A DNA stretch of 35,978 nt, taken from assembly GCA_021782795.1 (NCBI GenBank), contig JAJXUP010000005.1, positions 1 through 35,978 on the forward strand. The letters run 5' to 3'. Position 1 is the first letter of the stretch, and every line of letters begins with the position of its first letter. Source of the DNA: Pseudomonadota bacterium. Its GTDB lineage: Bacteria; Pseudomonadota; Gammaproteobacteria; Burkholderiales; Sulfuriferulaceae. Below are positions 1-35,978 of the stretch, piece after piece. A model generated the notes under the pieces. That model did no database searches and was not told the origin of the DNA. It saw only the letters and a program-made list of their open reading frames with translations. The translations under genes and the position numbers were made by a program.

Positions 1-52
1 ATGCCGTAGCGGGGGTGAATGCTGTGTCGGCAAGGGTACACGGGAGAAAATG

Positions 53-1435
53 ATGCGACTTTCGTTTCATGGTGCGGATCGGGGGGTAACCGGATCCTGT
101 CATTTGTTGCAGGCTGGCGGATTGCGGGTGCTGGTCGACTGCGGCATGTTTCAGGGCGGACACGAGATTGATGAGGACAACGCCGCCGATTTCGGTTTCG
201 ATCCGGCATCCATCGACCTGTTGCTGCTCACGCATGCACATCTCGACCATTGCGGTCGCATTCCATTGCTCGTCAAGCGAGGGTTCCGGGGTGAAATCAT
301 CGCCACTGCGGCTACGTGCGAACTGGCGCGTGTGGTGCTGCTCGATGCCGCGCACCTGCAGGAAGAAGAAGCGGTCCGACATGCGCGCCAGGCGTACCGG
401 CATGGACACGAACCTGCCGAAGCGTTGTACGGTCACCTCGATGCGCTGAATGCGATTGGTCGCTTCGGCCGACAGGCGGCATACGGTGAGGAGATTACGC
501 TGGCGCCCGGGCTGACAGCCTGCTTCTACGATGCCGGGCACATCCTGGGCTCGGCCAGTATCCGCATCGAGGAACGCGCGCACGGACGCACGCATTCCAT
601 CCTGTTTTCCGGCGACCTGGGCAACAGCGGCCGGCCGTTGCTCAATGCCCCGGCCATCCCGCCCAGGGTGGACACGCTGGTGATGGAAACCACCTATGGC
701 GACCGGTTGCACAAGCCGGTTGCGCCTTCGGTCGAGGAACTGTATCAGGCGATCACGGAAACATTCGAACGCGGTGGCAATGTTGTCATTCCGACGTTTG
801 CTCTCGAACGGGCACAGGAAATTCTCTACTTTTTGCGCGAAGGCATCGCCAGTCGGCGGTTGCCGCGCAATTTCCCGGTATTTCTCGACTCTCCGATGGC
901 CATTTCCGCCACTGACATTTTCCGTCACCACCCTGAGGCATTCGCGCAGCAGGTGCAGTCAGCGTTCGCCAATGGCAAGGATCCGTTTTCTCTGCCCGGG
1001 CTGCGCATGACGCGTGAAACTGCCGAATCCATGGCCATCAACCGTGTGACCGGAGGTGCGCTGATCATGGCCGGATCGGGCATGTGCACCGGCGGGCGCG
1101 TGCGTCACCATCTGCGTTACAACCTGTGGCGTGAGGATTCCTCCGTGGTGTTCGTCGGTTATGCGGCGCCCGGTACGCTGGCGCGTTTGCTGATTGACGG
1201 CGTCAAGCGCGTGACGCTGTTCGGTGACGAGATTCCCGTGCGGGCCAGACTGTTTACCATCAACAGTTTTTCCGCCCACGCTGACCGGGATGAGTTGCTG
1301 GCCTGGCAGCGCGCGCTGGCGCCGGCGCAAACCGTGCTGGTGCATGGCGAAGACGCGGTGATGCAGAAATTTTCTGCTGCGTTGCAGGATACCGAGGTGC
1401 ACATGCCGCGTCAGGGCGATGTGATGAGCTGGTGA
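53..1435 (+). CDS. MBL-fold beta-CASP hydrolase (CPSF73-like RNase)
   Basis: This is a 460-residue metallo-beta-lactamase-fold protein with a beta-CASP insert, the architecture of bacterial and archaeal CPSF73-type RNA nucleases. The zinc-site motif HAHLDH is at residues 61-66, followed by AGH (His163), FSGDLG (Asp188), the GSGMCTGGR segment near 341-349, SAHAD (His409) and a terminal VHGE (His431). The beta-CASP block runs from about 245 to 355 and contains PTFALERAQE. All metal ligands expected for an active enzyme appear present. Two ATGs are adjacent at 50 and 53; the GGGAG at 42-46 fits 53 better (6-base spacer against 3). The thioredoxin-like gene follows about 20 bases after the stop, so the two are probably cotranscribed. 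RNA cleavage or processing is inferred from the family; the substrate is unknown. Confidence 0.9.
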   Translation: MRLSFHGADRGVTGSCHLLQAGGLRVLVDCGMFQGGHEIDEDNAADFGFDPASIDLLLLTHAHLDHCGRIPLLVKRGFRGEIIATAATCELARVVLLDAAHLQEEEAVRHARQAYRHGHEPAEALYGHLDALNAIGRFGRQAAYGEEITLAPGLTACFYDAGHILGSASIRIEERAHGRTHSILFSGDLGNSGRPLLNAPAIPPRVDTLVMETTYGDRLHKPVAPSVEELYQAITETFERGGNVVIPTFALERAQEILYFLREGIASRRLPRNFPVFLDSPMAISATDIFRHHPEAFAQQVQSAFANGKDPFSLPGLRMTRETAESMAINRVTGGALIMAGSGMCTGGRVRHHLRYNLWREDSSVVFVGYAAPGTLARLLIDGVKRVTLFGDEIPVRARLFTINSFSAHADRDELLAWQRALAPAQTVLVHGEDAVMQKFSAALQDTEVHMPRQGDVMSW

Positions 1436-1455
1436 GTTGTGGCAGAAGTGATCCG

Positions 1456-1785
1456 ATGAGTAACCCGATGACCGCCGAGACGCCGCCGTCAGACGAAGAA
1501 CCGTTTTCCCGAGCCGCGCTGGATGCCCTGCCCGGCAGGGTGCTGCTGGAATTCGGCGCGGGCTGGTGCGGTATCTGTCGTGCGGCCCAGCCGCTGATCG
1601 GTGACTGGCTGGCGCAGCATGGCGAGGTGCGTCACATTCGCATCGAAGATGGCAAAGGGCGGCGGCTGGGGCGCACCTATGCGGTCAAGTTGTGGCCGAC
1701 GCTGATCCTGTTGCATGAGGGACGGGAGATTGCCCGTGCAGTCCGGCCAAATGACCGCGACGCACTGGCTTCAGCGTTGGGCTGA
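1456..1785 (+). CDS. Thioredoxin-family protein
   Basis: A 109-residue thioredoxin-fold protein. The redox motif WCGIC gives cysteines at residues 38 and 41, after a FGAGW strand typical of thioredoxins, and a WPTLILL segment supplies the expected cis-proline loop. There is no signal peptide, so it is probably cytoplasmic. The frame opens at 1432 with a GTG, but the ATG at 1456 removes an N-terminal stretch unlike the family and is preferred. The central dipeptide is Gly-Ile rather than Gly-Pro, so redox potential and partners may differ from classical thioredoxin. Its last 15 bases overlap the end of the convergent outer-membrane efflux gene. The substrate is unknown. Confidence 0.82.
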   Translation: MSNPMTAETPPSDEEPFSRAALDALPGRVLLEFGAGWCGICRAAQPLIGDWLAQHGEVRHIRIEDGKGRRLGRTYAVKLWPTLILLHEGREIARAVRPNDRDALASALG

Positions 1786-3222
1786 AACGCGATTTGGCGC
1801 TGCTGCGGTGCCACCGAGAGCGACCGCAAGCCGGACGTAGTCCTGCGCCTGTTGCATCCGGGCCTGGGTTCGTTGCAGTTGTGCCTGCGCGATGGCGTGC
1901 TGCGCGCGCAACAGCGCCGGGCGGGCGACGGTGCCGGCGTGCTGGCGTGTTTGCGTCAGTTCAAGGCCCGCTGCCGCATTGCGTACCTCATCGTCGGCCA
2001 GCGCAAGTGTCTGGCGATCGTGATCGAGCGCTGTCAGCGCATCGGCGATCTGGCCGAACGCCTGCAGCACCGTTTGTCGGTACTGTGAGCGCGCTGCCTG
2101 CCAGGCGTGTTCGGCGGCGCGGTGGTGTTCGCGCAGCGCGCCGCCATCGAACAGTGGTGCCGAGATGCCGGCGGCAATCGCCCAGGCGTCGTTGGACAGG
2201 TTGAACAGCCCGGCCGGACTCAATGCTTCTTGCATCCAGTTGGCGCTCAGCGTGACTTGTGGGTACATGGCCGCCTTTGCCATGCCGGCCTCGGCCGCTG
2301 CGGCGTGCAGGTTGGCTGCGGCCACGAGAATGTCTGGTCGTTGCTGCGCAAGTTGCGACGGCAGGCTGGCCGGCGGCGATTCCGGCAGTGAAAAATCGTT
2401 CAGCGACAGCCGTGGGGGTTGCCATACGGCAGGCGGTTTGCCCAACAAGATCGCCAGCAGATGGCGGCTGCTGGCGACCTGTTGCTGCAGTCCGGGAATG
2501 CGTTCGCGGTCGTGGGTCCATTGCGCCTCGGCGTCGAGCGTTTCCTGACGGGTGGCTTCGCCTGCGGCGCGCGTCTGGTGCACCAGTGCGACGGCGTCAC
2601 GGTCGGTGTCAGCCTGTTGCTGTGCTGCAGCCAGTGCATCCAGTCCGGCGGCGTAGTCGAGTGCGGTCAATGCAATGCTGGCCTGTATCTCCAGTCGCAG
2701 CGCATCGAGATTTCGCGCCTGGTATTCGGCCAGTGCCTGGCGTCGTGCAATGGCCTGGTGGATGGCGCCGGAGAAATCCGGTGTCCAGGCAATGGCGGGC
2801 CCGGCTTCATACCAGCTGAAGGGGGGGATGGTGAACTGGGCGGGTCCGAACAGCGCAGCACCATACTTCTGTCGTCCGGCCATGGCATCGAGCGACACCT
2901 GCGGTAGCAGGCCGCCACGTTGTGCTGCCAGCGCATGGCGGGCTTCTGCCAGCCTTTGCCGTGCCGTTTCGAGGTCGGCGTTGTGGTTGTCGGCTTCGCT
3001 CATCCAGTGGTCGAGCGTAGCGCAGCGAAAGGTCGTCCACCAGTCGCCAGTCTGCATGACAGCAGCCGTTTGCGCCTGTGACGCGGGCTGTTCGTCAGGG
3101 GCCAGCCAGGCTCGGGCCGGCGGGGACGTTCGCGCATCGGGCAGGCCGGGTGAATTGCTGCATGCGGCGAGCAGCAGGCTGGCCGTGCATGCCAGCGCCG
3201 TGGCCTGGATGTGCGGTTTCAT
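1771..3222 (-). CDS. Outer-membrane efflux lipoprotein (NodT/TolC type)
   Basis: A 483-residue outer-membrane factor of the NodT/OprM lipoprotein branch, which forms the exit duct of tripartite efflux pumps. The N-terminus is a lipoprotein signal peptide with lipobox LLAAC and acylated Cys21. The rest shows the two long, repeated, alanine- and glutamine-rich helical halves of the TolC family, with typical segments such as RPDILVAAANLHAA and MYPQVTLSANW. It is the last gene of the three-gene efflux operon. Its ATG overlaps the stop of the pump gene by 4 bases, indicating translational coupling. Its 3' end overlaps the thioredoxin-like gene on the other strand by 15 bases. The assignment as partner of the adjacent adaptor and pump rests on context; the drug range cannot be read from the sequence. 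Confidence 0.92.
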   Translation of the reverse strand: MKPHIQATALACTASLLLAACSNSPGLPDARTSPPARAWLAPDEQPASQAQTAAVMQTGDWWTTFRCATLDHWMSEADNHNADLETARQRLAEARHALAAQRGGLLPQVSLDAMAGRQKYGAALFGPAQFTIPPFSWYEAGPAIAWTPDFSGAIHQAIARRQALAEYQARNLDALRLEIQASIALTALDYAAGLDALAAAQQQADTDRDAVALVHQTRAAGEATRQETLDAEAQWTHDRERIPGLQQQVASSRHLLAILLGKPPAVWQPPRLSLNDFSLPESPPASLPSQLAQQRPDILVAAANLHAAAAEAGMAKAAMYPQVTLSANWMQEALSPAGLFNLSNDAWAIAAGISAPLFDGGALREHHRAAEHAWQAARSQYRQTVLQAFGQIADALTALDHDRQTLALADDEVRNAAAGLELTQTRQHAGTVARPALLRAQHAIAQAQLQRTQARMQQAQDYVRLAVALGGTAAAPNRVSAQR

Positions 3223-4823
3223 TCCATCACCGCCAGTTCTGCCTTGGCCTGGCTGCGGGCAGGAGGCCGCAGCAGCACCAGCGTTGGCAACAGCAGCAGT
3301 GTGAGGATGAACATCAGCTTGAAGTCGTCGAGGTAGGCGATCATGGTGGCCTCGCGGGTGATCATGTGATCGAGCGCCAGCCAGCCACCCGGGCTGACGG
3401 TGGCGATGTGGCTGGCCGCCAGCGCAAGCGCCGGATGGTGCCAGGGCGCGAAATGGCTTGCCAGTCCCGCATGTACGGTTTGCGTGTTGCGTGTGAGCAG
3501 GGTTTGCACGGCGGAAATGCCGATGGCACTGCCGATGTTGCGTTGCAGGTTGAAAAAGGCGGTGCCTTCATTGCGCAGTGAGGTGGGGAGCGTGGCGAAT
3601 GCCACCGTGGAAATCGGCACATAGGCGAGGCCGATGCCAAAGCCTTGCAGGATTCCGGAGACGACGATCGGTTCCTCGCTCATGAGCAGATTGAAATCCA
3701 TCATCTGCCACAGCGACACCAGCATCAGCATCAGCCCCAGGCCAACGATCCAGCGTGCATCGATACGTCCGATCATCCGCCCGACCACCATCATGCCGAG
3801 CATGGTGCCGGCACCGCGCGGTGCCGTGACCATCCCGCTGGCAATTACCGGATAGGCCAGTTCGTTCTGCAGCATGGGTGGAATCAATGCCAGGGTGGCG
3901 AACAGGATGACGCCGATCATGAAAATGAATACGTTGGCGGTGACGAAATTGCGATCGGCGAACAGCGCGAGGCTGAGGAACGGCCGCGGGTGGGTGAGTG
4001 AATGCACGAGGAAACTGTACATGGCCAGTCCGGCGAGCAGGGCTTCGGCGATGATCTCCGGAGAACTGAACCAGTCCTTGAGTTCGCCGCGGTCGAGAAA
4101 CAACTGCAGGGCTCCGATACCGAGCGCAAGCGAGGTAAAGCCGAAAAAGTCGAATCGTCCCGGCTGGCGCACGGTTTCCGGCATGGATGCCGACAAGCCG
4201 ACAAAGGCAATGATGCCGACCGGAACGTTGATGAAGAACACCCAGTTCCAGCTGTAGTTTTCCGTGAGCCAGCCGCCGAGCATGGGACCGAGTACCGGAC
4301 CGAGGGTGACGCCCACACCCCAGATCGACATGGCGCGTCCGTGGTGTTCGGGTGGGTTGATGTCAAACAGCACCGCCTGCGACAGCGGTACCAGCGCGGC
4401 ACCTGACATGCCCTGCAGTACGCGGCAGAGGACGATCATGGCCAGGTTGCCGGATAGCCCGCATAACGCGGAACTGACGGTGAAGCCGACAATGGAGATC
4501 AGGAACACGCGCTTGCGGCCAAAGCGTCCGGCCAGCCAGCCGGTGAGCGGAATCATGATTGCTGCGGCAATGATGTATGAGGTCAGCACCCACATCATCT
4601 GGTCCTGCGTGGCTGACAGCGATCCCTGCATTTGCGGCAGTGCAACATTGGCAATGGTCGAGTCGAGCGCCTGCATGATGGTGGCTGCCATGATGGAAAA
4701 CGTGATCAGCGGCCGATTGAGCGGTTTATCGGCCAGTCGTGCGTGCGGTGGATGGGGTACCGTCGCGCCTTCGCCGGCTTCCTCGATGCTCTGGTCGAGC
4801 AGGTCGTCCGGAGTCTGTGCCAT
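3219..4823 (-). CDS. DHA2-family MFS multidrug transporter (EmrB-like)
   Basis: A 534-residue inner-membrane drug:proton antiporter of the DHA2 (14-helix) MFS branch, like EmrB. A short acidic cytoplasmic N-terminus leads into TM1, which carries the DHA2 signature around LDSTIANVALPQM. The loop 2-3 motif GRFGRKR and the antiporter motif C region (GVTLGPVLGPMLGGW) are both visible. It starts 2 bases after the adaptor stop and overlaps the outer-membrane gene by 4 bases, so the three form one transcription unit. The expected role is to pass hydrophobic toxic compounds through the adaptor to the outer-membrane duct. A specific gene name is not given because EmrB, FarB and similar pumps cannot be separated by inspection. 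Confidence 0.93.
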   Translation of the reverse strand: MAQTPDDLLDQSIEEAGEGATVPHPPHARLADKPLNRPLITFSIMAATIMQALDSTIANVALPQMQGSLSATQDQMMWVLTSYIIAAAIMIPLTGWLAGRFGRKRVFLISIVGFTVSSALCGLSGNLAMIVLCRVLQGMSGAALVPLSQAVLFDINPPEHHGRAMSIWGVGVTLGPVLGPMLGGWLTENYSWNWVFFINVPVGIIAFVGLSASMPETVRQPGRFDFFGFTSLALGIGALQLFLDRGELKDWFSSPEIIAEALLAGLAMYSFLVHSLTHPRPFLSLALFADRNFVTANVFIFMIGVILFATLALIPPMLQNELAYPVIASGMVTAPRGAGTMLGMMVVGRMIGRIDARWIVGLGLMLMLVSLWQMMDFNLLMSEEPIVVSGILQGFGIGLAYVPISTVAFATLPTSLRNEGTAFFNLQRNIGSAIGISAVQTLLTRNTQTVHAGLASHFAPWHHPALALAASHIATVSPGGWLALDHMITREATMIAYLDDFKLMFILTLLLLPTLVLLRPPARSQAKAELAVME

Positions 4824-4825
4824 GG

Positions 4826-5863
4826 TCAGAAATCTTCCAGCCGGCTGTGGCCAGTGTCGACGCTGACCTCGGCGCTCAGGCCGGTATGCACCGGGAGGTC
4901 GCCGTGAAAGTCATCGATGCGGATGCGAACCGGCAGACGCTGCACCACCTTGATCCAGTTTCCGGAAACATTTTCCGGCGGCAGCAGCGCAAAACTGGAA
5001 CCGGTGCCAGGGCTAAGGCTGTCGACCCGACCATGGAACCGGCGGCCGGGAATGGCATCGATTTCGATGATCGCGGTCTGGCCCGGCCGCATGTGGGCCA
5101 GATCGGTTTCCTTGAAGTTGGCTTCGACCCAGGTCTGGTGGTTCAGCACCAGGCCGAACACAGCCGCGCCGGCTTTGATGTAATCACCACGCTGCAGATT
5201 GTCCACCTGGGTGACGATGCCGTCGTCCGGGGCACGGATGACCGTGCGTGCCAGATCGAGGCGGGCGCGGTCGAGTTCGGCCCGGGCCAGTTGCACCGCA
5301 GGCTGCTGGTCGACCGGCAGTTCCGGATGGCGGTCGAGCAGCGCCAGGGTGTTGTCACGTGCGTGACCGAGGACAGCGACCTGTTGGCGTGCGGCGTCGA
5401 GCGCATGCGCAGCGCTGTCCAGTTGTGCCGGCGAGGCGATGTCATGCTGGGCCAACTGCTTCTGCCGGGCGTACTCGCGTTGTTGCCAGGCCAGTGTTTG
5501 CCGGGCGGCGCGTAGTTCGGCATCGCGTTGATCCAGCGTGGCGCGGAGTGAGCGGATATGCAGTTGCGCGTCGGCCAGTCGGGCCTGGGCAACGCGTTCA
5601 GCGAGAACGAAATCGCGGCCGTCCAGGGCAAACAGCGGGTCGCCGCGTCGTACCGGCTGGTTGTCGTGTACGTAGACCCGCACCACGCGGCCGTCGATAT
5701 GCGCGCTGACATCGACATGCGCCGCCTGAGTATAGGCATCGTCGGTCGACACCGAGCGGCCGCCGGCCAGATAGAATGCCGCGACGATAATCAGCACCAG
5801 CAGCGGGCCCGCGATCAGCAAGCGTCGGCGCAGCCGTTCGGAGGTGTTGTTGGACTTGCTCAC
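4826..5863 (-). CDS. HlyD/EmrA-family periplasmic adaptor
   Basis: A 345-residue membrane-fusion protein. One transmembrane helix near residues 15-33 anchors a periplasmic part with a lipoyl half-motif (IDGRVVRVYVHDNQPVRRGD), a long coiled-coil hairpin rich in Ala, Arg and Gln at about 85-200, the second lipoyl half (IRAPDDGIVTQV) and a beta-barrel domain. This is the EmrA organisation. The start is a GTG at 5863, with GGAG in a 10-bp palindrome (5865-5874) as ribosome-binding site. It is the first gene of the efflux operon and is read divergently from the LysR gene, from which it is separated by a roughly 150-base regulatory region. It should bridge the EmrB-like pump to the outer-membrane lipoprotein. 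Confidence 0.93.
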   Translation of the reverse strand: MSKSNNTSERLRRRLLIAGPLLVLIIVAAFYLAGGRSVSTDDAYTQAAHVDVSAHIDGRVVRVYVHDNQPVRRGDPLFALDGRDFVLAERVAQARLADAQLHIRSLRATLDQRDAELRAARQTLAWQQREYARQKQLAQHDIASPAQLDSAAHALDAARQQVAVLGHARDNTLALLDRHPELPVDQQPAVQLARAELDRARLDLARTVIRAPDDGIVTQVDNLQRGDYIKAGAAVFGLVLNHQTWVEANFKETDLAHMRPGQTAIIEIDAIPGRRFHGRVDSLSPGTGSSFALLPPENVSGNWIKVVQRLPVRIRIDDFHGDLPVHTGLSAEVSVDTGHSRLEDF

Positions 5864-5949
5864 GGGAGTACTCCGTCAATGGGTGCCGGCGCGTAAAGCT
5901 GCCTTGAGGCGATCATTGTAGCGAAGCTTGATTGCAAGGATAATACTCG

Positions 5950-5967
5950 ATAATCCGAATGGATTAT
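5950..5967. promoter_or_regulatory. 18-bp palindrome, candidate LysR operator
   Basis: ATAATCC-GAAT-GGATTAT is a perfect inverted repeat with 7-base arms and a 4-base spacer. It lies in the short divergent region between the efflux operon and the LysR gene, where a LysR-type regulator normally binds to control both itself and its target. It covers an upstream in-frame ATG at 5966, which argues that this ATG is not the LysR start. A possible -10 for the efflux operon (TACAAT on the minus strand, 5920-5915) lies about 30 bases away. Binding is inferred from position and symmetry only. Confidence 0.55.
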
Positions 5968-6010
5968 GTGTTTTTATCGAATAATCGCTGCCAGCGTGTC
6001 GGAGGGCAAT

Positions 6011-6937
6011 GTGCGGGGTGCTGAATTCGCCGAATTGCGGGCATTCATGGAAGTGGCCGAGCATGGCAACTTCGGTCGTGCGGCGACCCGGCTCGGGCTG
6101 GCGCCATCGACGCTGAGTCAGACGATCCGGGCGCTTGAGACGCGGCTGGAGACGCGGCTGCTGCATCGCAGCACGCGTAGCGTTTCGCTGACCGAAGCCG
6201 GCCGCCATCTGCTGGAACGGATTCGCCCGGCGTTTGGCGAGCTGGAAGCCGCCGTGGAATCAATCAATGCTTTTCGTGCCGTACCGAGCGGTAATTTGCG
6301 CCTCAGCATATCAACCGTGCCGGCACAAATGATCCTGGCGCCCTTGCTCAGGGATTTTCTGCATGCCTATCCGGGCATCCGGCTGGAAATCGAGGTTGAT
6401 CGCGCCAATGTCGATATCGTCAAGGGTGGGTTCGATGCAGGTATCCGTTACGGGTCGTATATCGCACGCGACATGGTAGTGATGCAGGTGAGCCCGCCGA
6501 CGCGTATGTTGGCTGTGGCGTCCCCTGGCTATTTGCAATGCCATTCCGTGCCGACGCAACCCCATGATTTGCGCAACCATGATTGCATCCGCTTCCGTTC
6601 GGTCAACCGGCAGACGCTGGTGTGGGAGTTCGAACAGGCAGGGCGGCGTATCGAAGTCGATGTCGAGGGGCCGCTGCTGGTTAATGACGCGGACCTGCTG
6701 GTGCGTGCGGTGCGTGACGGCATTGGCATCGGTTACATGGCCGAGGCGTATATGCGAGAACACCTGCTCAGCGGCAGCCTGGTGCCACTGCTGGCCGACT
6801 GGGCGGTGACCATGGATGGCTGGTTCCTGTATTATGCAAGCCGGCATCATTTGCCAGCACCGCTGAAAGCGTTCATCCAGTTTTTGCGCGATCGACAGGT
6901 GGGGAACGGTGACGCCGGGCGTGTGCTGCCAGACTGA
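6011..6937 (+). CDS. LysR-family transcriptional regulator
   Basis: A 308-residue LysR-type regulator. The N-terminal winged helix-turn-helix (about residues 5-62) is clear: FMEVAEHGNFGRAATRLGLA followed by STLSQTIRALETRL and the TRSVSLTEAG wing. The rest is a periplasmic-binding-protein-like effector domain. The GTG at 6011 is chosen because GGAGG at 6001-6005 is correctly spaced; the longer reading from ATG 5966 would start inside the operator-like palindrome. It is divergent from the efflux operon, so it probably regulates that pump in response to a small molecule. The phosphogluconolactonase gene follows after 15 bases and may share its transcript. Confidence 0.9.
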   Translation: MRGAEFAELRAFMEVAEHGNFGRAATRLGLAPSTLSQTIRALETRLETRLLHRSTRSVSLTEAGRHLLERIRPAFGELEAAVESINAFRAVPSGNLRLSISTVPAQMILAPLLRDFLHAYPGIRLEIEVDRANVDIVKGGFDAGIRYGSYIARDMVVMQVSPPTRMLAVASPGYLQCHSVPTQPHDLRNHDCIRFRSVNRQTLVWEFEQAGRRIEVDVEGPLLVNDADLLVRAVRDGIGIGYMAEAYMREHLLSGSLVPLLADWAVTMDGWFLYYASRHHLPAPLKAFIQFLRDRQVGNGDAGRVLPD

Positions 6938-6952
6938 CGGAGGGAGAAGCGC

Positions 6953-7669
6953 ATGGGTGACAGGATACGGACGTGTCTGCGCGAAACGCGCTGGACTGTA
7001 ACCGCCAACGTGGCGGGGCAGGCCTGTGATCGGGTGCGGCTGGCGGCGCAACAGGCGCTGGAGGCTCGGGGAGTGTTCCACCTGGTGCTGGCCGGTGGTT
7101 CCACACCGCGCGCACTGTATGCGCAACTGGCTGGCCTGCACACCGACTGGCGTGGCTGGCATCTGTGGTTCGGTGACGAGCGTTGCCTGCCTGAACACGA
7201 TGCCCAGCGCAACAGTCGCATGGCCGACGCAGCCTGGCTGGCAGCCAGCCCCATCCCGCCCAGTCAGATCCATCGCATGCACGCCGAGCGCGGTGCGGTG
7301 GCAGGCGTGCGCGACTATGTCGGCCAACTGGCGGGAACCGAAACGTTCGATCTCGTGCTGCTCGGCCTGGGCGAGGATGGGCATACCGCCAGCCTGTTTC
7401 CCCGACGGTTGCCCGAGCCAGAAGATGCCGTGGCAATTGCCGTCATGGATGCACCCAAACCACCTGCCGAACGCATCAGTCTCAGCGCGCGCAGGCTGTC
7501 GGATGCGCGTGCCGTACTGTTTCTGGTGACCGGGGCGGGCAAGTGCGATGCAGTGTCACGCTGGCGGCGCGGCGACGCGATTCCGGCGGCCGAGATCTGT
7601 CCACCGCATGGTACGGTTGAGGTGCTGCTCGAGCCGGTGTGCCTCGCCGAAGCGCAGTCGCAGATCTGA
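6953..7669 (+). CDS. pgl: 6-phosphogluconolactonase
   Basis: A 238-residue DevB/SOL-type 6-phosphogluconolactonase, which hydrolyses 6-phosphogluconolactone to 6-phosphogluconate in the oxidative pentose-phosphate and Entner-Doudoroff routes. It has the family signatures LAGGSTPRALYAQL near the N-terminus, WFGDERCLP in the middle and LLGLGEDGHTASLFP with the catalytic His. Length matches the family. A strong purine-rich ribosome-binding site (GGAGGGAG) precedes the ATG. No glucose-6-phosphate dehydrogenase or 6-phosphogluconate dehydratase gene is beside it, which is unusual but not rare. It is convergent with rnfE, with 9 bases between the stop codons. Confidence 0.93.
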   Translation: MGDRIRTCLRETRWTVTANVAGQACDRVRLAAQQALEARGVFHLVLAGGSTPRALYAQLAGLHTDWRGWHLWFGDERCLPEHDAQRNSRMADAAWLAASPIPPSQIHRMHAERGAVAGVRDYVGQLAGTETFDLVLLGLGEDGHTASLFPRRLPEPEDAVAIAVMDAPKPPAERISLSARRLSDARAVLFLVTGAGKCDAVSRWRRGDAIPAAEICPPHGTVEVLLEPVCLAEAQSQI

Positions 7670-7673
7670 GTCC

Positions 7674-7686
7674 CGGCCTCAGGCCG
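7674..7686. other. Small hairpin between convergent pgl and rnfE ends
   Basis: CGGCC-TCA-GGCCG forms a 5-bp GC stem with a 3-base loop at the meeting point of pgl and the rnf operon, and includes the rnfE stop codon. There is no T-tract on either side, so it is not a canonical intrinsic terminator. It is the only candidate 3'-end structure I see here. Confidence 0.25.
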
Positions 7687-8365
7687 CGGCGGCCGTGGGT
7701 GCCGCGATCGTGGCGCTCGGATTGGCGCGTGCCTGATGGCGCTGGTCGATCCAGTTGCGTGCCGCAATGATGAGGCCAAGCCCGAAGAATGCGCCCGGCG
7801 GCAGGATCGACAGCAGGAACCCCGGATAGTCAGGAATGACGTGGATTACCCAGTGTCTGGCGATCGGGCCGAGAGCGAGGTCGATGCCCGATAGCAGGGT
7901 GCCCTTGCCCACCAGTTCGCGCAATGCGCCCAGCATGACCAGCACCACCGTCACCCCGAGTCCCATCATGAAGCCGTCCACCAGCGAGGGCAGCACCGGA
8001 TTGCGCGAGGCGAATACTTCGGTGCGTGCCAGCACGATGCAGTTGGTGACGATGAGCGGGATGAAGATGCCCAGTACCAGGTAGAGCGGATGCACGAAGG
8101 CATTCATGCTCATGTCGATGATGGTCACCAGCGCGGCGATGATGAGGATGAATACCGGGATGCGCGTGTCCGGAGTCACGTGGTTGCGTACCAGCGATAC
8201 GCCGGCGTTGCTGAATGCCATGACCAGGGCGGTGGCGATGCCCAGTCCGAGCGCATTGGTGATGTTGGTGCTGATGGCAAGCAACGGGCACATGCCAAGA
8301 ATCTGCACCATGCTCGGGTTTTGTTTCCATAAGCCATTGACGATGATTTCACGGTAGGCGCTCAT
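7679..8365 (-). CDS. rnfE: Rnf complex membrane subunit RnfE
   Basis: A 228-residue integral membrane subunit of the Rnf (Rsx) ferredoxin:NAD+ oxidoreductase. The start NGLWKQNPSMVQILGMCP is diagnostic of RnfE, and about six hydrophobic helices follow. Cys26 (GMCP) and Cys109 (TNC) match the cysteines that, with the equivalent pair in RnfA, hold an iron-sulfur centre inside the membrane. RnfE and RnfA are homologues with inverted topology. The ATG overlaps the rnfG stop by 4 bases. It is the last gene of the operon; the nth gene that often follows in gammaproteobacteria is absent here. Confidence 0.96.
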   Translation of the reverse strand: MSAYREIIVNGLWKQNPSMVQILGMCPLLAISTNITNALGLGIATALVMAFSNAGVSLVRNHVTPDTRIPVFILIIAALVTIIDMSMNAFVHPLYLVLGIFIPLIVTNCIVLARTEVFASRNPVLPSLVDGFMMGLGVTVVLVMLGALRELVGKGTLLSGIDLALGPIARHWVIHVIPDYPGFLLSILPPGAFFGLGLIIAARNWIDQRHQARANPSATIAAPTAAAA

Positions 8366-9003
8366 GACCGGACTCCCGGATGGGTGGAAAATAACAGTTG
8401 GTGGTGCAATGCTGCGTATTGCAGGGCATGATGCACCGCCTTGATGACTGCGCGCGGCGTGATGGTCGCGCCGGTCATGTAGTCGAACTGGCCGCCGTCT
8501 TTCTTGACCTGCCAGCCAGTCGTATCGGGTTGTTGCAGGTACTTCCCATCAAATATACGTATCCAGCTACTTTTTGCAAGTTCAATGTAGTCGCCCAGTC
8601 CCGGTGTTTCATGGTGTTCGACCACACGCACGCCGGTAATGCGGCCATCGGCGCCGATACCGACCAGCAGGTTGATCTTGCCACCATAACCGTCCGGTGC
8701 GGTTGCCTCCAGCACCACGGCCACTGGCTGGTTGTTTTCGCGGGCCTGCCAGCCCAGGCTGGACGGACCATCATTGTCGAGGAGCGGATCGGCGGGCAGG
8801 ATGAACTGGTTGGAGAGCAGATCGTTGTTGTAACTGCCCCGAACCAGGGTTTCCGCGACCAGTTTACGTCGCGCATCGTCCTCGTTTTTCTGGATTGCCA
8901 GGTGCGTGGCATCGTAGACAAAAGCAAGCACGCCACTGCCAATGATCGCGTAGGTCAGCAGCAGGCCGGCCGAGCGCAGCGCGGAACGGATCGATTCGTT
9001 CAT
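8362..9003 (-). CDS. rnfG: Rnf complex FMN-binding subunit RnfG
   Basis: A 213-residue subunit with one N-terminal transmembrane helix (about residues 10-30) and a periplasmic FMN-binding domain. The flavinylation motif TGAT is at 177-180, where Thr180 is expected to carry covalent FMN attached by ApbE. The upstream HETPGLGDYI segment is also typical. The frame extends to 9258, but the start at 9003 (MNESIRSALRS) overlaps the rnfD stop as ATGA and gives normal length. It relays electrons between the membrane iron-sulfur centre and RnfD. No ApbE gene is in this window. Confidence 0.95.
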   Translation of the reverse strand: MNESIRSALRSAGLLLTYAIIGSGVLAFVYDATHLAIQKNEDDARRKLVAETLVRGSYNNDLLSNQFILPADPLLDNDGPSSLGWQARENNQPVAVVLEATAPDGYGGKINLLVGIGADGRITGVRVVEHHETPGLGDYIELAKSSWIRIFDGKYLQQPDTTGWQVKKDGGQFDYMTGATITPRAVIKAVHHALQYAALHHQLLFSTHPGVRS

Positions 9004-10031
9004 GTACGCTGCTCCTGCTTGTGGCCATAGGGCGGTGGCTGGGTCCAGGCGTCGACGAGAGGCACGGTGATATTCATCAACAGCACACCGAATGCCACGC
9101 CATCGGGGTAGGCGCCAAATTCGCGAATCAGGTAGACCAGCAGGCCGATGCCGGCAGCGTAAATCAGTTTGCCGCGTGGCGTCGTGGCGGCAGTTACCGG
9201 ATCGGTGGCGATGAAAAATGCGCCGAGCAGGCTGCCGCCTGTGGCGAGGTGGAACCATGGACTGGCATAGTGTTGCGGCTCGATCAGCCAGAATATTGCG
9301 GAAACAAGCGTCAGTGCACCGAGCATGCCTGCCGGAATGTGCCAGGTGATGATGCGCTGTTGCAGCAGGAACAGGCCACCGGCCAGATAGGCCAGCGCAA
9401 CATATTCGCTGCCCTTGCCGCCGATGGCGCCGAAGATGGGCATTTGGCGGATGGCGTCCACGCTGTGGTGCAGCTTGAGTTGGGTGCGCAGCGTGTCGAG
9501 CGGTGTGGCGCTGGTGATGGCGTCAAGTTTCCAGCCATCAGGCAGACCGCCGCCAAAAATGTAATGTGCCGCATCGGCCAGCGACAGGTGGTTTCCGGTC
9601 AGCAGAGCCGGAGCGGGCCAGTGCGTCATGGGCACCGGGAACGAAATGATGAGTACCGCGTAGGCCACCATGGCCGGATTGAAAATATTGTTGCCAAGTC
9701 CGCCGTACAGGTGCTTGGCGACGATGATGGCAAAAAAGATGCCGGTCAGTGTCAGCCACCAGGGCGCAATGGCAGGAATCGACAGTGCCAGCAGCCAGGC
9801 GGTCACCAGTGCGCTGCCATCCGCCAGGCCGACCGTGACCGGACGGCCGCGCAAGGTGAGCGCCAACGCTTCGAGGCCGAGCGCCGCAGCGCTGGCAAGT
9901 GTCAGCGACACCAGGATGGCGGGCCCGAACAGCCAGACCTGGACTGCAATGGCAGGCAGCAGCGCCAGCGCCACCCTGAACATGATGCTGGTGACACTGT
10001 TTCCGGTCAGGATGTAGGGAGAGGACTGCAT
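9000..10031 (-). CDS. rnfD: Rnf complex membrane subunit RnfD
   Basis: A 343-residue multi-spanning membrane protein. The opening SSPYILTGNSVTSIMFRV and the NNIFNPAMVAYAVLIISFP segment are characteristic of RnfD/NqrB. The covalent FMN site is SAT (174-176) in an ITSATPLDT context, with Thr176 as the expected acceptor. The usual consensus has Gly before Ala-Thr, so the shorter S-A-T reading is a minor variation. RnfD is thought to take part in coupling electron flow to Na+ or H+ movement. It follows rnfC after 3 bases and overlaps rnfG by 4. Confidence 0.96.
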   Translation of the reverse strand: MQSSPYILTGNSVTSIMFRVALALLPAIAVQVWLFGPAILVSLTLASAAALGLEALALTLRGRPVTVGLADGSALVTAWLLALSIPAIAPWWLTLTGIFFAIIVAKHLYGGLGNNIFNPAMVAYAVLIISFPVPMTHWPAPALLTGNHLSLADAAHYIFGGGLPDGWKLDAITSATPLDTLRTQLKLHHSVDAIRQMPIFGAIGGKGSEYVALAYLAGGLFLLQQRIITWHIPAGMLGALTLVSAIFWLIEPQHYASPWFHLATGGSLLGAFFIATDPVTAATTPRGKLIYAAGIGLLVYLIREFGAYPDGVAFGVLLMNITVPLVDAWTQPPPYGHKQEQRT

Positions 10032-10034
10032 GGT

Positions 10035-11576
10035 TTACTCGGTCGGGGAATGGTTCGGATCATCCTGCTTCTGGCTCTGGGTGCGTTCGACGGCAGCCTG
10101 GATGGCACTTTTGGCCGCGCTGGCATTCATGTCGGTGGTCGGTTTGGCAGCCGATTTCTGTGCCAGTCGGGCCAGGCGTTCCTGCTCATCGCGTTCCAGG
10201 CGGCTGAGGCGGAATTCGTGGCGTTCGCGCGCATGGTTGGCGGCGCGTTCGGCGCTGTGCTGCGTGGAAATCTCGCCCTTGGCATAGCGGTAGTAGTGCA
10301 CCAGCGGAATATGGCTCGGGCAGACGTAGCTGCAGCAGCCGCATTCGATGCAATCGAACAGGCGGTATTGCTCCGCCTTGTCGAACCGGTCGTTGCGGGA
10401 AAACCAGTACAGTTCCTGCGGTTGCAGTTCGGCAGGGCAGGCGTCGGCGCATCGGGTACACCGGATGCATTCCTGTGCTGACGGCGCTGGTGGAAACAGC
10501 CGCCTTGACTCGACCAGTATGCAGTTGACGGCCTTGACCACGGGTGCCGAGTCGTCAGCCAGTCCGAAGCCCATCATCGGACCGCCGATCACATGACCGC
10601 TCACCGCTTCCGGATGGCCGCCGGCCAGGGCGACCAGGTCGCGTATTGGTGTGCCGATGCGGGCTTCGAAATTCTGCGGCTGCTCAACATTGCCGGTGAC
10701 GGTGACGATGCGCGAGATCATCGGTTCGCCGAATTCGACGGCACGGTGAACCGCCAGTGCAGTGCCGACGTTGAAGGTGGCTACGCCGATATCGGTCGAG
10801 CGCCCGCCCGAGGGCACTTCGCGTCCGGTGATGACTTTGATCATCTGTTTGGCGCCGCCACTCGGATACAGCGTGGGAATGACGGCGATCTCCACAGCGA
10901 TGCCGCAACGGGCTGCGGCATCGCGCATGGCTGCCGCAGCCTGTGGCTTGTTGTCCTCGATGCCTACCACCACTTCGTCCGATTGCAGCAGATGGCGCAT
11001 GATGGCGGCGCCGCGCAGTATGCCATCGGCACGCTCGCGCATGGTGAGATCGTCGCACGTGATCCATGGTTCGCATTCGCCGCCATTGAGCAGCAGCAGG
11101 GGCACCTTGGACACCTTGCCCGGGTTGAGCTTGATGAAGGTCGGAAATACTGCGCCACCCAGGCCAGCGATTCCCATGTCGCGCAGCAGGTTGCGCAGCG
11201 TGCTGGGGGGGGTATTGAGATAGTCGGTCGGCGCATGCTCGATCCAGCGGTCCTCGCCGTCCGGCTCGATGTGGATGCACAGGTCGCGCAACCCGGAAGG
11301 GTGGGCCACAGGATGAAGTTCGATGGCGATCACCTTGCCCGATGTCGAGGCATGCACTGCGACAGAAACGTAGCTGTCGGGGCGGGCAATGACCTGGCCC
11401 TTGAGTACGGTGTCGCCGACGGCGACGCAGGGGCGTGCTGCTTCGCCGGTGTGCTGTAGTACCGGGATCACCAGGCGCTGCGGTAACGGCGCGATGGCGA
11501 TGGGCCGCGTGCAGGATACGGTCTTGTGTTCTTCAGGATGGACGCCGCCGTGAAAGCGGTGCAGGGTGCGATTCAT
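10035..11576 (-). CDS. rnfC: Rnf complex NADH-binding subunit RnfC
   Basis: A 513-residue peripheral subunit carrying the NAD(H) and FMN site and two [4Fe-4S] clusters. The N-terminus HRFHGGVHPEEHK is typical. The GGECEP segment (about 165-170) belongs to the nucleotide/flavin-binding region. Cluster ligands are Cys370, 373, 376 and 380, then Cys409, 412, 415 and 419. The C-terminal tail after about residue 440 is a short charged extension, unlike the long Ala/Lys-rich repeat tail of enterobacterial RsxC. It starts 7 bases after the rnfB stop. It exchanges electrons with NAD(H) on the cytoplasmic face. Confidence 0.96.
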   Translation of the reverse strand: MNRTLHRFHGGVHPEEHKTVSCTRPIAIAPLPQRLVIPVLQHTGEAARPCVAVGDTVLKGQVIARPDSYVSVAVHASTSGKVIAIELHPVAHPSGLRDLCIHIEPDGEDRWIEHAPTDYLNTPPSTLRNLLRDMGIAGLGGAVFPTFIKLNPGKVSKVPLLLLNGGECEPWITCDDLTMRERADGILRGAAIMRHLLQSDEVVVGIEDNKPQAAAAMRDAAARCGIAVEIAVIPTLYPSGGAKQMIKVITGREVPSGGRSTDIGVATFNVGTALAVHRAVEFGEPMISRIVTVTGNVEQPQNFEARIGTPIRDLVALAGGHPEAVSGHVIGGPMMGFGLADDSAPVVKAVNCILVESRRLFPPAPSAQECIRCTRCADACPAELQPQELYWFSRNDRFDKAEQYRLFDCIECGCCSYVCPSHIPLVHYYRYAKGEISTQHSAERAANHARERHEFRLSRLERDEQERLARLAQKSAAKPTTDMNASAAKSAIQAAVERTQSQKQDDPNHSPTE

Positions 11577-11583
11577 ACCGGGA

Positions 11584-12135
11584 TCAATGTGCGGGGGTCA
11601 GGATGGTGACGGGGTATTTCCATTTCCAGTTGGAAACATTTTCGCCGATCGGCACCATGTGGATGCAATCGACCGGGCAGGGGGCAACGCACAGTTCGCA
11701 GCCGGTGCATTCGCTGGCGATGACGGTATGCATCTGTTTTGCGGCGCCGACGATGGCATCGACAGGGCAGGCTTGCAGGCATAACGTGCAGCCAATGCAG
11801 ACATTTTCGTCAATGATGGCGACGGATTTTGGTTTGGTTGGAGCAGCATCGTCGCCGAACGGCTTGAATTCCACGCCCAGCAGTTCGGCCAGTTTGCGAA
11901 TGCCGGCTTCGCCGCCAGGCGGGCAGCGGTTGATGTCGGCCTGATGGCTGGCGATGGCTTCCGCGTAGGGGCGACAGCCGGGAAATCCGCACTGGCCACA
12001 CTGGGTTTGCGGCAGGATGGCATCAATGCGTTCGACCAGTGGGTCTTCCTCGACACGAAAACGCACGGCGGCATAGCCCAGCGTCAGACCGAGCAGTACC
12101 GCCAGCAGCGACATGACCAGGATGGCCCCGATCAT
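11584..12135 (-). CDS. rnfB: Rnf complex ferredoxin-like subunit RnfB
   Basis: A 183-residue iron-sulfur subunit. One N-terminal membrane helix (about 2-22) is followed by a four-cysteine cluster site at Cys46, 49, 54 and 71 (CGQCGFPGC then a later Cys). Two ferredoxin-type [4Fe-4S] motifs follow at Cys113/116/119/123 and Cys143/146/149/153. This is the compact proteobacterial RnfB layout with three clusters. It is the entry or exit point for ferredoxin electrons. Its ATG overlaps the rnfA stop by 4 bases. Confidence 0.96.
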
Positions 12136-12716
12136 GGCTTGACCATTCCGGCAAATCCCATGAAGGCAAGACTCATGATGCCGGCGGTAATCATGGCGAT
12201 ACTGGTGCCGCGGAAGATGGCCGGCATGTCGGCGCCCTCAAGCCGTTCGCGCAGGCCGGCGAACAGGATGAGCGACAGCGAAAAGCCAACCGAACCGCCG
12301 AAACCATAGAGCAGCGACTGGACGAAATCGTGCTGCGCCTGCACGTTGAGCAGCGGAATGCCGAGCACGGCGCAATTGGAGGTGATGAGTGGCAGGTAGA
12401 TGCCGAGCACGCGAAACAGTACCGGGCTTGCCCAGCGCACGAACATTTCGGTGAAACCGACGATGCCGGCGATGACGACGATGAATGATAACGTGCGCAG
12501 ATAGGCGAGATCGGTGCCAAGCAGGTACTGGTTGATGAGATAACTCGTGCCGGAGCCCAGCGTCAGGACGAAGGTGGTGGCAGCCCCCATGCCGATGGCT
12601 GTTTCAAGTTTTTTCGACACGCCAAAGAACGGACACATGCCCAGAATCTTGGCCATGACGATGTTGTTGACGAAGACTGTGCCGATCAGAATCAGCAGGT
12701 AGTCCTGGATGTTCAT
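12132..12716 (-). CDS. rnfA: Rnf complex membrane subunit RnfA
   Basis: A 194-residue six-helix membrane protein and the first gene of the operon. The N-terminus with [19 protein letters not shown] and the following [10 protein letters not shown] is a near-textbook RnfA signature. Cys28 (GMCP) and Cys115 (SNC) pair with the equivalent cysteines of RnfE to hold the intramembrane iron-sulfur centre. The whole complex uses the ferredoxin/NAD redox difference to move Na+ or H+, or runs in reverse to make reduced ferredoxin. In E. coli the homologue (Rsx) keeps SoxR reduced; which role applies here is not visible, as neither nif nor soxR genes are nearby. Confidence 0.96.
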
Positions 12717-12751
12717 GAGTGCCCGTTCGTGTGCTCAGTGCAATAAGACTG

Positions 12752-12780
12752 ATTATCCGTCTTGCCCGCCGGTTTTTCAA
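12752..12780 (-). promoter_or_regulatory. Sigma70-type promoter of the rnf operon
   Basis: On the minus strand TTGAAA (12780-12775) is followed after exactly 17 bases by GATAAT (12757-12752). This places transcription start near 12745, about 28 bases before the rnfA ATG. Both hexamers are one or two bases from consensus, and the site fills the 72-base gap between the pbpC-like gene and rnfA. It is the best housekeeping promoter in the window and suggests basal rather than strictly inducible expression of Rnf. Confidence 0.7.
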
Positions 12781-12788
12781 CACGCATA

Positions 12789-14600
12789 TCAGTATTTCAG
12801 AGGATGTTTATCCGTTTTGTCGCTTAGCGGAGGCGGTGCCGGAAGAGACTGTTCACCGTCGAAACGGGGCAGGAAGGAGTCCGCTGGAGCAGGCAGCATG
12901 TTGCCCGGTTGCGGGTCAAGGCTGAAGTCATAAGGCTGGTCGGTCGACTGTGTGGCATCGAGCATATTGGCGAGGTGGGCCCAGGCGGCGAAGCCGTCCG
13001 GCCGGTGCGGGCCACTGCGACACGCCTGCACATCGAGCCACAGCAGAATGACCCGGTTTGCAGTGTAGCCCAGGCTCCACTGGCCGCAGCCGGATTGCCC
13101 GCTCAGCCAGGCTGCGCGGGCGCTGACCGCCGCAGACTGCAACGCAGGATGGTTACGCGGATCGGCGAGTAATTGCGAAAGTTGCGCCACGGCGTCGCTC
13201 TGCAGCGTCGGCATGCGGTCTGGCAGGCCACCAGGACGGAAGCTGAGCGGGGTCTCCACGCCATGGTTGGCCAGCGTCTGCCAGGCGCTGCCCAGGGCAA
13301 GCAGGTTGCCCACGATCGGCTCCGGTTGGCCGGGTTGTGCCAGCCCGAGCCCGAATGAAGGTAGCAGTGCGCTGAAAGCTGGCGCTGGCACGGCGTCGAG
13401 TACGCGCCATGCGGCCGGATAGTTGCCATCGGTCAGCATGCGTGCGACCGTTATTGTTGTCTGGGGTGGCTGTGGTGTTACGCCGGGGCTTGTTGCAGGG
13501 TCAGGCAACAGTGGCAATGGCGAAGCATCGATCATCTGGTCAGGCTGCAGCGTACCGCGTTCAAAGGCGAGTTCGACCAGTAGCGGCCATGCGGCCTGAT
13601 CGAGCAGCCGTGGCTGCATGAGCGGATCGCTGCTGGCTGGCTGGGCATGTCGTGTCGCCCAGGCGAGGATTTCGCCACTGTCCGCCGAGATGATCAGTAC
13701 CGCACCATCGCTGTAAGGCCCGTTTTGTGGCATGGCTTCGTTCAGCGCCTCAAGGGATGACCGTTGCAATGAACGGTCGAGACTGGTGACCAGCCGCTGA
13801 CCCGGTTGCGCCAGCAGGTAACGGGCTGCATCCGATGCGAGGCCCGGTGTCTGTTGCAGGTGTGGTGGGTGTGTCAGGTAACGCGCAGCCAGGGCGCGAA
13901 TATGCTGGCAGTCGGGCTGTGGTGCGCTCATGCGATGCGCGAGTGTGCAGGCGCGACTGGCGACCACGCTTGCGGGAACGTCCGGTCCACGCAACAGCGC
14001 GGCAAGCAGGGTGGCCTGGGCCGGGTCGATCGCAGAGGGCGTGGTGCCGAACAGCCCTTGTGTCGCGGCATGGATGCCGGTCAGGCCGGCTCGGAAGCGC
14101 GCCAGGTTGAGATAGGCTTCGAGGATCTGCGCCTTGTCCCAGTGTCGTTCGAGGGTTTGTGCGGCGGCGATCTGACGCAGCTTCTGCCGCACGCTCCTGC
14201 CGCCGGTTTCGCGCGACAGGCGTGGGTCGAGCAGGCCCGCCAGTTGCATGGTCAGGGTGGAAGCGCCGCGGTGGGTGTTATAGAACAGGTTTTCCCAGGC
14301 GGCACCAAACACGGCTTGCCAGTCGACACCATGGTGGCGAAAGAAGCGCTGGTCTTCCGAAATCAGCAAGGCCTGCTGCATTGCCGGCGACAGGCTGGCG
14401 AGTGGTACCCAGTCAAGCCGGCGGGCGCCGGGCGTGAGCCGTATTCTTTGCAGCAGTTGACCGTTGTGGTCGAGCAGATCGGCGTAGCAGGAGGGATGAG
14501 CTTCACGCACCTCGCTGAAGGCGGGCAGGGCCGCGACTGCCGGCAGCGTGTGCGCCAGTCCGGCAATCAGGCCGGCAAGGACGAGAGCGCGCGTACGCAT
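12789..14600 (-). CDS. PBP1C-like glycosyltransferase with degenerate transpeptidase domain
   Basis: A 603-residue homologue of penicillin-binding protein 1C. A signal-anchor segment (about 4-24) leads to a glycosyltransferase 51 domain with its motifs intact: [12 protein letters not shown] from Glu82, [11 protein letters not shown] at 111-121, and ILEAYLN around Glu161 in the PBP1C-type context. The transpeptidase-like domain spans about 265-550. Where SxxK is expected (before P-x-L-x-x-L-A-x-ERG) the residues are QAAW (335-338). SxN becomes DGN (391-393), and KTG becomes LSG (499-501). The serine nucleophile and both lysines are therefore missing, so penicillin binding and cross-linking seem lost while glycan polymerisation may remain. 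The C-terminal domain of longer PBP1C proteins is absent. Its 5' end overlaps pyrD by 34 bases. Confidence 0.85.
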
Positions 14601-15592
14601 TCGCCGACCAGTGCCGGGCCGCGGTAGATCAGTCCGGTGTACAGTTGTATCAGGCTTGCGCCGGCCAGGATCTTTTCGCGCGCGGCCTCGCCGTCGAGAA
14701 TGCCGCCAGCGGCGATGATGGGCAGTTCGCCGTGCAGTGCGGCGGCAAGCCGGCGCACGATGGTGGTGGCATGGCTGCGCAGCGGTGCGCCCGAGAGTCC
14801 TCCGCTTTCCTCCGCATGGGGCAGGTCGCGCACGGCATCCCGCGCCAGCGTGGTGTTGGTGGCGATCACTGCATCGATACGGTGACGACGCAGCAGGTCG
14901 GCGATGGCCGACAGTCCGGGTTCGTCGAGGTCGGGTGCAATCTTGACTGCAACCGGCACGTAGCGGCCATGACGGTCGGCAAGGCGGGACTGAGCGGATT
15001 TGATGGCGGACAGCAGGCCATCGAGGGCGGGGGCAGCCTGCAGGTCGCGCAGGTTGCGGGTATTGGGAGAAGAAATGTTGATGGTGACGTAACTGGCCAG
15101 TGCGTAGACGGCTTCGAATCCGGTCAGGTAATCGTCGGTTGCGCGTTCGATCGGGGTGTCGGCGTTCTTGCCCAGGTTGATGCCAAGGATGCCGCGATAG
15201 CGGGCGGCGCGGACGTGCTCGGCCAGATGTTCCACGCCGTGGTTGTTGAATCCCATGCGGTTAATGAGCGCTTCGGCCTGTGGCAGGCGAAACAGGCGCG
15301 GTCGTGGGTTGCCTGGTTGCGGGCGGGGCGTGACGGTACCGATTTCGAGAAAACCGAAGCCGAGCGCGGCCAGGCCATCGATGCACTCGCCATCTTTGTC
15401 GAGACCGGCAGCCAGGCCGACCGGATTGGCAAAATGCAGTCCCATGACTTCGACGGGTGCGCCCTGCCAGTACGGTCGGGGCCACAAGGCGGTGAGACCG
15501 GCGCGTTCGGCCAGACGCAGGCCGCTTAGCGTGACCTGGTGTGCGGTTTCCGGGCCCAGCGCGAACAGCAGCGGGCGGATCAGTCGATACAT
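14567..15592 (-). CDS. pyrD: Dihydroorotate dehydrogenase (quinone)
   Basis: A 341-residue class 2 (membrane-associated, quinone-dependent) dihydroorotate dehydrogenase, which oxidises dihydroorotate to orotate in pyrimidine synthesis. The short N-terminal helical extension ([17 protein letters not shown]) that docks to the membrane is present. [14 protein letters not shown] and [10 protein letters not shown] belong to the FMN barrel, and NISSPNT (172-178) carries the catalytic base serine, as expected for class 2 enzymes. Length is close to the E. coli protein. It lies 15 bases downstream of the aminotransferase gene and overlaps the PBP1C-like gene, so the three are probably one transcript. 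Confidence 0.96.
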
Positions 15593-15607
15593 GCCGTGTG
15601 CCGGGGT

Positions 15608-16801
15608 TCAGGCCAGAGCGGTCTGCAGACGCTGAATGGCGGATTCGAGCTGGGACATCGATGTGGCGAACGACAGCCGCACATAGCCCTCGCTACCGAA
15701 TGCGGAACCTGGTACGACGGCCACGCCGGCCTGTTCGAGCAGGAATTCGCTGAATGCGATGTCAGTGGCTTCGGCAATGCGGCCTTCATGGTGCAGGCGA
15801 TGGATGGCGCAGCTGGCATCGGGGAATGCGTAGAAGGCGCCGCCCGCATACAGGCAGTCGATGCCATGTATTTCATTGAGCCCGCCAACCACGAATTCGT
15901 GGCGGTTGCGGAAGGCTTCCACCATGGGTCGGATGCAGTCCGGGTCGCCGTTGAGCGCGGCCTCGGCAGCCACCTGCGAGATCGAGGTCGGGTTGGAGGT
16001 GGACTGCGACTGCACGTTTTCCATCGCAGTGATAAGTTCGACCGGGCCGGCGCAATAACCGATGCGCCAGCCGGTCATGGCATAGGCTTTCGACACGCCG
16101 TTGAGCACCACGGTGCGCGGATAGAGGTCAGGGCAGGCGTTGAGAATGTTGCAGAACGGCTGGTCGTGCAGCTGGATATGCTCGTACATGTCGTCGGTAG
16201 CGATCAGCACGTGCGGATAGCGGCGCAGCACTTCGCCCAGAGCGGCCAGTTCTTCCAGAGTATAGACGGCGCCCGAAGGGTTGCTCGGGCTGTTGAGGAC
16301 TACGAGCCGCGTGCGCGGTGAAATGGCCGCGTCGAGTTGTTGCGGACTGATCTTGAATCCCTGCGCGATGCCGGTGTGAAGAAACACCGGCGCGCCGCCG
16401 GCCAGCAGGACGATGTCGGGGTAGGAGACCCAGTAGGGCGTGGGGATGATGACCTCGTCGCCGGGATTGATCAGTGCCTGTACCAGGTTGAAGAAGCTTT
16501 GTTTGCCGCCGCACGAAACCAGAATTTGCGCTGTGGCGTATTCAAAACCGTTTTCACGGCGGAATTTGTCGACGACGGCCTGCTTGAGCGAGGGCGTGCC
16601 ACCGACGGCAGTGTATTTGGTGAAGCCGCGCCGGATGGCGTCGATGGCCGCATTCTTGATGTGTTGCGGGGTGTCGAAATCCGGTTCGCCGGCACCGAGG
16701 CTGATGATGTCGCGTCCGGCAGCTTTCAGGCGCGCAGCGCGCGCGGTGACGGCCAGGGTTGGCGAAGGTTTGATAGCCTGTACGCGGTGAGAGAGTTCCA
16801 C
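15608..16801 (-). CDS. Class I/II PLP-dependent aspartate-type aminotransferase
   Basis: A 397-residue fold-type I aminotransferase of the Ib aspartate aminotransferase group (the AspC/AatA type of many non-enteric bacteria). The N-terminus SHRVQAIKPSPTLAVTARA is characteristic. LGAGEPDFDTP binds substrate, SPSNPSGAVY and ATDDMYEH (Asp203) contact the cofactor, and NGVSKAYAMTGWRIGY carries the PLP lysine Lys238. It is expected to interconvert aspartate and oxaloacetate; a prephenate or broader specificity is possible in this group. The start is a GTG at 16801 with GAGGA about 10 bases upstream. It is the first gene of the aminotransferase-pyrD-PBP1C-like unit; aspartate also feeds pyrimidine synthesis. 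Confidence 0.9.
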   Translation of the reverse strand: MELSHRVQAIKPSPTLAVTARAARLKAAGRDIISLGAGEPDFDTPQHIKNAAIDAIRRGFTKYTAVGGTPSLKQAVVDKFRRENGFEYATAQILVSCGGKQSFFNLVQALINPGDEVIIPTPYWVSYPDIVLLAGGAPVFLHTGIAQGFKISPQQLDAAISPRTRLVVLNSPSNPSGAVYTLEELAALGEVLRRYPHVLIATDDMYEHIQLHDQPFCNILNACPDLYPRTVVLNGVSKAYAMTGWRIGYCAGPVELITAMENVQSQSTSNPTSISQVAAEAALNGDPDCIRPMVEAFRNRHEFVVGGLNEIHGIDCLYAGGAFYAFPDASCAIHRLHHEGRIAEATDIAFSEFLLEQAGVAVVPGSAFGSEGYVRLSFATSMSQLESAIQRLQTALA

Positions 16802-16872
16802 TTTGAATTCGTCCTCGAAGTCGGCCGCCCGGCGGAAAAGCGCGCGACGGCGTGATAGTATGGCAAGTTCAT

Positions 16873-16887
16873 GCGGTCACGTACCGC
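16873..16887. promoter_or_regulatory. Inverted repeat in the uvrB upstream region
   Basis: GCGGT-CACGT-ACCGC is a perfect inverted repeat (5-base arms) in the roughly 125-base region between the divergent aminotransferase and uvrB genes. It lies about 40 bases upstream of the uvrB GTG. It could be an operator or a 5'-leader hairpin. I found no CTGT-N8-ACAG LexA box in this region, so the SOS control known for E. coli uvrB is not evident here. Confidence 0.3.
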
Positions 16888-16927
16888 AAGATGGTTTTCA
16901 TGGTTTTTGAACAGGGGGATTTTACCC

Positions 16928-19009
16928 GTGATCGCACTTTTCCCCAATAGTCCCTTCCGCCTGCATCAGCCATTTCCGCCCGCCGGCGATCAGCCGCAGG
17001 CCATCGAACATCTCGTGGATGGAGTGGAAGATGGACTGGCCTGGCAAACCCTGCTGGGCGTGACCGGTTCCGGCAAGACCTATACCATGGCCAATGTCAT
17101 CGCGCGGCTGGGCCGGCCGGCCATGATCATGGCACCCAACAAGACACTTGCAGCCCAGCTGTATGCCGAAATGCGCGAGTTCTTCCCGGAGAATTCGGTC
17201 GAGTATTTCGTGTCGTATTACGATTATTACCAGCCCGAAGCTTATGTTCCGTCACGCGATCTGTTCATCGAGAAGGATTCCAGCGTCAACGAGCACATCG
17301 AACAGATGCGTCTGTCGGCCACCAAGGCGCTGCTCGAACGCAAGGACAGCGTGATCGTAGCCACTGTTTCGGCGATTTACGGCATCGGCGATCCGGTGGA
17401 CTATCATCAGATGATCCTGCACCTGCGCCAGGGTGAGCGGCTCAACCAGCGCGATGCGCTGCAGCGGCTGGTGGCGATGCAGTATACGCGCAATGAAATG
17501 GAATTCCGCCGGGGCGTCTTCCGCGTGCGTGGCGACGTGATTGACATCTTTCCGGCGGAGAATGCCGAGCACGCCGTGCGGCTGTCGCTGTTCGACGACG
17601 AGATCGAAGCGATTGCGCTGTTCGATCCGCTTACCGGCGCCATTGAGCGCAAGGTACCGCGCTTCACTGTCTATCCGTCCAGTCATTACGTCACACCGCG
17701 CAGTACCACGTTGCGCGCGATCGAGGCCATCAAGCTCGAATTGCGCGATCGACTCGATGAGCTGTATCGCGACAATCGCCTGGTGGAGGCACAACGGCTT
17801 GAACAGCGCACGCGCTTCGATCTGGAGATGATGAACGAACTCGGCTTCTGCAAGGGCATCGAGAATTATTCGCGCCACCTGTCCGGTCGCAAGGCCGGCG
17901 AACCACCGCCCACGCTGATCGACTACCTGCCGGCCGATGCGCTGATGATCATCGATGAATCGCATGTCACCATCCCGCAGATCGGCGGCATGTACCGCGG
18001 CGATCGCGCGCGCAAGGAAAATCTGGTGCACTACGGGTTCCGTCTGCCTTCTGCGGTCGATAACCGGCCGCTGCGTTTCGACGAGTTCGAACGCATCATG
18101 CGCCAGACGATTTTCGTTTCCGCCACGCCCGCAGAATATGAGCGCACGCACCAGGCCCAGGTGGTGGAACAGGTGGTGCGGCCGACCGGCCTGATCGATC
18201 CGGAGATCGAAGTGCGCCCGGCCTCGACCCAGGTGGATGACGTGTTGTCGGAAATCCGTCGCTGTACGGCGCTCGGCGAGCGGGTGCTGGTGACCACGCT
18301 CACCAAGCGCATGTCGGAAAACCTGACGGAGTTTCTTGGCGAACACGGGGTGCGCGTACGTTACCTGCATTCCGACATCGATACCGTGGAACGGGTGGAA
18401 ATTATCCGTGACTTGCGGCTAGGCATTTTTGACGTGCTGGTGGGCATCAACCTGTTGCGCGAGGGGCTGGACATCCCGGAGGTGTCGTTGGTGGCGATTC
18501 TCGATGCTGACAAGGAAGGTTTCCTGCGCTCCGAACGTTCGCTGATCCAGACCATCGGCCGGGCGGCGCGCCACCTGAACGGGCGCGCTATCCTCTATGG
18601 CGATCGCGTGACCGCGTCGATGCAGCGGGCCATGGGCGAGAATGAACGCCGCCGGGAGAAACAGCTTGAATTCAATCGTCAGCACGGGATCGTGCCGCGT
18701 GGCGTGGTCAAGCAGATCAAGGATATCATCGAAGGCGCGCGCGAAGGTGTGACCACGACGCATGGAGTGCATCGTGTGGCTGTGGCCGAGACGGAGGCCG
18801 GGTATCGCGCCCGCGACGAGAAGGCGCTGGCACGCGAAATCCGTCAGCTGGAAAAATCGATGCTTGAAGCCGCACGCAATCTGGAATTCGAGCAGGCAGC
18901 ACGGTTGCGTGACGAATTGCGCCGCATGAAGGTGGAACTGTTCGGCGTGGAGGGCCAGGATGGCGCCGAGTTATTTCCCGACGGGCGCGACAGCGGCCGG
19001 GCAGCATAG
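16928..19009 (+). CDS. uvrB: Excinuclease ABC subunit B
   Basis: A 693-residue UvrB, the damage-verifying helicase-like subunit of nucleotide excision repair. Walker A GVTGSGKT is at 44-51. The beta-hairpin region with [15 protein letters not shown] follows, then the helicase motifs DESHVTIPQ and FVSATP. The C-terminal UVR motif (about 640-675), which contacts UvrC, ends the protein. The GTG at 16928 is chosen because GGGGG at 16914-16918 is well placed and the protein then starts like other UvrB proteins; the frame opens earlier at 16871 with an unrelated stretch. It loads after UvrA and recruits UvrC. No other uvr gene is nearby. Confidence 0.97.
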
Positions 19010-19319
19010 CATGCCAGGCGTGATTCGCGGTCAGGGACTGTTCCCGTCGACAAGACGTACGACACGGCCATCGGTTTGCCTGGCCCCATCCCAGCCGGGT
19101 TGCATTTTCTTCGGTGCTCCATTGCCCTGTCGGGTTGGGTTTCGTGGCGCTGCCGACCACTGGTGCCGGCTGTGCCGTGATGCAACCCCTGTCGACAGCC
19201 TCGCGATTCGTGAGGGTCTGGATCAGCGCTTTTCCGGGAGGCGCATGAGCGGATACCGGCATACGCATGCGCCAGGCCCGCCCGTACTTGCCCCGGACGC
19301 CGCGTCGGGTTGAACGGCG
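19010..19319. other. 310-base gap between uvrB and comEC
   Basis: I see no convincing gene, RNA or strong promoter here. Open frames crossing it on the minus strand run far into uvrB and comEC and have no family features. At 19245-19313 there is a 22-codon frame with a decent ribosome-binding site, in the same frame as comEC and ending 6 bases before its ATG. It may be a leader peptide or chance. Confidence 0.4.
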
Positions 19320-21671
19320 ATGCGTGCGGCGGTGCTGGCCTGTGTTGCGGGGGTGTGGGGGTTGCAACAGCTGGCTGCGCTGCCATCCATACGTTGGCTG
19401 TGGTTGTTGCCAGTCGGTGCGGTCAGCATCTGGATGTTGCCGTCCAGCGCGGGCTGGCAGGCGGCACGGCGGCTGGCATGGCTGTTGCTGTGTGTGGCGC
19501 TGGGATTCGGCTGGGCCCTGTGGCGTGCCGACCTGCGTCTGGCTGATGCGTTGTCGCCGCAATGGAGCGGCATGGACGTGCAGCTGGAAGGCGTGGTGGC
19601 CGGATTGCCGCAGGCGGGAGCGCACGGCGAGCGATTCGGTTTCGATGTGCTGCAGGTGCTGACTCCGGGTGCGGTCGTGCCGCAACATGTGCGGCTGGTG
19701 CTGTCCGGGCAGAACGGAAACTCGTCGGTGCGGCCTGGCCAGCGTTGGCGCTGGACGGTCCGGCTGTGGTCGCCGCATGCCAGCGAGAACCCCCATGTCG
19801 CAGATGCCGAAGCCGGCTGGTTTGCCAGCGACGTGCGCGCCTTCGGTGTGGTGCTTCAGCGTCCTGTCGCGGTGCTGGTCGATGCGCGCGCGCACCGTCT
19901 GGGCGACTGGATCGACCGCTTGCGTGCAGCCATCGACGCCCGTTTCGATCGTGTGCCCGGTACTGCGCCCTATGCTGGCGTGCTCAAGGCGCTGGCGGTG
20001 GGCGATCAGTCGACAATCAGCACGGCGCAATGGCAGTTGTTTCAGCACACCGGGATTGTGCACCTGGTTTCGATTTCCGGGTCACACGTGACCCTGCTGG
20101 CCGGAATGATCTATGCCGGCGTGCTGTGGCTGTGGCGCGCGAGCATGGGCCTGTCGAGCCGACTTGCGGCGCAGCGTGCAGCGGCACTGGGCGGTGCGCT
20201 GGCCGCGCTTGGCTATGTAGCGCTGGCCGGATGGGGCATTCCCGCGCAGCGTACGCTGGTCATGTTGTGGGTGGCGGCGCTGGCTCAATGGAGCGGACGC
20301 GGGCTGGCACCCACGCGCATGCTTGCTCTGGCACTGCTGGCCGTGTGCGTGTTCGATCCGTGGGCGGTGCTTGCGCCCGGATTCTGGCTCTCGTTCGGCG
20401 CGGTCGGCTTGTTGCTGTTTGTCAGTGCGGCGCGGGTCGGTACCGTGCCGCCCTGGCGGCAATGGTGGCGCGCGCAATGGGCGGTGACGCTGGGACTGGC
20501 GCCGTTGTTGCTCGGCTGGTTCGATCAGGTGTCACTGGTGTCGCCGCTGGCCAATGCCGTGGCCATTCCGCTGGTGGAAATGCTGGTGACGCCGTTGACG
20601 CTGGCGGGTTGCGTGCCGGGGTTTGATGTGCCGTTGCACTGGGCCGCGACGTTGTGCGGCGTGCTGGTATGGTGGCTGCGCCTGCTCGACCGCTGGCCCG
20701 TGTGGCAGCCTGCGATACCCGCAACCGGGGTGCTGGTGTTGTTGTTGGCGGGTGTGTTCTGGAGTCTGTTGCCGCGCGGCATGCCGGCGCGCTGGCTGGG
20801 CGGCCTTGTCTGGCTGCCCGTGCTGTTTGCGCCGGCTGCCCGACCGGATAACGGCGCCTTGTGGGTGGATGTGCTCGATGTGGGGCAGGGGTTGGCGGTG
20901 GCGCTGCGTACGCGCCATCATGCCTGGCTGTTTGACACCGGGCCGCCTGGTGCAGGGGGTGGGTCCGATAGCGGCGAACGCATTGTACTGCCCTGGCTGC
21001 GCGGCGAGGGCGTCGGTCGGCTCGATGCGCTGGTGCTGTCACACGACGACAATGACCATACGGGGGGTGCACGTTCGGTGCTGTCGGTGCTGCCGGCTGG
21101 CGAGGTGTTGACCTCGCTGCCGCGTGGTCATGGGGTGCTCAGTACGTTTCGTGGCACGGTCGTGCCCTGCGTGCAGGGCCAGACATGGGTGGCGGACGGG
21201 GTGCGTTTTGCCGTGCTGCATCCGTCGCAGCGCAGTTATGCCGACAGCCGTCTGCGCGATAACCACCGCAGTTGCGTGCTGCGCGCCGAAAGCGCCGGTG
21301 GCAGCGTGCTGGTGGCAGCGGATATCGAAGCTGCCGACGAGTCGCAGATGGTGGCGGCTTATGGCGCAGAACTGCACAGCATGCTGCTGGTGGCGCCGCA
21401 TCATGGCAGCCGGACATCATCGACGACAGATTTTATTGCCGCTGTGCGGCCCGCATGGGTAATATTTACCGTGGGGGCGCATAACCGCTTCGGTCATCCG
21501 CATGGCGAAGTGGTGGCGCGCTATCGGGCACAGGGCTGTGCGTTGTGGCGCAGCGACCGTGCCGGACTGGTTGCCGTGCGCTTTTCACCGCACCGGCCGC
21601 CGCAGATTTCAGCCTGGCGCGTCGAGCACCAGCGCTACTGGATGGATGGAGTGAACGAACGATCATGGTAA
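19320..21671 (+). CDS. comEC: DNA internalization-related competence protein ComEC/Rec2
   Basis: A 783-residue ComEC, the inner-membrane channel through which one strand of incoming DNA passes during natural transformation. Several N-terminal helices flank the extracytoplasmic OB-like domain (about 60-180). The central competence domain contains HLVSISGSHVTLLAG and about ten membrane helices. The C-terminal metallo-beta-lactamase-like domain begins at DVLDVGQGLAVALRT and includes SHDDNDHTGG (HxxxDH metal motif) and APHHGSRTSS. All three expected parts are present and uninterrupted, so the gene looks functional. The ATG at 19320 has only a weak ribosome-binding site, but upstream is an in-frame TGA. 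Its stop overlaps the relA start. Other competence genes are not in this window. Confidence 0.95.
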   Translation: MRAAVLACVAGVWGLQQLAALPSIRWLWLLPVGAVSIWMLPSSAGWQAARRLAWLLLCVALGFGWALWRADLRLADALSPQWSGMDVQLEGVVAGLPQAGAHGERFGFDVLQVLTPGAVVPQHVRLVLSGQNGNSSVRPGQRWRWTVRLWSPHASENPHVADAEAGWFASDVRAFGVVLQRPVAVLVDARAHRLGDWIDRLRAAIDARFDRVPGTAPYAGVLKALAVGDQSTISTAQWQLFQHTGIVHLVSISGSHVTLLAGMIYAGVLWLWRASMGLSSRLAAQRAAALGGALAALGYVALAGWGIPAQRTLVMLWVAALAQWSGRGLAPTRMLALALLAVCVFDPWAVLAPGFWLSFGAVGLLLFVSAARVGTVPPWRQWWRAQWAVTLGLAPLLLGWFDQVSLVSPLANAVAIPLVEMLVTPLTLAGCVPGFDVPLHWAATLCGVLVWWLRLLDRWPVWQPAIPATGVLVLLLAGVFWSLLPRGMPARWLGGLVWLPVLFAPAARPDNGALWVDVLDVGQGLAVALRTRHHAWLFDTGPPGAGGGSDSGERIVLPWLRGEGVGRLDALVLSHDDNDHTGGARSVLSVLPAGEVLTSLPRGHGVLSTFRGTVVPCVQGQTWVADGVRFAVLHPSQRSYADSRLRDNHRSCVLRAESAGGSVLVAADIEAADESQMVAAYGAELHSMLLVAPHHGSRTSSTTDFIAAVRPAWVIFTVGAHNRFGHPHGEVVARYRAQGCALWRSDRAGLVAVRFSPHRPPQISAWRVEHQRYWMDGVNERSW

Positions 21672-23806
21672 CCAGGCAGGACGGCCTGTCGGCGCCGGAA
21701 CTGGCTGACTGGAAAGCATCGCTGGCACAACTGGCGGCGGAGTTCGATGCCGATGGGCTGGCACGCCTTGACGCGGTCGCGCAATGGCGCCTCGACGGTC
21801 AGGCATCGGCCATTGCCTGGCCCGATGCGCTCGGGATCGCGATGCTGGTCGCCGGGTTGCATCTCGATGCCGACTGTGTGGCGGCCGTGCTGCTGCTTGG
21901 TTGCGATACCCGGGATGCGCCACTGCCGGCCGAGGCGGTCGTGCTGGCGCAGGGTGTCGAACGGCTGCAGGATATTGGCGGGTTGCTGGCCGGAGAACGC
22001 CGTGACCGGCGAGATGCACAGGGTCAGGCGGAGAACCTGCGTCAGATGCTGCTGGCCATGGTTAGCGACATCCGGGTGGTGCTCATCAAGCTTGCCGAAC
22101 GGCTGCATGCGCTGCGGCGCGCCATCCAGAGCAACGATGCTGCGCTGCAGCGCCAACTGGCGCTCGAAATGCAGGGATTGTTCGCCCCGCTTGCCAACCG
22201 GCTCGGTGTATGGCAGATCAAATGGGAAATGGAAGACCTGGCGTTTCGTATTCTCGATGCCGCCAACTACCAGCGCATTGCGCGCCTGCTCGACGAAAAA
22301 CGGCTGGACCGTGAGCGTTACATTACTGCAGTGGTCGAACGGTTGCGCGCCGAGCTTGATGCAGCCGGAATCCGTGCGCAGGTGACCGGCCGACCCAAAC
22401 ACATCGTCAGCATCATCAACAAGATGAACCGCAAGCATCTGGATTTCGAGCAGATCTATGATATCCGGGCAGTGCGCATTCTGGTCGATGAGGTGCGTGA
22501 CTGCTACGCCGCGCTGGGTCTGGTTCACCACCTGTGGCAGCCGATCGCCGGTGAATTCGACGATTACATCGCCCATCCGAAAAGCAATGATTACCGCTCG
22601 CTGCACACCGGGGTGGTCGGGCCGGAAAGCAAGGCACTCGAAGTGCAGATCCGCACCCACGAAATGCATCACCATGCCGAACTTGGCGTGGCGGCGCACT
22701 GGCGTTACAAGGAAGGCGGCAAATCCGACGCACTGGTCGAACGGATCGCCTGGCTGCGCACGATCCTGAGCTGGAAGGATGAAGTGGCCGGTCAGAACGA
22801 ACTGGCGGGGCTGCTGCGCAATGAACTGTTCCAGGATCGCATCTACGTGCTGACACCGCAGGGTCGGGTCATTGATCTGGAGGCCGGCGCAAGCCCGGTT
22901 GATTTCGCTTACCACGTGCATACCGATCTCGGCCACCGTTGCCGTGGGGCCAAGGTTGATGGTGCGATCGTGCCGCTCAATACTCCGCTCAGAAATGGTC
23001 AGCGCGTGGAGATCCTGGCAGTCAGGCAGGGCGGACCGAGTCGCGACTGGCTGAATCCGGCGCTGGGATATCTGGCCAGTCCGCGGGCGCGCGCCAAGGT
23101 ACGTCATTGGTTTCGTGCCGAGTATTTTGCCGAGCATGTTGCTGCCGGACGTGACGTGCTCGAACGCGAGCAACGCCGCACCCGTCTGACGGATGTCAGT
23201 CACGAGAAACTGGCTGCCCGGTTAGGTCATGCACGGGTGGAGGACATGCTGGCTGCGCTGGGCCGTGGGGAGATCGGCCCGCAAGTGCTGGCAGACGCCA
23301 TGCGTGCACTGAGTCAGCCGATCTCGCCGCTGCGCGATACGACGAAAAACCGGCCACAGCCGGTTGCGGTGACGCAATCGGTTCTGATCGAAGGCGTAGC
23401 CGGGCTGCCAGTGGTACTGGCGCGCTGTTGCAATCCGGCACCGCCAGCGGGCATCGTGGCCTATGCCACCCTCGGCCGCGGCATGACCGTGCACCGACGC
23501 ACCTGTGCGAACATGCTGCGGGTGGATGCCGGGCGCCAGGACCGGTTGCTGGCAGCGTCCTGGAGCGGCGAGACGCAACTGGCTCCTGCGGAGATCCTGG
23601 TGGAGGCGTTTGATCGGCAAGGGTTGTTGCGCGACGTGTCTGCGTTGCTTACGCGGGAGAAAGTGTTCGTGGTGCGCGTCAATACCGAATCAAGCGGCGA
23701 CCTTGCGGAAATGCACTTTCAGGTGCACGCGCATCGGTCGCTTGAGCGGGTGCTGGAAAAGATTCGCAATCTTCCCGACGTATTGCAGGCTGTGCGGCTG
23801 AGCTGA
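21665..23806 (+). CDS. relA: (p)ppGpp synthetase RelA
   Basis: A 713-residue long RelA/SpoT homologue of the monofunctional RelA type. The N-terminal hydrolase-like domain (about 30-200) lacks the HD and following acidic metal-binding motif: where HDxxED is expected the sequence reads LGCDTRDA. It should therefore not degrade (p)ppGpp. The synthetase domain has EFDDYIAHPKSNDYRSLHT, with the acidic EFDD (297-300) typical of RelA rather than the basic version of bifunctional enzymes. TGS (about 390-450) and C-terminal ACT (about 640-713) domains mediate ribosome sensing. The ATG at 21665 overlaps the comEC stop, suggesting coupled translation. A separate SpoT should exist elsewhere in the genome. 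Confidence 0.95.
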   Translation: MVTRQDGLSAPELADWKASLAQLAAEFDADGLARLDAVAQWRLDGQASAIAWPDALGIAMLVAGLHLDADCVAAVLLLGCDTRDAPLPAEAVVLAQGVERLQDIGGLLAGERRDRRDAQGQAENLRQMLLAMVSDIRVVLIKLAERLHALRRAIQSNDAALQRQLALEMQGLFAPLANRLGVWQIKWEMEDLAFRILDAANYQRIARLLDEKRLDRERYITAVVERLRAELDAAGIRAQVTGRPKHIVSIINKMNRKHLDFEQIYDIRAVRILVDEVRDCYAALGLVHHLWQPIAGEFDDYIAHPKSNDYRSLHTGVVGPESKALEVQIRTHEMHHHAELGVAAHWRYKEGGKSDALVERIAWLRTILSWKDEVAGQNELAGLLRNELFQDRIYVLTPQGRVIDLEAGASPVDFAYHVHTDLGHRCRGAKVDGAIVPLNTPLRNGQRVEILAVRQGGPSRDWLNPALGYLASPRARAKVRHWFRAEYFAEHVAAGRDVLEREQRRTRLTDVSHEKLAARLGHARVEDMLAALGRGEIGPQVLADAMRALSQPISPLRDTTKNRPQPVAVTQSVLIEGVAGLPVVLARCCNPAPPAGIVAYATLGRGMTVHRRTCANMLRVDAGRQDRLLAASWSGETQLAPAEILVEAFDRQGLLRDVSALLTREKVFVVRVNTESSGDLAEMHFQVHAHRSLERVLEKIRNLPDVLQAVRLS

Positions 23807-23980
23807 AGGTGTGTCTCGACAAATCTGCGGCACCGGCCAGGGCTGCATTGCTCCGTGCTCGTCCGTTCGCCTGTCTGGTACCGTGCTCTTAAGTATTTAT
23901 ATCAATTTTCGTCAATTTGCAGATATTTTATTTTGCAAACTCCAGAAAAAAATTTTATTTATTTTTACTTAAGTTATTTT

Positions 23981-23999
23981 TAAGCAATATTGTTGCTTA
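23981..23999. repeat. TAAGCAA inverted repeat, with a third copy beside it
   Basis: TAAGCAA-TATTG-TTGCTTA is a perfect inverted repeat with 7-base arms and a 5-base spacer. A further direct copy of TAAGCAA follows at 24001-24007. It sits in the most AT-rich part of the flhDC upstream region, just before the first CCCTAAAGTTT motif. It could be a binding site for a dimeric regulator; there is no direct evidence. Confidence 0.5.
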
Positions 24000-24013
24000 T
24001 TAAGCAATCCCCC

Positions 24014-24040
24014 TAAAGTTTTCTTCAGGCGGTTCGTAAA
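24014..24040 (+). promoter_or_regulatory. Weak sigma28-like motif
   Basis: TAAAGTTT (24014-24021) is a perfect FliA -35 element, preceded by CCC as in the stronger copy downstream. At the N11 spacing the -10 reads TTCGTAAA, matching only about half of GCCGATAA. It may be a degenerate second promoter or only a repeat of the -35 box. Confidence 0.3.
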
Positions 24041-24110
24041 TGGTTCAGATGTCGGTGATTGGGGTTGAAAGTTGCGATGAAAAAAGATGTGATTTTTTTT
24101 CAGGCAACCC

Positions 24111-24137
24111 TAAAGTTTCAGAAACTCCATCCGATAA
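24111..24137 (+). promoter_or_regulatory. Sigma28 (FliA)-type promoter pointing toward flhDC
   Basis: TAAAGTTT (24111-24118), an 11-base spacer and TCCGATAA (24130-24137) match the FliA consensus TAAAGTTT-N11-GCCGATAA at 15 of 16 positions. Expected start of transcription is near 24144, reading toward flhD about 390 bases away. A 13-base palindrome, AGTTTCAGAAACT (24114-24126), overlaps the -35 and spacer and could be an operator. In enteric bacteria flhDC sits above FliA, so a FliA promoter here implies feedback on the master regulator or a separate FliA-dependent RNA. Confidence 0.7.
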
Positions 24138-24150
24138 CTGCTGAAACGGG

Positions 24151-24167
24151 GCAATTTTTTTAATTGC
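24151..24167 (+). other. Hairpin GCAATT-T5-AATTGC in the flhDC leader
   Basis: A 6-bp stem with a five-T loop begins about 7 bases after the predicted start of the sigma28 transcript, so it would lie at the very 5' end of that RNA. It could stabilise the RNA or affect early elongation. It lacks a following T-tract and is AT-rich, so I do not call it a terminator. Confidence 0.35.
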
Positions 24168-24237
24168 TGCGTGTGCCGTAAATCCGGTTTTTTGGTTTCG
24201 CCGAGTCGGTGTCTGTCTGACATGAGATGCGTCCGGG

Positions 24238-24250
24238 GATAACCGTTATC
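24238..24250. repeat. GATAAC-C-GTTATC palindrome
   Basis: A perfect 13-base palindrome in the middle of the flhDC leader region. It is flanked by TCCGG on the left and CCGGA on the right, which can pair around it. It may be a protein-binding site or part of an RNA stem. Confidence 0.35.
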
Positions 24251-24300
24251 AACAGCAACCGGATGTTTTTGTTGTTTTTTATCAGATTGTGGTTCTTGAG

Positions 24301-24317
24301 GCCAATAAAAAATTGGC
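24301..24317 (+). other. Hairpin GCCAAT-A5-ATTGGC in the flhDC leader
   Basis: A perfect 6-bp stem with a five-A loop, the same geometry as the T-loop hairpin at 24151. It is followed by TGTTTCTGCT rather than a clean T-run, so termination is doubtful. It may be the 3' structure of a short RNA started at the sigma28 promoter, or a leader element. Confidence 0.35.
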
Positions 24318-24536
24318 TGTTTCTGCTCGTCTGTAGGTTTTTATCTGTCACGCCTCCCTCCCTGGTTTCGTACATAAAATACGGAATCGTGCTTATTTTC
24401 GCTTTTTTTCATCCGTACCAATATGCAGCCATGCCGGCGGAATTGGTGCGCGGTGCAAACCGGAATCGCTCAACAGGATTTGCATCCGCGTACTGACCGC
24501 ATAAGACTTGTGCAGGATGATTTAAGGGGGAACGTG

Positions 24537-24854
24537 ATGACTGCCAATGACCTGTTGTCCGAGATTCGCGACGCCAATCTGAATTACCTGATGCTGGCCC
24601 AGCAGATGATCCGTGCCGATCGTGAGACGGCGATTTTTCGCCTGGGCGTCGACGGTCAGATTGCCGAGCTGCTCGAAGGGTTGAGTAATGCTCAGCTGTT
24701 GCGACTGGCATCGAGCAACATGATGTTGGCGCGGTTCCGTTTCGAGGACAGCGCCATCCTGGGCATGCTGACGCATCCGCACAAGGATCGTGCTTTGGGG
24801 CATGCGCATTCTGCCATCCTCATGGCCGGTCAGCCGGTCGAAGAAGCGCACTGA
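24537..24854 (+). CDS. flhD: Flagellar transcriptional activator FlhD
   Basis: A 105-residue FlhD, half of the FlhD4C2 master activator of flagellar class II genes. The N-terminus NDLLSEIRDANLNYLMLAQQ is characteristic, and the DNA-contacting helix region around residues 75-95 is intact. There is no cysteine, so the intersubunit disulfide of E. coli FlhD cannot form. The ATG at 24537 is preferred over the GTG at 24534 because of spacing from GGGGG at 24526-24530. flhC follows after 13 bases. Its upstream region is long and AT-rich with a FliA-type promoter, suggesting complex control. Confidence 0.94.
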   Translation: MTANDLLSEIRDANLNYLMLAQQMIRADRETAIFRLGVDGQIAELLEGLSNAQLLRLASSNMMLARFRFEDSAILGMLTHPHKDRALGHAHSAILMAGQPVEEAH

Positions 24855-24867
24855 TACGGAGGCCGCC

Positions 24868-25422
24868 ATGGCAAAAACCAGCGTCATGACCGAAGCCCAG
24901 GATATTCAGCTTGCCATCGACCTGATCAGGCTGGGCGCACGCCTCCAGTTGCTGGAGTCGGAGACATCGTTGTCGCGCGAGCGTCTGCTCAAGCTGTACA
25001 AGGAACTCAAGGGTGCATCGCCTCCCAAAGGTATGCTGCCGTTTTCTTCGGACTGGTTTCTGACATGGCAGCCGAACATTCATGCGTCGATTTTCATGAA
25101 CGTCTATCGCTACCTGCAGCGTCACGCTGATGTGGACGGTATCCAGGCGATCATGAAAGCCTTCCGTCTGTATCTTGAGCAGGTCGACCCGGTGGCTGAG
25201 GGTGAAGAACCGGTGTTGTCGCTCACCCGGGCCTGGACGCTGGTGCGTTTCATCGACCACGGCATGCTGTCGATGGCGCGTTGCGACAAGTGCGGCGGCC
25301 ATTTCGTGGTTGACCGCTTCGATCTCCACGCGCATTATGTGTGCGGTTTGTGTCACATGCCATCGCGCGCGGGAAAAACCCGCAAGGCGCGCGAACAGAC
25401 GGCGCTGCAGGCGGCGTGCTGA
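24868..25422 (+). CDS. flhC: Flagellar transcriptional activator FlhC
   Basis: A 184-residue FlhC, the partner of FlhD. The zinc site is complete: Cys139 and Cys142 (CDKC) with Cys159 and Cys162 (CGLC), nearly the numbering of E. coli. DNA recognition residues lie mostly in this subunit. The frame opens at 24790 inside flhD, but the ATG at 24868 has a good GGAGG and gives the family N-terminus (AQDIQLAIDLIRLGARLQLLE). The presence of flhDC limits the host to beta- or gammaproteobacteria, since others use different flagellar master regulators. Confidence 0.95.
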   Translation: MAKTSVMTEAQDIQLAIDLIRLGARLQLLESETSLSRERLLKLYKELKGASPPKGMLPFSSDWFLTWQPNIHASIFMNVYRYLQRHADVDGIQAIMKAFRLYLEQVDPVAEGEEPVLSLTRAWTLVRFIDHGMLSMARCDKCGGHFVVDRFDLHAHYVCGLCHMPSRAGKTRKAREQTALQAAC

Positions 25423-25504
25423 GTCGCGCATCGCCCCGGTGGCTGAATTCCGGGGTGGAAGCAGGTTGTCAGATTCTCTCAGGTTTCGTTTCATCCGCTG
25501 GCCC

Positions 25505-26242
25505 ATGACACAGGCGCTGGCCATCCAGGCCGGCGTCGTGCTGTTTCAGGCGCTGGCCTGGTGGCTATGGTTGCACTGGTGGCCCAGCGCATCGCCTGCA
25601 TTGGGGGTGGTTGCGCTGGTGCAGGGCGTGCTCTCGGCCATGATTTCTTTCTGGATCGGCATGGCGCTGTGGTGGTGGCTGATCCAGCTGACTTTCCCGC
25701 TGGTCGTGCTGGCTGCCGTGGCCGTGCATTGGCCGGTCGCAGTGTACGCCGGCCTGTTCAGCGTGCTGTGGCTGGGATACTGGCACACATTCCGCACGCA
25801 AGTACCCTATTACCCCTCCTCACCGGCAGTATGGCGCGCGGTGCAGGACTGCCTGCCGGCCGGGCGGCCATGTCGTGCGATCGATCTCGGCAGTGGCCTG
25901 GGCGGGCTGGTGCTGCACCTGGCGCGCACGCGCTCCGACTGTCGCGTCACGGGAGCTGAGCTGGCACCACTGCCGTGGCTGACGAGTCGGTTGCGCGCAA
26001 TGGGGCTGCCAAACGTATTCCTGCGGCGCGTGGATTACCATTCACTGGATCTGGGCGAGTATGACCTGGTGTTTGCCTACCTGTCTCCTGCGGCGATGCC
26101 TGCGCTCTGGCGCAAGGCGCAGCAGGAAATGCGGCCGGGCAGCGTGCTGCTCAGTTATGAGTTTGTCATCCCGGATCAGCCGGCAGATCGTCAGATTCAC
26201 CTGCCAGGCATGCATTCCTTGCTGTATGCATGGTATATTTGA
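25505..26242 (+). CDS. Membrane-anchored SAM methyltransferase, FAM173-like
   Basis: A 245-residue protein with about four tryptophan-rich hydrophobic segments (roughly 5-25, 34-53, 55-75, 78-92) followed by a class I methyltransferase domain. Motif I is AIDLGSGLGG (125-134). The later segments GAELAPLPWL, SRLRA, EYDLVFAYLSP and the EMRPGS strand resemble the FAM173 group, which includes the mitochondrial ATP-synthase c-subunit lysine methyltransferase. Membrane anchoring plus this domain suggests a membrane protein substrate, possibly a lysine. It lies between flhC and motA on the same strand, so a stator or flagellar target is conceivable, but nothing in the sequence proves it. The start is uncertain: ATG 25505 is used, and a TTG at 25466 is also possible. 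Confidence 0.72.
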   Translation: MTQALAIQAGVVLFQALAWWLWLHWWPSASPALGVVALVQGVLSAMISFWIGMALWWWLIQLTFPLVVLAAVAVHWPVAVYAGLFSVLWLGYWHTFRTQVPYYPSSPAVWRAVQDCLPAGRPCRAIDLGSGLGGLVLHLARTRSDCRVTGAELAPLPWLTSRLRAMGLPNVFLRRVDYHSLDLGEYDLVFAYLSPAAMPALWRKAQQEMRPGSVLLSYEFVIPDQPADRQIHLPGMHSLLYAWYI

Positions 26243-26324
26243 CGCGTTGTAGGGGAGATTGCTGTCATGCAGGCCGGTACGGCAATGCCTGCAGAAATGA
26301 CCGGCGTTGAACGGGGAGTGCTGA

Positions 26325-27176
26325 GTGTTTGTCATTATCGGTTATGCAGTGGTGCTGAGCGCGATATTCGGGGGATTTGCGCTCGCTGGCGGGCATCTTG
26401 CGGCATTGTTGCAGCCGATCGAACTGCTGATGATTTTTGGCGGCGCGATCGGAGCGTTTTTTGTTGGAAACAACAACAAGGCTGTCAAGGCTACGGTCAA
26501 AGCCCTGCCTACGGTTTTCAAGGGGTCGGCCTACACCAAGGCGTTGTATATGGATTTGCTGGCCCTGCTCTACGATCTGTTGACCAAGGTGCGCAAGGAA
26601 GGGTTGATGTCGATCGAAAACGACGTGGAAAATCCGGAGAGCAGCCCGTTGTTCGGCAAGTACCCGAATGTGATCAAGGATCACCACGTGGTCGAATTCA
26701 TGACCGACTACCTGCGCCTCATGGTGTCCGGCAACATGGATGCGCTGCAGATCGAAAACCTGATGGACAACGAACTGGAAACGCATCACCACGAAGGGGC
26801 GGTGCCGGTGCATGCGCTAAGCAAGCTGGCCGACGGACTGCCGGCTTTCGGTATCGTGGCCGCGGTCATGGGGGTGGTGCACACCATGGAGTCGGTGGGC
26901 GCTCCGCCGGCCGAACTGGGCATGCTGATTGCGCATGCGCTGGTGGGTACTTTCCTCGGCATTCTGCTGTCCTATGGTTTTGTTGGTCCGCTGGCCGGGT
27001 TGCTGGAACAGAAACTCGACGAATCGAGCAAGATGCTGCATTGCGTGAAGACGACCCTGCTGGCCAGCCTGAACGGGTTTGCGCCTTCGCTTGCGGTCGA
27101 GTTCGGTCGCAAGGTCCTGTACTCGACCGAGCGTCCCGGTTTTGCCGAGCTGGAAGAGCATGTCAAGAGAAAATGA
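26325..27176 (+). CDS. motA: Flagellar motor stator protein MotA
   Basis: A 283-residue MotA, the ring of the proton-driven stator. Four membrane helices are visible. The cytoplasmic loop charges that interact with FliG are at the same numbers as in E. coli, Arg90 and Glu98, and Pro173 (LADGLPAFG) is also conserved at the same position. The start is GTG at 26325 with GGGGAG at 26313-26318. motB follows after 50 bases with its own ribosome-binding site. No separate sigma28 promoter is evident directly upstream, so transcription probably comes from the flhDC side or from within the methyltransferase gene. Confidence 0.97.
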   Translation: MFVIIGYAVVLSAIFGGFALAGGHLAALLQPIELLMIFGGAIGAFFVGNNNKAVKATVKALPTVFKGSAYTKALYMDLLALLYDLLTKVRKEGLMSIENDVENPESSPLFGKYPNVIKDHHVVEFMTDYLRLMVSGNMDALQIENLMDNELETHHHEGAVPVHALSKLADGLPAFGIVAAVMGVVHTMESVGAPPAELGMLIAHALVGTFLGILLSYGFVGPLAGLLEQKLDESSKMLHCVKTTLLASLNGFAPSLAVEFGRKVLYSTERPGFAELEEHVKRK

Positions 27177-27226
27177 GGCCAAGGGCACCGGCTACGGGGT
27201 GCCGTGCAGGGTATTTTTGGGGGTGA

Positions 27227-28189
27227 ATGGTGGCTGAAGCCCGTCCCATCGTCGTCAAGCGCATCAAGAAGGTGGCTGGTGGTCATCACGGGGGGGCATG
27301 GAAGATCGCGTACGCCGACTTTGTCACGGCCATGATGGCGTTTTTTCTGTTGATGTGGCTGCTGGGTTCGACGACAAAAGGTGACCTGAAAGGCATCGCC
27401 GATTATTTTGCCACGCCACTCAAGGTGGCGCTGGAAGGCGGTTCTGGCAGCGGCGACAGTTCGAGCATCATCAAGGGGGGAGGGAAAGACCTGACGCGGG
27501 ATTCAGGTCAGGTCTCCAAAGCATCCAACCCCAAGATCAAGAAGACGATCGACCTGAAGGAGGCCAAAGCCGATCTCGAACACATGGATCTGGAGCGCCT
27601 CAAACTGCTCAAGTCACAGATTGAACATGCGATCGATGCCAATCCGGTGCTCAAGCAGTTCAAGAAGCAGATGCTGCTCGACATCACTACCGAAGGGTTG
27701 CGCATCCAGATCGTCGATGAACAGAACCGGCCAATGTTCGCTTCGGCGCGGGCTGAACTCGAACCGTATACCAAGGATATTTTGCATGCCATCGGCCAGA
27801 TGCTCAACAACGTGCCCAACCGTATCAGCCTGACCGGACACACCGATGCGACGCCTTATGCCAATGGCGGTACGTCTTACAGCAACTGGGAGTTGTCGTC
27901 CGACCGCGCCAATGCGGCACGGCGTGAACTGATCGCAGGTGGCATGGACGAAGGCAAGGTGCTGCGTGTGGTGGGCATGGCTTCGGCCATTCCTCTCGAC
28001 AAGAGCAATCCTTACGATCCGGTCAATCGGCGCATCAGCATCATCGTGCTCAACAAGAAAACCGAGGATGCTATCGTGCGCGATGGCGCGGTACTCAATG
28101 CCAGCAATGGCAAGGAGGTATCCGCGGGACTGAAAGTGAACACAGTGGCCGGCGCAGTGAGCGTTGCGCCCGGTAAAAGCGCCCAGTAG
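27227..28189 (+). CDS. motB: Flagellar motor stator protein MotB
   Basis: A 320-residue MotB. A short cytoplasmic N-terminus rich in Lys and Arg precedes the single membrane helix, AYADFVTAMMAFFLLMWLLG, with the ion-carrying Asp31. A linker and plug region follow, then the OmpA-like peptidoglycan-binding domain (about 165-285) with ISLTGHTDATPY, SSDRANAARREL and NRRISIIVL. Residue pattern and Asp context suggest a proton-type stator. The ATG at 27227 follows a run of Gs suitable as ribosome-binding site. Its stop lies in a hairpin shared with the convergent pan operon end. Confidence 0.97.
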   Translation: MVAEARPIVVKRIKKVAGGHHGGAWKIAYADFVTAMMAFFLLMWLLGSTTKGDLKGIADYFATPLKVALEGGSGSGDSSSIIKGGGKDLTRDSGQVSKASNPKIKKTIDLKEAKADLEHMDLERLKLLKSQIEHAIDANPVLKQFKKQMLLDITTEGLRIQIVDEQNRPMFASARAELEPYTKDILHAIGQMLNNVPNRISLTGHTDATPYANGGTSYSNWELSSDRANAARRELIAGGMDEGKVLRVVGMASAIPLDKSNPYDPVNRRISIIVLNKKTEDAIVRDGAVLNASNGKEVSAGLKVNTVAGAVSVAPGKSAQ

Positions 28190-28194
28190 GCGCT
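28178..28194 (-). terminator. Candidate terminator of the panC-side operon
   Basis: AGCGCC-TACTG-GGCGCT read on the minus strand is a perfect 6-bp GC-rich stem with a 5-base loop, followed directly by a short T-run (TTT counted after the stem's last T). It lies about 35 bases beyond the panC stop and covers the motB stop codon. On the plus strand the stem lacks a T-tract. The stem is short and the T-run weak, so efficiency is doubtful. Confidence 0.4.
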
Positions 28195-28227
28195 GCCAGC
28201 CGGGCGATTCACCGGGAGCCGTTTTGC

Positions 28228-29073
28228 TCAGCCGGGTGTTGTGACAATGAATTCGAGATTGTCGATGAGTCGGGTCTCGCCCAGACGCGCAGCGCCGAGC
28301 ACGACCAGATCGCGCGTTGCCGCTTGCGGTGGATCGAGCCTGCGGTCACGGACGCGGATGTAGTCGGGCTGCCAGCCTGCGGTCGCGAGTGCGGCTTCGG
28401 CTTCGTTTTCCAGGCGGGTCAGGTCGTGCAGGCCATGCCGTTGAACCTGCGCGGCGACAGATGTCAGCGTGGCGTAGAGTTGTGCTGCCTGTTCGCGTTG
28501 CCCGGCACTCAGGTACTGGTTGCGTGACGACAGCGCCAGGCCATCGTCGGCGCGCAGCGTTTCCCCGCCGAGGATCTCGATCGGCACATTGAATGCTTCT
28601 GCCATCAGCCGGATCAGCGTCAACTGTTGGTAGTCCTTTTTACCGAAGCAGGCCATATCGGGCTGCAGCAGTTGCAGCAGTTTCATCACGATGGTGGCGA
28701 CGCCGCGAAAATGTCCCGGACGGCTGCGGCCGCACAGATCCTGTGCCAGTGGCGGCAATTCGATGTGACAGGTTTGCGGTATCGGAAACAGGGTGGCTGC
28801 ATCCGGGGCAAACAGCAGCCCGGTGCCGACAGACTCGAGTTGTTCGATGTCTGCGGCAAGCGTGCGTGGATAACGGTCGAAATCCTCACCCGCGCCAAAT
28901 TGCAGCGGATTGACAAAAATGCTGACGGCAACATGCTGCGCATGCTGCTGTGCCAGTCGCACCAGCGACAGGTGGCCTGCGTGCAGATTGCCCATGGTGG
29001 GCACGAAGCCTAGCGGGCCGGTCAGTTGCCGCCGCCATTGGCGTAGTGCGGCGATGTCATGTATGACCTTCAT
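28228..29073 (-). CDS. panC: Pantothenate synthetase
   Basis: A 281-residue pantoate-beta-alanine ligase, the last step of pantothenate (vitamin B5) synthesis. It has the nucleotidyltransferase HxGH motif HAGH (31-34) after FVPTMGNL. SIFVNPLQFGAGEDFDRYPR and FGKKDYQQL form the pantoate and ATP site, and SSRNQYLS is the KMSKS-like loop. Length matches E. coli PanC. The start overlaps the panB stop by 4 bases. It is the last gene of a six-gene minus-strand cluster and is convergent with motB. Confidence 0.97.
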   Translation of the reverse strand: MKVIHDIAALRQWRRQLTGPLGFVPTMGNLHAGHLSLVRLAQQHAQHVAVSIFVNPLQFGAGEDFDRYPRTLAADIEQLESVGTGLLFAPDAATLFPIPQTCHIELPPLAQDLCGRSRPGHFRGVATIVMKLLQLLQPDMACFGKKDYQQLTLIRLMAEAFNVPIEILGGETLRADDGLALSSRNQYLSAGQREQAAQLYATLTSVAAQVQRHGLHDLTRLENEAEAALATAGWQPDYIRVRDRRLDPPQAATRDLVVLGAARLGETRLIDNLEFIVTTPG

Positions 29074-29873
29074 GTCGCAGTGGTACCGAAGCTGTGCGCA
29101 GTGGTGGGAAAGTCGCCCTGCTTGACAGCGCGAACATAGGCTGCCAGCGCCATATCGAGGTCACAGCCGTCGGTCATGAAGTTTTGCGCAAAACGCGGTG
29201 GTTTCCCCGGGGTAATGCCCAGTGCGTCATACAGCACCAGCACCTGACCGGAACAGTCGGGGCCGGCGCCGATGCCGATCGTAGGCGCAGTGGTCCTGGC
29301 GGTGATCTGGCTGGCAAGCGGCGCGGGTATGGCCTCGAGCACGATCATGCCCGCGCCACACTGATCGAGCTGCACTGCGTCGCTGATCAGTTGCTGCGCG
29401 GCGTCGTGCGCGCGCCCCTGCACCCGGTAACCTCCGGTGGCATTCACGGACTGCGGTTGCAGTCCGATATGGCAGCAGACCGGAATCCCGCGAGCGGTGA
29501 GGAAAGCCACGGTTTCGGCCATGATCGCGCCGCCCTCGAGTTTGACGCAATGTGCGCCAGCGGCCAGCAGGCGCGTGGCAGATTGCAACGCTTGCGCCGG
29601 ATGCTGCTGGTAACTGCCGAAGGGCAGGTCGGCGATGATGAAGCTGTGACGGGCCCCGCGTGCTACTGCCGCGGTATGGTAAGCCATTTCATCCAGACTG
29701 ACCGGCAGCGTCGAGGTCTGGCCCTGGATGACCATGCCGAGGGAGTCGCCTACCAGTATGGCGTCGATGCCCGCGGCTTCCACCCGGGCGGCGAAGCTTG
29801 CATCGTAGCAGGTGAGCATGGCCAGTTTTTCGCCATCACGCGCACGCCGTTGCAGGGAAATCAGGTCGGACAT
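29070..29873 (-). CDS. panB: 3-methyl-2-oxobutanoate hydroxymethyltransferase
   Basis: A 267-residue ketopantoate hydroxymethyltransferase, the first committed step to pantothenate, using 5,10-methylenetetrahydrofolate. TCYDASFAARVEAAGID and VGDSLGMVIQGQ (from residue 41, metal-binding Asp43) are hallmark segments; KLEGG and IGIGAGPDCSGQVLV are also present. It begins 12 bases after the deoxynucleoside kinase gene. Its folate cofactor links it to folK, two genes upstream in the same unit. Confidence 0.97.
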   Translation of the reverse strand: MSDLISLQRRARDGEKLAMLTCYDASFAARVEAAGIDAILVGDSLGMVIQGQTSTLPVSLDEMAYHTAAVARGARHSFIIADLPFGSYQQHPAQALQSATRLLAAGAHCVKLEGGAIMAETVAFLTARGIPVCCHIGLQPQSVNATGGYRVQGRAHDAAQQLISDAVQLDQCGAGMIVLEAIPAPLASQITARTTAPTIGIGAGPDCSGQVLVLYDALGITPGKPPRFAQNFMTDGCDLDMALAAYVRAVKQGDFPTTAHSFGTTAT

Positions 29874-29885
29874 GGCTGCTCTCCG

Positions 29886-30530
29886 TTACAGGGACTGGTT
29901 GAAAAATTCCCGCGGGCTGCGCATGTTGGCAATATGCTGCATGAGCAGGGCAAAATGACTGTCGTCGTCGACGAAATTGAAGCGCTCGCAGTTGACGATC
30001 AGAAGCGGTGCGCGGTCATACTGGTAAAAATACTGGGTATAACGGTCCGACAGACGGGCGAGGTATTCGGACCCGATCTGTGTTTCGTAGCCAATGCCAC
30101 GTTTGCGGATGCGTTCCAGCAGCACGGACGGCCGTGCCTGCAGGTAAATGACCAGGTCCGGTGCCGGCGCTTGCAAGCGCAGCTCGTTGTAGATGGTCTG
30201 GTAGAGGCGGAATTCGTCGTTGTCGAGGTTGAGTTCGGCAAACAGCGGGTCCTTGTCGAGCAGGAAATCGGCAACCCGTGCACGATGGAACAGATCATGC
30301 TGACGGATCTCGTTGACCTGAGCACTGCGCTGGAACAGGAAGAACAGTTGCGTGGCCAGCGCATAACGCGCCGGCTCACGATAGAAGCGGGCGAGGAACG
30401 GATTTTCGCCCGCATTCTCCAGCAGCAGTTCGGCGCCGAGGTGGGTGGCGAGCCGCTGACTGAGACTGGTCTTTCCTGCCCCGATCGGGCCTTCGACGGC
30501 GATGTAGGGTGATTGGTCGATAAGGCTCAT
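29886..30530 (-). CDS. Deoxynucleoside kinase family protein
   Basis: A 214-residue deoxyadenosine/deoxyguanosine kinase-type P-loop protein. The P-loop GPIGAGKT is at 14-21. The LENAGENPFLARFY segment and the LIYLQARPSVLLERIRKRG lid-like region are typical of this family. It is regularly found between folK and panB in betaproteobacteria; its true substrate there is not established, and salvage phosphorylation of deoxynucleosides is the family-based guess. Its ATG overlaps the folK stop by 4 bases. Confidence 0.87.
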   Translation of the reverse strand: MSLIDQSPYIAVEGPIGAGKTSLSQRLATHLGAELLLENAGENPFLARFYREPARYALATQLFFLFQRSAQVNEIRQHDLFHRARVADFLLDKDPLFAELNLDNDEFRLYQTIYNELRLQAPAPDLVIYLQARPSVLLERIRKRGIGYETQIGSEYLARLSDRYTQYFYQYDRAPLLIVNCERFNFVDDDSHFALLMQHIANMRSPREFFNQSL

Positions 30531-31045
30531 GTAGCGATTTCGTCCTGTTCGAGCCGGACAATGGACTGCTGGCCGACTGCGGCCAGGAATCTGCTGGCCG
30601 CCCCCAGTCCCGGAATGACGGCATCCGGTGTGATTTCAAGCAGCGGTAGCAGCACGAACGCACGTTCGTGCATGCGCGGATGCGGCAGCGTCAGCTGTTC
30701 GTCCTGCCAGGTGAGCTGATTGTACAACAGGATGTCGAGATCGATGACGCGCGGCGCATTGCGAAAGCTGCGCTGACGCCCGCTGTGCTGTTCGATGTCA
30801 AGCAGGGCCCTCAGTAGTGCAGGCGGTTCGAGACGCGTATGCAATCGTATGACGGCGTTGATGAAATCGGGCTGGTCGGTATGCCCGACGGCCGCGCTGC
30901 GATACAGTGAGGACACGGCCGTGATCTGTACGCCGGAAAGCCGGGCGATGTTGGCGATGGCTGTGCGGATCTGCTGGCGTGGGTCCGACAGGTTGCTGCC
31001 AAGCGCAACGTGGCAGGTGGCGCCGGATGGCGTGACGTCAATCAT
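30527..31045 (-). CDS. folK: 2-amino-4-hydroxy-6-hydroxymethyldihydropteridine pyrophosphokinase
   Basis: A 172-residue HPPK, which transfers pyrophosphate from ATP to 6-hydroxymethyl-dihydropterin in folate synthesis. VALGSNLSDP near the N-terminus, SSLYRSAAVG, and RVIDLDILLY followed by LPHPRMHERAFVLLPL are diagnostic. The frame stays open to 31579 inside pcnB, but the ATG at 31045 gives family length and only an 8-base overlap with the pcnB stop, as expected for coupled genes. Confidence 0.95.
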   Translation of the reverse strand: MIDVTPSGATCHVALGSNLSDPRQQIRTAIANIARLSGVQITAVSSLYRSAAVGHTDQPDFINAVIRLHTRLEPPALLRALLDIEQHSGRQRSFRNAPRVIDLDILLYNQLTWQDEQLTLPHPRMHERAFVLLPLLEITPDAVIPGLGAASRFLAAVGQQSIVRLEQDEIAT

Positions 31046-32402
31046 GGGCGGGTGGCGATTCGACGGGCCGGTTTGCCGATGGCTTGCGTCGACGCCGGCG
31101 TCTGGGTGCCGCAGCCGGCGCCAGTCCGGCGATAAGGTTGGCGCGCAGTGCGTCGTCGGCGCTCTGGAACTGGGTCCACCAGTCGGCCAGATCTTGCGCT
31201 GCTTCGCCACTTTCGGCGCGCAGCAGCAGGAAGTCATAACCTGCGCGAAAGCGCGGATGCGCGAGCAGCCGCCAGGCGCGCCCGCCAGTGCGCTGGGCAA
31301 AACGCGGTTGCAGACTCCAGATTTCCTTGATGGTGCCGTCGAGCCGGCGCGGAATTGCCAGCGCTTCACGCTGCTTGTCGAGAACCTCTTCCATGGCAGC
31401 AAACAGTGCAGGCATTTCATTCTCGCCGGCATCGAGATGGGCGCGCTGGCGTTCGAGCACTTCGTGCCATAACAGGGCAGCAAACAGGAATGCAGGCGAG
31501 ACAGGCTTGCCGGCCTGGATGCGCAGATCGGTATTGTGCAGCGCTGCGGTAAGGAAGCGGCTGCCGGTTTCGTCGCCAAGCAGCTTGTCGAGCATCGGCA
31601 GCACGCCGTAATGCAGTCCTTCGGCCCGCAACTGGTGCACGGCGCGCAGTGCGTGACCCGACAGCATCAGCTTGAGCATTTCGTCGAACAGCCGTGAGGG
31701 GGGCACATTGGCGAGCAGTTCGGCCAGTTCCGGCATGGGCGCGCGCGCGGTCTCGTCAATGTGGAAATCCAGTTTGGCGGCAAAGCGCGCCGCGCGCAGC
31801 ATACGTACAGGGTCTTCACGGTAGCGCGTGCCCGCGTCGCCGATGATGCGCAACACTTTGTTGCGGATGTCCTGAACGCCACCGCGGTAATCCCAGATTT
31901 CTTCTTTGCCCGGATCGTAATACAGTGCGTTGACGGTGAAATCGCGGCGTTCTGCATCGCTTTCCTGGGTGCCAAACACATTGTCGCGCACGATGCGGCC
32001 GGTGTCGTCGGTGACATGGGCGCCTTCGCCCTGTTCGCCCGCTGCGCTGGCGCGGAAGGTGGAGACTTCGACGGTTTCGTTGCCGCACAGCACGTGTACC
32101 AGGCGGAAGCGCCGACCGATGATGTGTGCGCGGCGGAACAGGGCGCGGATCTGTTCCGGCGTGGCATCGGTGACCACATCGAAATCTTTTGGCGTCTTGT
32201 CAAGCAGCAGGTCGCGCACTGCGCCACCGACGATAAACGCCGCATGACCATGCTGCTGCAGCGTTTCGGTAACTTTGAGCGCGCACGGCGAGATGCGTTC
32301 GCGGGGCAGGCCATGTTCGCTGGCGGGAATGCGTTGCAGGCGCGATTTGCGCGGTGCTCTGGCGGTGGAGCCCAGCAATCGGGAAATGAAGCGTTTGATC
32401 AT
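31038..32402 (-). CDS. pcnB: Poly(A) polymerase I
   Basis: A 454-residue class II nucleotidyltransferase of the PcnB type, which adds 3' poly(A) tails that promote RNA decay. IVGGAVRDLLL and KDFDVVTDATPEQ hold the catalytic Asp73 and Asp75. IGRRFRLVHV followed by EVSTFR distinguishes poly(A) polymerase from CCA-adding enzyme. The C-terminus is basic (RRRRRRKPSANR), as usual for PcnB. The ATG at 32402 is chosen on similarity to PcnB N-termini; no good ribosome-binding site precedes it, so coupling to the HAD gene 16 bases upstream is possible. Confidence 0.94.
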   Translation of the reverse strand: MIKRFISRLLGSTARAPRKSRLQRIPASEHGLPRERISPCALKVTETLQQHGHAAFIVGGAVRDLLLDKTPKDFDVVTDATPEQIRALFRRAHIIGRRFRLVHVLCGNETVEVSTFRASAAGEQGEGAHVTDDTGRIVRDNVFGTQESDAERRDFTVNALYYDPGKEEIWDYRGGVQDIRNKVLRIIGDAGTRYREDPVRMLRAARFAAKLDFHIDETARAPMPELAELLANVPPSRLFDEMLKLMLSGHALRAVHQLRAEGLHYGVLPMLDKLLGDETGSRFLTAALHNTDLRIQAGKPVSPAFLFAALLWHEVLERQRAHLDAGENEMPALFAAMEEVLDKQREALAIPRRLDGTIKEIWSLQPRFAQRTGGRAWRLLAHPRFRAGYDFLLLRAESGEAAQDLADWWTQFQSADDALRANLIAGLAPAAAPRRRRRRKPSANRPVESPPAHD

Positions 32403-32418
32403 GGAGGCGGTCGTGAGG

Positions 32419-33087
32419 TCAGGCACCGTGCAGTTCAAGCAGTGGCCAGCGGTTCCGGGTGGCATGCTCGCGCAATACCGGATCGGCATTGACGGCAACC
32501 GGATGGCTGACTTGCTGCAGCAGCGGCAGGTCATTGTGCGAATCGCTGTAGAACCAGGTTTCGTCGAAACGTTCGAAAGGCTTGCCCTGTTCGGCCAGCC
32601 ACTGGTGCATGCGCGCGATCTTGCCTTCCCGAAAACTCGGGAGGCCGGATACGCGACCGGTGTAGCGGCCGCCCGCCTGTTCCGGCTCGGTGGCGATGAG
32701 GTGCTCGACGCCGAACTCGCGCGCGATCGGCCGGGTGACGAAGCTGTTGGTGGCGGTGATGATGGCTACCAGATCGGCCTGGTCGAGTGAGCGTGCGACC
32801 AGTTCGCGCGCCGCAGTCGTGATCATGGGCGCAATGTGCTCGCGCATGAACTGCGCGTGCCAGGCGTTGAGCTGTTCCGGCGCGTATTGTGCCAGCGGAC
32901 GCAGCTGGTGGTCGAGAAAGGCGCTGATGTCCAGCGTGCCCAGTTTGTACTGTTCGTAGAATTGGCGGTTCTTTGCTTCGTACGTCTGTTTGTCGAGCAC
33001 GCCCTGACTGACGAGGAACTGTCCCCAGGCATAATCGGAATCGCCAGCGAGCAGGGTGTTATCGAGGTCGAAAAGTACCAGTTTCAT
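32419..33087 (-). CDS. HAD-IB family phosphatase
   Basis: A 222-residue haloacid-dehalogenase superfamily hydrolase of the SerB-like IB subfamily. Motif I is DLDNT (7-11) with nucleophile Asp7 and acid/base Asp9. ITATNSF is motif II, the lysine of FREGKIARM is motif III, and YSDSHNDLPLL is motif IV. All catalytic residues are present. The ATG at 33087 puts motif I at the usual distance from the N-terminus; the upstream extension is dismissed. Substrates in this subfamily include phosphoserine and other small phosphoesters, and cannot be told here. It precedes pcnB in the cluster. Confidence 0.9.
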   Translation of the reverse strand: MKLVLFDLDNTLLAGDSDYAWGQFLVSQGVLDKQTYEAKNRQFYEQYKLGTLDISAFLDHQLRPLAQYAPEQLNAWHAQFMREHIAPMITTAARELVARSLDQADLVAIITATNSFVTRPIAREFGVEHLIATEPEQAGGRYTGRVSGLPSFREGKIARMHQWLAEQGKPFERFDETWFYSDSHNDLPLLQQVSHPVAVNADPVLREHATRNRWPLLELHGA

Positions 33088-33178
33088 GCAGTTGTCGTCG
33101 GGATCTCTGGGGCGTGTCGGCACACGGAAAATTGAAGTGGTGGCCGGTGCCGGATGCGGCTCCCGGCCGGGTATCCGC

Positions 33179-34024
33179 TCATGATGTCCAGATGCGCCAC
33201 CAGGCGTGCGGCGGCTCGGTAATGCCATGCAGTACCAATGGTTTCTTGTCGTCGAGCCAGACGCTGTGCGGGAAGTTCTGCTGCAGCACGCGTCGGCTGT
33301 CGCCTGACAGATTCGGGGCGCCCATGGCGGCGTAGGCGCGCGTCATGATGGCCAGACCCAGCTCATTCACCGGCGCCTGCGGATAGTGGGTCAGTGTGTC
33401 CTGGGCGCGTTCGACTGCGGCGACCCAGGCCTTGCGGTTGAAGTAATACAGTGCAATGTGCTCTTCGTGCTCGGCCAGCAGGTTTTCCAGGAATTTCATG
33501 CGCAGCCGTGCATCCGGCACGTATTTGCTGTCGGGATACCGGGTAACCAGTTCGCGGAAGCTGTCAAACGACGCGACCAGGTCCTTGGTGTCACGTTCCG
33601 AGATGTCCTGGCCGGCAATGCGGGAGAACGCGGTCTGGTCTGACACGAAGTTTGACAGCCCTTTCAGGTAATATGCATAATCGACGTCCGGGTGATTCGG
33701 GTGCAGCTTGATGAAGCGGTTGCAGGCTTCGACGGCGGATGCGGGCTGGTCGTCCTTGTAGTAGGCATAGGCCACTTCAAGCTGTGCCTGCTGGGCGTAA
33801 CGGCCATAGGGATAGCGAGCCTCGATGTCTTCAAGCAGCTTGCTGGCCTTGTTGTAGTTGGCCGCTTTCATTTCGTCCATGGCCTGCGCGTACAGGCGTT
33901 GGGCTGACCAGTTTTTGGTTTCATCCTCTACAGCGGGCTTGTTGGATGCGCAACCGGAAAGCACGAGCGTCAGCAGGAGGAAAGCGCCCGATGCCAGCGC
34001 CGGAATGGACAGATGCGGTTTCAT
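33179..34024 (-). CDS. bamD: Outer-membrane protein assembly lipoprotein BamD
   Basis: A 281-residue BamD (ComL), an essential lipoprotein of the beta-barrel assembly machine. The signal peptide ends in a lipobox LSGC with Cys25. Five tetratricopeptide-like repeats follow, including YNKASKLLEDIEARYPYG, the AYAYYKDDQPASAVEACNRF segment and HPNHPDVDYAYYLKGL. Its start codon overlaps that of divergent rluD. A TATAAT -10 lies upstream, inside the first codons of rluD. A 91-base gap separates its stop from the HAD gene. Confidence 0.96.
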   Translation of the reverse strand: MKPHLSIPALASGAFLLLTLVLSGCASNKPAVEDETKNWSAQRLYAQAMDEMKAANYNKASKLLEDIEARYPYGRYAQQAQLEVAYAYYKDDQPASAVEACNRFIKLHPNHPDVDYAYYLKGLSNFVSDQTAFSRIAGQDISERDTKDLVASFDSFRELVTRYPDSKYVPDARLRMKFLENLLAEHEEHIALYYFNRKAWVAAVERAQDTLTHYPQAPVNELGLAIMTRAYAAMGAPNLSGDSRRVLQQNFPHSVWLDDKKPLVLHGITEPPHAWWRIWTS

Positions 34025-35042
34025 GACTCGATCCGGAAAACAATTGGAGAATTATACAACAATAAAGCGGGCGGACGACGGCGTACGCTGTCTGCAAATT
34101 CCGTTCGATGCGGCAGGCGGACGGCTGGATGCTGTGCTGGCTGGTCTGTTGCCCGAATATTCGCGCAGTCGCATCCAGTCGTGGATTCGCGATGGCGATG
34201 TGCGGCTGGATGGTGCGACGGCTGAAGTGCGTACCCGGGTGCGTGGTGGCGAACTGGTCGAAATGACGGTCGAGCCGCAACCAGCCAGCCTGCCATCGTT
34301 GCCCGAGGATATTCCGCTCGATGTGGTCTACGAAGACGATAGCATTCTGGTGATCGACAAGCCGGCCGGTCTGGTGGTGCACCCAGGCAGCGGTAACTGG
34401 CAAGGCACCCTGCTTAACGGGTTGTTGCATCATGCGCCACAATTGACCCATGTTCCGCGAGCAGGTATCGTGCATCGGCTGGATAAGGACACCAGCGGGC
34501 TGATGGTGGTCGCCCTGACGCTGCAGGCACAGACCTCGCTTGTGCGGCAGTTGCAGGCGCGCACGGTGCGACGGGAGTACCTGGCTATCGTGCAGGGCCG
34601 GGTCGGGCAGGATGGCCGGGTCGATGCGCCAATTGGTCGACACGCCACACAGCGAACGCGCATGGCGGTGGTCAGCGGCGGACGCGAGGCGGTGACACAC
34701 TACCGGGTGGTGACGCGCTTTGCCGCGCATACCCTGGTGCGCTGTTCGCTGGAAACGGGACGCACCCACCAGATTCGCGTGCACATGCAGCATATTGGCC
34801 ATCCACTGGTCGGCGATCCGGTATATCATCGCCGCCGCACGGAACCGGTCGGATGCGCGCGTGCATTTGACCGGCAGGCACTGCATGCGACGCAGCTCGG
34901 ATTGCTGCATCCGCTGACCGGCGAGCCCATGCTGTGGCAGCGTGATCCGCCTGCCGATTTCGTGGCTCTGCTGAATTGTCTCGCGACGCAGGAAGCCACA
35001 GGGGAGGCGCGAATTTCGCAGAATAACAAGAATGCTGGATGA
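34023..35042 (+). CDS. rluD: 23S rRNA pseudouridine synthase RluD
   Basis: A 339-residue RluA-family pseudouridine synthase of RluD type, expected to modify U1911, U1915 and U1917 in helix 69 of 23S rRNA. The N-terminal S4 domain is at about 30-85. HRLDKDTSG (151-159) has catalytic Asp154, and LETGRTHQIRVHM is the second hallmark. The start is uncertain: ATG 34023 overlaps the bamD start codon on the other strand, while TTG 34044 has GGA six bases upstream. The frame continues upstream to 33858 inside bamD, which is rejected. The bamD/rluD/pgeF arrangement is common in proteobacteria and supports the name. Confidence 0.95.
   Translation: MTRSGKQLENYTTIKRADDGVRCLQIPFDAAGGRLDAVLAGLLPEYSRSRIQSWIRDGDVRLDGATAEVRTRVRGGELVEMTVEPQPASLPSLPEDIPLDVVYEDDSILVIDKPAGLVVHPGSGNWQGTLLNGLLHHAPQLTHVPRAGIVHRLDKDTSGLMVVALTLQAQTSLVRQLQARTVRREYLAIVQGRVGQDGRVDAPIGRHATQRTRMAVVSGGREAVTHYRVVTRFAAHTLVRCSLETGRTHQIRVHMQHIGHPLVGDPVYHRRRTEPVGCARAFDRQALHATQLGLLHPLTGEPMLWQRDPPADFVALLNCLATQEATGEARISQNNKNAG
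34051..34056 (-). promoter_or_regulatory. TATAAT -10 element of bamD
   Basis: A perfect TATAAT on the minus strand, placed to start transcription near 34044, about 20 bases before the bamD ATG. No good -35 hexamer is found at 16-18 bases, so activity may need an activator or rely on the strong -10. It lies within the first dozen codons of rluD. Confidence 0.45.
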
Positions 35043-35080
35043 GCAGGTGCTTTGACGGCGGATGGTCAGGAAGGAAAAAC

Positions 35081-35812
35081 ATGTCATCCAATTGGATCTA
35101 TCCCGATTGGCCTGCCCCGGCGCGGGTAAAATCGCTGGTGACGACTCGTGGCAACGGAGTGAGCCGGGGGGTGTATGCCGGCCTGAATCTGGGCGATCAT
35201 GTCGGCGATGATCCGATCGACGTGGCGCAAAACCGTACGCTGCTGCGCGAGATGCTGCCGAGTGACCCGGTGTGGCTCAGACAGGTGCATGGTGCGACGG
35301 TGGCTTATGCCGACCATCTGCGCGAAACTGTTGAGGCAGACGCCGCCGTGGCACACCGTAACCAGACCGTGTGTGCCGTGTTGACCGCCGATTGCCTGCC
35401 GGTGCTGTTCTGTGCCACCGATGGCAGCGTGGTTGCGGCAGCGCATGCCGGCTGGCGCGGCTTGCTCGCCGGCGTGCTGGAACAGACGCTGGACGTGATG
35501 GGCTTGCCGGCGGAGCAGGTCATGGCGTGGATGGGGCCGGCGATCGGGCCGGAGGATTACCAGGTCGGCAACGAGGTGCGTCAGGCATTCGTTTCCGACT
35601 TTGCCCAGTCGGCTGCCGGATTCAAGGGGTGTGGTTCGGGAAAATGGCTGGCAGACATGTACACACTGGCGCGTCAACGGTTGCAACGTGCCGGGGTCAC
35701 CCGCATTTATGGCGGGGGATTCAGCACCTATGCCGAACCGGTGCGGTTCTACTCCCACCGTCGCGACGGGGTGACAGGGCGGATGGCCAGCCTTGTCTGG
35801 ATTGACGACTGA
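35081..35812 (+). CDS. pgeF: Polyphenol oxidase/purine nucleoside phosphorylase-type protein PgeF
   Basis: A 243-residue YfiH/DUF152 (LACC1-like) protein. Metal ligands are His70 (RQVHGA), Cys105 (TADCLPVLF) and His122 (AAHAGWRG), all conserved. Members have been described as multicopper-type polyphenol oxidases, as purine nucleoside enzymes and as editors that remove mis-incorporated serine from peptidoglycan precursors; which activity matters here cannot be told. The ATG at 35081 follows AGGAAGGA; the ORF opens 42 bases earlier, but that extension is less likely. It follows rluD after 38 bases, the usual pairing. Confidence 0.93.
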   Translation: MSSNWIYPDWPAPARVKSLVTTRGNGVSRGVYAGLNLGDHVGDDPIDVAQNRTLLREMLPSDPVWLRQVHGATVAYADHLRETVEADAAVAHRNQTVCAVLTADCLPVLFCATDGSVVAAAHAGWRGLLAGVLEQTLDVMGLPAEQVMAWMGPAIGPEDYQVGNEVRQAFVSDFAQSAAGFKGCGSGKWLADMYTLARQRLQRAGVTRIYGGGFSTYAEPVRFYSHRRDGVTGRMASLVWIDD

Positions 35813-35828
35813 GCGTGGCCGGTTGCAT

Positions 35829-35978
35829 TCAGTGACCGTTTCCTTCGCCGGACTGCCGGCTGGCGCGTCTCCGCTTGCGGCCGGGGGTGTCGAGAATGTA
35901 ATAGAGCAGGCCGATCGCCGGCCCGCCGAGCAATACGAGCGAGAGCGCCGCGCCGATGGTCGGTGAGGTGGCTAGATC
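35829..35978 (-). CDS. Partial membrane protein (C-terminal end)
   Basis: An open frame of 49 codons enters from the right edge and stops at 35829. The visible part contains one hydrophobic segment of about 20 residues (from IGAALSLVLLGGPAIGLLYY) followed by a strongly basic tail (GRKRRRASR), which by the positive-inside rule would lie in the cytoplasm. This looks like the last helix and tail of an inner-membrane protein. The family cannot be recognised from this fragment. It is convergent with pgeF, with 16 bases between the stops. Confidence 0.5.
   Translation of the reverse strand, partial: DLATSPTIGAALSLVLLGGPAIGLLYYILDTPGRKRRRASRQSGEGNGH

Follow-up and report, generated by a model that had tools for sequence, protein, structure and literature searches.

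Tandem sigma28-type sites upstream of the flhDC-motAB row in a Sulfuriferula genome suggest a FliA input to the flagellar master operon

Tandem sigma28-type sites and the flhD-motB gene row

The window, which is the whole stretch of DNA that was analysed (35,978 nucleotides of contig JAJXUP010000005.1), corresponds to contig C34 of a 2.1-Mb metagenome-assembled genome in 205 contigs whose genus was taken as Sulfuriferula. Five plus-strand genes, flhD-flhC-methyltransferase-motA-motB, form a row with gaps of 13, 82, 82 and 50 bases, followed on the opposite strand by panC and panB. The features of the locus are the following:

ends at 23806: relA/spoT-type gene, followed by a 730-base gap before flhD
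24014-24040, plus strand: distal tandem sigma28-type site TAAAGTTTtcttcaggcggTTCGTAAA, 21.6 bits, 4 mismatches to the strict consensus
24091-24110, plus strand: T tract, then CAGGCAACCC, immediately 5' of the proximal site
24111-24137, plus strand: putative proximal sigma28 (FliA)-type promoter, TAAAGTTT-N11-TCCGATAA, 1 mismatch, 26.5 bits
24144-24536, plus strand: leader predicted for a FliA transcript from the proximal site, whose start would lie 7 bases past the -10
24371-24426, plus strand: conserved block TACATAAAATACGG ... CAATATGC, from the phylogenetic footprint of 12 genus leaders
24537-24854, plus strand: flhD (Pfam FlhD, E=3.6e-42; NCBIfam PRK02909)
24868-25422, plus strand: flhC (Pfam FlhC, E=5.3e-88; NCBIfam PRK12722)
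25505-26242, plus strand: methyltransferase-like gene, with a weak match to Pfam Methyltransf_25 that stays below the cut-off
26325-27176, plus strand: motA (NCBIfam MotA1, 9.8e-123)
27227-28189, plus strand: motB (Pfam and NCBIfam)

The start of the methyltransferase-like gene is a predicted one, the N-terminal part of its product is hydrophobic, and an NCBIfam search with it gave no match. In 34 of 128 flhDC loci (families f1, f8, f26, f30, f43 and f17), a gene of this kind occupies the interval from flhC to motA. In one genus mate (G011, C1:1662211-1662728), flhC was matched in two frames as overlapping pieces, which points to a frameshift or an assembly error.

A first-pass annotation of this DNA had described a near-perfect sigma28 site reading toward flhD, and our analysis bears this out. 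The proximal site consists of TAAAGTTT (24111-24118), an 11-base spacer and TCCGATAA (24130-24137) on the plus strand, and agrees with the consensus TAAAGTTT-N11-GCCGATAA in 15 of 16 letters, the sole mismatch being T for G. It is the only site with at most 3 mismatches in the window, where shuffles led to an expectation of 0.02. A weight matrix was trained on flagellin upstream regions only, 61 of 83 of which contained a site of at most 4 mismatches, and its consensus is again TAAAGTTT GCCGATAA, with a perfect score of 27.0 bits. Over the window, this matrix placed 24111 first (26.5 bits) and 24014 second (21.6 bits), the third place reaching 11.6 bits; 200 column-permuted matrices gave a maximum of 21.6 bits on the plus strand and none gave 26.5. 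The distal site, absent from the first-pass annotation which listed the proximal one alone, lies 97 bp upstream of it, and both point to flhD. The A/T tract and CCC context that precedes the proximal site was seen again in the leaders of relatives. The distance from a start near 24144 to the flhD ATG at 24537 is 393 nt, in agreement with the leader of about 390 bases given previously.

The same genome codes for the sigma factor FliA (contig C85, 10170-10835, E=1.2e-83) and for FlgM (contig C166, E=1.8e-20). Genome-wide, nine places carry the motif with at most 3 mismatches and the reversed control pattern yields ten, so the count alone is uninformative and it is the positions that carry the information. 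All four places with 1-2 mismatches, and one of the five with 3, fall at flhD, flgM, flgK and flagellin (two); the site-to-gene gap is 37 bp for flgM and 29 bp for flgK, with the flagellin match 126 and 213 bp downstream. The remaining four places, each with 3 mismatches, are without gene assignment. Of 30 flagellin loci fetched for the genus, 16 were read, and 11 of these (L282-L290, L292 and L293) exhibited two sigma28 sites at a spacing of 85-88 bp. Since flagellin genes are mostly preceded by such pairs, a tandem pair appears as the usual form of the late promoter in this genus. With FliA and FlgM present and the motif found at flgM, flgK and fliC, the flhD site would be a promoter of the late-class type, and the proximal site is very probably a FliA promoter. 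A FliA promoter aimed at flhDC, as proposed from the first reading, is thus strongly supported by the presence of both regulators, by the motif at the three late genes and by the conservation of its position.

Conservation of the sites and position of the putative motAB promoter

The earlier proposal to look for the motif upstream of flhD in related genomes could be followed in two sets of loci, which gave the site in 47 of 128 and in 70 of 78 of them, respectively. For the first set, FlhC was matched in 143 of 399 Burkholderiales genomes; 20 genomes with only weak FlhC matches were left out, and 124 stretches from 122 genomes were fetched, together with four genus mates (G001, G002, G009 and G015) and the window, i.e. 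129 regions. In 128 of them flhD stands beside flhC, one region (L199, genome G340) being dropped for want of an adjacent flhD. In the 700 bp preceding flhD, a search for the strict motif (at most 3 mismatches) found it in 43 of the 128 regions in forward orientation and in 5 in reverse, while 40 letter-permuted motifs applied to the same regions averaged 0.125 forward, with 1 as the maximum. The flagellin matrix, with the cut-off for each region set from a simulated null at 1%, gave 47 regions with forward matches, 19 with tandem ones and 12 with reverse ones; these 12 of 128 exceed the 1% null, so that either the null is too permissive or some regions contain divergent promoters. A flagellin gene adjoins flhDC divergently in families f3, f10, f11, f20, f23, f38 and f49, which may account for some of the reverse-strand matches. 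The sites are concentrated in a few families: 12 of 15 loci in the window's genus (f1), 9 of 11 in Oxalobacteraceae (f8), 5 of 6 in Methylophilaceae (f26), 6 of 10 in f25, 7 of 7 in f42, 1 of 1 in f30 and 2 of 2 in f43, compared to 5 of 76 in all remaining families.

The second set comprised the best 80 named relatives by FlhC similarity, some of whose genomes also belong to the 128. Two loci were excluded, one on a contig ending inside flhD (L143) and one with flhD not beside flhC (L147). Two or more sites are present in 58 of the 78 usable loci and three or more in 19; all loci of Massilia (16/16), Duganella (7/7) and Janthinobacterium (4/4) carry the site. Three Massilia leaders (L113, L132 and L109) show three to four consecutive units of about 75-85 bp, each made of an A/T tract, CCC and the sigma28 motif. 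On a tree of FlhD and FlhC, the four label classes defined by site and methyltransferase gene need 16 changes compared to 48.6 after shuffling, and the site alone needs 14. The sites occur mainly in two clades: one, to which the window belongs, with the methyltransferase gene nearly always between flhC and motA and a site in 29 of 36 rows, and one formed by f25 and f42 with a site in 12 of 16 rows.

The motAB genes, normally late, sit in the window downstream of flhDC and lack a sigma28 site of their own, a point that the first-pass annotation did not raise. From the last 150 bp of flhC to motA, the matrix found no sigma28 site of at least 10 bits; by strict consensus, the interval from flhC to motA offers no match with fewer than 6 mismatches and flhC itself none with 5 or fewer. 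Relatives that lack the flhD site usually have one at motA: the three Sulfuriferula genomes concerned score 16.7 bits there (G001 and G007) or a weak 11.4 bits (G002), and the Methylophilaceae genome G204 scores 16.3 bits. In the same way, the eight named loci that lack the flhD site, which are all Herbaspirillum, each have a sigma28 site upstream of motA. Where the methyltransferase gene is present and motA could be located, 20 loci have the site at flhD only, 6 at both places, 4 at motA only and 1 at neither at the threshold used, a trade-off with a Fisher p of 0.027 without tree correction; on the tree, it comes down to 2 independent pairs, too few for a test. A single sigma28 input per row, placed either before or after flhDC, is a lead and not a proof. 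A strict either/or placement over all families was rejected: both sites occur together in 10 of 103 loci (and in 10 of 76 named loci), with a Fisher odds ratio of 2.7 and p=0.10, in the wrong direction.

A putative FliA-flhDC feedback and its alternatives

Ten of 12 aligned genus leaders share, at the proximal site, a conserved island composed of a T/A tract, AACCC, TAAAGTTT, a variable spacer of constant length and the -10, and in the other two (G003 and G008) the site lies farther upstream. The 150-200 bases 3' of the proximal site are variable. The block at 24371-24426, judged from its conservation, is probably the ordinary (class I) promoter or control region of flhDC, together with a regulator site; a simple sigma70 scan of 23700-24700 found no promoter. 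A loose scan of 23800-28260 gave 11 terminator-like patterns on both strands against 4.2 ± 2.1 expected from shuffles; those on the plus strand include two within the leader and four entries, at three places, between flhD and motA. As these patterns are above the shuffles, read-through toward flhDC and motAB may be interrupted. A stricter scan covering 40 leaders from all families placed a terminator-like hairpin between the site and flhD in 4 of them, where 0.7 would be expected; one belongs to the genus and three to f42, and the window has none. A pairing of the window RBS (24526-24530) with CCTCC near 24356-24360 was considered and rejected, the accessibility being 0.34 compared to 0.31 with shuffled upstream sequence, i.e. 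not lower.

The sites upstream of flhD are, in all likelihood, functional, given their conservation, and the reading that we favour, with somewhat better than even confidence, is that the tandem FliA promoters drive the whole flhDC-methyltransferase-motAB row with a positive feedback on FlhDC. Once FliA is freed from FlgM, the two promoters, which precede flhD by about 430 and 520 bp, would fire and give a transcript covering flhD, flhC, the methyltransferase gene, motA and motB, by which motAB would obtain its late-class transcription. As flhDC lies between the promoters and motAB, FlhDC would be raised too, and the layout would lead to a positive loop from FlhDC to FliA and back to FlhDC, provided that FlhDC controls fliA here as it does in enterics, which we assume by analogy. 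A separate promoter near flhD, in the block at 24371-24426, would ensure the first, FliA-independent expression that starts the cascade.

A different reading, which we regard as unlikely, is that transcription from the FliA promoters yields a separate small RNA, or a leader RNA, controlling flhD or other mRNAs, and that little of it enters flhDC. Besides the terminator-like patterns described above, it draws on loci of the Gallionellaceae type, where a promoter placed in the same way goes with a predicted RNA of two hairpins, one loop of which is antisense to the flhD RBS, and on one genus leader (G004) that folds strongly (z -4.46). The results obtained in the window's genus speak against it. 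In 12 leaders of the window family, the longest antisense match to the flhD RBS was 5.67 nt compared to 5.37 nt after shuffling, with 1 of 12 at a shuffle p of 0.05 or less; a duplex test in the family gave a mean z of 0.05, and RBS pairing was unchanged between real and shuffled sequences in 10 leaders. Folding is mild, with a mean z of -1.46 for the genus and -1.69 for the window, the sequence following the site is poorly conserved, and a search of the window for known RNA families at gathering thresholds gave none. An RNA model of the Gallionellaceae element has no match in the window or in its genome, and this model also misses known members. The tests in the window's genus gave no sign of a structured RNA of the Gallionellaceae kind, with its anti-RBS loop downstream of the promoter. 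The suggestion in the first-pass annotation of a FliA-dependent RNA in the leader is therefore unsupported in this genus, with no anti-RBS segment, no effect on RBS pairing, low conservation and mild folding; such an RNA is clearly indicated instead in the Gallionellaceae-type family.

Transcription from the FliA promoters could also run over the ordinary flhDC promoter and silence it by interference, which would make the loop negative. The block at 24371-24426 begins about 230 and 330 bp beyond the ends of the two sites, which read across it, as this would require. Such a transcript, however, would include flhD itself with no extra blocking of the RBS predicted, and the three or more sites found in 19 of the 78 named relatives would fit strong expression better, so that we hold this alternative to be improbable. 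A chance motif or functionless relic, which the equality of loose genome-wide matches with the control and the 3 of 15 genus flhDC loci without a site might suggest, is very improbable in view of the exact 11-base spacing, conserved with a varying spacer sequence and far above permuted motifs.

In teaching, flhDC stands at the top of the flagellar cascade with fliA a layer below, and the textbook E. coli scheme is without this feedback wiring from FliA to flhDC. An effect of FliA on flhD was reportedly described by Kutsukake in 1997. A conserved FliA promoter directly before flhDC would make the cascade a loop in a large bacterial group. The positive loop, if true, predicts switch-like motility, possibly as an all-or-none switch.

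The arrangement of FliA and flhDC would be a new wiring of known parts. The FliA ChIP-seq study of E. coli gives 52 sites, none of them assigned to flhD and one inside flhC for motAB (PMC4183435). The E. coli class III promoters have the same -35, -10 and spacing, and flgMN, flgKL and fliC likewise have FliA sites, but motAB-cheAW is FliA-driven from inside flhC, whereas here the sites precede the whole flhDC-motAB row (PMC4183435). In Azotobacter vinelandii, flhDC has a putative RpoD promoter and a FliA sequence is located between flhC and motA (PMC2885672). The resemblance to the window is that motAB comes after flhDC and has a FliA sequence to serve it, yet the placement is that of Herbaspirillum and some Sulfuriferula and not that of the window (PMC2885672). 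Feedback of flagellar products on the master regulator would be shared with Salmonella, where the portions of the sources at hand describe control of FlhDC via FliZ, RflM and FliT (PMC5809477, PMC4563271); the Salmonella loops are made of protein regulators, while here a FliA promoter would stand directly before flhDC. Among the matches listed in the open-licence literature, there was no report of a FliA promoter before flhDC in Burkholderiales and none of a flhD-leader RNA in Gallionellaceae.

The flhD leader element of the Gallionellaceae-type family

The family f25, which we take to be the Gallionellaceae, its two single-contig members presumably being Sideroxydans lithotrophicus ES-1 and Gallionella capsiferriformans ES-2, was represented by 58 flhD leaders from 57 genomes. 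In 37 of them, a sigma28 site of at least 9 bits is followed by a C-rich stretch about 23 bases past the -10; 19 leaders are without a sigma28 site, four of which still contain CCCCT(T/C)G. The stretch is mostly GTCCCCTCGC or GTCCCCTTGC and is antisense to the flhD RBS. In 25 leaders, the mean longest exact antisense match to the RBS was 9.24 nt compared to 5.35 nt after shuffling, with 19 of 25 at a shuffle p of 0.05 or less and 21 of 25 at RNA position 15-18, these related sequences not being independent and C-rich loops matching many RBSs. One base covaries between loop and RBS: a loop T goes with the RBS CAAGGGG in 11 of 12 leaders and a loop C with CGAGGGG in 19 of 21, as counted by hand, with 4 leaders having other loops and one genome present twice. 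Against this covariation, CGAGGGG is also found in family members whose leaders lack the element.

Most of these RNAs are predicted to fold as two hairpins. Of 39 leaders scoring at least 9 bits, two were dropped as false sites without the element (L205 and L417), one as coming from the same genome as L411 (L389) and one as a near copy of L379 (L381). The resulting 35 elements have a mean folding z of -4.9, with 32 at -2.6 or below, and 20 have at least 6 T in the 12 bases after the stem end, a count made with no shuffled control. In a 16-row alignment of hairpin 1, both-side changes are seen in 7 of 14 pairs (17 cells) and 78% of the cells are paired; in 500 shuffles these figures were attained 18 and 2 times, and all slid versions stayed below them. 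RNAalifold returned no structure on the 35-row alignment A2, in which the second stems are probably misaligned, and Rfam at gathering thresholds gave no match in the loci of ten relatives. Out of 398 genomes in the order, the RNA model R1 (19 rows, 15 pairs kept) matches 2, which belong to f25 and have the match at flhD. Six element-bearing f25 genomes are present in a sample drawn in the same way and just 2 were found, so that the absence of R1 matches from the window and its genome is a weak negative. The element spans about 90-100 nt (L411:460-559, plus strand; L410:423-522, plus strand), has the antisense segment in the first of its loops and is present in leaders among L379-L427 and in L187, L190, L215, L218, L224 and L235.

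From its antisense loop and fold, the f25 element is a probable FliA-dependent small RNA repressing flhD, which would possibly make the FliA feedback negative in Gallionellaceae. Sigma28-dependent small RNAs have been described in the flagellar network of E. coli (UhpU, MotR and FliX; Melamed et al. 2023, PMC10578931) and in C. jejuni (CJnc170, PMC11187230). The Gallionellaceae RNA would be similar to these in being FliA-driven, but none of the four, as presented in the parts of these papers available, has both a place immediately before flhD and a loop antisense to the flhD RBS. The Gallionellaceae RNA would amount to another solution of the same problem, this time relying on RNA and encoded at the same position. 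A wider view, to which we give a little less than an even chance, is that FliA control of flhDC is widespread in Burkholderiales with opposite signs, positive via tandem promoters in Sulfuriferula, Oxalobacteraceae and Methylophilaceae, and negative in Gallionellaceae via a small RNA loop antisense to the flhD RBS.

Two further elements were observed in the flhD leaders. A palindrome of the GTTTGT(C/A)AGACAAAC type is found at -120 to -180 of flhD in Oxalobacteraceae and Methylophilaceae (L113, L132, L109, L018 and L156), and GTAGG-N-CCTAC repeats are found near the same place in the Gallionellaceae and f42 leaders. The palindrome and the repeats are possibly the site of one regulator.
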